Positions 1-64,000 of a stretch of 64,000 bases of DNA are shown here, piece after piece (position 1 is the first letter of the stretch; each line of letters begins with the position of its first letter). Source of the DNA: Bdellovibrio sp. BCCA (GTDB lineage Bacteria; Bdellovibrionota; Bdellovibrionia; Bdellovibrionales; Bdellovibrionaceae); contig NZ_JBBNAC010000002.1 in the NCBI RefSeq assembly GCF_037996825.1, positions 124,001 to 188,000 on the forward strand, written 5' to 3'. The notes beneath the pieces were generated by a model that worked only from the letters and a program-made list of their open reading frames with translations, had not been told where the DNA came from and ran no database searches. The translations under genes were made by a program, and so were the position numbers.

Positions 1-1776
1 TCCACCGATTCGCTCAACCATTTCTTCAATTTGGACGCCGTTTTTGATAATTTCTCGAACTTCTTCCTGAAAATCGACGGAACTAACTGTTCTAGAAATA
101 GACTCTTGCATCACTACCCCGACATCTGGGATTTTTGCGAGCTCTTCGGCTCTACTTGCACCTAAAAGGAAGCCTTCTACCGTCTTGAAAGTTTTGGCTA
201 AGTCTTTAGAGGTCGACTCGCCGACGTGACGAATGCCCATGGCGTGAATAAACTGCCATAATGTATGCTTTTTGGTAGATTTTATGTTTTTCAGGATGTT
301 TTCGACAGATTTCTTACCCTGTTTTTCCAATGTGAGCAGTTGTTCTTCCGAAAGTTTATACAAGTCAGATGGCTTTTTAACCAATCCCTTACGAACGAGT
401 ACCTCAATGAGCCTTTCGCCCACTTTATCGATATTCATTCCCTTACGGGAAACATAGTGCGCCAGAGAAGCTACAACGACGCCTGTGCACTTATTATTGG
501 TACAGCGGATGATGGCCTCCCCTTCAGGTCTAACTGCAACAGATCCGCATTCTGGGCATTCTGGCTTCATTTTATAGACCTTCAGGATTGGGCAGCTTCG
601 CTCGGGAAGATATCGCACGACTTCCGGGATCACATCGCCGCTCCGACGAATTGCCACGTAGCCTCCAATACGAACTCCCATGGCATCAATTTCACTTTGG
701 TTATGGAGAGTGGCCCGTTCAACCGTCACTCCACCAACCGGAACTGGATCTAAAATCGCAACAGGAGTGAGGGCGCCAGTCCTCCCCACTTGCACGATAA
801 TATCGAGGACCTTAGTAACAATTTCCTCGGGCTCAAATTTCAAAGCTGTAGCCCATTTCGGCGACTTTGAAATCATCCCAAGCTCTTCCTGTTCTTTGAG
901 TTTGTTCACCTTAACTGTGAGGCCGTCAATGGGGAATGGTAGTTCTGCACGTACCTTCTGGAGTAAATTATAGATCTCGATAATCTTGTTAGGGTCTTTA
1001 GTTACCAATGGAAGCTTAACTAACGGAGTATTGATTGTGGTCTGAAAACCGTATTCGGCCAAAGTCGACAGCACTTCGTCTTGTTGCTCAAACTGATCCT
1101 GTTCAAGAATTTGGTACGCAATGAACCTTAGAGGCCGTTTTGCAGCAATGGTTGAATCGAGCTGACGAACTGAACCAGCCGCCAGATTTCGCGGATTAGC
1201 GTATATCTTCTCGCCTTTTTCTGCCTGCTGTCTGTTGATCAAATCGAAGGAAGCAAAATCAATTACCACCTCCCCGCGAATCGTGACTGTCTTACCAGTG
1301 CCAACCAAAGATTCGATTTTCAAAGGAAGATTCTTGATCGTCCTTACGTTCTCGGTGACATCTTCACCTACTGTACCGTCGCCCCTTGTTGCTGCTTGAT
1401 GGTAAAAGCCTCCAACGTACTTGATTTCCATTGAAAGGCCATCGTGTTTAAACTCGGTGACTGTTTCTCGATCTCCAACCTTTTTTAGAAAATCAAGTAG
1501 CTCTTCCACATTGTAGGTATTCCCGAGGCTCAACATAGGAACATCGCGAACAACCTTATTGAACCCTGAAAGGACAGGGCCACCAACGCGTCTTGATGGG
1601 GAGTCGAACTCAATAAGCTCCGGAAACTCCTGTTCAAGCATCAAAAGTTCAGCATAAAGAACGTCATATTCTTTATCTGTGATCGAAGGAGCATCGAGCG
1701 TATAATAGTTGTAGTTATGGCGGTTGATGACTTTAACTAACTCAGAATAACGAGATTTGGCCTCATTAAAATTCAC
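1..1776 (-). CDS. ligA: NAD-dependent DNA ligase LigA (3' end cut by window)
   Basis: Seals nicks in duplex DNA with NAD as cofactor, during replication and repair. I translated the minus strand from a GTG at 1776 preceded by GGGAG. The 592 visible codons give the N-terminal YYTLDAPSITDKEYD region, the PMLSLGNTYN motif, the adenylation lysine in KHDG (K110), the OB region, a four-cysteine zinc finger (ECPECG, then CTNNKC) and helix-hairpin-helix repeats (GIRHVGE). The frame stays open to the left edge, just before where the BRCT domain should begin, so only the C-terminus is missing. All motifs needed for activity are present. A replicon carrying its own bacterial-type ligase fits the other replication genes here. 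Confidence 0.96.
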   Translation of the reverse strand, partial: MNFNEAKSRYSELVKVINRHNYNYYTLDAPSITDKEYDVLYAELLMLEQEFPELIEFDSPSRRVGGPVLSGFNKVVRDVPMLSLGNTYNVEELLDFLKKVGDRETVTEFKHDGLSMEIKYVGGFYHQAATRGDGTVGEDVTENVRTIKNLPLKIESLVGTGKTVTIRGEVVIDFASFDLINRQQAEKGEKIYANPRNLAAGSVRQLDSTIAAKRPLRFIAYQILEQDQFEQQDEVLSTLAEYGFQTTINTPLVKLPLVTKDPNKIIEIYNLLQKVRAELPFPIDGLTVKVNKLKEQEELGMISKSPKWATALKFEPEEIVTKVLDIIVQVGRTGALTPVAILDPVPVGGVTVERATLHNQSEIDAMGVRIGGYVAIRRSGDVIPEVVRYLPERSCPILKVYKMKPECPECGSVAVRPEGEAIIRCTNNKCTGVVVASLAHYVSRKGMNIDKVGERLIEVLVRKGLVKKPSDLYKLSEEQLLTLEKQGKKSVENILKNIKSTKKHTLWQFIHAMGIRHVGESTSKDLAKTFKTVEGFLLGASRAEELAKIPDVGVVMQESISRTVSSVDFQEEVREIIKNGVQIEEMVERIGG

Positions 1777-1803
1777 GATATTCTCCCGGCGCGAATGTTA
1801 GTT

Positions 1804-2112
1804 CTATCGATTTTTTATTTGTTCGAGTTTGGCGTAGGAGTACATCAAACCAACAAAGTAAAGGTCCGACGCAACCATCATCAAATGTGCGAAGGTAAAG
1901 GTCATCCACGCGGCCAATAAAACTACCTGGGATCCGGATAGATGAGAAAGAAATGTTATGCTGGAGGTAACTGGCAGAATGGCGAGATAAATGTTTATAT
2001 TGATAAACATCATCATAACGCCGAATTGATTTTTTGTTTTATTCAGATCAGCTCCGAGACCGAAGGTACTCATTTGCATAAGGCCGAGCACTGACATAAT
2101 AGCTTTCTCCAT
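1804..2112 (-). CDS. Small membrane protein, unknown function
   Basis: 102 residues. Start chosen at the ATG with GGAGG six bases upstream; a TTG further upstream would add four residues. Two hydrophobic stretches, at about residues 31-55 and 62-94, predict an inner-membrane protein with two or three spans. It lies 27 bp upstream of ligA on the same strand and probably shares its transcript. A cluster of 9-bp repeats sits just upstream (2149-2167). No family recognised. Confidence 0.7.
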   Translation of the reverse strand: MEKAIMSVLGLMQMSTFGLGADLNKTKNQFGVMMMFININIYLAILPVTSSITFLSHLSGSQVVLLAAWMTFTFAHLMMVASDLYFVGLMYSYAKLEQIKNR

Positions 2113-2148
2113 GAAATCCTCCAAACTATTATCAGGTTAGCCATATTC

Positions 2149-2167
2149 TACCATGTTTACCATGTTA
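2149..2167. promoter_or_regulatory. 9-bp direct-repeat cluster (TTTACCATG type)
   Basis: Two adjacent copies, CTACCATGT and TTACCATGT, with a weaker copy just before (AGCCATATT), lie in the gap upstream of the membrane-protein gene that starts at 2112. The same nonamer recurs in nine other intergenic sites in this window. Role as operator or promoter element is inferred. Confidence 0.55.
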
Positions 2168-2215
2168 ATGAGGAAAGTGTTTCTTATTGAGATGATTGAG
2201 GCGAGAGCAAAGCCG

Positions 2216-2554
2216 TTATGAACTTTTGTCTGACTCAATACCAGATTTTCCTCTTTCACTATCACTTGTTTTGCTGATCAGAATTTTAACCTGTCCAACA
2301 TAGATCGCTATGACATAAATTCTTGGTCCCCTCAAGAAGATGCGGGAAACCGAGAAGATTAAATCCATTCTTTGTCTAGGACGCTTGTATCCTTTAGGGA
2401 AACAAAGATTCCAACAAGTACTGCTCTTTAGATTCTTGGCCACTGAGATAGATCGTCCAAAAATGTCGAATCGGTACGCCACCTCATTTTTTTCAACTCC
2501 TTTAACAAGATAGAATCCAAAAAACGAGAAAAGAACTCTCCACTGCTTCTTCAT
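2216..2554 (-). CDS. Hypothetical protein, 112 aa
   Basis: Starts inside the stop of thyA (ATGA overlap), so it is translationally coupled to it. Basic protein with a hydrophobic N-terminus (VLFSFFGFYLVKG) and a second hydrophobic patch near residues 80-92. The C-terminus is charged and serine-rich. No family recognised. The coupling argues that it is a real gene. Confidence 0.55.
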   Translation of the reverse strand: MKKQWRVLFSFFGFYLVKGVEKNEVAYRFDIFGRSISVAKNLKSSTCWNLCFPKGYKRPRQRMDLIFSVSRIFLRGPRIYVIAIYVGQVKILISKTSDSERGKSGIESDKSS

Positions 2555-3618
2555 ACTGCAACATCTCCCTTAATTGTTGGCCTAGGAAGATACCCCTTCA
2601 GAACTATGTCTTCTTCCTGAAACTGGTCGATATCGACCACTTTTTGGTTAATTGTTACAGCGGGCATTGGCGAGGCTTTACGTGAGATCATCATCTCAAC
2701 TTGTGAAATGTGATTTGAATAAATGTGAGCATCTCCAATCGTATGTACGAGATGTTTAGCCTTTAAGCCACAGACTTGTGCCACCATCATTGTCAAAAGC
2801 GCATAGCTTGCAATGTTAAATGGAAGTCCAAGGAAAACGTCAGCAGACCTTTGATACATCTGACAGCTAAGAGTTCTTTCCTCTGGATCTACATAGAACT
2901 GGAAGAATGAATGACATGGTGGCAAAGCCATTTGATCAATTTCCCCCACATTCCAGACGCTAACGATGATTCGTCGACTCGTCGGATTGTTTTTAATTGC
3001 TGAAATTGCCTGTGCAAGCTGATCAATTTCTTTCCCTTCTTTATCTTGCCATCGCCTCCACTGCTTACCGTAAACGGGACCCAAATCGCCATCTTCTCTT
3101 GCCCACTCATTCCAAATAGTACAGCCTCGTGCAAGGAGATCGTTATTATTTGTAGATCCACTAATAAGCCATAGCAACTCTTTAAGAACTGAAGGGAAAT
3201 GAACCCTTTTTCTTGTCAACAAAGGAAAACCTGCCTCTAAATCAAATCTCATCTGGTGACCAAATACAGAAAGCGTACCTACCCCTGTTCGATCCTTCCG
3301 TTCCTTGGCTTCTTGAAGAATGCGGTTACATAGAGCTTTGTACTGTTCATCAGCTGCCAACAAACCACGTTCTCGATAGAATGACTCATCCATCCCGATA
3401 ATGAGTTGAACTTCTTCGCCGGGACTCTCGGCAAGTTTAAATCTCTCGCCCTTTTTATTTATCTTTTGAATGACGAGGTGATTATTGATAGCGAAATTGA
3501 CCAGATCAGTTTCACCTTTTTCCCCACCTTCATAACCAAACTGCTCTCGAAGCATAGCTTCTGTCAGTTCGTGTCTTTCAAGAGCGTCAATAATCTCTGG
3601 CTTCTTTTCTAGAAACAT
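2551..3618 (-). CDS. thyA: Thymidylate synthase ThyA with extra N-terminal domain
   Basis: Makes dTMP from dUMP using methylene-tetrahydrofolate. The ThyA domain runs from about residue 88 to 345, with TGVGTLSVFG, the catalytic cysteine in ALPPCHSFFQ (C235), the phosphate-binding arginines in SRRIIVS, and QRSADVFLGLPFN. Total length is 355 residues against about 264 for ordinary ThyA. The first 85 residues are an added domain of helices followed by strands that could be a winged helix. The start has GGAGG upstream. It heads a short run with the coupled 112-aa gene. Phages often carry thyA to raise dTTP supply. Confidence 0.96.
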   Translation of the reverse strand: MFLEKKPEIIDALERHELTEAMLREQFGYEGGEKGETDLVNFAINNHLVIQKINKKGERFKLAESPGEEVQLIIGMDESFYRERGLLAADEQYKALCNRILQEAKERKDRTGVGTLSVFGHQMRFDLEAGFPLLTRKRVHFPSVLKELLWLISGSTNNNDLLARGCTIWNEWAREDGDLGPVYGKQWRRWQDKEGKEIDQLAQAISAIKNNPTSRRIIVSVWNVGEIDQMALPPCHSFFQFYVDPEERTLSCQMYQRSADVFLGLPFNIASYALLTMMVAQVCGLKAKHLVHTIGDAHIYSNHISQVEMMISRKASPMPAVTINQKVVDIDQFQEEDIVLKGYLPRPTIKGDVAV

Positions 3619-3640
3619 AGGCGTCCTCCATGACGGAAAA

Positions 3641-4054
3641 TTAGTTTTGGTTCTGAAGATCTTTTATGGCAGCAATTACATCCCTATTTCCACGGCTAAT
3701 CTGAGTATTAATCTCGCGAGCAAGTGGATGGGAGGTTTCTATGAAGCTAAGATCTTTGAAAAGAATAGTTCGAAGATTTGATCCAAGAGTTTCAGGGTCG
3801 ATCTGCCCAACATGTGATTTGATTTCAAGCATTGGCCGTTGCGCGACGGATTCCGGAAACCACATTCCTTCAGCGTTTATGTCAGGATTGTAAGCGAAAT
3901 TGTTGATGCAATTCTCTGATAGAAATTTGAAGTACTTCTTAGGGATGTACACGCCAGTTCCGCCCTCTGCCGTCACGACGAAAACGTCGGGCACACTCAA
4001 TAGTTCCTGTGTCTCAGCTTTACCCCATGGTGTATTGAAAAACCGTTTTATCAT
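3641..4054 (-). CDS. Hypothetical protein, 137 aa
   Basis: Mixed alpha/beta composition with no membrane segment or signal peptide. The start has AGGGGG upstream. A CCCCATTTA element sits about 30 bp upstream, like those before several other genes here. It lies 22 bp upstream of thyA and may be co-transcribed. No family recognised. Confidence 0.65.
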   Translation of the reverse strand: MIKRFFNTPWGKAETQELLSVPDVFVVTAEGGTGVYIPKKYFKFLSENCINNFAYNPDINAEGMWFPESVAQRPMLEIKSHVGQIDPETLGSNLRTILFKDLSFIETSHPLAREINTQISRGNRDVIAAIKDLQNQN

Positions 4055-4084
4055 CCGACCCCCTACTTACATGCCTTGTTTGAT

Positions 4085-4093
4085 TAAATGGGG
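4085..4093 (-). promoter_or_regulatory. CCCWTTTA element
   Basis: CCCCATTTA on the minus strand, about 30 bp upstream of the gene starting at 4054. It is one of about ten similar elements found upstream of gene starts. A promoter role is inferred. Confidence 0.35.
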
Positions 4094-4111
4094 TGACATT
4101 GAAAATGAGCA

Positions 4112-4396
4112 CTATTTAGCAGAAAATGTCTTTGATTCATCAATAGTTTCGATTATGGCCTTTGATAGCTCCTTACAATTAAAGCCTCTTAGCTCCCTTT
4201 CGCCGTTCTGTAACATGATTGGGTATTCGGAACACTCGCGGATCGCCAACACTCGATATGTGCCGCGCCAATGTGGATTGTTAGAGTCGTATCCTTTTGA
4301 AACAACAACCATATCACCAACTTTAAAATCCCCAGTCGCTTCTGCCATTTGCTTTCGCTCAAAATCCGTAAAGAAATATCGCGTAGTGCTTTTCAT
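4112..4396 (-). CDS. Small SH3-like protein, 94 aa
   Basis: The central part (FKVGDMVVVSKGYD, GTYRVLAI, then a strand-rich end) looks like a KOW/SH3-type barrel, similar in plan to the small proteins at 17957 and 59974. Such proteins are common and mostly unstudied in large phages and plasmids. It is divergent from the MazG-like gene, and the shared gap holds a 9-bp repeat cluster. Function unknown. Confidence 0.65.
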   Translation of the reverse strand: MKSTTRYFFTDFERKQMAEATGDFKVGDMVVVSKGYDSNNPHWRGTYRVLAIRECSEYPIMLQNGERELRGFNCKELSKAIIETIDESKTFSAK

Positions 4397-4420
4397 ACTG
4401 CTTTTACCGCCATAATCATA

Positions 4421-4456
4421 GTTACCATGATTACCATGTTTTTCATGTTTACATAT
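4421..4456. promoter_or_regulatory. 9-bp direct-repeat cluster, four copies
   Basis: Four phased nonamers: GTTACCATG, ATTACCATG, TTTTTCATG, TTTACATAT. They lie between divergent genes, 25 bp from the 4396 start and about 80 bp from the 4537 start. This is one of the clearest examples of the element-wide motif. Confidence 0.65.
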
Positions 4457-4536
4457 CGGACCATGGTCGGGTAAACTTAAGATCTATCGGAAAATTTTTT
4501 AAAGTCGAAAGTTTGCACGGACTAATAGGAGAACAA

Positions 4537-5430
4537 ATGAACGATAAACTCAATCGTATGCCTATGCCTTTTGAAGAAACAGTTCAATTAATCAGTAACA
4601 CCGACGAAATCACCCCTGACATGCACATTGCCTTAAGTAAAGCCACTGATAGAAAGGATTACGGAACTGGAGTTCTCGAAAAGCGAATCAAAGAGAACCT
4701 TAAATCGATGCTTTGCTCTTTCCTTGATTTTGTTAAAGCGGCCAATCAAATGGACTTGAAGGTAAAACGAACAATATATTATGGCACTGGCCCAGGCACG
4801 CCAGAGTACGAAAAGAAAGCAGCCGCATACAAGGCTGGTGAACTCTTCCTTGAACAAGCCATTCTTGAAATTCTCGAAAAAGACAAAAACGGTAATTTCG
4901 AGATTGATGGCGTCCTTTCTGCCGTCATTCACTATACGATGGGTGCAGGAACTGAAACTGGGGAAATCATGGAGTCAGTTGTTAAGTACATGCATAACGG
5001 CGAGATAGATCTGGTGAACATCGGCGAAGAGTTCGGGGATGTTTTCTGGTACAGCTCAAATTTGTTCGATCTCTTGAATTTGAGATATGAAGTTATTATG
5101 GCTAAAAACTCGAAGAAGCTAATTTTGAAGCGATATAAAAATGGTGGATTCAGTGAGTCTCAGGCTATCAATCGCGACACAAATTCAGAAAGAACTGTTC
5201 TCGCACAGGGTATATCAGACATTCCTCCTACGTTGTTAGACGGGCAAAAACAAAATGGCAAAACTTCAGAAGATGATGCGGAAATTCGAGAACGTCATCT
5301 CGAAGACTGCGTTCAGGAACTCTATGATCTTATCGACGATACTGGTGTAGTAACCGCAAAAGTATCAAAGAAGGCAATAGAAATTTACAACAAGGCAGAG
5401 ATTCGTGTCAGAGACAAAAAAGCTTCTTAA
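4537..5430 (+). CDS. MazG-like nucleotide pyrophosphohydrolase
   Basis: Probably hydrolyses NTPs or dNTPs to monophosphates. The start at 4537 follows AGGAG; an upstream ATG at 4513 lacks one. Residues about 130-180 carry the MazG pattern: GTETGEIMES, then NIGEEFGDVFWY (E164, E165 and D168 as metal ligands). The region KLILKRYKNGGFSESQAINRD matches the usual end of the domain. The N-terminal 120 residues and the C-terminal 80 are extra, and 297 residues is long for the family. It is the first of three overlapping genes with 5405 and 5740. Confidence 0.75.
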   Translation: MNDKLNRMPMPFEETVQLISNTDEITPDMHIALSKATDRKDYGTGVLEKRIKENLKSMLCSFLDFVKAANQMDLKVKRTIYYGTGPGTPEYEKKAAAYKAGELFLEQAILEILEKDKNGNFEIDGVLSAVIHYTMGAGTETGEIMESVVKYMHNGEIDLVNIGEEFGDVFWYSSNLFDLLNLRYEVIMAKNSKKLILKRYKNGGFSESQAINRDTNSERTVLAQGISDIPPTLLDGQKQNGKTSEDDAEIRERHLEDCVQELYDLIDDTGVVTAKVSKKAIEIYNKAEIRVRDKKAS

Positions 5431-5743
5431 TATCAGCTCTGAGAAGAACAATGACAAGGGGGTTGGTGAGATATCCAACTCCCTTCTTGTCTCACGATAC
5501 AATAGAATTTCAAGAAGAATCAGAAAATTTGAAACAGCGCTAATAAAAAACGGTTTTGGCAATTTGACGATAAGTCAGATGCGAGCTATCGACTCTAAGA
5601 CACCATTGATGATCAAATACCTTTCACATCTTGATAACCTTAGGGAATTGCGCATTGAAGCAGAGTATCGGTACGGTCCAGGACTTACGCATGTCGAACA
5701 GTTGAAATCATTAAAAAAGCGCAGAAGGGTGGTTTCTAGATGA
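5405..5743 (+). CDS. Hypothetical protein, 112 aa
   Basis: Begins at a GTG that overlaps the MazG-like gene by 26 bp and ends in an ATGA overlap with the next kinase gene. Rich in Arg and Lys, mostly helical, with a basic end (KSLKKRRRVVSR) that may bind nucleic acid. The overlaps support reality and co-translation. No family recognised. Confidence 0.6.
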   Translation: MSETKKLLNISSEKNNDKGVGEISNSLLVSRYNRISRRIRKFETALIKNGFGNLTISQMRAIDSKTPLMIKYLSHLDNLRELRIEAEYRYGPGLTHVEQLKSLKKRRRVVSR

Positions 5744-6363
5744 GTAAAGGAAACAGAGGAAAAAACAAACTGATTATATGTTGCTGGGGAGGTCCAGGAT
5801 CCGGTAAAACTACGGCCAATCTCGCACTAGGCGCAGCCTTTAAGACCGCGTCCTACAACCTTGAGCTTAACAGGGAGTACGTTAAACCATGGGTTTGGGA
5901 AGGTAGAGCAATTCAACCAGGTGATCAGAACTATATCTTCGCTAAGCAATCCCGTGTAGAGAGAATGTTAATGAAAGAGGGTGTCGAAGTTATCATTACC
6001 GACTCACCTATGGCTCTCTCAATCATGTACGCCAGAAAGTACGATCCTTTCGATAAAGACGGTGCGAGCTGTAAGCAGATGCTTGCTCAACACCATGACT
6101 TCTGTAAAAAACATGGATATAAAGTGGAGCATTATCTTATACACCGGGGCAACCGAGCTTATAACCCCGCTGGAAGATATCAAACTGAAAGTGAGGCAAA
6201 GAATCTAGACCAAAATTGTATCGATCTCATGGGTGAGCTGAATATCAAGTTCCAAACAGCTGAGAAAGCTGGTGACATACTTGATGACCTTAGAGATAAA
6301 GGTTACTTTACAAAAGAAGAAATCGAAGAAATTAAAGAGAAAATAAGAAGTCAGTTTGAATAA
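5740..6363 (+). CDS. P-loop kinase-like protein (AAA_28/NadR-like)
   Basis: 207 residues. Walker A is GGPGSGKTT near residue 18. Then come LNREYVKPWVWEGR, a conserved FAKQ, and the Walker B-like VIITDSPMA. The protein at 9910-10467 on the opposite strand shares the same plan (GGPSSGKS, KRPFHPGDQSYVF, AIVTDSPLM), so the two are paralogues. Phages carry such kinases and presumed roles are in nucleotide or NAD metabolism. The exact substrate cannot be read from the sequence. Last gene of the 4537 run. Confidence 0.75.
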   Translation: MSKGNRGKNKLIICCWGGPGSGKTTANLALGAAFKTASYNLELNREYVKPWVWEGRAIQPGDQNYIFAKQSRVERMLMKEGVEVIITDSPMALSIMYARKYDPFDKDGASCKQMLAQHHDFCKKHGYKVEHYLIHRGNRAYNPAGRYQTESEAKNLDQNCIDLMGELNIKFQTAEKAGDILDDLRDKGYFTKEEIEEIKEKIRSQFE

Positions 6364-6365
6364 GA

Positions 6366-7283
6366 CTATCTTAACCTCTTGAGGCCGTGACTTCGAATCA
6401 CGGCCCAAGCCTCCATAATCCAATCGCATTCCGGCACATCAATTTTATCATTTTCCGTGAGATAGTAGTGTTTAAGAGGCAATTTACATTCGCATAGTTT
6501 TTTGTAGAACAATGGATTAGAACAAACCTTCACATACATTGCCGACTTTATCTTGGCCTTGAAAGAGGCATCATTGTTCCAGTCGGTAGCTCTTAACTCT
6601 CTCCCGATTCTTTTCGCATCATATCCATACAGACCCCTCAGTACTTCTCTACCCTCGCTATCTGGACAGTTCAGATAGTACCAGTATCCTTCCAGACTCT
6701 GAAATCTACCTTCGGGAAGATTGATCTCAGTGCGCTCAAAGTTCGACAGAAATCTTCCGAGCTCAGTGCTTCCCTTGGAATATACATTAATGTGATTCAC
6801 CCCGTCGAATTTTGGATAAAGGTCTATAAAGTTGAGACCTAAATCTGACTCAAGGGATACAAAATCTTCAAAGTTAAATAGGTTGTAAACTTTGATGCCG
6901 TTGGCTTTGGCTATTCTAATACCATGAGAAGTGCCACCAGCATCAGGTGTTTCGGTATAACAAATAACGAAGTCAACACGACTCTTAAGATCTGCGCCGA
7001 GAATTATCTGTGCATTCCGCCCAAAAAGCCTTTTCGTGTATTCTTTAAAATGTGAAAAGTTGTCTGCAAATCTGCCAGCATAATCAATAGATTCTTCGGT
7101 CGCCCCCTCAGGGCGATAGATATCTGCTTCTCCTCTACTGCCACTTTCGAATGCACTATCTGAACCTCTTGCACCACCGCTACGAACAACAAAACCTTCG
7201 TAACTTAGAAAACGAGAAAGTGCCTCGATAGCTTCCTCAGCTCTCTTGGAGATGTTACGTGAACCGATTCCAGCGTAAAGCAC
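6366..7283 (-). CDS. SLOG-NADAR fusion protein
   Basis: 305 residues. Residues 1-145 form a Rossmann-like SLOG (DprA/LOG) domain: YAGIGSRN, RSGGARGSD, then GGTSHGIRIA, which would bind a nucleotide-type ligand. Residues about 165-295 match the NADAR/YbiA pattern: LGRFLSNFE, SLEGYWYYL, AMYVKVCSNP, CDWIMEAW. NADAR enzymes remove ADP-ribose from guanine, as in DarG1, and phages use them against DarT toxins. So this could be a counter-defence or NAD-signalling enzyme. Transcribed toward the kinase at 5740. The domain calls are from motif reading only. Confidence 0.75.
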   Translation of the reverse strand: MLYAGIGSRNISKRAEEAIEALSRFLSYEGFVVRSGGARGSDSAFESGSRGEADIYRPEGATEESIDYAGRFADNFSHFKEYTKRLFGRNAQIILGADLKSRVDFVICYTETPDAGGTSHGIRIAKANGIKVYNLFNFEDFVSLESDLGLNFIDLYPKFDGVNHINVYSKGSTELGRFLSNFERTEINLPEGRFQSLEGYWYYLNCPDSEGREVLRGLYGYDAKRIGRELRATDWNNDASFKAKIKSAMYVKVCSNPLFYKKLCECKLPLKHYYLTENDKIDVPECDWIMEAWAVIRSHGLKRLR

Positions 7284-7293
7284 TACCTACTCC

Positions 7294-7587
7294 TTATGCA
7301 GCATTCATGACAAATTCCACTTCGATGACTTCTTTAGTTGTGGAATTCACGGTTGCTACCGTTGGGTGCAAACCGAAAGTGGTGCTTGGTTCCTTGTTAG
7401 GAATGAGCTTGATAATTGTTTTGTCCGTAAACCAGAATTCTCCGGCGTCCGTTTGAAGCTTACCGGAAGGCACTGGGCTCGCATTGGTGATGATCTCAGA
7501 CGTTTTAGCGAACAAAAGATCCCAGGTAAATCTACCTGGGCCGATCTCCGGTTGTGAAACATCTTTCACGCGCACAGTTGATCTCAT
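7294..7587 (-). CDS. Hypothetical protein, 97 aa
   Basis: Start chosen at an ATG with TTGGAG upstream; the longer reading frame would overlap the upstream gene by 90 bp. Strand-rich, no membrane segments. It lies 5 bp after the 7593 gene and 10 bp before the SLOG-NADAR gene, so the three are probably one transcript. No family recognised. Confidence 0.6.
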   Translation of the reverse strand: MRSTVRVKDVSQPEIGPGRFTWDLLFAKTSEIITNASPVPSGKLQTDAGEFWFTDKTIIKLIPNKEPSTTFGLHPTVATVNSTTKEVIEVEFVMNAA

Positions 7588-7592
7588 GACTA

Positions 7593-7979
7593 TTAGAACT
7601 CCAATTTGACTAAATGGGATAACGATCCCAGATTCGAACGCGCAGCTTCCAAATCTCGAAGAGCAGTTAATGGCCACGCCCACTCTTCACTCGATCCACA
7701 TGTCATTTCAGACCGCGCAACAAGTACGCCGTCCTCCTTTTCAACGACGACGTGCTCAGGATCAACATTCATAGCGGCAGCAATAGCATCCACAATGAAC
7801 TCCTGATGAGATACGTCCTCTATTTTGGCATTCAACTCAAACCAACCATCATCGGCAGTAACATTATCAAGACAATCTTTACCATGCTGCTCAAGAATTT
7901 CTTCTAAGCGTTCAGGACCCAAATCACGAACGGTCCTTCGAATAACTGCTTGGTTTATCACATCAGCAAGTCTATTCAT
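7593..7979 (-). CDS. Hypothetical protein, 128 aa
   Basis: Start chosen at the ATG with AAGGAGGTCAAG upstream rather than the ATG at 8000. Acidic, with a helical N-terminus (VINQAVIRRTVRDLGPERLEEI) and a region DDGWFELNAKIEDVSHQEFIVDAIA. No family recognised. It sits between nrdB and the 97-aa gene on the same strand. Confidence 0.65.
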   Translation of the reverse strand: MNRLADVINQAVIRRTVRDLGPERLEEILEQHGKDCLDNVTADDGWFELNAKIEDVSHQEFIVDAIAAAMNVDPEHVVVEKEDGVLVARSEMTCGSSEEWAWPLTALRDLEAARSNLGSLSHLVKLEF

Positions 7980-8026
7980 CTTGACCTCCTTGATTTTCAC
8001 TTTCGCTCTTCGATTTATTGTTCATA

Positions 8027-9043
8027 TTAGAAATCCTCCTCTAACGTAACTTTGCCTTCCATGCCGACCTGATACTCAGCTACTTTCCTCTCAAAGAAAT
8101 TCGTTACAGGCTGCACATCTTGAAGTGCCATGAATGAGAAAGGATTTTTAGTATTGTAGATTTTGCCAATACCAAGGGCCGTGAAACGCTGATCGGCGCA
8201 GTACTCAAGGTACTCTCGCATACCCTTCATGGACATGCCAGTAAGACCCTCCTTCAGAACATCCTCAGCAAAAGCCATTTCACATTCGATAGCTTCAGCC
8301 AACATTTCCTTAACATCTTTAATCAGGTCCTCATCGAACAACCCTGGATATTCTTTCTTCGCAACGCGGATGACGGCGAAAGCAAAGTCCATGTGGCAGG
8401 TTTCATCTCGGAAAACCCAGTTTGTTCCTGAGGCAAGACCAGCCAACAGCCCCTTTGAACGCAAGAAGTAAACGTATGCAAAAGCTGCATAGAAGAATAA
8501 TCCCTCAATACACGCAGCAAAGCAGATCAAATTCAAAAGAAACTGCCTTCTGTCTTTGTCCGTTTTTATCTCCGAAAGATCATTAATGTTGTCGATCCAT
8601 TTCATCGCAAAGTCTGCCTTCTTTTTGATTGAAGGGATATTCTCGATTGCTGCAAAAGCCTGCGATCTCTCATTAGGGTCTGGAATATAATTATCCAAAA
8701 GTGTGAGATAGAATTGAATGTGAACAGACTCTTCAAACAATTGTCGAGACAAATACATACGAGCTTCTGGTGAGTTAATATGCTTGTATAGGTTCAAGAC
8801 AAGGTTGTTACTGACAATTGTGTCACCCGTAGCAAAGAATGCAACGAGCCTCTTAATGAGGTGCTTCTGTCTGTCAGTCATCGCATTTCCGCGCAAATCC
8901 TTGATGTCTGTTTCGAAACTAATCTCACCAACATGCCAAGTATTTTTAATTCCAGTTTCGTACATTTCGTAGAACAATGGATATTTCATTGGACGAAGTG
9001 TTAGATCAAACCCTGGATCAAGAATGCTATGCTTTTTGCTCAT
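8027..9043 (-). CDS. nrdB: Ribonucleotide reductase class I, beta subunit NrdB
   Basis: Carries the di-iron tyrosyl-radical cofactor that starts reduction of ribonucleotides. 338 residues from the ATG at 9043 (AAGGGG upstream). Metal and radical residues are visible: GDTIVSNN (Asp), ESVHIQFY (Glu, His and the radical Tyr), CIEGLFFY (Glu) and RDETCHMDF (Glu, His). The radical tyrosine is kept, so this is not the tyrosine-less class Ic type. It works with NrdA (10535-12868). The two are separated by small genes on both strands. Confidence 0.95.
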   Translation of the reverse strand: MSKKHSILDPGFDLTLRPMKYPLFYEMYETGIKNTWHVGEISFETDIKDLRGNAMTDRQKHLIKRLVAFFATGDTIVSNNLVLNLYKHINSPEARMYLSRQLFEESVHIQFYLTLLDNYIPDPNERSQAFAAIENIPSIKKKADFAMKWIDNINDLSEIKTDKDRRQFLLNLICFAACIEGLFFYAAFAYVYFLRSKGLLAGLASGTNWVFRDETCHMDFAFAVIRVAKKEYPGLFDEDLIKDVKEMLAEAIECEMAFAEDVLKEGLTGMSMKGMREYLEYCADQRFTALGIGKIYNTKNPFSFMALQDVQPVTNFFERKVAEYQVGMEGKVTLEEDF

Positions 9044-9055
9044 CAATATCCCCTT

Positions 9056-9265
9056 TTACTTTGCTCGTGCCTTAGTTTGATTTCCCATGATTTCAAATTT
9101 GAAATCACAAATTGCATAGGAACGAAACACTTTCTTAAATGAACCACCGTCCGAAATCGCTCCTTGTGTTTTACGAACCACCTTATTTGCCAACCGTTTT
9201 GCCTTAGATTTCCATTTTGAGCCGTATCCATGGGTTGCAATCGGCATCCTGAATGATCGTGACAT
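9056..9265 (-). CDS. Small basic protein, 69 aa
   Basis: Starts at an ATG with GGAGTTAAGG upstream and reads MSRSFRMPIATHGYG, followed by a lysine/arginine-rich stretch. This pattern is familiar from small uncharacterised proteins of large phages. It is 12 bp upstream of nrdB, on the same strand and probably co-transcribed. Function unknown. Confidence 0.6.
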   Translation of the reverse strand: MSRSFRMPIATHGYGSKWKSKAKRLANKVVRKTQGAISDGGSFKKVFRSYAICDFKFEIMGNQTKARAK

Positions 9266-9377
9266 ATTCCTTAACTCCAATATCTTCGGATTTCAGACAT
9301 TCATTTCCGCATTTTGGTAAATAGGAACAAGCCTTCAAACCATCAAATCGATCACTATGAGACACATAAATATTAAA

Positions 9378-9401
9378 TACCATCTTTACCATGTTTCCCA
9401 T
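9378..9401. promoter_or_regulatory. 9-bp direct-repeat cluster, three copies
   Basis: TACCAT, TACCAT and TCCCAT cores spaced exactly 9 bp apart, between divergent genes. They lie 27 bp upstream of the plus-strand gene at 9428. Confidence 0.6.
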
Positions 9402-9427
9402 GATATTATTAGTTTGCGGAGGTAAAC

Positions 9428-9913
9428 ATGGCAGTATCTTCCAGAATATTGGTCATTTATAAAAACAGAAAACAATTGGATCCATTCCTTGAGGCACTTG
9501 TTACTCAACGTGAGAAAGTATTTCTTGGATCCATGACTGTATTTTACAGATTTTTTATCGCTGCCGTTAAAGTCTTACTGGGGTGGAGTTTGTTGCCTAA
9601 GTGTCACCGAATTGATACAGAAAAGTCTGTTCCACGAACCGTTGATGATTTTGACTTGAATGACCTCATCATCCTCGACAACGTGTCGATGATAGAATCA
9701 ATGGAGCTTCAACTACTACGACAAAAGATCTCTAAGTTTACGACAATTGAAGTGTGTCGGTATGAAGAGGCAGCCCTAATAATCGGCTCTCAACCAAAAG
9801 GAACTTACAGAAGAACAATGCTGTTGGCTCCAGAGCTCGGCAATGAAGGTTTTTATGACAACGACCCAACGATTCATCACATGGCGGAAAAATGGAGAGA
9901 GAAAGTGGCCTAG
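9428..9913 (+). CDS. Hypothetical protein, 161 aa
   Basis: Strong GGAGG upstream of the ATG. A hydrophobic stretch (FYRFFIAAVKVLLGWSLL) lies near residues 40-57. The rest looks alpha/beta (DLNDLIILDNVSMIES). No family recognised. It overlaps the convergent kinase gene by 4 bp. Confidence 0.65.
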   Translation: MAVSSRILVIYKNRKQLDPFLEALVTQREKVFLGSMTVFYRFFIAAVKVLLGWSLLPKCHRIDTEKSVPRTVDDFDLNDLIILDNVSMIESMELQLLRQKISKFTTIEVCRYEEAALIIGSQPKGTYRRTMLLAPELGNEGFYDNDPTIHHMAEKWREKVA

Positions 9914-10467
9914 ATTAGGCCCTTCTCCTTCAAATCTTCAATAATATCTGATGCGCCATTTACTGACTTATATTTTATTCCGAGTTCATTCATCAACGCT
10001 AGGCAATCACTATCAATAACTTTTGCTTGTTTGAGATCATGAATTCTCCCCTCGTCTTCAAAGTCATTTTCACGCCGAATCATAAAATAATGTTCCACTT
10101 TGTAGCCATGATCTTTGGCGATCTTATGATGTTTCTTTAATAAAAGTTCACACACCTTAAATTCTCTCTCATATGGATCATTCAAACGACCATAAAGGAT
10201 TCCGAGCATGAGCGGAGAATCAGTCACGATTGCACCCACGCCACTGGCCATGAGGTGTCTTTCTTTCTTCGCTTGGACCTCGAAGACATAGCTTTGATCT
10301 CCGGGGTGAAAAGGACGCTTTTCAAGAACCCAATTCTTGAATTCTTCTTGAGAAATCTCAGCAAAAACTCCACAGTCCTTGAGGTATCCGGTAAGTGAAT
10401 GAGCAGTGCCCGATTTTCCAGAACTTGGGCCACCTGTGATGCATACGATAATTTTTTGTCTATTCAT
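9910..10467 (-). CDS. P-loop kinase-like protein, paralogue of 5740-6363
   Basis: 185 residues with Walker A GGPSSGKS (residues 12-19) and a Walker B-like AIVTDSPLMLG. It shares VLEKRPFHPGDQSYVF, HGYKVEHYF and the C-terminal IIEDLKEKG with the 207-aa protein at 5740-6363. Likely a small-molecule (nucleotide or nucleoside) kinase of the AAA_28/NadR-like group; substrate unknown. Lies downstream of nrdA on the same strand. Confidence 0.75.
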   Translation of the reverse strand: MNRQKIIVCITGGPSSGKSGTAHSLTGYLKDCGVFAEISQEEFKNWVLEKRPFHPGDQSYVFEVQAKKERHLMASGVGAIVTDSPLMLGILYGRLNDPYEREFKVCELLLKKHHKIAKDHGYKVEHYFMIRRENDFEDEGRIHDLKQAKVIDSDCLALMNELGIKYKSVNGASDIIEDLKEKGLI

Positions 10468-10499
10468 TGATTTTCACCATATAAAAAGATTAAACAGGT

Positions 10500-10524
10500 C
10501 GGGCGCCCATAAGTTAGGCGCCCG
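10500..10524 (-). terminator. Hairpin downstream of nrdA
   Basis: Perfect 8-bp stem CGGGCGCC/GGCGCCCG with a 9-nt loop, starting 11 bp after the nrdA stop. The T-rich run on the minus strand is some 12 bases beyond the stem, so it could be a terminator or only a 3'-end stabiliser. Confidence 0.55.
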
Positions 10525-10534
10525 CAGAAGGCTA

Positions 10535-12868
10535 CTATTGACAAGCTTCGCACGCTTCAGGATTCTCCAATGAGCAAACAACCGCCTCAGAATCCGTGTA
10601 CTGCTTTCCTGTGCTTGTCTCCACCGTCTTACCAATCTTCGAAGCTCCACGACTGCGAAGATAGTATGTCGTTTTCAATCCCCTCTTCCATGCATACGCG
10701 TACATGGATGAAATTTGACCCATTTTTGGGTTTTCAATGTACAGATTCAGACTCTGAGACTGATCAATAAACGGAGCCCTTCCAGCAGCAAGATCGATCA
10801 CGCTTTTCATCTTCAATTCCCACGCTGTTCTATAAAGCAGCTTCAAATCGCCAGGAATTTGTTCAATATTTTGAATGGAGCCGTCAGCCTTTACGATCTC
10901 AATGCGAATGTCTTCATTCCAAAGATTTAAACGCTTCAAATCTTCAATTAAATAGCGATTCACTTGCATGAATTCACCGGACAAAGTCTCTCTCTTAAAG
11001 AGATTCGACACTTGTGGCTCAATACACTCATAAACACCAACGATTGAAGCAATCGTTGCAGTAGGAGCAATTGCGATCATCAATGAGTTGCGAAGTCCGT
11101 GCTTTTTAATGTCATCTCTAAGTGCCTTCTTATCCATCTTGGTGACAGAAGATACGCCCCAAAGGTCATGTTGCAGAACGCCGTCAGCGGCGCGGGTGTC
11201 TTTAAAATTTGGATGAGCACCGAGTTCTTTCGCAAGATCGCAGCTTTGACGAAGTGCTGAAAAGTAAATAACTTCTTGGATCCTGTTGGAAAGATCAAGC
11301 GCTTCCGCCGAATCAAACGGCAGGCGCATTTTGAAGAAAACATCTTGAAGACCCATAATACCTAGACCTACAGGCCTCCATTTGAGGTTCGACTCCTTTG
11401 CTTCAGGGATTGGGTAGAAGTTGATGTCGATCACACGGTCAAGGTACTTGATTGCAGTCTTCGCTGTCTCTTCCAGTGATTTGAAATCGAATTTTCCTTT
11501 TGAGCTAACAAATTTAGACAAATTGATGGATCCCAGATTGCATACTGCTGTCTCGGAGTTTGAAGTCACTTCCAAAATCTCGGTGCAGAGATTTGATAAG
11601 TGAATCACGTTCTCTTTGTTCTTTGTCTGGTTGGACTTTCTGTTTGCAGCATCTTTAAAGTTCATCCAACCATTGCCAGTTTGAGCAAGTGTCTTCATCA
11701 TGCGAGCATACAGATCTGACGGATCAACCTGTTTTTTGTACAAACCAGCTTGTTCAAGACGCTCGTATTCAGTCTCAAACTCATCGCCATATAGGTCAAC
11801 CAATTGAGGAGCCACGGCTGGGTCAAATAGCGACCAAAGTACCTTCTCTCCAGAAGCACTTTTCTCAAGGCGTTTCATGAAGAGGTCAGGGACCCAGTTT
11901 GCGATATTGATATGATGAGTTCTTCGGTTGTGGTCACCTGTGTTGTCGCGCAATTCAAGGAAATCTTCGATGTCCGCGTGCCACGTCTCGATATATACGC
12001 AGGCAGCACCTTTACGTTTTCCACCTTGATTTACAGCCGCTACGCTAGAATCAAGCGTTTTCAGCCATGGCACAATGCCATTTGAGTGACCATTAGTTCC
12101 TTTAATCAAGGAACCATCGGCGCGGACGCGACTGTAAGATACCCCAATTCCGCCAGCGAACTTAGACAGGCGAGCGATATCAGCATAGCCTTTATAGATT
12201 CCGTCAAGGCTGTCAGGTGGAGAATCAAGTAAATAGCAAGAGGACATTTGTTGATGGCGAGTTCCGGAATTGAACAGTGTTGGCGTAGACGCCATGTAAG
12301 AATGGCTTGAAAGAAGGCCGTATAATTCCAATGCTTCACGAACATCTTTCGCCAAACCACAAGCTACGCGCAAGAAAAAGTATTGTGGTGTCTCAATTAC
12401 TTGACGACTTTGAGGGTTTTTTAAAAGGTATCGGTCATAGACTGTTTTAAGTCCGAAGTACTCAAAGTTGCCATCCGCCTCTTTGTTAACTGCACGATCC
12501 AGCTTGATCATGTTCTCTTCAACAAATTTCATTGTTTCTTCGTTGATTAGACCGTTTTCGAAGGCATTTTTAATAGCCCCAGAGAAGCTTGAGATGCCTT
12601 GATATGCGACTTCTTTTTCAATCACTGAAGATAGAAGATTTGCGGCTAGTCGCCCAAATACAGGGTCTAAACCAATTGAATTGGCAGCTTCCTGAATTGC
12701 TAAATCGTCAATTTCACGCGAGGAAATTCCATCGCGTACTCCATTGATAACTTTTTGAGCGAGCAGAGCGCAGTCAATTTTTAGACCGTTGGCAGACCTC
12801 TTGATTCTCGCAGTGATCTTGTTGTAGCTCATCTCTTCTGTTTTACCGCTTCTCTTAACTACCTTCAT
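10535..12868 (-). CDS. nrdA: Ribonucleotide reductase class I, alpha subunit NrdA
   Basis: Catalytic subunit reducing ribonucleoside diphosphates. 777 residues from the ATG with GGAGG upstream; the open frame extends to a TTG at 12910 that lacks a site. The N-terminus is an ATP-cone (VVKRSGKTEEMSYNKITARI) for allosteric control. Core motifs include SCYLLDSPPDSLDGI, AVCNLGSINLS, PTATIASIVGVYECIEP and SQSLNLYIENP. The C-terminus ends in EACEACQ, the redox cysteine pair that is reduced by thioredoxin or glutaredoxin. Preceded by a CCCTATTTA element and followed by a GC-rich hairpin. Confidence 0.96.
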   Translation of the reverse strand: MKVVKRSGKTEEMSYNKITARIKRSANGLKIDCALLAQKVINGVRDGISSREIDDLAIQEAANSIGLDPVFGRLAANLLSSVIEKEVAYQGISSFSGAIKNAFENGLINEETMKFVEENMIKLDRAVNKEADGNFEYFGLKTVYDRYLLKNPQSRQVIETPQYFFLRVACGLAKDVREALELYGLLSSHSYMASTPTLFNSGTRHQQMSSCYLLDSPPDSLDGIYKGYADIARLSKFAGGIGVSYSRVRADGSLIKGTNGHSNGIVPWLKTLDSSVAAVNQGGKRKGAACVYIETWHADIEDFLELRDNTGDHNRRTHHINIANWVPDLFMKRLEKSASGEKVLWSLFDPAVAPQLVDLYGDEFETEYERLEQAGLYKKQVDPSDLYARMMKTLAQTGNGWMNFKDAANRKSNQTKNKENVIHLSNLCTEILEVTSNSETAVCNLGSINLSKFVSSKGKFDFKSLEETAKTAIKYLDRVIDINFYPIPEAKESNLKWRPVGLGIMGLQDVFFKMRLPFDSAEALDLSNRIQEVIYFSALRQSCDLAKELGAHPNFKDTRAADGVLQHDLWGVSSVTKMDKKALRDDIKKHGLRNSLMIAIAPTATIASIVGVYECIEPQVSNLFKRETLSGEFMQVNRYLIEDLKRLNLWNEDIRIEIVKADGSIQNIEQIPGDLKLLYRTAWELKMKSVIDLAAGRAPFIDQSQSLNLYIENPKMGQISSMYAYAWKRGLKTTYYLRSRGASKIGKTVETSTGKQYTDSEAVVCSLENPEACEACQ

Positions 12869-12913
12869 TTTTCCTCCATGAATAAAATTTGACGCTTCTT
12901 TTGCGACCAACAG

Positions 12914-12922
12914 TAAATAGGG
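12914..12922 (-). promoter_or_regulatory. CCCWTTTA element
   Basis: CCCTATTTA on the minus strand, 46 bp upstream of the nrdA start. Same element as before other minus-strand genes; promoter role inferred. Confidence 0.35.
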
Positions 12923-12943
12923 ACGAGATAGATTTTCAGTTCA

Positions 12944-13102
12944 TCATTTTCGTCGTTTCATGCGATCACTACGGATCGACGCTTCCTGTTTACAAATGGC
13001 AACCCAGGAAACCCGTAGAATCAGTAAGAAAAGCACCACTGAAGTGGTGACAATAATCCCGAAGGCGGGATCTCCAATAATTGAATAGATCTCGTATAAC
13101 AC
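12944..13102 (-). CDS. Small single-span membrane protein, 52 aa
   Basis: Found by reading the gap between nrdA and the ClpX-like gene. A GTG start with GGAGAG eight bases upstream encodes a hydrophobic core (FGIIVTTSVVLFLLILRVSW) and a basic tail ending RMKRRK. That is a typical inner-membrane protein with its C-terminus inside. A CCTATTTA element lies 53 bp upstream. No family recognised. Confidence 0.55.
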   Translation of the reverse strand: MLYEIYSIIGDPAFGIIVTTSVVLFLLILRVSWVAICKQEASIRSDRMKRRK

Positions 13103-13154
13103 TTAAAGCTCTCCACGATGGGCGTGTAACACCCCTTTAAGCTCCTAACTCGAC

Positions 13155-13162
13155 TAAATAGG
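13155..13162 (-). promoter_or_regulatory. CCCWTTTA element (variant CCTATTTA)
   Basis: CCTATTTA on the minus strand, 53 bp upstream of the small membrane protein start at 13102. Its presence supports a transcript for that otherwise easily missed gene. Confidence 0.3.
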
Positions 13163-13282
13163 AACGAATTCTGTAAACAACGAGAAAAACCAAAGAATGG
13201 ATACAATAAGAAATTTTTATTCCGGAAAAACCAGCGCACATAGCTAAGGCAGTAAGAAGTGACCATGCAACGGGAGAACTAG

Positions 13283-14470
13283 ATGTCACAAAAATGCTGT
13301 ACTTGCCCTGGAGAAGTGAATCAAAACGAGAAAAGCGGCCCTGTCGCACTTTTCAAAACTACCAAAGGTGAAGATGTTGTTGTCTGCTACAACTGCCTGA
13401 AAAGCCTGTTGTCGAAAACGGTGGATAAACCAGCAAAGGTGACTCTACTGCACGACACTCCTAATGAAATCTACGCCCACCTAAATCGACGAGCGGTCTC
13501 CCAAGATCGCGTAAAGCGAGGCATTGCTCAAGCAATCGCGCGACATCACAAAGTGATGAACGACACCTCCATTAAGAAAACAAATATTTTCATTCACGGA
13601 CCATCAGGAACTGGTAAAACCCTGATTTCACGGGTTGCAGCGGAAACACTTGAGATTCCATTTGTTGAATATTCTGCAACGGAACTCACTCCTAACGGAT
13701 ACGAAGGTGATTCATTCACATCTATCTTCAAGGCGCTTGTTATGGCAGCAGGGGGAGATGTTGCAAAAGCTCAAAAAGGCGTCGTCTACCTGGATGAAGT
13801 GGATAAATTTACAAAAAAGTATTCTGCCGAGCGATCTGGACTTGGCGTTACCGTTCAAGCGCAACTTTTAAAGATCATTGAAGGTACAACACTAAATTTG
13901 TCACAAAAAGGAACAGATGGACAAAACATCATGTTCGACACCACTCACGTCACATTCATCTTATCGGGCGCCTGTGAAGGCCTTTTGGATGGAAAAGATG
14001 AGGCACGTCCGGTAATCGGCATTGCGAGTGAAGAACCAACTCCACACAACAAAAATCGTCAAGTCACTACTGATGATCTAATTGAGTACGGCTTTCTAAG
14101 GGAACTTATTGGAAGAATGAGTATTGTTTGCGGAACTGAGGACCTCACAAAAGATGATCTTATCAAAGTTCTTTTGGACGTTGAAGGAAGCCCCCTAGAT
14201 AATCAACGAAAAATCCTCGCTCAAGATGATATCGAAATTGAATTCAGCGATTGCTTTATCGAAGCAGTGGTTACTGACGCCATGGAAAGAAAAACTGGCG
14301 CACGAGGCCTTGAAGTTGAAATCGAAAGAAGAATGGAAGAGGTCCATTTCAATCCACTTCTGTACCGAGGAAAGAAGATTGTCATCAAAGCAGATTCCTC
14401 AATTACCGTGTCTGAACAACAAAAATCTGAAAAATCAAAAGAAGAAAAGAGGACATTGACATGCGTTTAA
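13283..14470 (+). CDS. ClpX-like AAA+ unfoldase
   Basis: 395 residues with GGAGAA upstream. An N-terminal zinc finger (C5, C8, C35, C38) resembles the ClpX substrate-binding domain. Walker A is GPSGTGKT (106-113), Walker B VVYLDEVDK (167-175), the sensor region is FLRELIGRMSIV, and ARGLEVEIERRM is close to the ClpX C-domain. Where host ClpX has the IGF tripeptide that docks to ClpP there is IGI (about 245-247) in a shortened loop, so it may act without ClpP or with a divergent partner. It overlaps the next kinase gene by 10 bp. Confidence 0.88.
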   Translation: MSQKCCTCPGEVNQNEKSGPVALFKTTKGEDVVVCYNCLKSLLSKTVDKPAKVTLLHDTPNEIYAHLNRRAVSQDRVKRGIAQAIARHHKVMNDTSIKKTNIFIHGPSGTGKTLISRVAAETLEIPFVEYSATELTPNGYEGDSFTSIFKALVMAAGGDVAKAQKGVVYLDEVDKFTKKYSAERSGLGVTVQAQLLKIIEGTTLNLSQKGTDGQNIMFDTTHVTFILSGACEGLLDGKDEARPVIGIASEEPTPHNKNRQVTTDDLIEYGFLRELIGRMSIVCGTEDLTKDDLIKVLLDVEGSPLDNQRKILAQDDIEIEFSDCFIEAVVTDAMERKTGARGLEVEIERRMEEVHFNPLLYRGKKIVIKADSSITVSEQQKSEKSKEEKRTLTCV

Positions 14471-15195
14471 TGGTGGTTGGGCTTGTAGCCCTGAAGGAGT
14501 CTGGTAAATCGACTTTTTTTAACGTAGCTCAAAGCTTGTATCCAGTACAGGAAATCATGCTTGCGGGTCGCCTAAAGCAAGCTTGCTCGGTCGCTTTCGG
14601 AGTGCCGCTAAATCATTTCGATGATCAGAATTTCAAAGAAAAGCCTGCGATCTTCGAAAATCCTGGTCCAGACGCAGACCTTCTTACTGAAGAAAGACTT
14701 CGTGTGATCCTTCAGATCTTTGGTTATCCAGACGAGGAGTCTTTCCAAAAAACCAAACACACCATTGGCAATCGTCTCCCTACCCCACGAAGAATGGCTC
14801 AATTTGTTGGTACTGAAGTCATGCGCGACTGTATCGACCCAGATATTCACATTAAAAAAGCAATTGAAAAAATGGATCAGTTTAAAATCAACATCGTAAC
14901 AGATATCCGATTTGCAAATGAGCTTGGGTGGTTTAAAAATGGCGAATATGATTTTACCTCCGTTCATATTCTAAGGCCCGACAAAACACCTCAAGATCTT
15001 GAATCCGCCCATCCTTCCGAAAAAAATGTGCTTGAAGTGGGCAAAGGCTGCGATCACACCATCATCAATGAGGAATACAGCGCTTATAAATCTGGAGTAA
15101 AAGAACTTATTGAGAAAATCATGCTTGACCAGTCAGAAAAGGAATTTCCAACATATTTAAGGAAACATGCAAACTGCCTCAATAAAACCGCCTAA
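14461..15195 (+). CDS. Deoxynucleoside monophosphate kinase (phage gp1 type)
   Basis: 244 residues. P-loop LKESGKSTFF near residue 15, then LAGRLKQACSVAFGV, RRMAQFVGTEVMRD and NIVTDIRFANELGWF. This series is typical of phage dNMP kinases related to T4 gp1, which phosphorylate dNMPs to dNDPs. It fits with ThyA and ribonucleotide reductase nearby. Overlaps the ClpX-like gene by 10 bp and is followed by a terminator. Confidence 0.8.
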   Translation: MRLMVVGLVALKESGKSTFFNVAQSLYPVQEIMLAGRLKQACSVAFGVPLNHFDDQNFKEKPAIFENPGPDADLLTEERLRVILQIFGYPDEESFQKTKHTIGNRLPTPRRMAQFVGTEVMRDCIDPDIHIKKAIEKMDQFKINIVTDIRFANELGWFKNGEYDFTSVHILRPDKTPQDLESAHPSEKNVLEVGKGCDHTIINEEYSAYKSGVKELIEKIMLDQSEKEFPTYLRKHANCLNKTA

Positions 15196-15202
15196 TCCAC
15201 CA

Positions 15203-15231
15203 GGCCCGCGCAATACGGGCCTTACTTTTTT
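15203..15231 (+). terminator. Rho-independent terminator
   Basis: GGCCCG/CGGGCC stem with a 7-nt loop, followed shortly by TTACTTTTTT, 7 bp after the stop of the dNMP kinase gene. Confidence 0.8.
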
Positions 15232-15278
15232 AAGAAAATGTTGTGTATCATTTTAGCCCAATTCTCACGTTTTTCTAG

Positions 15279-15305
15279 TTTCCCATGTTATTCATGTTTA
15301 CCATG
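15279..15305. promoter_or_regulatory. 9-bp direct-repeat cluster, three copies
   Basis: TTTCCCATG, TTATTCATG and TTTACCATG in exact phase, ending 24 bp before the Clp-like gene start. The sequence GTAGTATGAT just after could include a -10 region. Confidence 0.6.
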
Positions 15306-15329
15306 GTAGTATGATCAGGCGGGGTAATA

Positions 15330-16874
15330 ATGGGTAAATTGACGATCAGAGATCTTGTTTCGATTCACTTAAATGACTATGTTGAGCCTAAGTTCAATCT
15401 AATGATCACAACAGACGGGAAATTAACGCATCTGGAGACTCGTGCTCTACTCCCATTCTTTGCAGAGGACCTGAATACTGACAAAGCTGTCGTTATTCGA
15501 GATAAGAACAGCTACCGCCATGATTTAACAAAGTTTATGTTACACCCTCCGGTGAGGCCGAATAATTCACTCCCCGACGAGGTCCGACATGCTATAAAGA
15601 CACATGTGGAAATCGCTGCCAAGTTCATCGTCGACGAAGCTGTGATTCCGGTATATTGCGACGGCTATCAAATGATCTTCATTACTAGCAACGAAGCATA
15701 CATTGAAGAAACAGAGTATCGCCCAATTGATCTCTATCGCGAAGTGTTTGATCAAATCTTCAATACATTTGTGAACAGGTGTAACGAGACGGAAAAAGAA
15801 ACATTCCGTTACCTAGAATCAACTCCAAAAAATCCTTACACGGACATGATCAAAAACAAGATCCAGCGCGGCCCCTCTGAAGATACTGCTAAGGCGAAAG
15901 TCCTACCAAAAAATCAGCCAGACACCAACACGATCAAGTTCTCGCAAGTCATGCAAGAAACTGACTTTGACCTACTTGCACTGGATTTGAAATCAAAAGT
16001 GATCGGGCACGATCAGAACATCGACGAAGTCATAAAGGTCCTAAAATATCGAAGGCTGAATCTTAATAGCAAAAATCCTCCGTCATTTATTTTCGCAGGA
16101 GTTTCCGGAACTGGAAAGACGCAGCTCGGCCTAGAGCTAGCCACATCGCTTGGATTTAACTGTGTTCGTTTGGATATGAGCGAATATAGAGAACCGCATA
16201 ACGTCGCTCGGATCATTGGTGCTCCGAATGGATACATCGGCCATGGCGAAGCTGGCGTACTTGACGAGTGTTCGAATACCTTTAACGTCATCATTATTGA
16301 TGAAATGGAAAAGGCGCACGAGGACGTTATGGACATCTTCCTGCAAGCGCTGGACTACTCAACAATCACAAATGGTAAAGGTAAACAGATTGACTTCTCT
16401 AAGTCTATTTTCATCTTTACCACAAATCTTGGCGCTAAAGAAGCCACTGGAAATCGAATTGAGATCATGAAAGGTTCCTCCTCAATTGATTCGGATATTA
16501 AGAAGAGTGTTAATCTTGCCCTCAAGACCGAATTTGTAAATCGCTTTTCTAAAGTCCTAACTTTCTGCTCTCTCACTGAGGATGACATGCGTCGCATTCT
16601 CGATGTCGTAATTAAGAAATATCAGGTTGCTATTCGTGAAAATCACCACGTAAATTTCACAGTCGACTCGAAAATCAAGGAATACATTCTTCATAGCACC
16701 ATTACCACAAATATGGGTGTTCGCCCTATGGAAAGAGCCGTTCAGAACGAAGTGATGGAAAAGATCTCTGACGCAATTTGGAATCTTACCAAAGTTGAAA
16801 TTATTCAAACTAATCTCGGAATGATTACAGTGAGTCCGGCGAACGAGGCTCACAAGAAGGTGATGGCAGCATGA
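15330..16874 (+). CDS. ClpA/ClpB-type AAA+ ATPase with one AAA+ module
   Basis: 514 residues with GGCGGGG upstream. Residues 1-210 match no Clp N-domain that I recognise. From about 215 the sequence is like the second AAA+ module of ClpA/ClpB: Walker A GVSGTGKT (257-264), DMSEYREPHNVARIIGAPNGYIG, Walker B NVIIIDEMEKAHEDV, and FIFTTNLGAKEA. No IGL/IGF ClpP-docking loop is visible after the sensor, so a remodeller rather than a protease partner is more likely. A 9-bp repeat cluster is directly upstream and the endonuclease I gene is coupled downstream. Confidence 0.85.
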   Translation: MGKLTIRDLVSIHLNDYVEPKFNLMITTDGKLTHLETRALLPFFAEDLNTDKAVVIRDKNSYRHDLTKFMLHPPVRPNNSLPDEVRHAIKTHVEIAAKFIVDEAVIPVYCDGYQMIFITSNEAYIEETEYRPIDLYREVFDQIFNTFVNRCNETEKETFRYLESTPKNPYTDMIKNKIQRGPSEDTAKAKVLPKNQPDTNTIKFSQVMQETDFDLLALDLKSKVIGHDQNIDEVIKVLKYRRLNLNSKNPPSFIFAGVSGTGKTQLGLELATSLGFNCVRLDMSEYREPHNVARIIGAPNGYIGHGEAGVLDECSNTFNVIIIDEMEKAHEDVMDIFLQALDYSTITNGKGKQIDFSKSIFIFTTNLGAKEATGNRIEIMKGSSSIDSDIKKSVNLALKTEFVNRFSKVLTFCSLTEDDMRRILDVVIKKYQVAIRENHHVNFTVDSKIKEYILHSTITTNMGVRPMERAVQNEVMEKISDAIWNLTKVEIIQTNLGMITVSPANEAHKKVMAA

Positions 16875-17566
16875 GGAAATGTGTCGTTTTCATTTCTTTC
16901 ATTATATTTGGAAATACCACTCACGCCCTGGACTTCCAAGAAGCCAAGAAAATGCTCTCTAAAATCCATCGTGATCACGACCAGCAAAAAACCGTTTATT
17001 GTGGTTGTGAATACAGTGGAAACAAGATTGATTTGAAGTCTTGTGGATATAAGACCCAAAAGAACGCGAAAAGGGCCTCGCGACTTGAGTGGGAACACAT
17101 TGTCCCGATCAGTGCTATTGGTCAGTCCTTTTCGGAATGGCGCAATGGGAATAAGGCATTATGTGGTTCAAAGAAAGGCCGGACATGCGCAAAGAACAAC
17201 GATAGGTTTGCTCAAATTGAAGGAGATATGCACAATCTTTGGCCTGAAATCGGTGAATTGAATGGTCTCCGCAGTAACTTTCCTATCGCCGCACTCTCAG
17301 GTAGTAATTATGATTTCGGATCCTGCAAGGCGAAGATTAAGGATAAAAAGTTTGAGCCTCAATTAAATAAGGGATTAGTGGCGAGAGTATACCTGTACAT
17401 GGATGATGCATATCCTGGACACGGAATTATCTCCACCAAAAATCGAAAGCTTGTGGAGGCCTGGGATAAAACCTACCCACCTTCAGATTGGGAATGCGAA
17501 AGAGAAACAATCGTCAGCAAAATCCAAGGCAAGAGCAACAAATTCGTCTTTTCCCGCTGTAAATAA
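16871..17566 (+). CDS. endA: Exported endonuclease I (EndA family)
   Basis: 231 residues. The signal peptide ends near THA-LDF, so the enzyme would act in the periplasm or outside. The beta-beta-alpha-metal nuclease motif is ASRLEWEHIVPI (H76), followed by GDMHNLWPEIGELN. Several cysteines could form disulphides. Family members degrade double-stranded DNA. It starts in an ATGA overlap with the Clp-like gene, an odd pairing of a cytoplasmic ATPase with an exported nuclease. On a conjugative element it could remove competing DNA or, in a predator host, prey DNA; that is inference. Confidence 0.9.
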   Translation: MRKCVVFISFIIFGNTTHALDFQEAKKMLSKIHRDHDQQKTVYCGCEYSGNKIDLKSCGYKTQKNAKRASRLEWEHIVPISAIGQSFSEWRNGNKALCGSKKGRTCAKNNDRFAQIEGDMHNLWPEIGELNGLRSNFPIAALSGSNYDFGSCKAKIKDKKFEPQLNKGLVARVYLYMDDAYPGHGIISTKNRKLVEAWDKTYPPSDWECERETIVSKIQGKSNKFVFSRCK

Positions 17567-17587
17567 TCAACTCATTTTTCAAGTCCT

Positions 17588-17595
17588 CCCATTTA
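17588..17595 (+). promoter_or_regulatory. CCCWTTTA element, plus strand
   Basis: CCCATTTA, 47 bp upstream of the gene at 17642. A small GGCCC/GGGCC hairpin (17605-17619) lies between it and the GGAGG of that gene, as if in the 5' leader. Confidence 0.35.
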
Positions 17596-17641
17596 AAGTC
17601 TGAGGGCCCATGACGGGCCATAAGATGCATCCGGAGGAAGT

Positions 17642-17953
17642 ATGCCCGAACAAAAGATTTACGCTACCACTCGTGAGTGGGTTGAAGACACCTTATTTAA
17701 AGAAGTGCTTAGTGCAGCAAAACCCAAGAAGATTGATAAGTCACTGACAGTCCAATCATTCTTTCCTCGCGGCGTAGCACTTTCAATGCAAAAGGACATG
17801 CTGAGAGTATACGTGAGACAAATTGAACTTAAATTTCAAGTTAGTGCTGCATCTTATATTAATAAGCCAATACCTGAGATCATCGACCGGATCACCGAAC
17901 TAATCAAAACACGTCAGAAATTCGGGAGCAGACCTTTTAAGAAAAGGTATTAA
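17642..17953 (+). CDS. Hypothetical protein, 103 aa
   Basis: Strong GGAGG upstream. Basic and mostly helical, ending SRPFKKRY. No family recognised. 3 bp before the next small gene, so probably co-transcribed. Confidence 0.65.
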   Translation: MPEQKIYATTREWVEDTLFKEVLSAAKPKKIDKSLTVQSFFPRGVALSMQKDMLRVYVRQIELKFQVSAASYINKPIPEIIDRITELIKTRQKFGSRPFKKRY

Positions 17954-17956
17954 GAC

Positions 17957-18208
17957 ATGAACAAACAGAAGTCCACGAATCAAGATCTGAACCATTGCGA
18001 TAACACCAATGCTCTATTAAATGTAATTTCAAGTGAGCGGAGAGCGGTCTGTATAAAGACCATGCTACCACATTTAAAAGAAGGTAAGGTCTATCAGGTT
18101 GTGGAAGAACTTTGCCATATGTTTTACATTGTTGCTGACGACGGTGAAGTCAGAGCTTACAACAAAACAAGATTTAAGGAAGAATCCCCTCCCCAGCAAG
18201 TGGGGTAA
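17957..18208 (+). CDS. Small SH3-like protein, 83 aa
   Basis: The C-terminal 55 residues (AVCIKTMLPHLKEGKVYQVV ... VADDGEVRAYNKTRF) follow the same plan as the protein at 59974-60204 (HVKCLDAL ... GTVYKVEG ... RANRF). The two are probably paralogues of a small barrel fold common in phages. Function unknown. Confidence 0.6.
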   Translation: MNKQKSTNQDLNHCDNTNALLNVISSERRAVCIKTMLPHLKEGKVYQVVEELCHMFYIVADDGEVRAYNKTRFKEESPPQQVG

Positions 18209-18222
18209 ACCAAGGAGGGGAT
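18184..18222. terminator. Bidirectional terminator between convergent genes
   Basis: Nine-bp perfect stem ATCCCCTCC/GGAGGGGAT spanning the end of the 83-aa gene and the gap before the helicase stop, with a smaller CCCC/GGGG hairpin inside. Confidence 0.6.
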
Positions 18223-18227
18223 CCGCA

Positions 18228-19784
18228 CTATTCAGAATCGATCTTAATGTAATAAAGTTCTCTTTTGGCCCTTGTGATTGCTACGTATCTCATATTCTCT
18301 TCTTGTTCAAGTTCCCACTCTGACTTTGCTCTCTCATGAGGGATTTCGTGGGCATTTAAGAAAAAAACACGATCAGCTTCCAAACCTTTTGCTTTATGGA
18401 TAGTGTAAAGCTGAACCGCACTCCCGCCAGCTTTGCTTGATGAAAACACTTCGGTAATTTTTCTGATCAACTGAGTCTCAGAAAGAGTTGGATTTGCCTC
18501 ACCGATTGATTTAATGAAGTTGGCAACATCTAAATCGCCGGAGACATTCACACCTTCATTGAGTGATTCTTTAAGTGCTTTGATAGTCTCCTTGCAGGCC
18601 TCAGCCACCTGGCTTCCTGACATACCGCGAGCGCCCTTGAGTATTTCTTGAGCTTTTTGGATAAATTCTTCGTTCCCACGGAAACTAAATGGAGTTCCCA
18701 TGGTAAATAGTCGAATTGCAAGAGTCATTAATGGCGCATTCGTTCTGCAAACTACCATGTCATTGACCAACACATGCTTCTCGGGATCAGCATCGGGAAT
18801 CACCTTTACAAGTCCATCCGGAGCTGTATCAAGTGCCTTAATATCAGGAACGACGCGATTTGCTTCAAGTACGATGCTCTTTGCACACCTGAAAGTCCTG
18901 GTTAAAGTGAACTCAAGGCAGTTGAACTGAGTCTTGATTTTATCAAGTATACTCCTGCGAGCCCCTGCGAAACCATATATTGACTGATTCGGGTCCCCAA
19001 CAGCAATAATGCGACTCTTTTCGTGACGAGCTGATAGAACAAGTTCAAGCTTAATGTCGGAAATATCTTGAGTCTCATCTAGGTAGATAATGTCGAACTT
19101 AGGACACTCCCAACCATAAAGAACTGGCATAACAATTTGATCAGTATAATCATAAGTCATGTTTTGCGCAATCTTCAGTGATTCTTTTGTGATAACTGAC
19201 GCTACTTCGACAATCTTATCAAGATCACCATTTTCACATTTCAAACTGTACTCAAAGAAGAATTTCTTCCAGTTTTGTGGCGTATCTTCAAGGAACTTCT
19301 TTTTAATGAGCTTTAGATTAGGCGTGATTCCATTGGTTTTACCAATCTTTACAAGATTGAGAATTGTTCTCTTGTTGTTCTTTGAGAAATCTTTTGAAAG
19401 TCCCAAAAGCCGCTCAACTTTTGAATATAGCTTAAATAGCTTCAATTCATCGAATTCCGCTTTAGGCATTGCTTTTCTTATTGAAGAGTTTCCAAGCGAA
19501 TTAATAGTTACAGCGGTAGCAACATCACGAGGAATGCGTCTCTTTAATTCATCAGCGATATCTTTATTGAACGCCATAAAAGCAATTTTTTGTCCAGCGG
19601 GGACTCGTTTTGCAGATTCAAGAATAGTAAATGTTTTTCCCGATCCAGCTTTGGCAATAACAATCAATGATCTTGATGTCTTCGAAATTGCTGAAAAGAT
19701 TGCCTCTTGTTCAGGTGAAAAGACTATCTTCCCTGGAACTGCTGACACTTTAATTTCCGGTACAACCTCATCGAAGAAAGACAT
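18228..19784 (-). CDS. UvrD/Rep-like SF1 DNA helicase
   Basis: 518 residues, a compact superfamily 1 helicase like phage Dda. Motif I AGSGKT (46-51), motif II IIYLDETQD, motif III VGDPNQSIYGFAGA, motif IV LTRTFRCA, motif V YTIHKAKGLEADRV and motif VI RYVAITRAKREL are all present. It would unwind DNA at replication forks or during recombination. The start lies 2 bp after the stop of the SbcC-like gene, so the pair is one transcription unit. Confidence 0.9.
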   Translation of the reverse strand: MSFFDEVVPEIKVSAVPGKIVFSPEQEAIFSAISKTSRSLIVIAKAGSGKTFTILESAKRVPAGQKIAFMAFNKDIADELKRRIPRDVATAVTINSLGNSSIRKAMPKAEFDELKLFKLYSKVERLLGLSKDFSKNNKRTILNLVKIGKTNGITPNLKLIKKKFLEDTPQNWKKFFFEYSLKCENGDLDKIVEVASVITKESLKIAQNMTYDYTDQIVMPVLYGWECPKFDIIYLDETQDISDIKLELVLSARHEKSRIIAVGDPNQSIYGFAGARRSILDKIKTQFNCLEFTLTRTFRCAKSIVLEANRVVPDIKALDTAPDGLVKVIPDADPEKHVLVNDMVVCRTNAPLMTLAIRLFTMGTPFSFRGNEEFIQKAQEILKGARGMSGSQVAEACKETIKALKESLNEGVNVSGDLDVANFIKSIGEANPTLSETQLIRKITEVFSSSKAGGSAVQLYTIHKAKGLEADRVFFLNAHEIPHERAKSEWELEQEENMRYVAITRAKRELYYIKIDSE

Positions 19785-19786
19785 GG

Positions 19787-22700
19787 CTAACCTGCCACGT
19801 CTTCTTCATTGTGATTTGACTCGACTTGAGTAGCAGCCTTCTTCTTGCGAACCTTTTCCTCAATTCGATCCGGAGGAGTTGGACTGAAGGTCATAGGGTT
19901 CTCAAAAGTCTCTTTTGAAACTTTATATGAGAAGTTTCCTTTCTTCAGTAGATACAAAACTCTTGTACACAAAGCCTGAAGGCCCGTGTCGTGAGTGATG
20001 ATCTTAACGCCAGTATGGTCCTTAGCAACATCCATCAACAAGCGCATTGCGATCTGCTGGCTTGTAGAGCATAATCCATCAAATGGTTCATCGAAGAATG
20101 GGTTGTTGAAACGAACCCCACATCTTTCTTCTGCCACTTCACGGATCGCTAAATTAGTCGCAAAGATAAAACGAGCCTTCTGCCCTCCAGAAAACGAATG
20201 CCATGGCTTTTCACGACCATTCAATTTAAAGACCTTCCGAATCTCGTTTTTAACAGATCCATTAGCCAGCGTAACTTCAGGAACAAATTCTACAGACATC
20301 ACGCCGTCAAAGCCGAACTTCGACATTTTTGTATGAATGCGGCTATTTAGAACCTTGATAGTGTCGTCGTATACGAATGCCTTGATTCCTTTTCTTCCAA
20401 ATCCCTCAAGCCAAAAGTTGTACATTTCCATTTCAAGCTCTGCTTTTAGAAGACGATCTTCGGTATCTTTAATGCGAGCCTTAATCTCCTCAATTTTATC
20501 ATTTGATTGAGTAATAAGCTCAGCATAAGGGTCTTTCTCAGCTTTCTTTGCCTTACCTTGTGCATCTAGAGACAACATTTCTCGGTGGGCGCTGCGAGAT
20601 TCTTCTTCCAAAGTCTCGACCGCCTCAATTTTCGGCTTCAAATCAGCTAAGCGAACTTGGATCTTCGCAGTCTTTTCTGCCTTCTGCGTTTCAAGTTCCT
20701 TTAGTTCGGCTGATAGTAATTTTCCATCGTCGGTAATTTTCTGAAGCTCTTCCGTTTTCGTGTTTAACAATTTCAAGACTGACAACTGCTTGTCTTTCAG
20801 CTCTGACAATGTTTTTTCTTTTTGAACTAAAACATCCAATTTTGCAGAAAGATCTTTCTCTTCAGACTCCAATGATTCCATTGATCTTACCGACGAAAGT
20901 TCTTGTCTTTCAATCATCAACTTTGAAGAAAGATTTTCATCATACTTGAGGCTCTTAAGTGCCTTATTGGCCAAATCAATCTTATGACTTAAATCATTGA
21001 AAGTAGTTACATCGACCGAAATGGCAATTCGTTTTTTCAGATCCTCTTCGATTTTTGGATCCACTTTTAAACTTACAATCTTCGCGGAGATCTTTGTTAC
21101 TTGACCTTTTAGGACAAGAGCTTTTTCAACTCTTTCTGTAAAAAGATATTTTTTATCAATCTCCTCATAGCTTAATTTCAGGTTATCCATCTCAGAGTTC
21201 AGCGATTCAATTTCAACTTTAAGTACTTGCAAGTCCGAAACTGCTTTTTCAGCCTTCTCTTTGGCCTGCTGCTGGTTTGTGTGTTCATGTTCGCCATATG
21301 GACGATCACAATAAGGGCAGGATTCAACATCGCCCTCAGGCTTCTTGGCTAGCTTATCGACTTCACCTTGCTGAAGTGTCAGCATTGCTTTTTTGAGGCC
21401 AAGATCATGCTTTTTACTATTTAGATTCTCCAACACAGAATCGCGTTTTTGCTTCAATTCAATCGAACTCTCCGCAACAGCGAGGTCTTCAGTTTCCGCA
21501 ATACCAAGCACACTAAGACTAGCTTGCGTTTCTTTCAAACTCTTCTCAAGATCTGAAAGTTCAGACTTAGCAAGCTGGTTTTTCGCTTCAATTTCAGCGA
21601 GTTGTTTTCTAAGCGAATCCACATCTTCTGTTTCAAGACGATCTACGTCTGGGCGTTTTGCAATAAGTACTTTTAGGGAATCGCTATGGCCTTCAATTTG
21701 TTTTTTGATTGTATTGATCTCGGCCAACGAAAGATTATTTTCACTGATAAGTTTATCAATTTCGTTTCTGCGCAATTCTGCCGCGCGAATCTTTTCAGGA
21801 TTCTCTTTGATCATCTTACGAACTTCATCAAGGTCAGAAGCGACTTTTGACTTGTTTGCAAGGACCAATTCAGACTCCATAACCTTAACATCAGTCTCCA
21901 AAGTTCTTGACTCATCTTTGATTGTATTAAGTTGCTTATTAGCTTCTCTATATTCGTCTTGCTTTGTGCGATAAAGATCAGGAAGCTCCATAAGGCGAGG
22001 ATTATTACCAAGAGCTACAAGATCTTCATTAAGAGTCTTATACTCAGCTCTTGTTTCTTCATTAATTCCTGAATTTAATATCTGAGCGTCGAGTTTTTCC
22101 TTCTTTTCTTTTTGCTCGCGAAATTTTTGACGTAATTCATCAATCTGGACAGCGATATTTTGAGCGAATTTATGACTCAATTCCTCATACTTAGCAACAT
22201 CCGACTCTTTTGCAGACAGATTCTCGTCAAGACGTTCTTTTGCCTGCTTGATTTCAGTAACAACTTTAGATTGTTCGTCAGCAAGCTTTTTCACTTTATC
22301 GTGAGATTGATCAACGAATTCAAGTGGAAATAGCTCCATCAATACTTCTTGAGTCTTAGCTGCCGTAGCTTCAAGAAGTGGAGATTTCTCTCCCTGCGCT
22401 GTCATGAAGATCGTTTTAGCCGTATCAGCTGAAAAGCCTACGATATCATCGATCATTTTCTGAGTTTCTTTATCCGTTCCTCCGCGCAGCGGAAGAAGAT
22501 CATGTCCCTTAACGAGGTAGAAGCGTACACCAGATTGACGATTCTTCTTCTCTGAATTCTCCATAACTGGTCCACCAGTATATGGAACCCAGTCACAGAA
22601 TCTCTGCACAAGATAGTCATTACCTTTTGAGGAAAAAATCACTTCTGTGAAATGACCGCCATTGATGTCGTCATTAGACAAATCGTCAGCTTTTACGCCG

Positions 22701-22912
22701 TAAATGTCTTTGCCATAAATGGTGTAATACTGAATCCTCATCCAAGTTGTTTTACCGATACCGTTGTCAGTATTGAGAGTGATATCGCGAGCGAAGATGG
22801 CGCCAACCTGTCCAGGATGAATCAAGTCATTCTGTCCGACCTCGATCTTAACAAAGCGAAGAAAGCGTTCGGCGCGTGCTGATTTAATTGTGAATTCGTT
22901 AATATTGTCCAA
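19787..22912 (-). CDS. SbcC/Rad50-like ATPase (phage gp46 type)
   Basis: 1041 residues. N-terminal Walker A DNGIGKTTW, two long coiled-coil arms with a zinc hook CPYC near residue 530, and a C-terminal signature FSGGQKARF and Walker B FFDEPFDGL. Partner of an Mre11/SbcD nuclease, most likely the one at 27662. The complex would process DNA ends for recombination or replication restart. The start is a TTG with AGGGG upstream. The promoter gap holds a 9-bp repeat cluster. Confidence 0.93.
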   Translation of the reverse strand: MDNINEFTIKSARAERFLRFVKIEVGQNDLIHPGQVGAIFARDITLNTDNGIGKTTWMRIQYYTIYGKDIYGVKADDLSNDDINGGHFTEVIFSSKGNDYLVQRFCDWVPYTGGPVMENSEKKNRQSGVRFYLVKGHDLLPLRGGTDKETQKMIDDIVGFSADTAKTIFMTAQGEKSPLLEATAAKTQEVLMELFPLEFVDQSHDKVKKLADEQSKVVTEIKQAKERLDENLSAKESDVAKYEELSHKFAQNIAVQIDELRQKFREQKEKKEKLDAQILNSGINEETRAEYKTLNEDLVALGNNPRLMELPDLYRTKQDEYREANKQLNTIKDESRTLETDVKVMESELVLANKSKVASDLDEVRKMIKENPEKIRAAELRRNEIDKLISENNLSLAEINTIKKQIEGHSDSLKVLIAKRPDVDRLETEDVDSLRKQLAEIEAKNQLAKSELSDLEKSLKETQASLSVLGIAETEDLAVAESSIELKQKRDSVLENLNSKKHDLGLKKAMLTLQQGEVDKLAKKPEGDVESCPYCDRPYGEHEHTNQQQAKEKAEKAVSDLQVLKVEIESLNSEMDNLKLSYEEIDKKYLFTERVEKALVLKGQVTKISAKIVSLKVDPKIEEDLKKRIAISVDVTTFNDLSHKIDLANKALKSLKYDENLSSKLMIERQELSSVRSMESLESEEKDLSAKLDVLVQKEKTLSELKDKQLSVLKLLNTKTEELQKITDDGKLLSAELKELETQKAEKTAKIQVRLADLKPKIEAVETLEEESRSAHREMLSLDAQGKAKKAEKDPYAELITQSNDKIEEIKARIKDTEDRLLKAELEMEMYNFWLEGFGRKGIKAFVYDDTIKVLNSRIHTKMSKFGFDGVMSVEFVPEVTLANGSVKNEIRKVFKLNGREKPWHSFSGGQKARFIFATNLAIREVAEERCGVRFNNPFFDEPFDGLCSTSQQIAMRLLMDVAKDHTGVKIITHDTGLQALCTRVLYLLKKGNFSYKVSKETFENPMTFSPTPPDRIEEKVRKKKAATQVESNHNEEDVAG

Positions 22913-22951
22913 AAAGTACCCCTCTTTTTGAAAATATTGATAATCTACGCA

Positions 22952-22987
22952 ACTACCATGGTAATCATGTTTACCATAATATACCCT
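22952..22987. promoter_or_regulatory. 9-bp direct-repeat cluster, four copies
   Basis: ACTACCATG, GTAATCATG, TTTACCATA and ATATACCCT in phase, 40 bp upstream of the SbcC-like gene, which is on the minus strand, and downstream of the terminator at 23038. Confidence 0.6.
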
Positions 22988-23037
22988 GGTATATCTGTTT
23001 ATTGGAGAAAAGAATTAAAAGTGTCCCTTTTTGATAA

Positions 23038-23064
23038 AAAGGGGTGAATTTTCTTCACCCCTTT
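23038..23064 (-). terminator. Rho-independent terminator
   Basis: Eleven-bp perfect stem AAAGGGGTGAA/TTCACCCCTTT with a 5-nt loop, four bases after the stop of the 701-aa gene. A T-run follows on the minus strand. Confidence 0.85.
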
Positions 23065-23068
23065 GTCG

Positions 23069-25174
23069 TTAATCGAGACAGTAATTGCCGTTGACGATGG
23101 ACACCTGTGTTCTCAGGAATCGACCATCAGGACGGCAATATACCGCTGTTCCAGTATTGCCATGTGTTGATGGACCTTCTTGATAGTCGGGAGCAAGCTT
23201 TCCAAGGTGGTCAGTTGTTCCATTGAACCACATTCCGCCGTTACCAAGACCGCCAAATGAGCCACCTGGCCAAATTGCGTCCTCATGAGTATGACCCGCA
23301 ACACCACAGCCAACGCTCATTGAAAGGCTGGCTTTAGTATTTCCGGCGCCACTCCTTGCCCCGTTCGATCCTTTGTCTCCATGGTTATGCATGGCCATAT
23401 CACCGATTTTGTTGCGTAAGATGTATCGCTGACGTTTACGAAGAAAGATCACGTTGTCTGGAATTTCATATCCGATTTCTTTCAATGACTCTTCCAATAC
23501 GTGCTTTCCATCGAGCTCCATCAACCCTAGTTTGTAGTGGAGTCGAAGTGTAGCCTGGTTGTTAAGGTGGTTGCCTTTCAGTGCTTTAATTGGATGCTCA
23601 TCGTGGTTTGAACGGACAACGCGAACATGATCGGCAATCTTGCTCCATTTACTCAGGAAACTTGCAAGAATTTTCATGTCTTCATTGTAGTTCCAACCAC
23701 TTTCAATAATCTTCGCCTGATCTACCAAAGATGGAGTGTGATGACCTGGACCGCGATATGACATCACATCATGAAGAGTAACAGATTTTACCTTGTTAAT
23801 TCTCGCGATATCCATAAATCCTTTTTCAACTTTTGGATCGCATTCTTCCACATGGCTATCTGGAACTGAGAAGTGAATCATCTGTTCCTTTTCAACTCTC
23901 CCATCAGGGAAATAGCGGAATGAACCTTTCTGCCTTAATTCAACGAAAGAACCATCCAAGTCGAACATAACTTCCTTCGTGTGGAAGATCTTTTGATCAC
24001 GAATCTCCACAATCATCCCTGAAATTTCATGTTCTGTTCCAGCGTAATGCTGGTGTTTGCTTGGAAGAATTCTGTCGCCAGTACGATAGCGTGGCTCAGT
24101 AATTGATCCAGTTGTCCACGTTCTGTGGGCCAACTTCCCAATATCTGTTGCAACGGCACCTTTGGTAAGCTTAGGTGCTGGAGCAATCAGAGAGCTCTTG
24201 TATCGTGAAGCGATACGAAAGAGTGAAGCTTGAGGGTTGTAGAGTGTTAGTGTGGATTGAAATGGAATGATCATTAAATTCGTGTTTAAGTGAACCTCAG
24301 ACACAATCAAATTGAACTTTCTAAAAGCACGATGAACTTTCAGGAGATCATTTCCGATGTTTCCGTAAGGCATTAAAATCACTTCGGCATCGCGTTTTTT
24401 GGCCCATTTCTCAATCGAGCTCAGCACCTTGCCGTTGTGACTAACTTCCCCTCCACAAGCAACAGAGGTAATAAAATATCTCTTTTTCCCTCTTAGCTTC
24501 GCAAGAAGCTCGCGCTGATTATCGGTACTGAAGTATTCATCCGTAAAGAACGTATTGTATTCTTTTGCGTTTGATTCCTTCATGCCAGCATAAAGCTCAT
24601 GGTTGTCCTTGAAGTATTCACGCAACGTAGAACGCGGCTCCTGCATATACTTAGCGAGATCGATTAGGTTCGGAAGATGTCCATTGAGTTGTGCCAATTT
24701 GAATGCATCTGCAATGATAATAGTACGAAGATTGATAGACTTTAAAGCTGTCTCAATATCATTTTGATAAGCTTTAGTCGTTGGATACCGCTCATTGGTT
24801 TCAAGTTGCATGATGATATGAGTTATAAGACGCTCAAATTCCGTTGAATGCTTCATGTTTCTCTTCAAAACATTTCTATTCGCAGCATCCATAAGAATCT
24901 TATGATTGTTAGTTGCTCTTCGTAGAATTGCTCGGACAGCTCTGATGCCCTCAACAACTTTTCTGTTCGCCTTCGTTTCACGTTTCACGCGCAGACGGCG
25001 TTCGTAGTTCGCAACTTTTTTCAGAAGCAGCTCTCGAAATTGGATGTCACTCATCTTCCGACTGCCATAGTTTTCTATGATATCTTCTGGAATATTGTGC
25101 TCGTTTTTAGATTCTTTTCCGTTCATGGAACCCCCGAAGGTCATCATCGAATGACCCTTACAAATCTCCTTCAT
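23069..25174 (-). CDS. Metallophosphoesterase-like protein (phage T5 A1-like)
   Basis: About 701 residues; starts at 25174 or, with GGGGG upstream, at 25126. The N-terminal 200 residues are helical and basic with a possible helix-turn-helix (YMQEPRSTLREYF). The rest carries spaced Asp/His/Asn motifs: VTLHDVMSY, RVVRSNHDEHP, AMHNHGDKG and GVAGHTHEDA, as in calcineurin-like phosphoesterases. The length and motif order remind me of the phage T5 A1 protein, linked to host DNA breakdown. That match is from memory. Own terminator downstream. Confidence 0.6.
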   Translation of the reverse strand: MKEICKGHSMMTFGGSMNGKESKNEHNIPEDIIENYGSRKMSDIQFRELLLKKVANYERRLRVKRETKANRKVVEGIRAVRAILRRATNNHKILMDAANRNVLKRNMKHSTEFERLITHIIMQLETNERYPTTKAYQNDIETALKSINLRTIIIADAFKLAQLNGHLPNLIDLAKYMQEPRSTLREYFKDNHELYAGMKESNAKEYNTFFTDEYFSTDNQRELLAKLRGKKRYFITSVACGGEVSHNGKVLSSIEKWAKKRDAEVILMPYGNIGNDLLKVHRAFRKFNLIVSEVHLNTNLMIIPFQSTLTLYNPQASLFRIASRYKSSLIAPAPKLTKGAVATDIGKLAHRTWTTGSITEPRYRTGDRILPSKHQHYAGTEHEISGMIVEIRDQKIFHTKEVMFDLDGSFVELRQKGSFRYFPDGRVEKEQMIHFSVPDSHVEECDPKVEKGFMDIARINKVKSVTLHDVMSYRGPGHHTPSLVDQAKIIESGWNYNEDMKILASFLSKWSKIADHVRVVRSNHDEHPIKALKGNHLNNQATLRLHYKLGLMELDGKHVLEESLKEIGYEIPDNVIFLRKRQRYILRNKIGDMAMHNHGDKGSNGARSGAGNTKASLSMSVGCGVAGHTHEDAIWPGGSFGGLGNGGMWFNGTTDHLGKLAPDYQEGPSTHGNTGTAVYCRPDGRFLRTQVSIVNGNYCLD

Positions 25175-25300
25175 TCACAAAGGGCGTTTTTTGAGAACAT
25201 TATTTTCAAAACTTTTTATTCATGGAAAAACGGACATGGGGATTAAGGCCTATGTAAGCAAGATTGCTTGCATCTAAATGTATTGAAAGGCGAGGATAAG

Positions 25301-25453
25301 ATGTCCAAACCCAATAAAAAGGGCCTTCGTGTCACTTTAAAGAGTGGCCAACAACTGACTCTCAAACGAGAGAAGGTCACCCTTCATAATGCCTCAAATA
25401 AAAAGATCAAACTCATCGTTACCAGTGATGATTCTTCCGAGGGGGCGAAGTAA
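25301..25453 (+). CDS. Small basic protein, 50 aa
   Basis: ATG with AGGCGAGGATAAG upstream. Its stop shares a base with the helicase start (TAATG), so the two are translationally coupled. Lys-rich and strand-forming. No family recognised; a cofactor of the helicase is possible but unsupported. Confidence 0.55.
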   Translation: MSKPNKKGLRVTLKSGQQLTLKREKVTLHNASNKKIKLIVTSDDSSEGAK

Positions 25454-27507
25454 TGAGCCAGCACGAAGATCAATCGCTAACCCCTCATATAGATCAATTT
25501 AAAGCGAACATTAAAGAACGCGTAAATAACGAGGTCCCAAAGCTTGATATCAACTATCAAAAAGGTGTCCTTAAGCTTTGTTGGATGGACGAAAAAGTCC
25601 TGGCAAGAGTATATTTCTCATTTAAAAGACTGAAGATTAGTACAGCAATGAAGAATTCGACGACGAATGACATCGAGTTCTTTATGAGCACTGAGCTAAG
25701 TCATATTTGGGCAGCAATGTATCACTTCTGCTCAAACGACATCTTTAGAATTGACGAGGGTGCCTTAAAACAATGGATCAATGATCAATACTCTGCAACT
25801 GAAGCAGAGAATGCAAAAAAGGTCTTTGATCAGATCAAGCGTCTGGAGATTCCTGAACCTCAAGTTTATAAAGACCATCTTCAAAAATATCTTGAGATGA
25901 TGACGGTTCTTAATGTCTTCGTTATCTCTTCTGAACTATTTGGTAAGAAAGACTATCGCGCAGTTCATCGAATGTGGAACATTGGAGTTGAAGAATTCAA
26001 CTCCATCGCACTGGGACAAAAAAGTTATAAAACCATTGCTTCAGTATTTGACTATTTCGAAGATGAAAGTGTTCAAACTTTTCCTCTTGGAATTCCAGAA
26101 ATCGATGAGGAACTGTCTGGTGGCGTTGCCAGAGGCACGTTCAACCTAGTTCTCGCCGGATCAAATGTCGGCAAAACAGCATTTTCCGTAGAAAGAGCCC
26201 GTGTTTGGGCCTCAATGGGTTTTAAAGTGGCCTATTATGCCCTGGATTCAGCGCCAAATGAAATCTCCAGGCGTGCAGCAGCCAATGCTGCTAGAGTGCC
26301 ATTAAAGGGTATTACACGTAAAACGCTTACTGCGGAGCAGATGGCTCGGGTTAAAAAAGCTGCGGAGACCATTACGGAAGACAACCTTCGAATTATCGAA
26401 GACTTCTCTTATCCAGACCCAGTCGAAGAAATCGTTCTTGATATGAACAGGCTTTGTAAGGAATGGAAGCCTGACATTATTATCGTAGACTATCTCGACA
26501 AACTCGGTTCTACAAAATTCTTTTCAAAAAAGAATGAGTTGCTTGGTCATGTCGCGAACGTACTAAAGTCGTGCGCTGCAAAAAACAATATTTGCATGGT
26601 GAGTCCATCGCAGGCTACTCGTGAAGCTCAAAAGATTCATAATGGAACTTCTAAGACAACAAAAGCTCCCGAGGATTTCGTAATGAACTTGACCGACGTT
26701 GGTAACTCGCAAGAGATTCCGAATGTAGTTGCTGCGATCATTAGTATTAATGCTACTGAGGAGGAACTTAAGAAGGGCCTGAGAAGGATTGCACTTGTTA
26801 AAACTCGCGAGGGTGAGTCAAGAGTTGTAGTTGGTGTTAAAACATGCCTCGCGGAATCCGTGTTCATTACAGGTGAGTTTTACAATCCAATGGCTGTCGC
26901 AATGGACCTAGATGTCCGCCCCAACCCACAACAGGGTAATCAAGAGCGTAAAAATGCGCCTACCAGTGAGGCACAAGCAAAAGAAAAGCTGATCGAACTT
27001 GATTCAAAGATTGTGTCTCTCAGAAGCGATATCAAGAAGTCCGAGGAGATCATCAAGTCCATTGATGACAGGCACTCTGAACAATATCGCGCAGAGAGAA
27101 TGCTTCTTGATAACTTAAAACAAGAAATCGGCCCAATACTACGGGACGCTCGCGAGTTGGCGAGAGTTCTGTATCCACAAGTAACAGAGGCTCTGATTGA
27201 GGAAATGACAAAGTCGAATAAGGACTTGAAGAAAGGTGCTAAGACGAAGCCTGAAATCGACAACTACAATGCAACCATGCTTGAAACTCGATTGATGGCC
27301 TATGCCGTTCGATTTGGTCGGGCTGCGGAGGCGCAGCCTTTTAACCCACCAAATGTTGTCGTTGAGACATCTAAAGACGTTCAACAACAGGCCAGCGCTG
27401 AGGTTCATTCTAAAGATGAGACCGCCACAGATCCAAAATCTACTAAGGAGGAGGGCGATAGTGCCCCAGGAAAAGGTGATTCAGTCAATCCAGACATAGA
27501 TTTCTAG
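25453..27507 (+). CDS. DnaB-like replicative helicase
   Basis: 684 residues. The RecA-type motor spans about 205-490: IDEELSGGVARGTF, Walker A AGSNVGKT (235-242), AYYALDSAPNEI, Walker B DIIIVDYLDKL and VSPSQATREA. Residues 1-200 are an unrecognised N-terminal domain. The last 190 residues are coiled coil then low complexity. It would unwind the fork ahead of the split polymerase. No DnaG-like primase is visible in this window. Coupled to the 50-aa gene. Confidence 0.85.
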   Translation: MSQHEDQSLTPHIDQFKANIKERVNNEVPKLDINYQKGVLKLCWMDEKVLARVYFSFKRLKISTAMKNSTTNDIEFFMSTELSHIWAAMYHFCSNDIFRIDEGALKQWINDQYSATEAENAKKVFDQIKRLEIPEPQVYKDHLQKYLEMMTVLNVFVISSELFGKKDYRAVHRMWNIGVEEFNSIALGQKSYKTIASVFDYFEDESVQTFPLGIPEIDEELSGGVARGTFNLVLAGSNVGKTAFSVERARVWASMGFKVAYYALDSAPNEISRRAAANAARVPLKGITRKTLTAEQMARVKKAAETITEDNLRIIEDFSYPDPVEEIVLDMNRLCKEWKPDIIIVDYLDKLGSTKFFSKKNELLGHVANVLKSCAAKNNICMVSPSQATREAQKIHNGTSKTTKAPEDFVMNLTDVGNSQEIPNVVAAIISINATEEELKKGLRRIALVKTREGESRVVVGVKTCLAESVFITGEFYNPMAVAMDLDVRPNPQQGNQERKNAPTSEAQAKEKLIELDSKIVSLRSDIKKSEEIIKSIDDRHSEQYRAERMLLDNLKQEIGPILRDARELARVLYPQVTEALIEEMTKSNKDLKKGAKTKPEIDNYNATMLETRLMAYAVRFGRAAEAQPFNPPNVVVETSKDVQQQASAEVHSKDETATDPKSTKEEGDSAPGKGDSVNPDIDF

Positions 27508-27580
27508 TAAAGATGTGAAGAAAATCTCTATTTGTACAGTAACGAGACAAATTTCAGTTTCATTTGAATCATTTTTACAC

Positions 27581-27607
27581 ACTACCAGGTTTACCTTGTT
27601 TACCGCA
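27581..27607. promoter_or_regulatory. 9-bp direct-repeat cluster, three diverged copies
   Basis: ACTACCAGG, TTTACCTTG and TTTACCGCA in phase, 55 bp upstream of the SbcD-like gene. More diverged than the other clusters but in the same phase and direction. Confidence 0.5.
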
Positions 27608-27661
27608 TTAACGGAGTTATATTATGGTAGTGACATCATTTAACTATGGACCGGAGGACTT

Positions 27662-28822
27662 GTGAGTAAGGAAAATTTGGCAAATGCTGTTGCACTTTCC
27701 CAAAGTATGTACGCACAGTTTTTAAAGCCTGGGGAATCACTGAAAGCCTTTGTGATGAACGATCTTCATTTAATGAAGACTCGTTATGGCTTCAACGCAG
27801 TTCTCCTGGAAACAGCTTTTGAATCAATTCTTGAACATAAACCTCAGATTGTAATTATTCCGGGTGACATCAACCACACAAAAGATGCCACCTATGAGAG
27901 CGTCAAAGCTCAATTCGGTTGGTTCTTAACGAGAGTTAGTGCACTTCCTTTTATTATCCACATCTACATCGCCCCCGGCAATCACGACTGGTGTATTGAG
28001 CATACTTTGCACTCACTTCATCACTTCGAAGACAAAAGCAAGTTTCCAAAAGTCACTGTCGTCGCTTCATCACTCATGATCACCGAGAAAGTCGGCCTGA
28101 TGGGATATGCTCGAACGCTTGAGCGATTCAATGAGAACCTGGATTCGCTAAACATGGACACCATCAAGGTTCTATTTGGCCATTTCGCTCTTAATGAATT
28201 TGAACTCGGCACAGGTTACGAAGAAGTTGACCTTTGGTGTGACGCTTCGATCTTTGAAAAGCTGTCGAGTCTCGTGAAGATCTATTCAGGGCACTGGCAT
28301 AAGTACCAAGTAAAGAAAATGAACGGAATCGAAATCACCTATCTCGGTTCACCAGCAACCGTTGATCATGGGGAGGCGAACCAAATCAAATATTTCGGCA
28401 TTTTCGATTTCGACACATTCGAAATGGAACTGATCGAAACTGGTCTGACAATGCACAAATCTTATAAAATTGATGTTGGAGATCCTCTTCCGGAGATTCC
28501 GGAGGGGGAATACCAAATGGGAGTTGAAACTGTTGTTTGTATCCGTGGCACAGAAGAACAGCTCGCTGGCTATAAGACCCCGTCAGGGTATCGCGGAATT
28601 ATCACGACTGAAGTGATCAAGAGTGACTCGAAACGTGAGACTATTGATGCATTCAGCGGCGCAAATGGCATCGTGAATGCTTATATGGACAAAAAAGAAA
28701 ATGATATCAGAGAACGACTGAAGGTTGCTTACGGCGACAAGATAAGCGAATCTGAAATGGTTGAATTATTAGATAAGTGGCGCACTTTCGGGCGAAGAAT
28801 TGCCTTGGACACGGGCGCTTAA
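27662..28822 (+). CDS. SbcD/Mre11-like nuclease (phage gp47 type)
   Basis: 386 residues from a GTG with CGGAGG upstream. Calcineurin-like phosphoesterase motifs are in order: FVMNDLHLM (D, H), IPGDINH (GD), APGNHDW (GNHD), LFGHFALNE and YSGHWHKYQ (GHxH). The C-terminal 100 residues would be the cap and ATPase-binding region. Forms the nuclease half of a Mre11-Rad50 complex with the ATPase at 19787. The two genes are 5 kb apart on opposite strands, but both have a 9-bp repeat cluster upstream. Confidence 0.9.
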   Translation: MSKENLANAVALSQSMYAQFLKPGESLKAFVMNDLHLMKTRYGFNAVLLETAFESILEHKPQIVIIPGDINHTKDATYESVKAQFGWFLTRVSALPFIIHIYIAPGNHDWCIEHTLHSLHHFEDKSKFPKVTVVASSLMITEKVGLMGYARTLERFNENLDSLNMDTIKVLFGHFALNEFELGTGYEEVDLWCDASIFEKLSSLVKIYSGHWHKYQVKKMNGIEITYLGSPATVDHGEANQIKYFGIFDFDTFEMELIETGLTMHKSYKIDVGDPLPEIPEGEYQMGVETVVCIRGTEEQLAGYKTPSGYRGIITTEVIKSDSKRETIDAFSGANGIVNAYMDKKENDIRERLKVAYGDKISESEMVELLDKWRTFGRRIALDTGA

Positions 28823-28830
28823 ATTCTGAT

Positions 28831-28862
28831 CGACCAGTTTATCATGGTAGATTTACTGGTCG
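28831..28862. terminator. Hairpin between convergent genes
   Basis: Eight-bp stem CGACCAGT/ACTGGTCG between the convergent stops of the SbcD-like gene and the 288-aa membrane gene. The T-runs are weak, so terminator strength is uncertain. Confidence 0.5.
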
Positions 28863-29719
28863 AACTTTTGAGTCCTCTTAACGACTTCTTTCCATCCATT
28901 TATGCAAAATCTATAAGCTTTGACGAAAAGTCCTCTTTTTTGAGATGGGCCGCAAAATTGATTCCCTGAGTTCTTAGATTCCAAATAATCTACCAGCGAG
29001 TGAAAGAAATCGCTGATGTAAACCGGGAAGCAATACATTAAAAACACCTTACCACCAAAATTGTAGCTCCACGGAAAGAATGCCATACACCAATAGTGGA
29101 TGGCGCCATTAACCCAGGTTGGCTCGACCCCAATCACCGACATAACTGATAGCACAATGAAGTGAATCATAACCAACCAGTAAACTCTCAACCAGACACC
29201 AATTAGTGGCCAATGGATAACTCCGCGATGTGTGAAAAACGAAGCAAAAGGGATCCAGATCATACTCCATACGAATCGCAAAGGCCCAGTTATCAAATGA
29301 AGAAATTCAAACAGTCTGAAGTTCCCGACTCGCCCGAGAAAAGGAATGAATGAACTAACCTTTCTCTTGCGAAGGTTCGCCTCGAGATTCAAAGGAAATA
29401 AGTGGAGCCTTGCAGGCTGATCCAGGTCAGGCTGAAAGAAAATACTCGTCCAATAGTAGAAACCAGTGGAAATAGCCGAAAGTATGAGAGCATCAACAAG
29501 CGAAGTACTGTAAAAGAAGTGTAATGTTAACCAAATGATGATTGCGTAGATTGGAGAGAGGGCGTGATTTATCTTCACATTAGAAAGATGGTACTCAATT
29601 CGATACCTACCATCACCGATATCCACCTTCTTGATGAATGAAGCAAAGGGACGCGCATACCAAGGAATATGATCTATGATTCTCTTCCTTTCCGGCTGTC
29701 TTCGCTTCTTTTTAAACAT
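28853..29719 (-). CDS. Polytopic membrane protein, DUF2227-like
   Basis: 288 residues; start chosen at the ATG with TTGGAGG upstream. Hydrophobic spans lie near residues 60-95, 150-185, 190-215 and 225-260. The motif FFQPDLDQPARL followed by FFTHRGVIHWPLIG resembles the metal-binding membrane family DUF2227. It follows the VirB10-like gene, so it may belong to the transfer operon. Function unknown. Confidence 0.65.
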   Translation of the reverse strand: MFKKKRRQPERKRIIDHIPWYARPFASFIKKVDIGDGRYRIEYHLSNVKINHALSPIYAIIIWLTLHFFYSTSLVDALILSAISTGFYYWTSIFFQPDLDQPARLHLFPLNLEANLRKRKVSSFIPFLGRVGNFRLFEFLHLITGPLRFVWSMIWIPFASFFTHRGVIHWPLIGVWLRVYWLVMIHFIVLSVMSVIGVEPTWVNGAIHYWCMAFFPWSYNFGGKVFLMYCFPVYISDFFHSLVDYLESKNSGNQFCGPSQKRGLFVKAYRFCINGWKEVVKRTQKFDQ

Positions 29720-29761
29720 GGATCCTCCAATTGGTCCGAGTTTTACCGGACCCATCAAAGA

Positions 29762-31675
29762 TTAAGGGAATAGAACAATTGGAGTATGGGCAGGTAGTCT
29801 GAAACATACCGGAGCATTGTTTAGATCAGACATCATTGTTTGAGTCTGCTTCTCGGCTACGTCTTTAAGACCATTCATTGTCGCTCCAATGAGCGCCGTA
29901 GTCATGTTTTTGGTGTCTTCATACTCACGCAATACAGCCTCAGAGAACCAAGACATTACCCCCGAAGTAAATGCACCGATCCACGTTGCAATAAGCTTTC
30001 TGCCGCGAGTATCGTAAATATCCCCAGCCAACCCTACAGTGCCGTCACCGGAGCCAACTGTGAAATTCACCTTCATGGATTTCTGTCCCATCCACACTTC
30101 GTTAAAGATGATGTTCATTCTTCCAGTTTCAACACTGAATGACCCAGCCTGACCTACAAGAACCGATTTCTTGGGAATTGCGATCAGACCAGTTCTCGAG
30201 TCTATGATGCTTTCTAGGATAACAGCACGAATACGCAACCCATTAGCATCAGTGCAGTATTCAAACTTTTCCATAATTCCAGCGATGCGTTTAGTTTTAG
30301 CAATCTGCAATGAACCAGTTTCTAGTCCATTAGTAACCCACCCAGCAGCTACTGTGAGCTTAACTTTGTCATCAAGCTCTTGTCGACGAAGCGCTGCTCG
30401 CTTGAGCTTTTTATCGTTCTTGCTTAGGACATCAATCGGATTCAAAGTGGAAGATCCATTTAATGGAACTTCTTCGATAGACGCCACTCCACTGCCGCGC
30501 TTGTCAGTTTTTACAGTGCGAGTGATGAGATAGCCATTTTCACTGATCTCCTCATTCATCAAATTCGCATCCGTCGACAAATCGTCAATTTGAGCCTTAA
30601 TTACACCAAATCGTTCCAATAAAGCAGCTCTCTCTTTTTCGAGATTCTTCATCTGCTCGTTAAGCTCATTTAGCCTGGCAAGATTTGCAACTTCTTCAGG
30701 AGAAAGTTCTCCGCCATTTGCAAGATTGTTTTTCGTATCGTTTTCCTTAAGGTTCTTTTGAATTCTATCCTTTTCCTCTTTTACTTTTCGTGCATCGCGA
30801 TTGTTCTGATCAATCTTATCTCCAAGGTCACGCAAATCACCGATATTCGGCAATGTTGGGATAGACGAACTATTTACAGCTTCATCTTGCTTCTTTTTCT
30901 CTTCTACGAGTTTTGCAACGGCACCTTTCTTTGGTTTCCCGTTCTTGTCAAATAGGTTCTTTAAATCAGGTCCAGAAATGTCTGGCAAAGAAATGCCAGA
31001 AGTTTCCAGCTCTGGCTTAATTCCATCAAGAACATTTGGTCCCTTACCGAGGATAGCATCTTGGGCAAGCTTCTTAGCTTCAGGTGGAGAATTAGGACCT
31101 GTCAAAATTCGAGCATTTGCTAACTTGTCCTCGTCCCAACCCATTGGGTTTTCAGTGATGCATGTCGAAAGCTCATCCTTTTGCGCCAAGCTTAACTCTT
31201 CGTTTTTCGCTGCTCGCTCGATTAATGACAAACAGTCTTCCTTAGTAAGAGATCTAGTAAATGTTTGCCCTGCAGTCCCAGTTGAAGAATTCACTGGAAG
31301 AGATCCACTCTGAGCACCATACATTGTGCCGACCTTTTCACTTACTGATGTATTAAGGGAGTTTGGATCCTTCGTGATCTTTCTCCCCTTCATTCCATCA
31401 GTCTCCGCCATTTGTTCTTCGTATTTTGTCAAAGAGGCGAAGTTTGAAACTTTGTCTGTAAAAACTGAATATGCGAACATACTCAACACGAAAACAAACG
31501 CAATTGAAACCATCATTAGCTTGTTAGTGTTGTATCCGACCTTTGGTTTTCCGCGCTTATCAAAGAAGTGCTTCGAGATAGCCTCCCAAATCCATCTGGA
31601 CTTCTCAGAAACCCAAATGAGTGCCTTCTTCATTTGTTTGAACAGCTTACTTAAGCCGTGCTTACCTTGTTCCAT
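29762..31675 (-). CDS. traB: TraB/VirB10-like type IV secretion protein
   Basis: 637 residues. A short cytoplasmic N-terminus, one membrane span (about 52-70), a long Lys/Glu-rich coiled-coil region and a C-terminal VirB10/TrbI-type domain (AVILESIIDSRTGLIAIPKKS, then GLAGDIYDTRGRKLIATWIGAF). Such proteins link inner and outer membrane parts of the conjugation channel. Gene order with 31681, 33107 and 33842 is B-K-E-L read from the downstream end, as in the F plasmid. Confidence 0.85.
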   Translation of the reverse strand: MEQGKHGLSKLFKQMKKALIWVSEKSRWIWEAISKHFFDKRGKPKVGYNTNKLMMVSIAFVFVLSMFAYSVFTDKVSNFASLTKYEEQMAETDGMKGRKITKDPNSLNTSVSEKVGTMYGAQSGSLPVNSSTGTAGQTFTRSLTKEDCLSLIERAAKNEELSLAQKDELSTCITENPMGWDEDKLANARILTGPNSPPEAKKLAQDAILGKGPNVLDGIKPELETSGISLPDISGPDLKNLFDKNGKPKKGAVAKLVEEKKKQDEAVNSSSIPTLPNIGDLRDLGDKIDQNNRDARKVKEEKDRIQKNLKENDTKNNLANGGELSPEEVANLARLNELNEQMKNLEKERAALLERFGVIKAQIDDLSTDANLMNEEISENGYLITRTVKTDKRGSGVASIEEVPLNGSSTLNPIDVLSKNDKKLKRAALRRQELDDKVKLTVAAGWVTNGLETGSLQIAKTKRIAGIMEKFEYCTDANGLRIRAVILESIIDSRTGLIAIPKKSVLVGQAGSFSVETGRMNIIFNEVWMGQKSMKVNFTVGSGDGTVGLAGDIYDTRGRKLIATWIGAFTSGVMSWFSEAVLREYEDTKNMTTALIGATMNGLKDVAEKQTQTMMSDLNNAPVCFRLPAHTPIVLFP

Positions 31676-31680
31676 AGATA

Positions 31681-33105
31681 CTACCCCCCAGACCTTTGGG
31701 AACTGTATAGTGGCAATAGGTCGATTTGAACGTGCTGGTATTCGGATGATTTATTGTTGATGATGAACAAGTTGATGTGTCTTTTATGAACGATATACGT
31801 CTTGGCGACTTTCGGATAAATCAAGAATCGGTAGACATACTTCTTTTCCTGCCTAGATTTAATCTCCGAAGAAGCCTTCAGATAAGCAACATCAGTTAAT
31901 GGGTTCAATTCAATCTCTTCGGTGCCCGTGTTATTGGAGATTTTGAATTCCATACTATCGACATCAAGCTTCTTCTCACTCACTAATTCAATGGCAAGCA
32001 TAGATTTAGCTGAAATTGAATCACTCATGAAATCATAAACATGGAATTCAGCATCATCCACCCTGCGGTGGCCCTTTGTAAGTGATACGGTCATGTCCTC
32101 AGCAGGTAGAACCTTGGTTTTAAGCTCGTTTTCCTTATCATCGCGATCTTTTAAATAAATGATGTTAGGATAGTTGATGGAACCAGCTGGACACGGATTT
32201 CCAACAACCTTAATGATGTATGGCTTCTGATCAATCTGTCTGAAAACAAACAGAGTTGTTTCTCGGAAGAAACCCTTCTTAACAGATTGAATCTGTCGGA
32301 GCATGATCAGCTTCTCGCTTCTCTTTTCAGCGTCAAAATATACTCTGTCAACCAGGTGAATATCCATGATCGCCATTCGCTTTGTCTCAAAATAGATAGA
32401 TACGGCGGAGTCTACGCAAGTATGAATTGTGAAATCATCATTGACACTCATCGCGTCGTAAACTACGTTCATACTGCCTCTGGTGAGCTCAGTACCAAAT
32501 TCTGATTTCTCGATTCCATTTTTTGGAACACCTTCGTATAGCTTGTTTTTTGTTGCGACAAACTTTACTGCGACATCTCTGCCAACTGCTACTGATTCCG
32601 TCTTCTTCGCTGCTGGTTTCTCAACCTTTTTCAGCATCTTACTTTTTTCTTCCTCACTGAAGTTCGGACTGTTCATGGAGGCTGCTTTTAGTGCAGGTTT
32701 TGCTTCGGCATCTTCATCCTCAGATTCCAAATCAGCATTAGCAACAACATCTTTTACAGATTGAGGCTTGTTTGGATCTTCTTTTGGCTTCTCGACATGA
32801 TTCTGTGGAGGAGTTGAATTTACAATCTGCTTGCTGAATTCGTTGACCTCTTTCAATTGTGGGCTTTTAGTTACAGCGAGGACTGCTTCAGTCATTAGCC
32901 TATGAGCCTCCATGGCACCAACCTTGTTTGTGAGGTTGATTTTCTCGTTTTCCTCAGCTGACTGGAGGGGGCCTTTGCCGCTTTGAAGTGATTCCACTTC
33001 CTTCTGTAATAGCGCTTTAAGCCGATCATGATCAGCACTCTGTGCAAATGTCACACTCGACATAAGCAGACACAGTGAAATGAAGAATTTGATGACGTTT
33101 TTCAT
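31681..33105 (-). CDS. traK: TraK/VirB9-like outer-membrane transfer protein
   Basis: 474 residues. The signal peptide ends near FAQS-ADHD. A Lys/Glu/Ala-rich linker (about 60-175) precedes a strand-rich domain with VAVKFVATKNKLYEGVP and a C-terminal beta domain (KKYVYRFLIYPKVAKTYIVH). The position between TraE-like and TraB-like genes and the exported beta-rich nature fit TraK, which helps form the outer-membrane ring. It is longer than F TraK because of the linker. Sequence match itself is weak. Confidence 0.7.
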   Translation of the reverse strand: MKNVIKFFISLCLLMSSVTFAQSADHDRLKALLQKEVESLQSGKGPLQSAEENEKINLTNKVGAMEAHRLMTEAVLAVTKSPQLKEVNEFSKQIVNSTPPQNHVEKPKEDPNKPQSVKDVVANADLESEDEDAEAKPALKAASMNSPNFSEEEKSKMLKKVEKPAAKKTESVAVGRDVAVKFVATKNKLYEGVPKNGIEKSEFGTELTRGSMNVVYDAMSVNDDFTIHTCVDSAVSIYFETKRMAIMDIHLVDRVYFDAEKRSEKLIMLRQIQSVKKGFFRETTLFVFRQIDQKPYIIKVVGNPCPAGSINYPNIIYLKDRDDKENELKTKVLPAEDMTVSLTKGHRRVDDAEFHVYDFMSDSISAKSMLAIELVSEKKLDVDSMEFKISNNTGTEEIELNPLTDVAYLKASSEIKSRQEKKYVYRFLIYPKVAKTYIVHKRHINLFIINNKSSEYQHVQIDLLPLYSSQRSGG

Positions 33106-33106
33106 C

Positions 33107-33793
33107 TTATTTTCCCCCTCTTGTAGAGACCGATACTTTCGTAACGGTCAATCCCCAAGGATTCCGAATCGTCGGATTCTTTTTCTGAATTGTGTACGTG
33201 ATCACTGGCTTACTTCTGTATTCCACACCTTTTAGAACCTTAATCATTGATCCTTCAACGCGGACTTCCCATTCATCAGTGAAACCAGATACTTTCTTAA
33301 TGTAAACCTTATCCAGCATTGAATCTGGATAGAATGTTTCTTTACCTTTTAACTGAATGGACCTTACGAACTCATCAGAAAGAAGGTGACGTGGGCGGAA
33401 TTCGCGATATGCGCTTCCGCTGGACATATTTACCAGCATCTCTGACTTTTGCTTTACTTCGTCGCCTGATTGAGGAAATTGAGCGCGAATATATGTGCGA
33501 ATGAAAGCCTTGATGTGACGAGTGAGCTCCTTTTCGTTCCACATACCAATTGGTCTTGCAAGAACCACAGAATCATTTGTTGATCTTTTTGGCATTTCAA
33601 CAATGGAAATGGTTTCATCTGAAGAATAATAGAATGCCTGAGATACGTTTATCGCAATTGCTGCCAGGGAGATTGCAATTGTGATCGCGATCACATAAAG
33701 AAGAGCTTTACTTGATTCCTCGGTAGCCACAACCTCTGCAATGTCGTGATCCATCCCAAAACCATTTTGCTCATATTGATCATTCTCAGACAT
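33107..33793 (-). CDS. traE: TraE/VirB8-like transfer protein
   Basis: 228 residues with one membrane span near residues 30-50 (LLYVIAITIAISLAAIAINV) and a periplasmic domain. The pattern KGKETFYPDSMLDKV, WEVRVEGSMIKVLKGVEYRSKPVITYTI is typical of TraE (assembly factor of the channel). It sits one base upstream of the TraK-like gene. Confidence 0.8.
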   Translation of the reverse strand: MSENDQYEQNGFGMDHDIAEVVATEESSKALLYVIAITIAISLAAIAINVSQAFYYSSDETISIVEMPKRSTNDSVVLARPIGMWNEKELTRHIKAFIRTYIRAQFPQSGDEVKQKSEMLVNMSSGSAYREFRPRHLLSDEFVRSIQLKGKETFYPDSMLDKVYIKKVSGFTDEWEVRVEGSMIKVLKGVEYRSKPVITYTIQKKNPTIRNPWGLTVTKVSVSTRGGK

Positions 33794-33815
33794 AATTCTG
33801 TTCCTTATATTGGCT

Positions 33816-33835
33816 AAGGGGTGTTTCCACCCCTT
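33816..33835 (-). other. Intercistronic hairpin
   Basis: Eight-bp stem AAGGGGTG/CACCCCTT with a 4-nt loop between the 132-aa and TraE-like genes. There is no T-run, so it may be an RNA-processing or partial termination site inside the operon. Confidence 0.45.
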
Positions 33836-33841
33836 TCGAAA

Positions 33842-34240
33842 TTACACTTGAGTGTTGTCGCTTTTGACTTGGTGAAATTCTTCATTTACGACGTTTACTC
33901 TGTTTTGCCCGGATGCCTTAGAGGCCTTCTCAACGTCTCGTTTTTTCTTGGCTTCAATGCCAATCAAAACGACATTGCGGGCAACTTGATAAGTGTCTTT
34001 AGCTGCCTTCGTGATTTTCTTCACGGCACTCCCACCACCCATCTCTTCACGCAAGATTTTAGTTACCACTAGGGCACCGATCAAAACGTGAGACATAGTG
34101 ACGCCGCCCGTGAACATCACTGCCGCTACGATTAAAAGAATGTAAACGTCAGCATGTTCAGCGACCTTCACAACAATCTCTTGCCCCTTCGTTAGTTCTT
34201 TTAAACCTTCTTTATTTTCAACATTTTTTGTATCGCTCAT
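33842..34240 (-). CDS. Small membrane protein in TraL/VirB3 position
   Basis: 132 residues. One long hydrophobic region (YILLIVAAVMFTGGVTMSHVLIGALVV, about 44-70) could be one or two spans, followed by a Lys-rich tail. It lies directly upstream of the TraE-like gene, where F-type systems have TraL. Sequence similarity to TraL is not obvious, so the call is by position only. Confidence 0.5.
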   Translation of the reverse strand: MSDTKNVENKEGLKELTKGQEIVVKVAEHADVYILLIVAAVMFTGGVTMSHVLIGALVVTKILREEMGGGSAVKKITKAAKDTYQVARNVVLIGIEAKKKRDVEKASKASGQNRVNVVNEEFHQVKSDNTQV

Positions 34241-34255
34241 AAAATTCCTCCTTGA

Positions 34256-35206
34256 TTACTTTTTGTCTAAAACAACACGAATACTTGGGTCTTTCTCAAG
34301 ATCGCAATCCACGATCAGCGGATCGCCTTTGCCATCTTTTCGTTCACGCCATAAACCCGTAAAACGAGCAAGCTTTCCTTCTTTTATTACTTGGGACCTG
34401 ACTTGAATTTTTGAAGTGGTTAACGCGGCAATTGTCTCTGTTGAGACGCTGTCATCGGTAACAACTTTCTCATTGCTTTTTAAATTTCTAAATTGAGCCG
34501 TCACAACTGGGCAGTCACCAGTTACAATGAGATACTTATTGATATAATCAACAACCTCTTCCTTCGCCTGCTTTTGCTCATCGGTTACGATTGGCTGAAT
34601 GGCGGCAGAATCAGTTCTGCATGTAAAGTTATCCTTGCGAGTCTTGGAAACGATCTTTAGTTCCCATACCTCTCCAATTTTTGTAGCGCCGACTACAACG
34701 GATTTGGCATCAACAAGAGTATCTTCCTTGTCATTGCGACCTTTGCAAATGCCATTCACGATAACATCGCGACCGATGTGCTCGTAGACATCCACGCGCA
34801 CTTCCACGGGAACATTCTTCTTTATACGCTCACCAATTTTGATTTTTTCATAGTTCGGAGGCAAAACCTTACCAGCCTCAACATTGACAACTTCCAGATT
34901 GCAGTCGATTGGTTCAAGAGTATCTTCAACCACCCCACTAACAGTTTTCTTCATAAGGTCAATATTTGTGACTTTTACGTTGGTCGTAAGAAATGGTGGA
35001 TGTCGAATGTCCCCCATGATTTCACAAACACCAGTGATGGAGATCACGTCACCTTTTTTAACACTTTCAAGCTTGAACATTGAAGTGCTGAATAGTTCCG
35101 TGATCCTTCCTTCGAAATGAAGAGAACCACCGACAAGTCCGCCGATGGTGATTAAAATCAAAACAACCCATAACAGAGAGGAACTTGTTTTTTTAGCTTC
35201 ACTCAT
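34256..35206 (-). CDS. Membrane-anchored protein with three GxC modules
   Basis: 316 residues with an N-terminal membrane anchor (about 10-30) and a periplasmic beta-rich body. Three similar modules are seen, each with a strand ending in a glycine-x-cysteine step: ISITGVCEIMG, VIVNGICKGR and LIVTGDCPVV. They may be repeated OB- or Ig-like folds with paired cysteines. Heads the L-E-K-B gene run; a CCATTGA sequence upstream resembles the CCCWTTTA element. No family recognised. Confidence 0.6.
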   Translation of the reverse strand: MSEAKKTSSSLLWVVLILITIGGLVGGSLHFEGRITELFSTSMFKLESVKKGDVISITGVCEIMGDIRHPPFLTTNVKVTNIDLMKKTVSGVVEDTLEPIDCNLEVVNVEAGKVLPPNYEKIKIGERIKKNVPVEVRVDVYEHIGRDVIVNGICKGRNDKEDTLVDAKSVVVGATKIGEVWELKIVSKTRKDNFTCRTDSAAIQPIVTDEQKQAKEEVVDYINKYLIVTGDCPVVTAQFRNLKSNEKVVTDDSVSTETIAALTTSKIQVRSQVIKEGKLARFTGLWRERKDGKGDPLIVDCDLEKDPSIRVVLDKK

Positions 35207-35253
35207 TTGATACCTCTAATACTCAATGGCTCGAGTCAAAAAACGATCAATAG

Positions 35254-35694
35254 TTACCCGTGGGATCCGCGTCTTCCTGCCTTCTGAAATGGTGCTGGAT
35301 TGATGTAGCCATATTCTCTGTGGCTAATTTCAGCTTCGCGCTCCTTAAGCATTTTATAGCCTACGGCGATGCCATCAGTGGGGAACGATTCCAAGAGAGA
35401 AGATTTCATTAGGACAGTTCTGAAATATGGGTCATATAGACGCACAAGAAAGCGATCCTTCAATATACGACAGGTTTTAACAACCTTTCCGCCATACTTC
35501 CTGATCCGTGCAACTTGGCGTTCAAGGTCTTTTAAGTCCGATAAATTGGCACACGCAACGTGCTCCGATCCATCTTTCTTCTCATAATGAATTTGATAGC
35601 CAACATGGGTAACCCGAACGATGTAGCTGGGCTTTTTTGCCTCACCACCATCCAGGAGCCAAACTTCTTTAGATTTTAGATTAACTCTTGCCAT
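35254..35694 (-). CDS. Hypothetical protein, 146 aa
   Basis: Cytoplasmic, basic, mixed strands and helices (ARVNLKSKEVWLLDGG, then VACANLSDLKDLERQVARIRKYG). Located between the M23 lipoprotein gene and the transfer operon. No family recognised. Confidence 0.6.
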   Translation of the reverse strand: MARVNLKSKEVWLLDGGEAKKPSYIVRVTHVGYQIHYEKKDGSEHVACANLSDLKDLERQVARIRKYGGKVVKTCRILKDRFLVRLYDPYFRTVLMKSSLLESFPTDGIAVGYKMLKEREAEISHREYGYINPAPFQKAGRRGSHG

Positions 35695-35729
35695 ACAAAG
35701 GCTTAAGTGCGAGGTCGGTTTTTTCGAAA

Positions 35730-36377
35730 CTACTTTTTCAAGAATTCTAGGGGGTCAAGTGGCCCATCTTGAATCGATCTGATCTCAAAGTGGAGATGAT
35801 TCCCGGTTGAGCGCCCGGTAGATCCAACCTCCCCAAGCTCATCTTCGACTGTAACTTCATCCCCCTCTTGGACATGGATCAGGCTTAAGTGTGAGTAGAA
35901 AGTGGCGTATTGTCCGTTTAAATGCTCAATAATGACGATTTTTCCATATCCAGTAAACCCGGCTCCAGCATAGATGACAACCCCGTCTTTTGCTGAATAC
36001 ACTGGGGTTCCCTTGGGAGCCGCTAGATCCAATCCGAAGTGACGATCACCCTCTTTTGCAAAAGGTTGAAAGCCTCGAATGTACCTTGCTTTTTTTATTG
36101 GCCATTCAAAGAACCCGGTGGCCTTCAGGTGCAATTTGAGGGCAGACTTCTTAATTGGGTTAACTTTTACTTCAGGTGGACTTGCTGGATCGAAAAGCTC
36201 CGGAGCTGCCGATGCACTTATCATACTGTTTTGAGCCTGAATGTATTGATTACCTTCATCTTGAACAAATTCGTTCAAGTCATAACCTTCAATCTTCGTT
36301 TCCCTGGTCGGCGCTGAAACGCATGAAAGAAGAGTTAAAGATGCTGTCAGCAAAAGCAATACCTTCACACTGACCAC
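35730..36377 (-). CDS. M23 peptidase lipoprotein
   Basis: 215 residues from a GTG directly after the stop of the previous gene; a second GTG three codons later has AGGTGG upstream. Lipoprotein signal with lipobox LLSC. The C-terminal LytM/M23 domain (about 105-213) has RHFGLDLA (His, Asp zinc ligands), YATFYSHL and NHLHFE. It would cut peptidoglycan cross-links, from the membrane, likely to let the transfer channel through the wall. Active-site residues are complete. Confidence 0.9.
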   Translation of the reverse strand: MVSVKVLLLLTASLTLLSCVSAPTRETKIEGYDLNEFVQDEGNQYIQAQNSMISASAAPELFDPASPPEVKVNPIKKSALKLHLKATGFFEWPIKKARYIRGFQPFAKEGDRHFGLDLAAPKGTPVYSAKDGVVIYAGAGFTGYGKIVIIEHLNGQYATFYSHLSLIHVQEGDEVTVEDELGEVGSTGRSTGNHLHFEIRSIQDGPLDPLEFLKK

Positions 36378-37091
36378 CTAGTATGAATAGAAATCTTTTG
36401 TTTCTTCGATTGTTTGAAGCATGTTATCAAAGTCGAGGAAGAAAGATTTTTTGAAGTTATACTGAACGTCTGATGGGGCGATACACATCATGCTGTTGGG
36501 TTTTGAGTTACAATCTACCCCACCGAAGCCCGTGAAAAAGCCCATTTGTCTGAACACCAACGCATACATTCCCTGAAGAGAAACAGAGCCGCAAATTGTT
36601 GTTCCGCTAAAGCAGGCAGCGTTAAAAATAATGTAGAACTGTCTCTTATTGAGAGAGTTTGTAACAAGTACTGCATGAGGATCAGGATTTGAAGAACCGA
36701 AATTTTGCAGAACGAAATTTTGGAAAACCTCAGCTGGATAAATCATAACGAACGATTTGAAGTTTGTCGCGCCATCGGAAACTTTTGTGATGATCGAGAG
36801 TTGATTTTCAGGGATCTCGTGAAAACGGAAATACTTCTCTCCGAGTCTGGTGTTGACGGCCAATTCTGTAAGTGCGGCTTTTACTATCTCTTGATGTGCT
36901 GGATGATTTCGGTTTTCGTTGCCTGAAATGGATAGATCTGAGACACCAAAGTACACGTCTCGATCAAAGAACTTCGGAGGCACCAAATCTTCGTTCTTCT
37001 CTTCGGTCTGACAAGAGACGAGCGTCATTGCGGCTATTACAACCAAAACGAAGAGTTTCAAATACTTAAAAGGCGAGCATTTTGTTTCCAT
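36378..37091 (-). CDS. Lipoprotein, unknown function
   Basis: 237 residues from the ATG at 37091, chosen because it directly opens a lipoprotein signal (LKLFVLVVIAAMTLVSC). A longer frame from 37139 would put 16 residues before it. No ribosome site is seen; a CCATTTA element lies 7 bp upstream, so the transcript may be leaderless. Four or five cysteines in the C-terminal part suggest disulphides. It abuts the M23 gene. No family recognised. Confidence 0.6.
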   Translation of the reverse strand: METKCSPFKYLKLFVLVVIAAMTLVSCQTEEKNEDLVPPKFFDRDVYFGVSDLSISGNENRNHPAHQEIVKAALTELAVNTRLGEKYFRFHEIPENQLSIITKVSDGATNFKSFVMIYPAEVFQNFVLQNFGSSNPDPHAVLVTNSLNKRQFYIIFNAACFSGTTICGSVSLQGMYALVFRQMGFFTGFGGVDCNSKPNSMMCIAPSDVQYNFKKSFFLDFDNMLQTIEETKDFYSY

Positions 37092-37097
37092 ACGATA

Positions 37098-37104
37098 TAA
37101 ATGG
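37098..37104 (-). promoter_or_regulatory. CCCWTTTA element (variant CCATTTA)
   Basis: CCATTTA on the minus strand, only 7 bp before the lipoprotein ATG. If it is a -10-like element, transcription would begin at or near the start codon. Confidence 0.3.
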
Positions 37105-37177
37105 ATCGACCTAAAAAATGATCGAAACAACCCTTCCAAAGACCTTCACGTCCAAAGTTGATTTTTCAAAAAAGAAA

Positions 37178-37195
37178 GTCCACTTTTTAGTGGAC
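37178..37195 (-). terminator. Rho-independent terminator
   Basis: GTCCACT/AGTGGAC stem with a 4-nt loop and TTTCTTTTTT following on the minus strand, about 60 bp after the stop of the 307-aa lipoprotein gene. Confidence 0.8.
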
Positions 37196-37256
37196 CTTCT
37201 GAAAGAAATATCAAATTTTGATGATAGTTTTACGAACCTATTAGTCCTCCTTGTTG

Positions 37257-38180
37257 TTAGAAACCAACGGGAACTCCTGAGATGATGTTTGCAGGATTAA
37301 ACAAGTTTGGCTCATAACTATTCGGTGTTACAGAGATACCAAAAATCACGCTGTTATTTCCATTCTTACCATTGAGATATACTCGGCCAGTTCTCCACTC
37401 AGTAAAGAATCTGTTTCGATTACTGTCAGTACCATTGTTGTAAATTGGATTCAAAAAGTTATTCACGTCAATCATCAGAACGAAGTCTTCAGTGAAACTG
37501 TTTTGAAAAGCTGTTCTGCGATTACTTGACTGCGAAGATAGTCCTTCGCGATCAAAAACATAACTACCAGATACAAGATATTTATCTACTGTGATAGTAA
37601 GACCTGAAATGTCGTTTTGCCCGTTGTAATATAAGCGAGCGAGGTCATCATAATCACAAATCAAATTGTAACCATTGCGCTTTCTCCAAATTTGCGTCGT
37701 ATTTGCGGAATCTGGAGATGGATCTTTGCACTCAGTCCACTTTTCAGAAGATAGCTTTGGATTGCTGATGTCGCCGAGATTGGCGTTACCATAGGCAGCG
37801 CCATTCAACACCAGATAAAACAATGCATCCGCTGAAGCATCAGGAGTGATGCGGGCGACATAAGTGTTACCGACTTTCTGGAAGTCGGCCTGAGTTAAGT
37901 TGAATGTAGTTCCTGAGCTTGGTAAAAATTGAATATTGAGGTCGTATTTTCCTTCAATACTATAGGCGCTGCCGTCCGTACCTTTTGGAGAAACGATTAC
38001 TTGAATCTCACGACCATCTTTAATGGAGTTCTCATTAATCGTAACCGTCGTGTTTGTGTAAGAAATTGATGATGAACCCGCAGAGGAACCTCCACCGCCC
38101 CCTCCTCCGCCAGAACAAGACACGGCCAAAAAAGCAAGCATCATCAAGAACATGGTTTTGATTGCTGTTAGGTTGTTCAT
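37257..38180 (-). CDS. Lipoprotein with glycine run, unknown function
   Basis: 307 residues. Lipoprotein signal with lipobox AVSC, then eight glycines and a serine-rich linker, then a beta-rich body with Asn/Asp-rich turns. No enzymatic motif seen. GGAGG upstream. Own promoter region with a 9-bp repeat cluster and a CCATTTA element, and its own terminator, so it is monocistronic. Likely a surface or periplasmic-face protein of the donor cell. Confidence 0.75.
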   Translation of the reverse strand: MNNLTAIKTMFLMMLAFLAVSCSGGGGGGGGSSAGSSSISYTNTTVTINENSIKDGREIQVIVSPKGTDGSAYSIEGKYDLNIQFLPSSGTTFNLTQADFQKVGNTYVARITPDASADALFYLVLNGAAYGNANLGDISNPKLSSEKWTECKDPSPDSANTTQIWRKRNGYNLICDYDDLARLYYNGQNDISGLTITVDKYLVSGSYVFDREGLSSQSSNRRTAFQNSFTEDFVLMIDVNNFLNPIYNNGTDSNRNRFFTEWRTGRVYLNGKNGNNSVIFGISVTPNSYEPNLFNPANIISGVPVGF

Positions 38181-38194
38181 CTATTCCTCCTACT

Positions 38195-38201
38195 TAAATG
38201 G
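38195..38201 (-). promoter_or_regulatory. CCCWTTTA element (variant CCATTTA)
   Basis: CCATTTA on the minus strand, 15 bp before the lipoprotein start and next to its GGAGG. A 9-bp repeat cluster lies 11 bp further upstream; this is the only gene with both elements. Confidence 0.35.
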
Positions 38202-38211
38202 TCACAGTCTC

Positions 38212-38247
38212 GTAAACAGTTTACCATGTTTACCATGTTTTGCAAGT
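38212..38247. promoter_or_regulatory. 9-bp direct-repeat cluster, four copies
   Basis: GTAAACAGT, TTACCATGT, TTACCATGT and TTTGCAAGT in phase, 32 bp upstream of the lipoprotein gene at 38180. Confidence 0.65.
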
Positions 38248-38278
38248 TATCAGATTAAAGTGTCTCAAAAAGAGAGAT

Positions 38279-38303
38279 CCTGGGTCTGCCGATCAAACCC
38301 AGG
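38279..38303 (-). terminator. Rho-independent terminator
   Basis: CCTGGGT/ACCCAGG stem with CTCTCTTTTT after it on the minus strand, 42 bp past the stop of the RCC1 lipoprotein gene. Confidence 0.75.
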
Positions 38304-38344
38304 TTTATTTGATATCGTAAATTTGATGGAAAACTTTAGTCAGT

Positions 38345-40966
38345 TTATCGCAAAAGATATTGAGGGGTTAAACAAGAATCAGACAAATTTGTCCCACAGT
38401 CCCCAGTTCCAGAATTGGGGCGGAAAGTTCCACCAAATGAACCCCAACATTTTACTGAGCCATCCTCAGCAAATGCGCACATCTCTTTCTGGGTCGTGGC
38501 ATACCCAACGATCTTATTCATGAGCGTCGGGCGAGAATCCGTTAAATAGGCATCCGTCCCTACAACATGAGTTAATGTCGGATTCCCGTAATAGCCGCTT
38601 CCGGCGATCACAGGCCCTCCCCAACAGGTCGATTGATATGCGGAAACCAGACACATGCCATAGCCGCGTTTGTCCAGGTAAAGAGCCTTTGCCGACGTAA
38701 CAGGATGATCAGAATAACCGTTAGTGTTTAGAAGCATCTCAGTCGCCCGGCTGACGTTAGTATTTGTTCCACTGAAGTTGTAAATGTCGTTTAATTCTTG
38801 TCCCCAACAGTAAAGCTTCTTATCGGGAGTTCCGACTAAAATGCACCCACCGCTTGTATTGACCGAGACAGCCTGTACTGGCTTAATTGTCGCATTTGAG
38901 GAATCTGTTAGATTGTATTTGATACCCCACGAGCCATCAGCTTCCTGTGTCGCAACCGTTTTAGGAGTTACTAGCCCAAGCTGATTTACATCGTTCGCAC
39001 CTCCACAATAAACTTCCTCAGAGCCTAGAGGACCCGCTACTATACACATAAATCCATTACCCACAGAAACATCTTTGATTTGAGAAATAACTCCGTGCCC
39101 ACTATCAGCTCTGGCTCTAGTCGCAAAATCCTTAGGTGTTTTGTTGACTGCTGGAGTTCCTGAAATCTTACCGATCTGATGAGCAGCATTTGCTCCCCAG
39201 CAATATAAATAGCCATCATTTGCACTAATTCCGCACGTATTATTAAATCCGGCGTAAATTGATGTAAACGGAATGCCTCCCATAAATGTTTTATTAGTTA
39301 CGGTAGATGATCCAATTTGAAGTTCTGAATTGTTTCCCTGGCAGCGAATTAATAGATCATCACCCAACATACATAAATGATTACTTCCCGCTGCAATATC
39401 AGTAATTTTCACACCAACTGGTGAAGCACTCACGGATGGCCAAATGTATGTCGAAGAAGAACTTGGTACAATCTGTCCATATACGTTACTTCCGTGGCAA
39501 CGAACATCTCCGCCGTGAGTAAGGATGCAAATAAAGTCATCACCGGAAACAATCTTTTTGGCACCGAATGCCTTCATTGGGATTGTGGTAATTAGTTCTT
39601 CAGATTTGTTTCCCACCCTATCCTCAAACGAACCAAAGGGAATGGATAGATCAATGTTGATATTCGTGAAGAAGCTAGGCCCTCCAGTGACAATATTGCT
39701 TCGCTCAGCTCCTGGTGTATTATCTGCCGTCACAGAGAAAATTACATTTTCTGAACCAATCAGCCCAATAGAAGCGAAATTAGCAACCGCTGAAATTAGG
39801 TTGGTAGCGAGAGGTGTTTTGACTCCTGATTTATTGTCAGAAAGATCGATGTATCCGGACGAAGAATCACCAAATCCAACAATATTCAAAGCAGGAGGAG
39901 CCGCATCACGCTCAAGGTCATATAGTTCCACGCAGCTTGAAGTAACTCCAGCAAGAGTGACCGCCACAGCGTAGATTGTAGTAACTGTTGGATATGGATA
40001 AAGACTAAGTTTTGCTGAAGTCATTCCATCATCGATAACGAGATTGCCGATAGGTGGAACACCATTAAATCCACAAGACGGATTATCAAAAATACGAATT
40101 GATGATTGCGAACTTGGATGAGCTTCAAGAACAAGCTCGTAACCAGTATCAGCCGCGAAGAAGCGATTAATTCCTTCAATTGCATCATTCAAACGAATAA
40201 CTTTTGGTGGTTGAGCTGCAACGGGTGCACAGACGCTGTCATTCTTTTCGTAATGGCGATCACAAATACAATCATCAATTGAAACTGACTTATCGCCAGC
40301 CGTAGAGGAATTCACTGGGCAGGCACGACGATCAGTCTCGCCGAATGAATAATAATTGTATCCGACTGCCACACAGCTTTTTTGACCAATTCCATCAGTC
40401 ACCATATAGTATCCGCTCGTACAACTTACAGGAGTGCAGCGAGTATATGCGCCATTCTCCCAAAGCTTTGTTCCGACAGTAGCATTAGCTTCAAATAGTT
40501 CCGCCGATGTGCACATCGCAATATCGGAAATACAAGTCGCACCAACCGCGTGATAGCCATTATGACAAGTGATTGTGTACGGACCTGTAGTAACGCCGAT
40601 GTCACAAGTCATTGTGCGAACGCCGCAAGTTACAGCTCCACAAGTAATATTTTGGTTCAATAAAGTTCCAGCTGGTGAGCGGTGATTGATTTTTTTAGGC
40701 TCCAATCCAGAACAGTTAGAATTCGGAACTGTGATGTTTGACTTAATTGAAAAGCATCGGAATAGAGTTCCGGAAACTTCCTTTGAACCCTGACATGGCT
40801 CAGTGAGGTCATTTGCAGGAAATGCCCATTCGGCGTCGAATTCATTCACAATAGGTGGAGAATAGAGATCCTCAAGACCTCCGTCTTCTTCCTTTGTACA
40901 GCCTGCAATCAATGCTGTTACAAGGACCGCCAAAACTACTTTAAATGAACCTCTAATATTGCTCAT
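38345..40966 (-). CDS. Large lipoprotein with RCC1-type repeats
   Basis: 873 residues. Lipobox IAGC, then a cysteine-rich region (about 55-250, many CxxG and paired cysteines, EGF-like in spacing), a beta-sandwich region (about 250-470), and a C-terminal set of RCC1-like blades with repeats such as ICILTHGGDVRCHGSNVYGQ, NTCGISANDGYLYCWGAN, GCILVGTPDKKLYCWGQ and EMCAFAEDGSVKCWG. Such beta-propellers bind proteins at the cell surface. Possible role in mating-pair or prey contact (inference). A CCCCATTTA element is 17 bp upstream. Confidence 0.85.
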   Translation of the reverse strand: MSNIRGSFKVVLAVLVTALIAGCTKEEDGGLEDLYSPPIVNEFDAEWAFPANDLTEPCQGSKEVSGTLFRCFSIKSNITVPNSNCSGLEPKKINHRSPAGTLLNQNITCGAVTCGVRTMTCDIGVTTGPYTITCHNGYHAVGATCISDIAMCTSAELFEANATVGTKLWENGAYTRCTPVSCTSGYYMVTDGIGQKSCVAVGYNYYSFGETDRRACPVNSSTAGDKSVSIDDCICDRHYEKNDSVCAPVAAQPPKVIRLNDAIEGINRFFAADTGYELVLEAHPSSQSSIRIFDNPSCGFNGVPPIGNLVIDDGMTSAKLSLYPYPTVTTIYAVAVTLAGVTSSCVELYDLERDAAPPALNIVGFGDSSSGYIDLSDNKSGVKTPLATNLISAVANFASIGLIGSENVIFSVTADNTPGAERSNIVTGGPSFFTNINIDLSIPFGSFEDRVGNKSEELITTIPMKAFGAKKIVSGDDFICILTHGGDVRCHGSNVYGQIVPSSSSTYIWPSVSASPVGVKITDIAAGSNHLCMLGDDLLIRCQGNNSELQIGSSTVTNKTFMGGIPFTSIYAGFNNTCGISANDGYLYCWGANAAHQIGKISGTPAVNKTPKDFATRARADSGHGVISQIKDVSVGNGFMCIVAGPLGSEEVYCGGANDVNQLGLVTPKTVATQEADGSWGIKYNLTDSSNATIKPVQAVSVNTSGGCILVGTPDKKLYCWGQELNDIYNFSGTNTNVSRATEMLLNTNGYSDHPVTSAKALYLDKRGYGMCLVSAYQSTCWGGPVIAGSGYYGNPTLTHVVGTDAYLTDSRPTLMNKIVGYATTQKEMCAFAEDGSVKCWGSFGGTFRPNSGTGDCGTNLSDSCLTPQYLLR

Positions 40967-40982
40967 TTCGACCTCTATTATA

Positions 40983-40991
40983 TAAATGGGG
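40983..40991 (-). promoter_or_regulatory. CCCWTTTA element
   Basis: CCCCATTTA followed by TATAAT on the minus strand, 17 bp upstream of the RCC1 lipoprotein start. The nearby TATAAT could be an ordinary -10 box. Confidence 0.4.
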
Positions 40992-41010
40992 CGTCTAAAT
41001 ATTCGAGTAG

Positions 41011-42477
41011 CTAATAGACCTTCTGAAGGCTCTTTAGGTCCATGAACATTTGCCAGTAAGCTTTAGGATCTTTCTTTCTTGCTCGTAGCTCCTCTTCAGC
41101 CCTTGCTGCTTCTTTCTGCGCACGCTCCTGCCTTAGCTGCTCAATGGTCATGTTTCGAGAAATCATTTCTGCGGCCACCGCGCGATATTCTACAGAGATC
41201 GCCTTTGATTTTAGCCGTGCTTCTTGCATTGCCGCATAACTCAATTCTCGATCACACATTGTTCCAGGCTTTGGAACCGTTGATTGTCCGTTGGTTACTG
41301 ACTCAGAGTAAAATATCGGAGCCTTTAGAATTTCAGATTCACGAGTAAGAATAGAGGCCTTAAGCTTTATTTGAGTGATCGTCCACATTCTGTACTGTGC
41401 AAGATTGTTGCGAAAGTATTGAAGTTGATATCCATCGCTTTTTTCAACATACCCCATCAAGCATTTATTGCTAAAATCTTTAAGAGAACGATTCTTTAAA
41501 TCAAAATCCACTTTTGTTTTTATCACATCACATCGAGTGGCAGATTCCATCGAATTAAAAATTCCACTGCGAACACCCTTAATTATTTGTGTCCATCTTT
41601 TGTCATACTTCTCTGCAAACACGTCAAACATTCGAGTATCTTGATCAATCAACGGATAGAACACTTGGGTATCAGTGTGGAGATTGTTTTCAACAGTCGT
41701 CTTCGTTTCAACCTTAATAACAGATGCTCGTCTATGTAGTGCCTTTAAATCTTTGCGATATTCCCTATCAAAAAGCTTCCCGGCATCGGTGAGCTTTTGA
41801 TAATACAACTCTCTTAGTTCACGAGCTGTATCTTCCTCTTCAATTTCGGCACTTACTTTAATGGCATCAGTTTTCTCGGCCTCATTGTTCGGAACCGGAC
41901 AGTTTACAAGCTCTCGTAAAACACCACGCCTTCTAGATAGATCAGAAAAGTTTTGGGTAAGTCGTTGGGCATCTTCAACATTCTCGTTGCCAGTATAATT
42001 TGGGTCGACAATATTGATGCCTTTAGTAACGGAATAGAAGCTTGCCATTTTCTTTCCGGCACGTTTGCGACGAATTTCTGCAACATCCTTAGCGTTAATG
42101 TCGCTAAAGTCGACTGGACTTTGAGATAACGCAAAAGTTGCCAATGCCAGGGCGTGTGCCTGATTCATCTTTTCTTCATTCAAGGAGATGGTCTTCATCT
42201 TCTTTTGAAGCTGACGCGCATATTCAATGTCGCGGACGACATCATTGAGCATTACGCAATAGTCGTATTGTGGAGCCTTCATTGTTTCAAGGCCTATCAC
42301 CATTGGGTTGATGATGGGTACTATCATATGAAAGGCATCCTTAGACTTCTTGCAAATATCAAGAGCCTCATCGAGACCATACACCTCTGGATACCGCTTT
42401 TCTGCGGCATTAGCAGGCGATAGAATTCCCGTTATGACCAAAGAAACCAAAAGTAAAGTTGTTAACGTCTTCAACAC
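41011..42477 (-). CDS. Exported protein, paralogue of 49630-51255
   Basis: 488 residues with a signal peptide ending near ANA-AEKRY. Mostly helical, with conserved cysteines in the same order as the 541-aa protein at 49630: DICKKSK, YDYCVML, VNCPVPN, and a C-terminal CDRELSYAAMQEARLKSKAI followed by a charged coiled coil. Both end in Gln/Glu-rich helices. A periplasmic part of the transfer machinery is likely, as the paralogue is coupled to the VirB6-like gene. No named family recognised. Confidence 0.65.
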   Translation of the reverse strand: MLKTLTTLLLVSLVITGILSPANAAEKRYPEVYGLDEALDICKKSKDAFHMIVPIINPMVIGLETMKAPQYDYCVMLNDVVRDIEYARQLQKKMKTISLNEEKMNQAHALALATFALSQSPVDFSDINAKDVAEIRRKRAGKKMASFYSVTKGINIVDPNYTGNENVEDAQRLTQNFSDLSRRRGVLRELVNCPVPNNEAEKTDAIKVSAEIEEEDTARELRELYYQKLTDAGKLFDREYRKDLKALHRRASVIKVETKTTVENNLHTDTQVFYPLIDQDTRMFDVFAEKYDKRWTQIIKGVRSGIFNSMESATRCDVIKTKVDFDLKNRSLKDFSNKCLMGYVEKSDGYQLQYFRNNLAQYRMWTITQIKLKASILTRESEILKAPIFYSESVTNGQSTVPKPGTMCDRELSYAAMQEARLKSKAISVEYRAVAAEMISRNMTIEQLRQERAQKEAARAEEELRARKKDPKAYWQMFMDLKSLQKVY

Positions 42478-42505
42478 GGAATCTTACCTCCTTAATTCCG
42501 TAACC

Positions 42506-42823
42506 TTATTTGATAATTTCAGCGACAACCAAAGCAAGTCCTTGATTTTCAATTCGGCTTTTACACACTTTCGTGATGACTTCGTTTGTTGCATCAACGG
42601 ACATTTTCTTTCCGGACTCCGCCAATTGAATGGCACTTTCAACGTCATGATAAACATCAACGAACTCCGGCCCAATACCTACCTCTAAATCTGTCCTGTC
42701 ACCTTTTTGCAACTTCTTTCCAAGTTCTGAAAACAGGGTCCCAGAAAGGCCGCGCAGTTCATCATCGGATAGCGATGCAACTTCCTGGCCGCGAGTCTGA
42801 TTTGAGTAACTGTATACCTTCAC
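42506..42823 (-). CDS. Hypothetical protein, 105 aa
   Basis: GTG start with AAGGGGG upstream; the open frame continues upstream but without a site. Acidic, helical (LSDDELRGLSGTLFSELGKKLQ). A CCCTATTTA element is 35 bp upstream. It lies 28 bp before the 488-aa exported protein gene. No family recognised. Confidence 0.6.
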   Translation of the reverse strand: MKVYSYSNQTRGQEVASLSDDELRGLSGTLFSELGKKLQKGDRTDLEVGIGPEFVDVYHDVESAIQLAESGKKMSVDATNEVITKVCKSRIENQGLALVVAEIIK

Positions 42824-42857
42824 ATATCCCCCTTTGGGATTTAGCTGTCCCGAGGAA

Positions 42858-42866
42858 TAAATAGGG
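42858..42866 (-). promoter_or_regulatory. CCCWTTTA element
   Basis: CCCTATTTA on the minus strand, 35 bp upstream of the GTG at 42823. Confidence 0.35.
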
Positions 42867-43015
42867 ACAGGGCCCAAAACGAGGGCCACAAACCCTTAAG
42901 ACATAAAGTTTAGAAATCAGCCCCAAAATGTAGGATTTGAGATGTATTGAAATGATATTCATTTTTTCATTATCGAAAATTCCACTTTCCCACTTAATGA
43001 TTTGTTAGGTCAGTC

Positions 43016-43039
43016 ACGCCATTGATTGGAAGTGACGCC
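43016..43039 (+). repeat. Short repeat beside the upstream guide unit
   Basis: CACGCC and GACGCC lie within the near-duplicate pair GTCACGCC (from 43013) and GTGACGCC (to 43039); GTCAC and GTGAC are also inverted to each other and could form a hairpin. It ends five bases before the scaffold, so it may mark the 5' boundary of the duplicated unit or of its transcript. Confidence 0.35.
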
Positions 43040-43043
43040 TTTC

Positions 43044-43144
43044 AACACCTTGCCTTGGCAGGGGAAGTGCCTATCGAGATGCCTGCAATAGTAGGGTCGG
43101 TGAAGTAGGAATGAACTAAAAAATCAGATACTTAAACCGGGTCG
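43044..43144 (+). ncRNA. tracrRNA/omegaRNA-like scaffold, upstream copy
   Basis: 101-nt non-coding segment that recurs at 44638-44738 with about 7 differences (93% identical). The 5' part has short complementary pieces (GGCA/TGCC and GCAGG/CCTGC) that allow hairpins or a pseudoknot. The 3' part, 43114-43138, is an anti-repeat: it pairs with the adjacent repeat at 43144-43170 through about 21 base pairs (three G-U) closed by the loop GGGTC. Scaffold and first repeat would therefore form one folded guide RNA whose 3' end is the 30-nt segment at 43181. Transcription has not been shown. Confidence 0.75.
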
Positions 43145-43276
43145 GTTCAGAGGTAATTGATTTTAAGGTTTAACCAGAGGCTTGCGCGAGATATTTGTGT
43201 TTCAAGAGATGTTCAGAGGTAACTGATTTTAAGGTTTAACCAGAGGGACTCGCCTGGGATCACTCGGAATTGTGTA
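43145..43276 (+). CRISPR. Mini repeat-spacer array 1 (two 36-nt repeats)
   Basis: Repeats at 43145-43180 and 43211-43246 differ at one base; both start GTTCAGAGGTAA and end GTTTAACCAGAGG. Between them is a unique 30-nt spacer (43181-43210). The 30 bases after the second repeat (43247-43276) may be a second guide. The array follows the scaffold without a gap. No third repeat was found. Repeat and spacer lengths are normal for type V CRISPR, but an array of two repeats next to a TnpB-size protein and without cas1/cas2 is not. Confidence 0.75.
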
Positions 43277-43335
43277 GTTATAGCTTAGCTGGTTTTGAGT
43301 TATCAGTGATACCCGGATAGTTCCAACTTGATACG

Positions 43336-43398
43336 ACTACCACCTTTACCTTTAATACCACGGCAAGTCGAGCTACCATGTTTATCATGGTAAGCATT
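43336..43398. promoter_or_regulatory. 9-bp repeat cluster, up to seven copies, over the tnpB start
   Basis: In-phase nonamers ACTACCACC, TTTACCTTT, AATACCACG, GCAAGTCGA, GCTACCATG, TTTATCATG and GTAAGCATT. The longest cluster in the window. Both possible ATG starts of the nuclease gene lie inside it. TACCATG and CATGGTA also make a perfect 7-bp palindrome with a 5-bp centre. Binding of a regulator here would block both transcription and the start codon. Confidence 0.6.
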
Positions 43399-44628
43399 AG
43401 AAATATCAAATGTCGACTTTATTTAAACTCAACCCAATCTTCCCTAATGGAGATGTATCAATCTCACTGTAGATTGGTATGGAATCTAGCCCTTCATCAA
43501 AGAGAAGAATATTGGAACAAAGCTAGCACTCATGGACCACTTCAATATAAGGAAGCGCATGGTAGCATTTCTGAATATGGCCAGTCAGCAGAACTCACAG
43601 TATTAAAAAACGACTTCCCGTTCCTTTATGACACCCCAGCTGGAACTTTAACAAATGTTTTAACTGCTCTTGATCAGTCGTACAAATTATTCTTCTCAAA
43701 CTTAAAGAAGAAAAATGGATTAGCTGGAAAGCCTCGCTACAAAAGAAGCACTGACTCAATCCCTCTAAAATTTAAAGGGAATGCGAATACCAAACGCGGT
43801 TACACTCCAGTGAGAATAGACGGTCAGAACTATGCACGAATCTTTCTAGACAAAATAGGATCGGTCAGATTCAGATGCCATGAAGAGGTGATCGGAAAAG
43901 TTAAAAACTGCATGGTTAAAAAGGAAACTGATGGATGGTATATAACCCTGGCAGTAGAAGGCGAATTTACGCGAGAAAATAGATCGCACAAAATGATCGG
44001 CATTGATCTTGGAGTTATTCATACTGTGACGACATCGGAGGGAGAACATATTGACATGCCTACTGAGTTTCAATTGATTGAGGAGAGAATTAAATTTCTC
44101 AAATCGCGTAATGATCGTCGAAAAGTTAAATTCTCAAACAGCTGGAAGAAAGAAGTCAGGAAGATCGCCAAACTCCAACAAAAGCTCGCACGAGCAAAAG
44201 ATTACTTCATTAAAATGACCGCAAACAAGTTGACCACCGAAAATTTTTTGGTCGTTCTTGAGGATTTGAAGGTTAAAAATATGACGAGATCCGCAAAGGG
44301 AACCATCGAAGATCCAGGAAGAAATGTTGCTGCTAAAAGTGGTTTGAATCGATCCATTTTATCCAATAACTGGGCTGCCCTTAGAAATAAAATTGTTCAA
44401 ATGGGAAGCAAAAATGGATGCGAAGTCGTTCTCGTCAATCCTAAACATACGTCTCAAACATGCTCGTCGTGTGGTTTGATTCACATCGATAATCGGCGAA
44501 CACAAGAGCATTTTAAATGTATTGGGTGCGGAACAGAGATGAATGCTGACGTAAATGCTGCGATCAACATCTTGCGGCTCGGAGAGCCCAAGTTTAGATC
44601 CAGTACAGATGACAAAAAGGTTGCTTAG
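43387..44628 (+). CDS. tnpB: TnpB-family RNA-guided nuclease (Cas12-like), intact
   Basis: 413 residues from the ATG at 43387 (43378 gives three more; neither has a ribosome site). The N-terminal OrfB domain (IRNIKCRLYLNSTQ, RLVWNLAL, GLAGKPRYKRSTDS) is followed by a RuvC fold with all three acidic sites: D in MIGIDLG, E in VVLEDLKVKN, D in NADVNAAINIL. A zinc finger CSSCG ... CIGCG is complete. Size equals ordinary TnpB, much smaller than Cas12a. No TnpA is adjacent. Both flanks carry scaffold-repeat-spacer units in the same direction. It should cut DNA chosen by those guides. It could still be a transposon remnant, but intact motifs and duplicated guide units argue for a working system. Confidence 0.93.
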   Translation: MVSIRNIKCRLYLNSTQSSLMEMYQSHCRLVWNLALHQREEYWNKASTHGPLQYKEAHGSISEYGQSAELTVLKNDFPFLYDTPAGTLTNVLTALDQSYKLFFSNLKKKNGLAGKPRYKRSTDSIPLKFKGNANTKRGYTPVRIDGQNYARIFLDKIGSVRFRCHEEVIGKVKNCMVKKETDGWYITLAVEGEFTRENRSHKMIGIDLGVIHTVTTSEGEHIDMPTEFQLIEERIKFLKSRNDRRKVKFSNSWKKEVRKIAKLQQKLARAKDYFIKMTANKLTTENFLVVLEDLKVKNMTRSAKGTIEDPGRNVAAKSGLNRSILSNNWAALRNKIVQMGSKNGCEVVLVNPKHTSQTCSSCGLIHIDNRRTQEHFKCIGCGTEMNADVNAAINILRLGEPKFRSSTDDKKVA

Positions 44629-44637
44629 AAGAATTAA

Positions 44638-44738
44638 AACACCTTGCCTTGGCAGGGGAAGTGCCTACTGAGATGCCTGCGTTGGTGGGGTCGATGAAGT
44701 AGGAATGAACTAAAAAATCAGATACTTAAACCGGGTCG
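44638..44738 (+). ncRNA. tracrRNA/omegaRNA-like scaffold, downstream copy
   Basis: Second copy of the 101-nt scaffold, beginning 9 bp after the nuclease stop codon. This is the place where omegaRNA lies in TnpB transposons. The anti-repeat (44708-44732) is identical to the upstream one and pairs with the repeat at 44738-44763 through about 20 base pairs around the loop GGGTC. Repeat changes relative to array 1 keep pairing (G-U becomes A-U; U-G becomes C-G). Likely transcribed by read-through from the nuclease gene. Confidence 0.75.
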
Positions 44739-44869
44739 GTTCTAAAGTACCTGATTTGAGGTTTAACCAGAGGATATTGTCTCTTGTTCAAGATAAGGTC
44801 AAGGTTCTAATGTAACTGATTTTGAAGTTTAACCAGAGGTGAGGCTGTGCTTTGATTTAAAAATAACAT
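44739..44869 (+). CRISPR. Mini repeat-spacer array 2 (35- and 36-nt repeats)
   Basis: Repeats at 44739-44773 (35 nt) and 44804-44839 (36 nt) share the invariant end GTTTAACCAGAGG with array 1. The unique 30-nt spacer is 44774-44803; a possible terminal guide is 44840-44869. A strong terminator begins ten bases later. The repeats here are more like each other than like array 1 at their 5' ends (GTTCTAA against GTTCAGAG), so the arrays diverged after duplication while anti-repeat pairing was kept. Confidence 0.75.
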
Positions 44870-44878
44870 ATTTATGAC

Positions 44879-44906
44879 AAAAGGGGGGCTTCGCCCCCCT
44901 TTTTTT
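44879..44906. terminator. Strong bidirectional terminator
   Basis: GGGGGGC/GCCCCCC stem with a 3-nt loop flanked by an A-run and a T-run. It ends array 2 on the plus strand and the 725-aa gene on the minus strand. Confidence 0.9.
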
Positions 44907-47082
44907 AAGTCTTAAAGATCTTGTTTAGTGTATTTTTGATCGGACTCGGCTGAACACTCTCATGAATCACTGGATTCTCTGGGATCCGTTCCGTTACGAT
45001 ATCACCACCAGTCATAATTGAAGCTGGGTCGTAATTCAAACCCGCCGCAGAATAACCAGCGATAGATATTTCTGCGTCTTTTAAGAGCTCCATAGCCTCA
45101 CTTGTCACGGGCAATTCGTTACGTGCGCGTTTCACCTGCGAGGCAAACGATGCTCCACACTGACCAAGCATTCCGTTAACTCCAGCCAAGTAAGATTCTT
45201 CAAGGCTAAATTCATCCGATTGTCTTGCGTAAGTTCGTTTAACAAGATTCTTGATAAACTTAGAATTCTCCACAAGCTCCCTATCCGTGTCCTGGAAAGT
45301 ATTCTTCGGAATACGTGGAACGTCTTGATTTGCAAGACGATACCATGAAGCATCTCTTACTTCATGACCATCTTCAGGATCTGAATTTAAGCTCCAAACC
45401 TGAGTCATTTGTCCACCAATGAATTTTCGACCGCTTTCGGTAATTCCGTAAGAATCATCAAAAACAGTTTTTGAATCCACTTGACGAGGTTTGATGTGGA
45501 ACGAAGTCTTGTACTCATGTCCCGCCCTGCTATGCCCCGAAGTGGCCACAAAGTATTCATACCCCTTCTCTTTGGAGTCACGGAAGAAATCTTCATTTTT
45601 CCAGAACGTCGCCTTAAGAGCTGCGTGAGCACGCATTGACGCTGTGAAAATGCCTTCGTTTTTCGTAACTTCTTTAGATAATGCTGGCAAAATACTATCA
45701 ATGACTCCGTCCTTAACGCGGATTACGTTGGCAAAGTAACCTTCATCTTTATTTGCTAACGCGGAAATGGCTAGAGCTAAAGGAGCAAGTGAGTTTTGAC
45801 CAAGCTTCTTTTCTCCCTTAAGAACACGCTTGAGCTCGTTTCTAGCAAGTAGTTGAGCTTGATAGTGTTCGTAGGTTAAATCGTAAACTTGTAAACCTCT
45901 GCGGAAATCCTCAAGTCTGATCTTTGATGTATGTTTCTTGCTTTTATTGCCCCAAGCGACACTAAACCAGAACTGGCCAATCATTGCGTGCTCAAGATGT
46001 TTGTGCGACGGCACTTCTTTCTGAGCTCCTGTTAGATCTCCAGAATTAATGTACTGAGCAGGAGAAAGACCATCTTTAGCAATACGCTTTCTTTCGTCAA
46101 AAAGTGATCCTCCATCCTCTTGAACTGCAAACAACGCATCAGATGACCGAATGACGGCCTGAATCTGACTATCTGAAAGATATTTCCTAAGCGGCTGTAG
46201 GACACTTTTCATATCGTCATTTGTGTCAATGTCAGAAGTAGCAAGAATTGCATCAGTCAACAAAACGTCGCGCATAACTGCCGCATTAGGGAACGATCTC
46301 ATTCTTTCCGCAAACGACTCGGAATTTAAGTAAGACGAAACGCGGAAAAATTCATTTTCACCTTTTGGATCGGTCAGTGCATCGAAAGCGGATTGAATAA
46401 CCATGCCTTTTACTCCACTTCGAATACCCTCAGGAACCGACCCAACTTTTGCGAGCTGAAATGCATATCTCGAGGCAGTATCAAACACGCGAAAGTCGTA
46501 ATCACCTTGCTCTTTCTTCTGAACTGGCTCCCCGACAAGGTGACGGTGAATATTCAAATTAAATAGATAATGGTAATCAGTACGATTAGTCGGAATCGCG
46601 TTGTTGTAAATGCCGTCTGGCTCAATCAACGCCTTTTCAACCTGGTCCATCTGACTCAGGAAGCTCTCAATCATTTCCAGACCTTCTTCATCGTTTTCGT
46701 CGGTGAATCGAGTTCTCATTGTTTCGGCAAAAGCACGCATGTTTGACACGCGTCCGTCAATAATTGCCGTTGAAATTGGAGATGCGCCTAGAACGTATTC
46801 TTTCAATAGCTCACGAGGAAGTCCTTCATCTGGATCTCGGAATACTTCCCATTGTTTACTATTGAGAAGTGCGTCCATTTCCTTGTTGATTTGCTCAGGT
46901 AACCATCTCTTGACCACATCATCTGTGATACCGAACGGACTTGCGCCGTCTCTAACCAAGTCAGCGTAGTCAAGCTCCCCAGAAAGAAACTTTTTTACGC
47001 ACTCTGGCCCAAATCCATACATAAAGAATTTGGAGGCATTGGGATCGTAAACCTTTCCGCAATTCACACATCTATGTTCCAA
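44905..47082 (-). CDS. Large cytoplasmic protein with N-terminal zinc motif
   Basis: 725 residues. Residues 4-30 hold CVNCGKVYDPNAS then GFGPEC, a CxxC...GxGPxC knuckle like that of DUF6011-type proteins. A similar one (CAMCNRKLS, MGMGPTC) ends the exonuclease at 54782. The long remainder is mixed alpha/beta with no motif recognised. It starts 2 bp after the VirB6-like gene on the same transcript, so a link to DNA transfer is possible. Function unknown. Confidence 0.7.
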   Translation of the reverse strand: MEHRCVNCGKVYDPNASKFFMYGFGPECVKKFLSGELDYADLVRDGASPFGITDDVVKRWLPEQINKEMDALLNSKQWEVFRDPDEGLPRELLKEYVLGASPISTAIIDGRVSNMRAFAETMRTRFTDENDEEGLEMIESFLSQMDQVEKALIEPDGIYNNAIPTNRTDYHYLFNLNIHRHLVGEPVQKKEQGDYDFRVFDTASRYAFQLAKVGSVPEGIRSGVKGMVIQSAFDALTDPKGENEFFRVSSYLNSESFAERMRSFPNAAVMRDVLLTDAILATSDIDTNDDMKSVLQPLRKYLSDSQIQAVIRSSDALFAVQEDGGSLFDERKRIAKDGLSPAQYINSGDLTGAQKEVPSHKHLEHAMIGQFWFSVAWGNKSKKHTSKIRLEDFRRGLQVYDLTYEHYQAQLLARNELKRVLKGEKKLGQNSLAPLALAISALANKDEGYFANVIRVKDGVIDSILPALSKEVTKNEGIFTASMRAHAALKATFWKNEDFFRDSKEKGYEYFVATSGHSRAGHEYKTSFHIKPRQVDSKTVFDDSYGITESGRKFIGGQMTQVWSLNSDPEDGHEVRDASWYRLANQDVPRIPKNTFQDTDRELVENSKFIKNLVKRTYARQSDEFSLEESYLAGVNGMLGQCGASFASQVKRARNELPVTSEAMELLKDAEISIAGYSAAGLNYDPASIMTGGDIVTERIPENPVIHESVQPSPIKNTLNKIFKT

Positions 47083-47084
47083 TC

Positions 47085-49637
47085 TTACCCCCTATTTCTT
47101 CTTGTTCTAGACTTAGATTTAGCTTTCGAATTTTTTCTAGATTCTTCATATGTTTTCTTCTCATCATGATCTGCCTGCATCTTATCCAAAACGTGAGAAG
47201 CTAATTTCGACTTCTTATATTTTGTTTTAAGATCATCAAAAACATTTTCAGCCGTCGTTCCGGAAATCTTAATTTTAGAATCAAACTCATTTTGCAGTTT
47301 TTCAATTTTCTTCTCAACGATTTCACGATGAGTTTGTATTGAGATTCCACTCCAAGTTTCTTTCGTTTTATTTGCTAATTCCTGCGTTGGATTTACTGAT
47401 ATAGCTCCTAGTGTATCGTAGTCATTCAGGGCACCCGCAAAAGCAGTATCCTTAGCAACATTGAACGCAGATAAAGCACTCAACCCAGCGACTTTCGCAG
47501 CAGCGGTAGCCACTGATGCCAAGTTTTCTTTACGAAAGAAGTCTCCAATAGTTTTCTTATCAGATGCTTTATTAACATTCTCATGAATTTTCCTGTCGGC
47601 CTCTTTACGCTTCTGACGAATATTTTCCGCAATGTCTTCTGGGTTGTCAGTAACATCTTCCCATTCTGCATCGAGAATATCGTCAAATGGATCCACATGG
47701 CTTTCACGCTTCTCGCCTGAAAACCTGCTGTCATTGTTCTCTTCTTGACCAAAGGAGCTAAAATCTGATGAATTTGAGCCAAAACCACTAAAGTTAGCCT
47801 GTTCACGGTTCTGACCTTCCTTGCTTTTGGATTTACCATTTCTGGATTTTCGTCCAGACGAGGCAGATTCAGGACCACTCTTTGCTTTCGTTTTTTTACC
47901 TTTTTTAGTCCGCCCGCCCGCATTTCCAGTCTCGTGAATTTCTTCGAAATCCTCTTCAGCAAACTGTGCACGAGATTTAGAACCATCTTTACCTTTAAAC
48001 GAAATTTTATCCTTCGTACCATGCCCTTTGCGATCTTTGCGTGTCTTTGGAGCCGCAGAGCCCATTGTAAAGTTAGGGGTGAAAATAGGAGATATTCCTA
48101 ACTTCTCAGCAGGCAATCCAGCAGTTGGTCCACCTGCCAAAGGAGGAGTAACATCCTTTAAAGAAAGATCATTGGTTGGCTCAGCAGAACCACCTAATGT
48201 CGACAGTTTTCCAGCCAACAATGGTTTTGGTGCGTGATAGGCCGCCCCACCCCCAAGGCCAGCAAAGGACATACCTCCACCGCCCCCTCCCATTGGCCCA
48301 CCGCCCCCACCACTAAATGAATTAGATGGGCCTTTGCCTCTGTTGTTTCTCCAGTTCGTGAATCCATTCTTCGCCATGTTCAGTATACTTCCAGCACCTG
48401 GCTTAAATGAATTCCAGAATCGCTGCATGGCATTCCCGGCAGCCATCCCCAAATAAGGAACAGCTCCAAGACCAGCACCAGCTGCTGCAACACCTACGGC
48501 CATCACACCATTAGACAATTGTTCCCCTAGGTTGTTTAGATATCCAAGATTCCCTGAAGTAATGGCTTGAGAGATTGCAGGGATCATCTTCAGTGAAATT
48601 GCGTAGAGAACGAGAATAGCCACAACCATACAAACTGCTTTCAAAACTACACTCGAAGTGTCCGGCCCACCGAGATAAGCGATAGAACGACCAATCGTGA
48701 GATCAACTGAAGCCAGCAGTGTCATCGTAAGCCCATTCACTAAATTCAATGCGAAGTTGAAAAGTGAAACGGTAGCAACTGTTCTGATCGAGGAAATGAA
48801 ATTCCCTTGAAATCTAGGAGACAAAACTTGAAATGACGTAAACATGAAAATCAACAACGTCAATTGTGCGATGATTGTAAGGAAAATGTTGTTCATGAAA
48901 AGGAAAATCTGAAGGAGTACTTTGAAGATAAAATATACGACCTTAATAATCATTCCAATGTTAATGAACTTTGCTGCATAGTACTTCAACATAGCACCAA
49001 TTTCGGTCATCCCAAAATCCGGGTCTTCCATTTCAGTCCCATAAAGTTCAGTCATATCGTCTGGAGCTCGATCATGTTCGTTATAGAATGCCTTTAGCTT
49101 TGTGAAGCATTCTTCAGTATTGCAACCATTTGAGAATGCAAGCACGTTAGTCTTCTTTTCGATCTTACTCGCAACAGCATCAATGCTGTCATCGTCCATG
49201 ATTGGAAACATAACTTTCGCCAACGAGTCAGAGAATCTCTGAACTGAATAATAGAGGTCAACCTGAACATAAGTTCCGGCATCAGGGTGATTCGCTCCAT
49301 GATTCAAAAAGCCTGCAAGGGAATTGGAATAAATTGGAGATAACCCCCAAACCATCAAGAGAACTATAACTCCAAGTCCGATCTTAAATGCATTAGGAAA
49401 GAATGCATCCGGATTGTCCAAATTGTGATACAGCTCGTACATGAAAGCCAGCATTACACCGCCAGCAATGATGATGGTAATTGAGCTACCAGCTGATACG
49501 AGATTCCGTACTGCAATAGGAATTTGACCCATGAGCTCAGCCATGAAGTCGAATGAGGCCGGAGCTTCCTGTGCAAAAGCTGGGAAGCCCATCATGGTCA
49601 ATACGATAAAGGTTAAGAAAAGATAAAATCTATTCAT
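47085..49637 (-). CDS. VirB6/TrbL-like polytopic membrane protein with long tail
   Basis: 850 residues from the ATG at 49637, which overlaps the previous gene by 8 bp and opens a signal sequence (YLFLTFIVLTMMGFPAFA). Residues 30-390 have about seven membrane spans typical of VirB6/TrbL inner-membrane channel proteins. A glycine-rich linker (about 435-475) leads to a 370-residue hydrophilic Lys/Ser/Asp-rich tail. VirB6-like proteins with extended tails occur in several transfer systems. Located between two other transfer-region genes. Confidence 0.75.
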   Translation of the reverse strand: MNRFYLFLTFIVLTMMGFPAFAQEAPASFDFMAELMGQIPIAVRNLVSAGSSITIIIAGGVMLAFMYELYHNLDNPDAFFPNAFKIGLGVIVLLMVWGLSPIYSNSLAGFLNHGANHPDAGTYVQVDLYYSVQRFSDSLAKVMFPIMDDDSIDAVASKIEKKTNVLAFSNGCNTEECFTKLKAFYNEHDRAPDDMTELYGTEMEDPDFGMTEIGAMLKYYAAKFINIGMIIKVVYFIFKVLLQIFLFMNNIFLTIIAQLTLLIFMFTSFQVLSPRFQGNFISSIRTVATVSLFNFALNLVNGLTMTLLASVDLTIGRSIAYLGGPDTSSVVLKAVCMVVAILVLYAISLKMIPAISQAITSGNLGYLNNLGEQLSNGVMAVGVAAAGAGLGAVPYLGMAAGNAMQRFWNSFKPGAGSILNMAKNGFTNWRNNRGKGPSNSFSGGGGGPMGGGGGGMSFAGLGGGAAYHAPKPLLAGKLSTLGGSAEPTNDLSLKDVTPPLAGGPTAGLPAEKLGISPIFTPNFTMGSAAPKTRKDRKGHGTKDKISFKGKDGSKSRAQFAEEDFEEIHETGNAGGRTKKGKKTKAKSGPESASSGRKSRNGKSKSKEGQNREQANFSGFGSNSSDFSSFGQEENNDSRFSGEKRESHVDPFDDILDAEWEDVTDNPEDIAENIRQKRKEADRKIHENVNKASDKKTIGDFFRKENLASVATAAAKVAGLSALSAFNVAKDTAFAGALNDYDTLGAISVNPTQELANKTKETWSGISIQTHREIVEKKIEKLQNEFDSKIKISGTTAENVFDDLKTKYKKSKLASHVLDKMQADHDEKKTYEESRKNSKAKSKSRTRRNRG

Positions 49638-51255
49638 CGTTCTTCTTTCCTGAATCAGGCTTAGGGAATGAAATTCCAGAAGCCGTATATTCATCGTTCT
49701 TACGGATAGAGTCGTTAACAGCCTGGTCCGCTACCTTCTTATTCTCCTGAGCTTGTGCTTCACGTTGCTCAACAATCGTGTTCTGTTTCACAAGCTCCTG
49801 CGCGATGATCTCATTGTACTGAACATTCACTTGCTCTTGCTGTAGAGACAAATATTGCATCTCAGCCATTTGAAGTTCCGCTGAACAAGCTACCTTTTCC
49901 TGCTTATATTCATCTTTTTCAGCGACAGTGATTGCTCTATTGATACCTCTGTGCTTTGAATCAAGAGTCCACTGTTTTGCCAGGTTGGTTTTATAACGAA
50001 CTGTTGAAAGCCTTAGGTATTCAATAGTGTTCTCAAAAAGATTCTTCGCCTCCTGTTGAGTGAATTTCTTGCCTTCATAGCACATCAACTTTCTACGTTC
50101 GTATTCAGCTTCAGAATCCTTATCGTTCGGATCCAATCCTTGCGCGAGTGCATATGGAGAACAATCCGGAGATACTTTTACAAATTGAGCAGAGATCTGC
50201 TCTGGCGTTTTCCCGCGATTTGTCTCGAGTCTCCAGTGATTACTCACCCAAGATTTGTATGAGCTACGGTAAGATCGGATACGACCGAATTTCGCCGAGG
50301 ATTCATCAACAACGCGATATTCGTAAACTGGTTTTTCGATAACTTCATCTTTCGTTACCGCATTACCTTCAGCATCCTTATCGCCAGTTTTTACCTTGTT
50401 GGTTTTCTTGGAGGTTGAAACTTGGCGCTGTTCATATCTGATACCTTCAATCAGAGCAGTATTCACAACCTTTAAGAAGGCTCGATATTCAGCGCCTGTC
50501 GCAAATGCCATAGCCGCAAGTCGTTCGAGTTGTCCCTTTGCAAAATCGTAGTCTTGTTTCAGTGTAGGGGCCTCTAAAACAAGTGGGGCGTAGTTTTCCT
50601 TATAAATTTGATCGTAATCAGGATTGTCTTTAGTATCCGGACAAGAAATCATATCCGCGATGATTGCGCGATCTTTTGCTGATGTTGCAAGAGTCTGAAT
50701 CATCCGTTGCTGTTCTTCTCGCTCAGCAATATCAGCATCTTCTTTATCCCATCTTTTTTTCATGCGTCCGTACTTGGTCATGAAGTTGCCAATGCGGGCA
50801 GCATTGTCATGCATAGAAAGAGAACCCTCGCGGCGCTTACCAGTGCGAAGATCAAAATACGAATTGGAAAGTTTCATGACTTGTTTTGAAAACTCAAAGG
50901 CCCGGTCATGTTTCTTCTCAGTAATTTCATTAAGCAGATCAGCACCCATGTTGATTGCCGTTAGCGTGTCAGCTTGCGACAACTGAATGATGTAGTTACA
51001 TGAGTCAACGATTGGAGATGTACGCATCGACATACCAGTAACGATTGCTGGTAAGCCAGCGACAGGCCACATACCAAATTGGAATGCATTAAGATATGAC
51101 CCAATCTTTTTAGTATCACGGCAAAGACCAACTGATACCTCAAATGGACCAAGATCAAATGCATTCGCCTTCAGTGGAGCCATCGTGAAAATTGAGAGAG
51201 TCCAAGCGAAGACTAAAAATGCCGAAAATGTCGATTTTAATAGCGATTTTCTCAT
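49630..51255 (-). CDS. Exported transfer-associated protein, 541 aa
   Basis: Signal peptide ends near ANA-FDLGP. Mainly helical with cysteines GLCRDTK, VDSCNYI, ISCPDTK and ACSAELQMAEMQYLSLQQEQ, in the same order as the 488-aa protein at 41011, and a Gln/Glu-rich C-terminal coil. It overlaps the VirB6-like gene, so probably a periplasmic partner of that protein. The ATG has no ribosome site; CCCCATTTA ends 7 bp upstream. No named family recognised. Confidence 0.7.
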   Translation of the reverse strand: MRKSLLKSTFSAFLVFAWTLSIFTMAPLKANAFDLGPFEVSVGLCRDTKKIGSYLNAFQFGMWPVAGLPAIVTGMSMRTSPIVDSCNYIIQLSQADTLTAINMGADLLNEITEKKHDRAFEFSKQVMKLSNSYFDLRTGKRREGSLSMHDNAARIGNFMTKYGRMKKRWDKEDADIAEREEQQRMIQTLATSAKDRAIIADMISCPDTKDNPDYDQIYKENYAPLVLEAPTLKQDYDFAKGQLERLAAMAFATGAEYRAFLKVVNTALIEGIRYEQRQVSTSKKTNKVKTGDKDAEGNAVTKDEVIEKPVYEYRVVDESSAKFGRIRSYRSSYKSWVSNHWRLETNRGKTPEQISAQFVKVSPDCSPYALAQGLDPNDKDSEAEYERRKLMCYEGKKFTQQEAKNLFENTIEYLRLSTVRYKTNLAKQWTLDSKHRGINRAITVAEKDEYKQEKVACSAELQMAEMQYLSLQQEQVNVQYNEIIAQELVKQNTIVEQREAQAQENKKVADQAVNDSIRKNDEYTASGISFPKPDSGKKNDE

Positions 51256-51261
51256 GCTATC

Positions 51262-51270
51262 TAAATGGGG
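51262..51270 (-). promoter_or_regulatory. CCCWTTTA element
   Basis: CCCCATTTA on the minus strand, 7 bp before the ATG at 51255, with no Shine-Dalgarno between. Spacing suggests a leaderless message if this is a promoter core. Confidence 0.4.
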
Positions 51271-51310
51271 CGGGGCTAGATTTGATCAAATCCACCAACC
51301 CCATCTCCCT

Positions 51311-53758
51311 TTAAATTTTTAGTTTCTCCGTTGCCAGGATATCCTTGAGGGACGGGACTGAAAGGCGCTCAGCCCAAATCATGAGCTCCCCGTCCTTCTT
51401 CGACAGGCTTCCAGTAACGATAAGTGGGTAAGAATACTTAGTATTTGCCACTACGCCATTTCTGTAGGTGTCGCTCTCACGATCTCGTTCCAACACGTCA
51501 GCCCCCACACCGATCTTCAGAGTTTGACCTGATTGTTCGACGGTAATGAAAGCCATATCGCGGCCTTGGTTTTTTCCCTGCTTTTTGACTTTTTTAATCA
51601 TTGGAGCTTCTGTTACAAACCCAATGATTGTTACGAGATCTCGATCATCGCATTCATAAAGTTCGCGGAATCTCTTAACTGGAGCTCGCATGACACTTTC
51701 AATATGCGGAATTCTGTCGATCATGTAGAGGTGGTAGTCGCACGATGAGGTATTTAAGAGTCCAACTTGCCTCAATAACATCGAAATCTTCGGCATCTTG
51801 TTGATAACTTGAAGTTCATCCAAAGCTTTTTGAAGTGTTTTGGTCATCTTTCCTTTTTTGTCAGCAATTGTTACTCCCTCGACTTTTTCTTCCGGTGTGA
51901 GTGGCTCAACTCCATTTTTAATTGCGACATATTTCGAAATGAGATCCTTCCGGAAATCCATTACGTCCATGTCTTTAGGGGCCAAGCAATCAGCACCTCC
52001 AGCCAAAACAACACACTTAAAAGGCTTTAATCCGAGGTTCGCATCAGTAATTGAGCGAAGAGCAAAATCATCCGCATTTTTGTAAGGGGCATGTTTCTCA
52101 ATATCCTTACCTTGAGATGCGACGAATTTAATTTCATTGAACGCCAGATACACTTTACCTTTGTGCGTGGCGTTTTCTTCAGCTTTTGATAAGTTCACAT
52201 TTGGTGGCCTAATCACATCTTGCCAAGCTGGATAGAATCGTCTGAACTCTTCATCTTTTAAATGAGGGATCGAGCAAGAGATAAAGTCTTCACGGTAATA
52301 GTGATTCAAGTACTGCGTGATGTATGCGTTTAAGCCGTAGCTCATTGAGTGAGCCTTATTGAATCCGTAGCCACCGAATTTCAAAATATCTTCCCAGATC
52401 TTTGTTGCAAGGCTCTCGTCAATCTTTTGAGCCTTAACGCCCTTCATATACTTCTCTTTGTAGGAAGCCATGATGTCCGGATCCTTTTTGGAAACCGCCT
52501 TGATGAATTTTGCTATATCACCCTCATTTAGTTGGCCGATTTCACGCATAATTCCCATGATTTGCTCCTGATAAATCAGAAGACCATAGGACTCTTTAAG
52601 AATTGGCTCTAACTGCGGCAGGGCGTGCTTGACGTGAAGCTTTCCATTCATGACATCCATTAACATGTCATCCACGCCAGCACCCATAGGACCAGGACGG
52701 ATTGTTGCAACCATTACCGAGGCGCTGTCAGGAGAGTTGAAGGCTTCGGGCTTTTTAATACGCACCATTGCCTTTTCGAATGTTGGAGTCTTAAATTGAA
52801 AAATTCCCTCGAGTGTCATCGCTGGAAGGGTAAACTTTCGCCACACATCTTGATCAAATAAATCAATCTTGTTTTTATCAAAGTCGATACCGCGATCACG
52901 TTTTAGCTTACGGCGAGTATCTCGAATGACTGATAAAGTTGAGAGACCGAGATAATCGTATTTAATAAGACCGCTGATTTCTACAGCCTTCATTTCTGGG
53001 CTCGTCACGTACATCTGATGGTCTTCACTCCATTCGCATGGACAAACCTCATAGATCGGGCGGTCAGGCGACATACACAGACCAGCGGCGTGAACACCAC
53101 GGCTTACAGCCTGTCCAATCATATTATTGATTTCGTCATTGGCCTGAGGGTAAGACTCTAGGAAGGTTTTGATCTTAGTATCTTCAGCAACGATGCGCTC
53201 AAGGATGTCTTTCTGAGTGAGGAGCTTGACAGCATCTTCACCTTCTTCATCCATAACTTGTTTTGTAATAACCTTTTCCCAGCGCTGGATAGTGTCAGTG
53301 ATATCGTTTACATAATCGAACGGAACTTCCGGATAGATCTGACGCATTACTGCCTTGATTGCACCAGCTACCTTAAAAGTTCCCTTGGTTCCAATCAGGC
53401 AAACGTGCTCAAGACCATAGGTCTTAACTTTGTAGTCTTTGATCTTATCGCGGCATGTGGTATCAAAGTCATTATCCGGTAGTGATCCGTACTTGATAGG
53501 AAAACGCTTCTTTGGTTTATCATTTGAAATTCCAAGTGCGTAAACGACGATCATTCCAGGAGTGTTTTCAACTGGATCTTTGATTTGAGACTTCACATCA
53601 AGAAAGTATTTCGCTTCCCACGGATTACATTCAAGATAGAACAATTCTCTTTCAAGATCTTCTGTTGAAAATTCATTGATTCGAGTTTGGTCAAGTGCCT
53701 TTACTAACTGATCGTAGTAAGGTTTGTATTCCATGAATTTCGTAATTCGTATATCCAT
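51311..53758 (-). CDS. dnaE: DNA polymerase III alpha, C-terminal catalytic half (split DnaE)
   Basis: 815 residues. After 90 residues unlike DnaE, the sequence joins the family at SLPDNDFDT (catalytic aspartates of the PDxD motif, 95 and 97), then IGTKGTFKVAGAIKAVMRQ, the third aspartate in KYDYLGLSTLS (D268), RPGPMGAG, YQEQIMGIMREIG and GYGFNKAHSMSYG. An OB-fold follows near the C-terminus (TIIGFVTEAPMI). The preceding part of DnaE, up to GRGSAAAC and SPER, is encoded separately at 63428. No intein sequence is seen at the break. The two products must associate to make a polymerase. Confidence 0.9.
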   Translation of the reverse strand: MDIRITKFMEYKPYYDQLVKALDQTRINEFSTEDLERELFYLECNPWEAKYFLDVKSQIKDPVENTPGMIVVYALGISNDKPKKRFPIKYGSLPDNDFDTTCRDKIKDYKVKTYGLEHVCLIGTKGTFKVAGAIKAVMRQIYPEVPFDYVNDITDTIQRWEKVITKQVMDEEGEDAVKLLTQKDILERIVAEDTKIKTFLESYPQANDEINNMIGQAVSRGVHAAGLCMSPDRPIYEVCPCEWSEDHQMYVTSPEMKAVEISGLIKYDYLGLSTLSVIRDTRRKLKRDRGIDFDKNKIDLFDQDVWRKFTLPAMTLEGIFQFKTPTFEKAMVRIKKPEAFNSPDSASVMVATIRPGPMGAGVDDMLMDVMNGKLHVKHALPQLEPILKESYGLLIYQEQIMGIMREIGQLNEGDIAKFIKAVSKKDPDIMASYKEKYMKGVKAQKIDESLATKIWEDILKFGGYGFNKAHSMSYGLNAYITQYLNHYYREDFISCSIPHLKDEEFRRFYPAWQDVIRPPNVNLSKAEENATHKGKVYLAFNEIKFVASQGKDIEKHAPYKNADDFALRSITDANLGLKPFKCVVLAGGADCLAPKDMDVMDFRKDLISKYVAIKNGVEPLTPEEKVEGVTIADKKGKMTKTLQKALDELQVINKMPKISMLLRQVGLLNTSSCDYHLYMIDRIPHIESVMRAPVKRFRELYECDDRDLVTIIGFVTEAPMIKKVKKQGKNQGRDMAFITVEQSGQTLKIGVGADVLERDRESDTYRNGVVANTKYSYPLIVTGSLSKKDGELMIWAERLSVPSLKDILATEKLKI

Positions 53759-53852
53759 CTTGGACCCCCGAAGTCACGAACACGCTCGATGAGTGAGCGA
53801 GTCCATACATGGGGTTAACTCCAAATAGTGGAATTCTAAGAATAAAATGTGA

Positions 53853-54110
53853 TTAATTATGTCCGTTCTGAGAGGTATCTTTTTGAGATGACAGTTTTCC
53901 GAATCGAGTCTTAATTTTTGCTCTAACGATCTTTGCAAGCTTAAAATTAGTGAGAAGAAATAAGCAAAATATAGAACCCGCAAAAAAAATTGTTCGCGAA
54001 ATTGCGAAGACAAAATAAAGAGACAGTGCCCAAATAAGCAGAACAGCCGCAGCGATCACTGCGACTCTCAAAATTACCGTTTTGGCTCTCTCTAATTCAA
54101 GGTTCTTCAC
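53853..54110 (-). CDS. Small membrane protein, 85 aa
   Basis: GTG start inside the stop of the upstream gene (GTGA overlap). Two membrane spans (about 12-31 and 35-52) and a basic C-terminal tail. No family recognised. Three coupled small genes (54756 to 53853) lie between the exonuclease and polymerase genes. Confidence 0.6.
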   Translation of the reverse strand: MKNLELERAKTVILRVAVIAAAVLLIWALSLYFVFAISRTIFFAGSIFCLFLLTNFKLAKIVRAKIKTRFGKLSSQKDTSQNGHN

Positions 54111-54400
54111 TTAGCTACTTTCCAGTCAATGATTGTACATCGACTTGATTGAATTCTGATAACTTCGCGATCTTGTGGCATCTGACCTTCTTTGTTCGGA
54201 AACACCGCTTTATCACCACAACCACGAATATGAACCTTAAGTACTCCTTCATCACTCTTTACGACGGCAAGAGTATTGTATCCTTCATCTTTTGGAACCT
54301 CGAACTCATGCCGCTCTGGCTTTTTGATGTTGCTTGGAAAGAAGGCGTTAGCCTCCAGTGCGGTAATCAAAAGTACAGAAATGAAGATTAGTGATTTCAT
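54107..54400 (-). CDS. Small exported protein, 97 aa
   Basis: Signal peptide ends near ANA-FFPSN. Strand-rich mature part with two cysteines (HIRGCGD, SSRCTII) likely disulphide-bonded. Starts in an ATGA overlap with the 119-aa gene. No family recognised. Confidence 0.65.
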   Translation of the reverse strand: MKSLIFISVLLITALEANAFFPSNIKKPERHEFEVPKDEGYNTLAVVKSDEGVLKVHIRGCGDKAVFPNKEGQMPQDREVIRIQSSRCTIIDWKVAK

Positions 54401-54756
54401 GCTAAACCCATCTGTTTCGGCTTTTGTTCTTTAAGTCGAATGATTTTGATGGCATTCTTCCAACCTTCCACATTGATATTCATCTTTGCTAAGACAGTAT
54501 CTCTGAATGGGTTATGACCATTGAATACAAGGTCCCGAGTCATCTGATATTTTTCAGCCGCAAGCTTTCTGTCCTTTTTGCAAAGGTTCATGCAGATTTC
54601 ACCAAGTTGATGAGCCACGTACAAATAAGGATCGTTTACTGCATCGTCTGGATGAATCATCGATTTGCGCTCTTCTTCAGTTGCAGCGTAATAACTCTCG
54701 CGGACCTTTTCGATCATCTTTTCAGGAACCTTAAATAGTTGTTTTTGCGTTTCCAT
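54397..54756 (-). CDS. Hypothetical protein, 119 aa
   Basis: Helical cytoplasmic protein (YYAATEEERKSMIHPDDAV, then KKDRKLAAEKYQMTRDLVF). Followed by two coupled genes. It lies 25 bp downstream of the exonuclease gene. No family recognised. Confidence 0.6.
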   Translation of the reverse strand: METQKQLFKVPEKMIEKVRESYYAATEEERKSMIHPDDAVNDPYLYVAHQLGEICMNLCKKDRKLAAEKYQMTRDLVFNGHNPFRDTVLAKMNINVEGWKNAIKIIRLKEQKPKQMGLA

Positions 54757-54781
54757 ATCAGTCCTCTCAGTCCTTTAACTA

Positions 54782-56977
54782 CTAAGCAGCCATTTTCGCT
54801 TCTACTTTTTTCGCCTGTACCTTACCGAACGATACTACGGCCTCCTGGGCGACCTGTACTGTTGCCATATATTCTGCGACCAAGAAGTCTTCACCTTTTG
54901 CGATAGCGCTTTGAAGTTTGCGACGATCAACGAATACCACCTTGTTGTCCAAAGTGTGTCGAATTGAGTCAGCGAAAACTGATCTCTCTTCCCCGTTAAC
55001 CTTGAATTTAACAACCATCGCTGCACCTTTGCGCATTTGCTTGGCTGTCTCAATATTGTACTCAACCATTGATTCAACGAACTCCGCAGCATCAACAGCG
55101 GAATTGTCGATGTATCGTGCCCTCGTGATGCAGGTTGGTCCCATTCCCATTTGTTTTGAGAATTCCTTTGAAAGCTTGCGATTACACATTGCACATTGGA
55201 CATTGGAGGCGGCAGCCGATGGTGGTAAATGGTCATCAATCGTCATTTGCATTGGCGATTGACCTTCTTCCTTCGCTTCAGCACCACCATCAATTAGAGT
55301 CAGTTTTGGGGTCTCTTTTGAGCTTAAAGATTGAACACCCTCAAGAGGCTGAGTCATGCCTGCAAAGCTTGGTTGATAGGAATCATCAACAGCATTTGCA
55401 TCAAGATAGTAATCAGCAAAGAAATTAGCTTTATCTGTGTTGATCTTCTCAAAGCTCTTTGGATATTTTTGTTTAAACAGCAATGCTAAAGACTGAATGG
55501 CCTCCATTTTAGATGGGTTCCCTCGAACAGCGTCAATAGCATTCCTTAACTCCCCTTCAAGGGCTAAAGGATGTTTAGGATCTTCAAAATCACCGGGTGT
55601 CGGCAAATCTTTGATCCTCTTTTCAAGCATTTCGAAGTTCAAACACTTTTTTACAAGTGCACCCTTTAGAGCCGCCTTGCTTGTGAACTTTTCGCGATAG
55701 AGCGTACCATTCCCAGTAACCTTCACCATATAGTGACCAGAAGGGTGGCAAGCGATCTCAACTGTTTCATTCGGGAATACATCGCGGAAAAACGGCACAT
55801 TTCCGAAGGTACTAATATCCCGCGTCCACCCACGAAGACCTCTAGCAGTATGCATTCGCTCAGCACGAGTCAAAACAGTTTTCGCGGAAACCCTACTCTT
55901 TAGGTCCTTAGTAAGTTCCGCCATAACTTGATCGTACTCCAATTTCTTGTTCGGAGCTGTCGCCATCCTTGATCTAACCTTCTCAATCAACTCAAAGTTT
56001 TTTGAATCCTCATGAAAAATATTGCTCTCGATTGAATTTTTCATGCTCGAGAAATCTGGAGAACTCAACACATCCTTAATCATCTCAGGATTCGCGTCTG
56101 AAATAGCGTTAAGGCGTTGCTCTTCATCTGGTGACACTTCATGCACATCAATAATCGTCTCGTAATTAAAGCGTCGAACTGCGGTGTCTTTGAATTTCCC
56201 CTTGTTCTTGTTAAAAATATCGTCATCGTCAACGGCTGCAATCATCATCTTCTCATTATCATTCATGAGAACTTTGATATTCCTACGCTTCATTCCTGAT
56301 GATTTAGAGAATGTTGTGACGGAATATACTTTTCCTTCTTCAAAGGCAGCAATATCCGGTGAAGGGTCGGTGATTTTCTTTCCATTAGATAGCAATGGAT
56401 AAAGATGATGACCAATCTTTCGACTCATTAAAATATCTGGCAACGATCTATGTGCACCTTTTCCCTCGAACTCAAAACCAAGTGCTTTCGCTACAGCTGA
56501 TTGAGCTACAGAGCTTTTTCCGCCTTTCGTTTTTTCTGTGGTGATAATTCCGGCTTTTACGGCATTGTCTGAGATCTTCATAAGTTCGACGTGGGTTTTT
56601 GTAACGTAATCACCAAGTCTCTTTCCTTGACGAGCAAAGGCCACGGCAAGAAACCCAGTATCAAACGACACTTTTTGCCCTGCAATGCGAGGTTTTACGC
56701 CGTTAACGGTATGCTTTTCAAAGAGATCAATATACTTTTGGACCATCTGGGCTTCAGTAATAGAAGCTTCAGCGTAAGCTTTCGAAAATGGATTAATACC
56801 GTTGATCTCAAGTGCTTTTGGACTTGGAGTAACGCCATCTTTAAGTTTAACGTACCCTTCAACCGTTTCAATAAGATCACCATTTTCATCATCAACGGCA
56901 GCAGCAAATTCCAGGGCCTGGTCATCAGCCTTATTTGTTCCCGTGGTTTCTAAGTCTGTCCAAATTAACCTTCCCAT
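54782..56977 (-). CDS. DnaQ-type 3'-5' exonuclease with C-terminal zinc knuckle
   Basis: 731 residues; start at the ATG with GGGAGG upstream. Residues 1-200 are a DEDD exonuclease: LIWTDLETTGTN (Asp, Glu), GQKVSFDTGFL (Asp) and GAHRSLPDILMS (His, Asp). It may proofread for the split polymerase, which lies in the same gene block. The middle 350 residues are unrecognised. The last part has CAMCNRKLS and MGMGPTC, a zinc knuckle like the one that begins the 725-aa protein at 44905. Confidence 0.82.
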   Translation of the reverse strand: MGRLIWTDLETTGTNKADDQALEFAAAVDDENGDLIETVEGYVKLKDGVTPSPKALEINGINPFSKAYAEASITEAQMVQKYIDLFEKHTVNGVKPRIAGQKVSFDTGFLAVAFARQGKRLGDYVTKTHVELMKISDNAVKAGIITTEKTKGGKSSVAQSAVAKALGFEFEGKGAHRSLPDILMSRKIGHHLYPLLSNGKKITDPSPDIAAFEEGKVYSVTTFSKSSGMKRRNIKVLMNDNEKMMIAAVDDDDIFNKNKGKFKDTAVRRFNYETIIDVHEVSPDEEQRLNAISDANPEMIKDVLSSPDFSSMKNSIESNIFHEDSKNFELIEKVRSRMATAPNKKLEYDQVMAELTKDLKSRVSAKTVLTRAERMHTARGLRGWTRDISTFGNVPFFRDVFPNETVEIACHPSGHYMVKVTGNGTLYREKFTSKAALKGALVKKCLNFEMLEKRIKDLPTPGDFEDPKHPLALEGELRNAIDAVRGNPSKMEAIQSLALLFKQKYPKSFEKINTDKANFFADYYLDANAVDDSYQPSFAGMTQPLEGVQSLSSKETPKLTLIDGGAEAKEEGQSPMQMTIDDHLPPSAAASNVQCAMCNRKLSKEFSKQMGMGPTCITRARYIDNSAVDAAEFVESMVEYNIETAKQMRKGAAMVVKFKVNGEERSVFADSIRHTLDNKVVFVDRRKLQSAIAKGEDFLVAEYMATVQVAQEAVVSFGKVQAKKVEAKMAA

Positions 56978-57002
56978 ATTCCTCCCAAACTTCGTCCACC
57001 CA

Positions 57003-57011
57003 TAAATAGGG
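57003..57011 (-). promoter_or_regulatory. CCCWTTTA element
   Basis: CCCTATTTA on the minus strand, 26 bp upstream of the exonuclease start and directly after the helicase gene stop. Confidence 0.4.
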
Positions 57012-57041
57012 CTGACGTGGATTTTCAGTAAATCCGCCGTT

Positions 57042-58694
57042 CTAGAACGTGCAATCAACGCCGTAATATGAACACAGAGTTTTAATCCTGATCTTTGATT
57101 GCTTTTTGGCGGATTTGTTCCACCAATCCCAAATATTGAACAAACGAAGGGTCTTTTCTTTCATTTGTGTTCTGGCTCCTCGGCCAGCTCGCTGAATTGC
57201 CCTGATCGAGCTTTTTCCCCATGATCCAAGATAGACTGTATCGATACCAGGAACGTCTACGGCGATTCCAAAAGACATCGTTCCCACAACAATATATGGT
57301 GTTTCTGAAGTCGCGATCTTCTTAAGCTCCGCCATCTTTTGTTTCAAAGATAGCTCGCCCGAAATGAAAAACACTGGGATATCGGTTCGCATATCCAAAA
57401 AATGTTTTAAGCAATAGCTTTTATCCTCATCATCGTCTTTGCCGCGATACTGTCCGATTTCATCAATTGCAATGAACACCATGTGACCCTCGGTCGCATC
57501 ACGATATGCCCATTCAACGATCATTTTGTTACGATCACGATTACGAATGATCCCCTCATCAATAATTGTTCGAGGATCTCGTGAATTCATTAGGCGTTCA
57601 CTGATGGTAACCGTTTTGCCACCAACATTAATATCCCTCTTGATGTAGAACTTTTCTGGCGCTGGAGAATTGAGGGATTGAAGTGAAACTTTTGCATGAA
57701 TTCCTTTCTCAATAGCCTCATCAATTGGGAACTCGTAAATCATTTTATTATTAAAGAGCGCGTTTAGGATGCGATCTTCCTGAGCTTGATCACGCCAGTT
57801 TGTGGCACTTAAGCCGTACAGGTACGTTGGGTTTGACGCAAGAATAAGATTTCTTGTTAACTTTGCGTATGCACCATGAGATTCATCAATAATCAAAAGA
57901 TTAATTTTTTCGATATACCAATAAGGAAGATTTGGAATTGAAGCTGCACAAATAATATGAATTGGTTTTTCCCAATTCTTTTCGACAAATCTTTCTAACT
58001 GACGCTCTCGAGCCTTATCAATGGACCATTTCCTGTGTTCAGGAGTTCCCTTCTTAGGTTTATCTTTCTTTTGCTGCTTCTTTTGCAGCCAGATTTCATA
58101 ACTCGAAAGTTCTGGTTGCTCCTCTGTCTGGTCTTCACTTACGGCAGTACTTCGCCTTTTTAGTTCACGACCCACTTCAGGAGGTCTTTGCGGAACATCA
58201 ATGGAAACATTTTTCTTCCCAAAACAGGAGCTAAGCTCTTCATAAGCGTTCATTTGGGCTAATTCAGTTGGTGTAATAATTAGGGTTGTGGTCTGCTTTT
58301 GATTTACGATCAAAGATGTTATGAAAGTTTTTCCACTCCCTGTTGGGGATGATACTTTACCGACCGGAAATTCATCAGTTCCGGCCTCTATATTCTCCTG
58401 GTGTTCCATGGCCACTTTGTCGGTGGTCATCATAAGCTTTCGATAGTCAATACGCTCTGTACGAGCGTTAATAACTTCCGTTTCAATTTTAAACTTGCGC
58501 TTCATGCGCTCTCGAAAGTGATCCACCATACCCAGTGGGATGCATCTCTTATGAATATAAGAAAGATAGATTATTTCTTGCCTATGATTTTTGTAGGAAA
58601 TTCTGGCGCAATTATAGACAGATTCCGTATGCTCCGTTTCAAAAAGAAGCTCCGCTTTTGAATTCTTAAGGAGAATTTTAACGGGTTTTTCCAC
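57042..58694 (-). CDS. SF2 DNA helicase (UvsW-like)
   Basis: 550 residues. Motif I SSPTGSGKTF, motif II LLIIDESHGAY, motif III YGLSATNWR, motif V TMSFGIAVDVPGID and motif VI QRAGRGARTQ are all present. A basic insert (about 200-245, KKQQKKDKPKKG) separates the first motifs. The N-terminal 100 residues are unlike the core. The arrangement is like phage UvsW/RecG-type helicases that remodel forks and recombination intermediates. Directly downstream of recA. Confidence 0.88.
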   Translation of the reverse strand: MEKPVKILLKNSKAELLFETEHTESVYNCARISYKNHRQEIIYLSYIHKRCIPLGMVDHFRERMKRKFKIETEVINARTERIDYRKLMMTTDKVAMEHQENIEAGTDEFPVGKVSSPTGSGKTFITSLIVNQKQTTTLIITPTELAQMNAYEELSSCFGKKNVSIDVPQRPPEVGRELKRRSTAVSEDQTEEQPELSSYEIWLQKKQQKKDKPKKGTPEHRKWSIDKARERQLERFVEKNWEKPIHIICAASIPNLPYWYIEKINLLIIDESHGAYAKLTRNLILASNPTYLYGLSATNWRDQAQEDRILNALFNNKMIYEFPIDEAIEKGIHAKVSLQSLNSPAPEKFYIKRDINVGGKTVTISERLMNSRDPRTIIDEGIIRNRDRNKMIVEWAYRDATEGHMVFIAIDEIGQYRGKDDDEDKSYCLKHFLDMRTDIPVFFISGELSLKQKMAELKKIATSETPYIVVGTMSFGIAVDVPGIDTVYLGSWGKSSIRAIQRAGRGARTQMKEKTLRLFNIWDWWNKSAKKQSKIRIKTLCSYYGVDCTF

Positions 58695-58718
58695 GGCAGC
58701 GCCTCTAACAGAGGGGAT

Positions 58719-58742
58719 CCGCCCTCGAATTAACGAGGGCGG
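58719..58742 (-). other. Hairpin between recA and the SF2 helicase gene
   Basis: Nine-bp perfect stem CCGCCCTCG/CGAGGGCGG with a 6-nt loop. No T-run follows, so it may weaken transcription or protect the recA message rather than stop it. Confidence 0.5.
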
Positions 58743-58754
58743 AAAGGGGTTAAA

Positions 58755-59870
58755 CTACTTCTTCTTTCCTTTTTTTGGTGTCGATTCTTCAGTTTCATCT
58801 GAAGGTTCATTATTCTCCTCAGGATCGGACTTGCTACCTGTTTCGGCCAGAAGTGCGCCGACACCTTTTTTCGCAAGCAATTCAGCACGAAGTGATTCCA
58901 TGTAGTGAGGATTCTCTTTCAAGAATTTCTTCGCTTGATCACGCCCTTGACCCATACGTTCACCGTTAATTGAGAACCAAGCGCCCGATTTCTCAACGAG
59001 GTTCGCTGTCACAGCCAAGTCAAGCACATCGCCTTCTGCTGAGATACCTTCACCATACATCAAATCAAACTCAACTTTCGCAAACGGGGGAGCCATTTTG
59101 TTCTTAACAACTTTGACGGAAGTACGATTTCCAGTTACCTCTTCACCGTTTTTGATCGCGCCAACGCGGCGCACATCCAAACGAACTGAAGAGTAGAATT
59201 TCAATGCGTTACCACCCGTTGTAGTTTCTGGGTTACCAAACATCACACCAATTTTCATACGAATTTGATTGATGAAAATGACCAGCGTTTTTGATTGATT
59301 GATTGCAGCTGTAAGCTTTCGGAGAGCTTGAGACATCAAACGAGCTTGCAGACCTACATGAGAATCACCCATGTCTCCTTCGATCTCTGCACGAGGAACC
59401 AACGCCGCTACGGAGTCGACAACTAGTACGTCAATCGCGCCAGAGCGAACAAGTGTTTCAGTGATTTCCAAAGCTTGTTCACCTGTGTCTGGTTGAGAGA
59501 TCAAAAGATCTTCTGTGTTCACACCCAATTTACGAGCGTAGTTAACATCCAATGCATGTTCCGCATCGACGAAAGCAACAACGCCGCCTTTTTTCTGAGC
59601 TTGAGCAATAACAGACAAGCAAAGAGTTGTTTTACCAGAAGACTCTGGTCCGTAGATTTCTACGATACGACCTTTTGGAAGGCCACCGATTCCTAATCCA
59701 ATATCAAGACTTAATGAACCAGTACTTACTGCCTCAGCAGTATGTAAGACCTCTGTGTTCGCCAGTCGCATAATAGAACCTTTACCGAACTGCTTTTCGA
59801 TATTGGATACTGCGAGTTCAAGCGCCTTCATTTTTTCGTTGTTTGCTTTATCAGTGTTTGGATTTGCCAT
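58755..59870 (-). CDS. recA: RecA recombinase
   Basis: 371 residues, full length. Walker [10 protein letters not shown], Walker [17 protein letters not shown], loop L1 [14 protein letters not shown], loop L2 [17 protein letters not shown] and [11 protein letters not shown] are intact, with an acidic C-terminal tail. It resembles bacterial chromosomal RecA rather than phage UvsX; my impression is of a Bdellovibrio-type sequence. Promotes strand exchange and SOS induction. A 9-bp repeat cluster lies 34 bp upstream. Confidence 0.98.
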
Positions 59871-59903
59871 CCTAATACCCCTTTTGGTTTTTGTTAATAT
59901 TCC

Positions 59904-59939
59904 AATACCTACTTTACCATGTTTCCCATGTTTACCAAG
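59904..59939. promoter_or_regulatory. 9-bp direct-repeat cluster, four copies
   Basis: AATACCTAC, TTTACCATG, TTTCCCATG and TTTACCAAG in phase, 34 bp upstream of recA. Confidence 0.65.
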
Positions 59940-59973
59940 CTATAACCAGGTACGGTCTCAAATTAGGAAATTG

Positions 59974-60204
59974 TTACATCCACTCAAACTCAAGCTGGAC
60001 TGGCAAATCCGTAGCTACGACAAATCGATTTGCCCTGAGCCACTGCTCTTTACCAAGATCGTTGATTACAACCACTCGAAGAGCTTCCGGCTGAACACCC
60101 TCCACCTTGTAAACTGTGCCTGCCGAAACATGCTCCAGGGCATCCAGGCACTTTACATGGCTTCCGACCGTGATTTCCTTATCGTTTTTATCAAGGACCT
60201 TCAT
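59974..60204 (-). CDS. Small SH3-like protein, 76 aa
   Basis: Start at the second ATG, which has GGAGGG upstream. The body HVKCLDALEHVSAGTVYKVE ... LRANRFVVATD follows the same plan as the 83-aa protein at 17957, so they are probable paralogues. A CCCTTTATG sequence upstream resembles the CCCWTTTA element. Function unknown. Confidence 0.6.
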   Translation of the reverse strand: MKVLDKNDKEITVGSHVKCLDALEHVSAGTVYKVEGVQPEALRVVVINDLGKEQWLRANRFVVATDLPVQLEFEWM

Positions 60205-60256
60205 GAATCCCTCCATGTGGTCTTAGCCAACATAAAGGGATTTTTGGAAATGAATT

Positions 60257-60772
60257 CTATAGCATTGGACGGTTGTTAAGACTCTCCAAAAGACTTTTCA
60301 TAGTGGATTCATCTTCTTTTAAATACCACTCGTACTTTTCAATGAATCTCATCATTTCTTCAAGTCGACTAATGTGTTCTCGAAGTTCATTAAGAGCAGG
60401 AACCGAGAAAACTGCTGCATCACGCAAAGACTCTGTAAGCTTAGGGAAACCCATTTCTCTAAGAAACGTATCGGCCTCTCCTGTCCTGAATAGACCTTCA
60501 CTGATTTTAAGTATGAGTTTCGCCGAGTTAAGCATTCGCAAGATTGTAGCCGACTCTTTTGTTGCAGCATCTTTTACAATGTTTGCCTTTACTAAATGTT
60601 CTTCATATAGATTCGCACGGTCCCGAAGTGACTTTTCCATCAGGGTTAACGTATCCACAGGCACTCTCTTATCCTGTATAGTGCTGAAAAAGTCTTCTTG
60701 ATTATCTAGGAATTTCTTGATCTGAATGTTGATCGTAACGATTTTTGCATGATCAAACTGTGCCTTTTTCAT
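60257..60772 (-). CDS. Helical hypothetical protein, 171 aa
   Basis: Almost entirely helical with heptad-like stretches (LTLMEKSLRDRANLYEEHLV, then LNELREHISRLEEMMRFIEK), so probably a coiled-coil protein. Its start shares one base with the stop of the zinc-protein gene. No family recognised. Confidence 0.65.
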   Translation of the reverse strand: MKKAQFDHAKIVTINIQIKKFLDNQEDFFSTIQDKRVPVDTLTLMEKSLRDRANLYEEHLVKANIVKDAATKESATILRMLNSAKLILKISEGLFRTGEADTFLREMGFPKLTESLRDAAVFSVPALNELREHISRLEEMMRFIEKYEWYLKEDESTMKSLLESLNNRPML

Positions 60773-61428
60773 TATGCAACCTTCCTTTCAGTGATTTTCT
60801 GCCAAGTCCATCTGGCAATTTCTTCCGATTCTTTGATCGTTGGCCTGTAAACTGCCGATTCCAGATCAGGTGAAACAGTTTTTAACTTCTTTAATTCATC
60901 ATCTGATAACGCTGATTCAACACTCACACCGATAAACTCGTATTTAGTCTCACGGTTGTTTTGAGACTTTCTTGAAAAAATGGCAGCACGACCTTTTTCT
61001 GGACAGAAAATATCAAGACCTTCCGACATGGAATTAGCAAGAACCGATTTAGCATTTGATTCGACTCCTAGGAGCGCTCTCTGTGCAAACCAATCAAGTT
61101 CAAGTATTTTGAAAAGGCCAGTTTTCGCAAAAAGAAGGTAGTAGTAGCGTTTCTTAACTTTGTACTTGTCTGAGCCATGCTCTTTTTGAAATGCAGCACT
61201 CATCTTGCAAAGAGAACAATTCGGGCCAGCGCATTCATAGAGAGTGATGGCATTAGTATTTGGAATATAGAATCCGTTGTGGACTCTTTTATGAACAAAC
61301 GGTGATGCTGTTTTCACGCCACGAGGATAAACAAGGCGAAGCAGGTATTCCTGATCTTGCGTGAGACGTACAATTTCGTACTTCTCAAACTCTGCTTTCA
61401 TGGCAATTAAAACGTCGTTCAAACTCAT
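60772..61428 (-). CDS. Possible zinc-containing ssDNA-binding protein
   Basis: 218 residues; ATG chosen over an upstream TTG. A strand-rich core with a compact cysteine cluster YECAGPNCSLCKM near residues 63-75 recalls the zinc site in phage gp32-type single-strand binding proteins, and the gene is next to ssb. The rest (GFYIPNTNAI, YYYLLFAKTGLFKILELDW) would fit an OB-type fold. This is a guess from layout and cysteine spacing. Confidence 0.5.
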   Translation of the reverse strand: MSLNDVLIAMKAEFEKYEIVRLTQDQEYLLRLVYPRGVKTASPFVHKRVHNGFYIPNTNAITLYECAGPNCSLCKMSAAFQKEHGSDKYKVKKRYYYLLFAKTGLFKILELDWFAQRALLGVESNAKSVLANSMSEGLDIFCPEKGRAAIFSRKSQNNRETKYEFIGVSVESALSDDELKKLKTVSPDLESAVYRPTIKESEEIARWTWQKITERKVA

Positions 61429-61453
61429 TATCACACCATTCAAAAATGAAAAA

Positions 61454-61478
61454 AGCTCCCCATCAAATCAGGGGAGCT
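61454..61478 (-). terminator. Rho-independent terminator after ssb
   Basis: AGCTCCCC/GGGGAGCT stem with a 9-nt loop and TTTTTTC on the minus strand, 13 bp past the ssb stop. Confidence 0.88.
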
Positions 61479-61490
61479 CTACAAGAAAAA

Positions 61491-61952
61491 CTAGAACGGA
61501 ATTTCGTCGTTAGAATCGAAGCTTGGTTCTGGACCGAAATCCTGGAAACCGTATTCGCTCTCTCCTCCGCCTCCGGACTGCTGAGATTCGCCATCACTAG
61601 ACCCACCCGCAGACGAAGATTTACCAGCCGAACCCAAGAACTTAACACTCACTGCAACAACTTCAGTTGCATAGCGCTTTTGTCCTTGTTGATCCTGCCA
61701 AGAACGCGTTACAAGTTTACCTTCAATGTAAACCTGGCGTCCTTTTGCGAGGTGCTTTCCACAGATCTCAGCCATTTTTCCCCAAACTGAGATGCGGTGC
61801 CATTCAGTCTTTTCCTGACGCTGCCCCTCCTTCATCCAAGTTTCACTTGTGGCAAGGTTCAATCGTGCGACCATATTGCCATTTCCGAGAGCTTTAACTT
61901 CCGGATCAGCCCCTAGTCTTCCCACCAAAATCACTTTGTTCACACTGCTCAT
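61491..61952 (-). CDS. ssb: Single-stranded DNA-binding protein SSB
   Basis: 153 residues. The N-terminal OB-fold ([46 protein letters not shown]) is followed by a Gly/Ser/Gln-rich linker and the acidic tail ending DEIPF, which binds replication partners. Monocistronic, with a 9-bp repeat cluster 43 bp upstream and a terminator downstream. Confidence 0.97.
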
Positions 61953-61994
61953 AATCTCTCCTTTAATAACTCAGTTTAATTAAGTTAGACTTAC

Positions 61995-62039
61995 TATACC
62001 ATGTTTACCATGTTTTGCATATTTCCCATGATAACCTCG
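61995..62039. promoter_or_regulatory. 9-bp direct-repeat cluster, five copies
   Basis: TATACCATG, TTTACCATG, TTTTGCATA, TTTCCCATG and ATAACCTCG in phase, 43 bp upstream of ssb. Confidence 0.65.
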
Positions 62040-62067
62040 TTTCAATTTGGGAAACTTTTACCCACTT

Positions 62068-62394
62068 TCATTTGGGCTCGTATGAAAAAACGTAACTACT
62101 CCCCGCTGAATGTACGCGAAGATATCCATTAATCAGATTTAGAATTTCACCCCACTGAAGGTCATGATCAATCGCCAATTCTTCAATAATTGGAGCAAAA
62201 AGTTTCCTGAGTTTAGAGGCTTTCCTTTTATCAATCTGCCCTTTGAGAGTGAACACAGGCGACTTTCCTGACGAAGTATAAACTTCTCGGTTTTTCTTGT
62301 ATTTTCCCTTTAAAATCGAATGCGCCACATATAGTGCAGTAGGGTACTCCTGGACATTAAGAGTATCTTGAATCGCGTCTTCAATGTCGTGCAT
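62068..62394 (-). CDS. Hypothetical protein, 108 aa
   Basis: Start at the ATG with CAGGAG upstream; a longer frame from 62415 overlaps the previous stop. Basic and helical with a possible small DNA-binding end (GEILNLINGYLRVHSAGSSY). Coupled to the 5' nuclease gene. No family recognised. Confidence 0.6.
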   Translation of the reverse strand: MHDIEDAIQDTLNVQEYPTALYVAHSILKGKYKKNREVYTSSGKSPVFTLKGQIDKRKASKLRKLFAPIIEELAIDHDLQWGEILNLINGYLRVHSAGSSYVFSYEPK

Positions 62395-62411
62395 GATTAC
62401 TCCTGTTTTTC

Positions 62412-63419
62412 TCATGCAACATCATCCTCAAAAAGATCGTCCATTCCACCCAGAAAGGAATCAATCTCACCATTTAAAACCTCAGTCGTGTCAGTTTCTG
62501 GTTTGGTATTGGCTTGTTGGGAATCAGCGGAGCTAAACATTAGCTCCGCTTTAGGATCCACTTTGTGAGAAATCTTACCTAATGCATCCGCCAGTCCAAT
62601 AGTGGGATAGTCAAACAGCGACTCTTCCGCGACTGCCAGAAATTCCCGATACTCTTTGACTGTTGGAAGAAATGGTTCAGGCTTCAAATTGAGGTCTCTA
62701 CGGGGAGTAATGAGCTCCATATTCAACGCAAGCCTGTCAATTTCCTCATCTTTTATTTTCAGGTCGACATTGCTTTTTAGGTATTCTGTAAACTGAGTTC
62801 GAACGCTTGTCAGTTTATCGGTGCCACTAATAAATGCAATGATCGCATCTTTAACAAGTTCTTTGCGAATGCGCTTACGAATCGGGGGTATATTGTCAGA
62901 GCTGTCGCCACAAACATACTTTTCAAGAATTGTTAGAAGTGCCGTAGTTGTGTCACCTTCGACAAACTCAAAACTTTGAGGATTGATCACTCGTGTATTT
63001 TTAGAAATCATTGCCTTAAGATCTGAGTCAGTAGTCGCAATAATTTTTTGCTTATCTCGCAGCTGTGTACACAATGTTGCAATGATGTCGTCAGCTTCTT
63101 CTCCTTGGACTTTGTATCGCAATGCCTTGAAGAATCTGAGAGCGGGAAGCATTACCTCTTTAGGATCCTCATCGCCCTTTTTGCGCTTTCCTTTATACTC
63201 TCTATAAATAAGAAGCTTCCTGGTGGGCGTGGAATCTACTACGAAACAGATCGCGAACACATCACCGAATCGAACGAACGAACGAATAATCCCTAAACAG
63301 ATATCGATGAAACGACCTTCTTGATTGGAAGGGGCTGAATAGTATGCCTGATAAGCGATAGCGCTATAGTCTATCAGAATAATTTTCTCTGCTTCATTTA
63401 AGTCCGTAGTTATTCTCAT
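62412..63419 (-). CDS. 5'-3' exonuclease / flap endonuclease
   Basis: 335 residues. Motifs of the PolI-type 5' nuclease family: LIDYSAIAYQAYY (Asp), FVVDSTPTRKLLIYREYKGK, QGEEADDIIATL (Glu and two Asp), TTDSDLKAMI and YVCGDSSDNIPPI (metal-binding Asps and the H3TH entry). It would remove RNA primers and flaps so that the ligase can seal. The C-terminal 60 residues are acidic and low complexity. It sits 8 bp after the N-terminal polymerase gene. Confidence 0.9.
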   Translation of the reverse strand: MRITTDLNEAEKIILIDYSAIAYQAYYSAPSNQEGRFIDICLGIIRSFVRFGDVFAICFVVDSTPTRKLLIYREYKGKRKKGDEDPKEVMLPALRFFKALRYKVQGEEADDIIATLCTQLRDKQKIIATTDSDLKAMISKNTRVINPQSFEFVEGDTTTALLTILEKYVCGDSSDNIPPIRKRIRKELVKDAIIAFISGTDKLTSVRTQFTEYLKSNVDLKIKDEEIDRLALNMELITPRRDLNLKPEPFLPTVKEYREFLAVAEESLFDYPTIGLADALGKISHKVDPKAELMFSSADSQQANTKPETDTTEVLNGEIDSFLGGMDDLFEDDVA

Positions 63420-63427
63420 GCCAGCCC

Positions 63428-64000
63428 CTATTTAATAGGCGGCTTTGGGAAGCCTTTAATTTCCGTATTGACCGTATACGCGCGTTCCGGCGATAAGAAG
63501 CGGCGGGGATCCAGATTCCACTTAACAGGGTCAACAGAAGTGATATCCAGTCCGTAATTGATCATGCAAGCAGCTGCTGAACCACGACCAGTTGGAGTTT
63601 CTTCAATTGGACCATATTCATCACAAACATTGATGACGTTGTTGATAACGTCTGCAATTGGGAGATAGTAGCCGATCAGCTTGACGACACCATTTCTCTG
63701 GTTAGTAAAAATGTCATATTCAAGTCGGACAACGAACTGTTCGTCATCGAAATTGATCTTTCCTTTCTCGAGAATGATCAAGAGAGTTAGCGTTAACTCT
63801 TCATCCTTAGGGCACACATCGTTAATGATGTGGCCTAAATATCGGTCCTTAAATTTCTTTCCGAGAAGGGTCAACTTTTCTCGCAATTCAGCATTCTTCC
63901 ATGCGCTGAAATTTTCTTTCGGCACTCGCGGAATGATTGGCTTGAAATCAAATTTGATGTTCTGACATTTCTTGGCCAGGTGTTCCGTGTTAGCCATAAG
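63428..64000 (-). CDS. dnaE: DNA polymerase III alpha, N-terminal half (split DnaE, cut by window)
   Basis: The frame is open to the right edge, so the start and the PHP domain lie outside; the ATG at 63997 is probably internal. The visible 191 codons match the DnaE palm up to TGRGSAAACMINYGLDIT and RRFLSPERAYTV. The protein then stops within 15 residues, exactly before the catalytic PDxD motif, which is found in the separate gene at 51311. No intein motif precedes the stop. Transcribed in the same direction as the C-terminal half, about 9.7 kb upstream of it. Confidence 0.85.
   Translation of the reverse strand, partial: LMANTEHLAKKCQNIKFDFKPIIPRVPKENFSAWKNAELREKLTLLGKKFKDRYLGHIINDVCPKDEELTLTLLIILEKGKINFDDEQFVVRLEYDIFTNQRNGVVKLIGYYLPIADVINNVINVCDEYGPIEETPTGRGSAAACMINYGLDITSVDPVKWNLDPRRFLSPERAYTVNTEIKGFPKPPIK

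What the first reader, a model, noticed from the sequence alone, without database searches (positions are those of the whole stretch)
43044..44869. TnpB-size nuclease flanked on both sides by scaffold-repeat-spacer units: a TnpB-to-type V CRISPR intermediate
Seen directly: an intact TnpB (three RuvC acids, zinc finger, about 413 aa) with two direct copies of the unit scaffold (101 nt), repeat (35-36 nt), 30-nt unique segment, repeat. Known: TnpB uses a single omegaRNA whose 3' end is the guide, while Cas12 uses repeats and spacers, often with a tracrRNA. This locus has the protein of the first and the RNA layout of the second. TnpB-derived CRISPR intermediates have been described recently, as I recall, but two guide units on both sides of one tnpB within a conjugative or phage-like replicon is new to me. 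Inference: the nuclease is programmed with up to four guides.
Basis: partly seen in the sequence, partly recalled or inferred. Interest (0 to 1): 0.95.

Follow-up and report, generated by a model that had tools for sequence, protein, structure and literature searches.

The report
TnpB nuclease with two CRISPR-like mini-arrays
On a bacterial plasmid, a small RNA-guided DNA cutter of the transposon type (TnpB) sits between two short CRISPR-like arrays whose repeats can pair with its own guide-RNA scaffold, so the locus looks like a transposon nuclease part-way to becoming a CRISPR system, though nothing has been tested in the laboratory.

Summary
A 416-aa TnpB with an intact active site lies between two direct copies of: scaffold (101 nt), repeat (35-36 nt), 30-nt segment, repeat, segment. 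(1) The scaffold is a diverged omega-RNA: a covariance model of relatives' omega-RNA cores ranks the two units first and second in the window. (2) The scaffold ends in an anti-repeat; all four repeats form the same helix with it and no repeat-to-repeat change breaks a pair. (3) The four segments are unrelated although scaffolds and repeats are copies. The genome has no Cas1 and no second TnpB/Cas12f-like protein. Of 189 related loci only one, a phage contig, has an array: same 36+30-nt layout, a similar repeat, and a last guide that matches the phage's own gene. The kind is known (about 50 TnpB-to-CRISPR events; Cas12n; TranC). New here: the lineage, first repeats still fused to the scaffold, one array on each side, a plasmid home. 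Expression, cutting and targets are untested; one segment resembles a gene on the same plasmid (24/30).

The parts
43044..43144 (+). Unit 1 scaffold (omega-RNA-derived, tracrRNA-like)
   Evidence: Direct repeat with 44638-44738, 94/101 identical; contains the omega-RNA core
43068..43112 (+). omega-RNA core motif of unit 1
   Evidence: Covariance model of relatives' omega-RNA cores, rank 1 in the window, 17.7 bits, E 4e-4
43112..43133 (+). anti-repeat of unit 1 (scaffold positions 69-90)
   Evidence: Pairs with all four repeats, 18-23 bp
43145..43180 (+). Repeat u1R1, fused in cis to the scaffold
43181..43210 (+). Spacer-like segment S1, 30 nt
   Evidence: Unrelated to the other three; no other match in own genome with up to 3 mismatches
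43211..43246 (+). Repeat u1R2
43247..43276 (+). Spacer-like segment S2, 30 nt; 24/30 match to C2:94435-94464 on the same plasmid
43277..43312 (+). Candidate degenerate terminal repeat of unit 1
   Evidence: 19/36 to u2R2, at the position predicted by the 66-nt period
43378..44628 (+). TnpB RNA-guided nuclease, 416 aa (alternative start 43387)
   Evidence: Pfam, NCBIfam guided_TnpB 249.6 bits, cut-off 100, AlphaFold model against ISDra2 TnpB Z 29.6
44638..44738 (+). Unit 2 scaffold, directly after the tnpB stop (usual place of an omega-RNA)
44662..44706 (+). omega-RNA core motif of unit 2
   Evidence: Covariance model rank 2 in the window, 13.7 bits, E 0.013
44706..44727 (+). anti-repeat of unit 2
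44739..44773 (+). Repeat u2R1 (35 nt), fused in cis to the scaffold
44774..44803 (+). Spacer-like segment S3, 30 nt
44804..44839 (+). Repeat u2R2
44840..44869 (+). Terminal guide-like segment S4 (no repeat found after it)
44883..44906 (.). Intrinsic terminator-like hairpin read from both sides

Best explanation
A plasmid-borne TnpB whose omega-RNA has been split in function into a tracrRNA-like scaffold and crRNA-like repeats. Each unit (scaffold-R-S-R-S) is read in the direction of tnpB. The scaffold and the first repeat form one long hairpin in cis, so scaffold-R1-S1 can act as an ordinary single omega-RNA with a 30-nt guide. The second repeat can pair with the same anti-repeat in trans, so R2-S2 can act as a crRNA. 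TnpB could thus be loaded with up to four guides and cut matching double-stranded DNA. Shown here: protein family and intact active site, omega-RNA origin of the scaffold, pairing of all four repeats (predicted), spacer-like segments. Inferred: transcription, processing, loading and cutting. Most likely use (weaker inference): attack on related plasmids or phages, i.e. competition between mobile elements.
For: TnpB identity and intact catalytic residues; model closest to ISDra2 TnpB, Z 29.6, 353 residues aligned. Scaffold found by the omega-RNA core model at ranks 1 and 2 of the window, with scores (17.7 and 13.7 bits) near those of distant relatives' omega-RNAs lying just after their tnpB (14.7-21 bits); the conserved stem CCUGU:GCAGG is CCUAC:GUAGG in unit 2, changed on both sides. 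The anti-repeat pairs with every repeat; the positions that vary inside the helix stay standard pairs and none is broken; energies are below most or all shuffles. Scaffolds and repeats are alike but segments unrelated and still 30 nt, so segments were exchanged while their length was kept. Degenerate third repeat in register. Parallel: phage contig L068 has omega-RNA, a 31-nt guide, repeat, 30-nt spacer, repeat, guide; its repeat resembles u2R1 (1 of 20,000 shuffles as good) and its last guide matches the phage's own gene copy from the first base with one mismatch. No Cas1 and no second protein with the TNB domain in the genome, so TnpB is the only candidate user found.
Against: No expression data. 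No spacer has a convincing target: none in phage and plasmid collections, no exact 20-nt seed of S1, S2 or S3 in IMG/VR. No source of new spacers is known (no Cas1). Only two good repeats per unit. The full-length omega-RNA model gives only marginal E-values (0.02 and 0.09), and unit 2 ranks third there behind a chance site. The pairing energy of the anti-repeat is not unique in the window (other sites reach -22 kcal/mol). In L068 no anti-repeat was found, so the two systems may not work the same way.
Confidence: 0.7

Rival explanations
1. Ordinary TnpB element: the repeats are duplicated right ends of an IS1341-like element, the segments are old flanking DNA, and only scaffold-R1-S1 (or none) works as an omega-RNA.
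For: TnpB guides are normally flanking DNA (PMC8612924); L068's last guide is indeed flanking, duplicated DNA; no Cas1; solo tnpB genes are common on plasmids.
Against: Exactly 30 nt between repeats in three arrays (two here, one in L068) is not expected from successive insertions; the pairing of second repeats with the scaffold would then have no purpose; 188 of 189 related loci show no such duplication.
Confidence: 0.15
2. The arrays serve another CRISPR effector of this or another host, and TnpB is a passenger, as with viral mini-arrays that use the host's Cas proteins.
For: Mini-arrays of this size occur in phages and use host systems (PMC11656645); L068 carries its array beside an otherwise ordinary TnpB whose close relatives have none.
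Against: No Cas1 and no other protein with the TNB domain in this genome; the repeats pair with a scaffold that is itself an omega-RNA of this TnpB family. Other effector types (Cas9, types I and III) were not searched for.
Confidence: 0.06
3. A decayed relic: an array once used, now without function.
For: Few repeats, one degenerate third repeat, a very long protein branch, no close relatives.
Against: Open reading frame, catalytic and zinc residues intact; anti-repeat 44/44 identical between units and every repeat still pairs.
Confidence: 0.06
4. RNA-guided repressor (TldR-like or Cas12m-like) that binds without cutting.
For: TnpB homologues have been exapted as repressors (own knowledge); the plasmid setting resembles V-M systems (PMC11656645).
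Against: RuvC triad complete; TldR proteins have lost it (own knowledge).
Confidence: 0.03

Closest known systems
InsQ-type TnpB of IS200/IS605-related elements (E. coli, Salmonella plasmids; e.g. WP_071961415.1)
   Same: About 36% identical over 96% of the protein; same omega-RNA core and stem; gene order tnpB then omega-RNA.
   Different: InsQ-type loci end in one omega-RNA (...GGAGGATGTCAA) followed directly by one guide; no repeats, no anti-repeat, no upstream copy.
TranC, transposon-CRISPR intermediates (LaTranC, PDB 9jfo/9jfq)
   Same: From memory of the 2025 Cell abstract (paper not in the library): TnpB-like protein, guide RNA split into tracrRNA and crRNA, both omega-RNA (reRNA) and array usable. 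Same fold (Z 21.0).
   Different: Different TnpB lineage (only E about 1e-8 by sequence); here the first repeat is fused to the scaffold and an array lies on each side of the gene.
Cas12n (type V-N, formerly V-U4/C2c9; RdCas12n PDB 9j09)
   Same: Best sequence match among solved structures (3e-28; named); TnpB-like, with a tracrRNA tied to the effector gene (inside its mRNA, PMC11641405).
   Different: Not grouped with P0001 in the tree (held together p-AU 0.0565, not strictly rejected); the tracrRNA-like part here lies outside the gene and in two copies.
Phage TnpB locus L068 (IMGVR_UViG_3300038505_000022)
   Same: Repeat 36 nt, spacer 30 nt, similar repeat sequence, downstream of a tnpB.
   Different: TnpB nested among ordinary TnpBs, about 32% identical to P0001; complete normal omega-RNA before the array; no anti-repeat found.
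Viral CRISPR mini-arrays and type V-M plasmid systems
   Same: One or two spacers on a mobile element, proposed for competition between elements (PMC11656645).
   Different: Those use host effectors or Cas12m; here the locus has its own TnpB and scaffold.

Membership tests
TnpB (RNA-guided nuclease of IS200/IS605) | OrfB_IS605/TNB domains, about 400 aa, complete RuvC triad and zinc ribbon | tested here: met
TnpB (RNA-guided nuclease of IS200/IS605) | omega-RNA at or after the 3' end of tnpB | tested here: met
   Core model hits at 44662 (E 0.013) and 43068 (E 4e-4)
Complete IS200/IS605 element | TnpA (Y1_Tnp) in the element | tested here: not met
   No Y1_Tnp on the plasmid; three hits on the chromosome in ORFs of 219-229 aa. 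IS1341-type elements also lack it (own knowledge)
Type V CRISPR-Cas | Direct repeats of constant length separated by unique spacers of constant length, next to the effector gene | tested here: met
   Two arrays of two repeats, 66-nt period; minimal size
Type V CRISPR-Cas | tracrRNA with anti-repeat complementary to the repeats (tracr-dependent subtypes) | tested here: met
   Predicted pairing; RNA itself not seen
Type V CRISPR-Cas | Adaptation genes cas1/cas2 | tested here: not met
   No Cas1 in the genome; [quoted passage not shown]
Type V CRISPR-Cas | Spacers that match foreign DNA | tested here: inconclusive
   No match in phages, plasmids or IMG/VR seeds; S2 24/30 on own plasmid
Cas12n (V-N) | Falls in the Cas12n clade | tested here: inconclusive
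   Tree does not join them, AU p 0.0565, one partial Cas12n sequence, both branches long; an ordinary TnpB scores higher than P0001 on the Cas12u4 profile (291 against 217 bits)
Named type V effectors in NCBIfam (C2c8, Cas12f2, Cas12e) | Score above the curated cut-off | tested here: not met
   129.5 of 350, 81.4 of 450, 52.7 of 200 bits
TranC | TnpB-lineage protein that uses both an omega-RNA and tracrRNA:crRNA from an array | not testable with these tools
   Anatomy fits; use of both needs experiments

The most novel reading that the evidence does not exclude
One transcript gives the same TnpB both kinds of guide: a single-piece omega-RNA (scaffold-R1-S1) and a split scaffold plus crRNA (R2-S2). 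Spacers are exchanged without Cas1, so the locus shows the step from one transposon guide to an array as it happens, in a lineage separate from Cas12n and TranC.
Probability: 0.4. Interest if true: 0.85.

Novelty: new variant of a known kind. Interest (0 to 1): 0.72.

Why it matters
How a transposon nuclease with one guide became a CRISPR effector with a guide library is an open question that is usually inferred from end states. A locus whose first repeat is still joined to the omega-RNA scaffold while the second is free lets the step be tested directly: the same protein can be given the joined and the split RNA side by side. It would also be a very small (416 aa) nuclease with several guides, on a plasmid where it may act against rival elements, and a hint that spacers can be changed without Cas1.

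Tried and rejected
Rfam at gathering thresholds: no match; at lax E-values only sub-threshold matches, e.g. EGFOA-assoc-1 20.6 bits against a cut-off of 224.5. Single-protein scans of genome contigs and viral contigs: no relatives. TnpB in 148 relatives and 144 genomes of the class: none but this one. Exact 19-nt scaffold pattern in IMG/VR: none. Degenerate repeat pattern in IMG/VR: five hits, four of them single copies in unrelated DNA without an array, one the L068 contig. Units against plasmids and phages at DNA level: none. Empty site: the neighbouring gene has no relative in the genomes searched, so the ends of an inserted element could not be drawn. Filing under Cas12n was considered because of the best PDB hit and dropped. 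The full-length omega-RNA model was followed by a core model because the 3' half differs. The papers on TranC (Cell 2025) and Altae-Tran 2023 are not in the library.

Full report
WHAT IS THERE. The window is part of contig C2 (209,039 bp) of a two-contig, 4.01-Mb genome. At 43378-44628 (+) lies a 416-aa TnpB: Pfam HTH_OrfB_IS605, OrfB_IS605 and Cas12f1-like_TNB, all over cut-off; NCBIfam guided_TnpB 249.6 bits against a cut-off of 100. D210, E295, D391 and the four zinc cysteines are invariant among 44 relatives. An AlphaFold model (mean pLDDT 85.6) is closest to ISDra2 TnpB (8h1j, Z 29.6, 353 residues), ahead of Fanzor2, Cas12f and LaTranC (Z 20-23). It is the only protein with the TNB domain in the genome. 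No other match to it was found in 148 relatives or 144 genomes of the class.

THE UNITS. Before the gene (43044-43312) and directly after it (44638-44869), both in the direction of tnpB, lie two copies of: scaffold (101 nt), repeat (36 or 35 nt), 30-nt segment, repeat (36 nt), segment. Scaffolds agree at 94 of 101 positions, all seven differences lying between positions 31 and 57, so that the last 44 nt are identical. Repeats agree at 29-35 of 36 positions. The four 30-nt segments share 7-10 of 30 positions pairwise, about what chance gives. Since scaffold and repeats are clearly copies, the segments must have been replaced after the duplication, and their length was kept (inference). Exactly 30 nt after the second upstream repeat stands a degenerate third repeat (43277-43312; 19 of 36 to u2R2; 0.09% of window positions do as well). 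The downstream unit instead runs into an intrinsic terminator-like hairpin at 44883-44906. The units occur nowhere else in the genome.

THE SCAFFOLD IS AN OMEGA-RNA. From 160 related TnpB loci I collected omega-RNAs of the InsQ-like group, which share GCCUGUGGAGA...GAAGCAGGAAC...GUAGGAAUCC-hairpin-GGAGGAUGUCAA|guide. A covariance model of the 47-nt core ranks unit 1 first (17.7 bits, E 4e-4) and unit 2 second (13.7 bits, E 0.013) in 64 kb, both on the right strand at the same place in each scaffold. Omega-RNAs of other distant relatives, lying just after their tnpB, score 14.7-21 bits with the same model, so ours are about as good as genuine distant ones. The invariant stem CCUGU:GCAGG is CCUAC:GUAGG in unit 2, a two-sided change that keeps pairing (sequences). 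With the full-length model the E-values are only 0.02 and 0.09, because the 3' half differs: where relatives have a central and a terminal hairpin, this RNA has one long hairpin made of the scaffold's end and the first repeat.

REPEATS PAIR WITH THE SCAFFOLD. Scaffold positions 69-90 are an anti-repeat. Each of the four repeats, given as a separate strand, forms the same helix with it (18-23 pairs). The positions that vary among repeats inside the helix are G-U/G-C, U-G/U-A and U-G/U-A, so no change breaks a pair; the one-base deletion of u2R1 falls in a bulge. Against shuffled repeats the energies are low (0 to 8 of 300 shuffles as low), though some other stretches of the window pair as strongly, so energy alone would not be proof. 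The first repeat pairs in cis, which gives a single-piece omega-RNA; the second must pair in trans or compete with the first.

AN INDEPENDENT PARALLEL. Of 189 related loci (80 + 80 + 29) only one has an array near its tnpB: phage contig L068. It has a normal omega-RNA, a 31-nt guide, repeat (36 nt), spacer (30 nt), identical repeat, then a guide that begins a 133-nt stretch 98% identical to the 3' end of the phage gene on the other side of the element. The identity starts exactly at the end of the repeat, and the guide differs from the other copy by one base at position 6. So there the repeat end acts as a guide boundary, and the guide may point at versions of the gene that lack the element (inference). 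Its repeat resembles u2R1 (1 of 20,000 shuffles as good; the other three repeats 35-277 of 20,000). L068's TnpB is nested among ordinary TnpBs, and its closest relatives (75-89%) have no array. The two arrays were therefore not inherited with the protein; either the repeats moved between elements or they converged. No anti-repeat was found in L068, which I cannot explain.

TARGETS. No convincing protospacer: phages and plasmids gave only chance-level matches, exact 20-nt seeds of S1, S2 and S3 are absent from IMG/VR (S4 was not tried there), and the own genome holds no second copy. S2 matches 24 of 30 positions inside an RCC1-like lipoprotein gene on the same plasmid (C2:94435-94464; mismatches at guide positions 2, 7, 22, 25, 28, 30). 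None of 700 shuffles reached 24, so chance is a few parts in a thousand after allowing for four segments. The mismatches do not favour third codon positions, so it is a lead, not a target.

HOW IT PROBABLY WORKS. Shown: family, active site, omega-RNA core, predicted repeat pairing, spacer-like segments. Inferred: one transcript through unit 1, tnpB and unit 2; TnpB trims it, as TnpB does with its own mRNA (PMC10278001, title and abstract); scaffold-R1-S1 is used like an ordinary omega-RNA, and R2-S2 as crRNA with scaffold in trans; the RuvC domain cuts. Purpose: TnpB can drive elements through plasmid populations by cutting copies without the element (PMC11870625), and mini-arrays on phages and V-M systems on plasmids are thought to serve competition between elements (PMC11656645). 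Competition with related plasmids or phages is thus the most likely purpose, at perhaps 40%. How spacers change without Cas1 is unknown.

WHAT IT IS CALLED. It is a TnpB by every test made. It meets the anatomical marks of a tracrRNA-dependent type V array but lacks adaptation genes and proven targets, and it falls below NCBIfam's cut-offs for named type V effectors. PADLOC's Cas12u4/Cas12f profiles score an ordinary TnpB (L068) higher than this protein, so they do not discriminate. Cas12n is the best sequence match in the PDB, but the tree does not join them (p-AU 0.0565 when forced; both on long branches). About 50 associations of TnpB with arrays are inferred (PMC12669027), and TranC is the same idea (PDB 9jfo; paper from memory). 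This is therefore a new variant of a known kind: a separate lineage, first repeat still joined to the scaffold, arrays on both sides, on a plasmid.

Noticed in passing
L068:2259-2391 and L068:3970-4102: Phage contig with a TnpB element flanked by a 133-nt direct duplication (98%) of the phage gene's end; the last guide begins exactly at the duplication and has one mismatch to the other copy, which suggests homing or exclusion of element-free phages.
   Followed up: partly
G000:C2:94435-94464 (outside the window): 24/30 match of S2 in an RCC1-like lipoprotein gene of the same plasmid; possible divergent copy of the real target.
   Followed up: partly
L068:3868-3969: Repeats resemble those of the window, but no anti-repeat was found in the parts of the contig read, and no second Cas12-like gene was seen among the ORFs there.
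   Followed up: partly
window 38345-40966 and C2:92448-94826: Two large lipoprotein genes with RCC1-like Cys-Trp-Gly repeats on the same plasmid (by eye, no family search).
   Followed up: no
window 51311-59870: The plasmid carries its own DNA polymerase III alpha-like protein, exonuclease, helicase and RecA not far from conjugation genes.
   Followed up: no
window 43378-44628 (protein P0001 in the trees): By far the longest branch among the TnpBs compared (2.48 against a median of 0.28), as if its constraints had changed.
   Followed up: no
G000:C1:348753, 400450, 578236: Three Y1 transposase-like genes of 219-229 aa on the chromosome, longer than IS200 TnpA; perhaps REP-associated.
   Followed up: no
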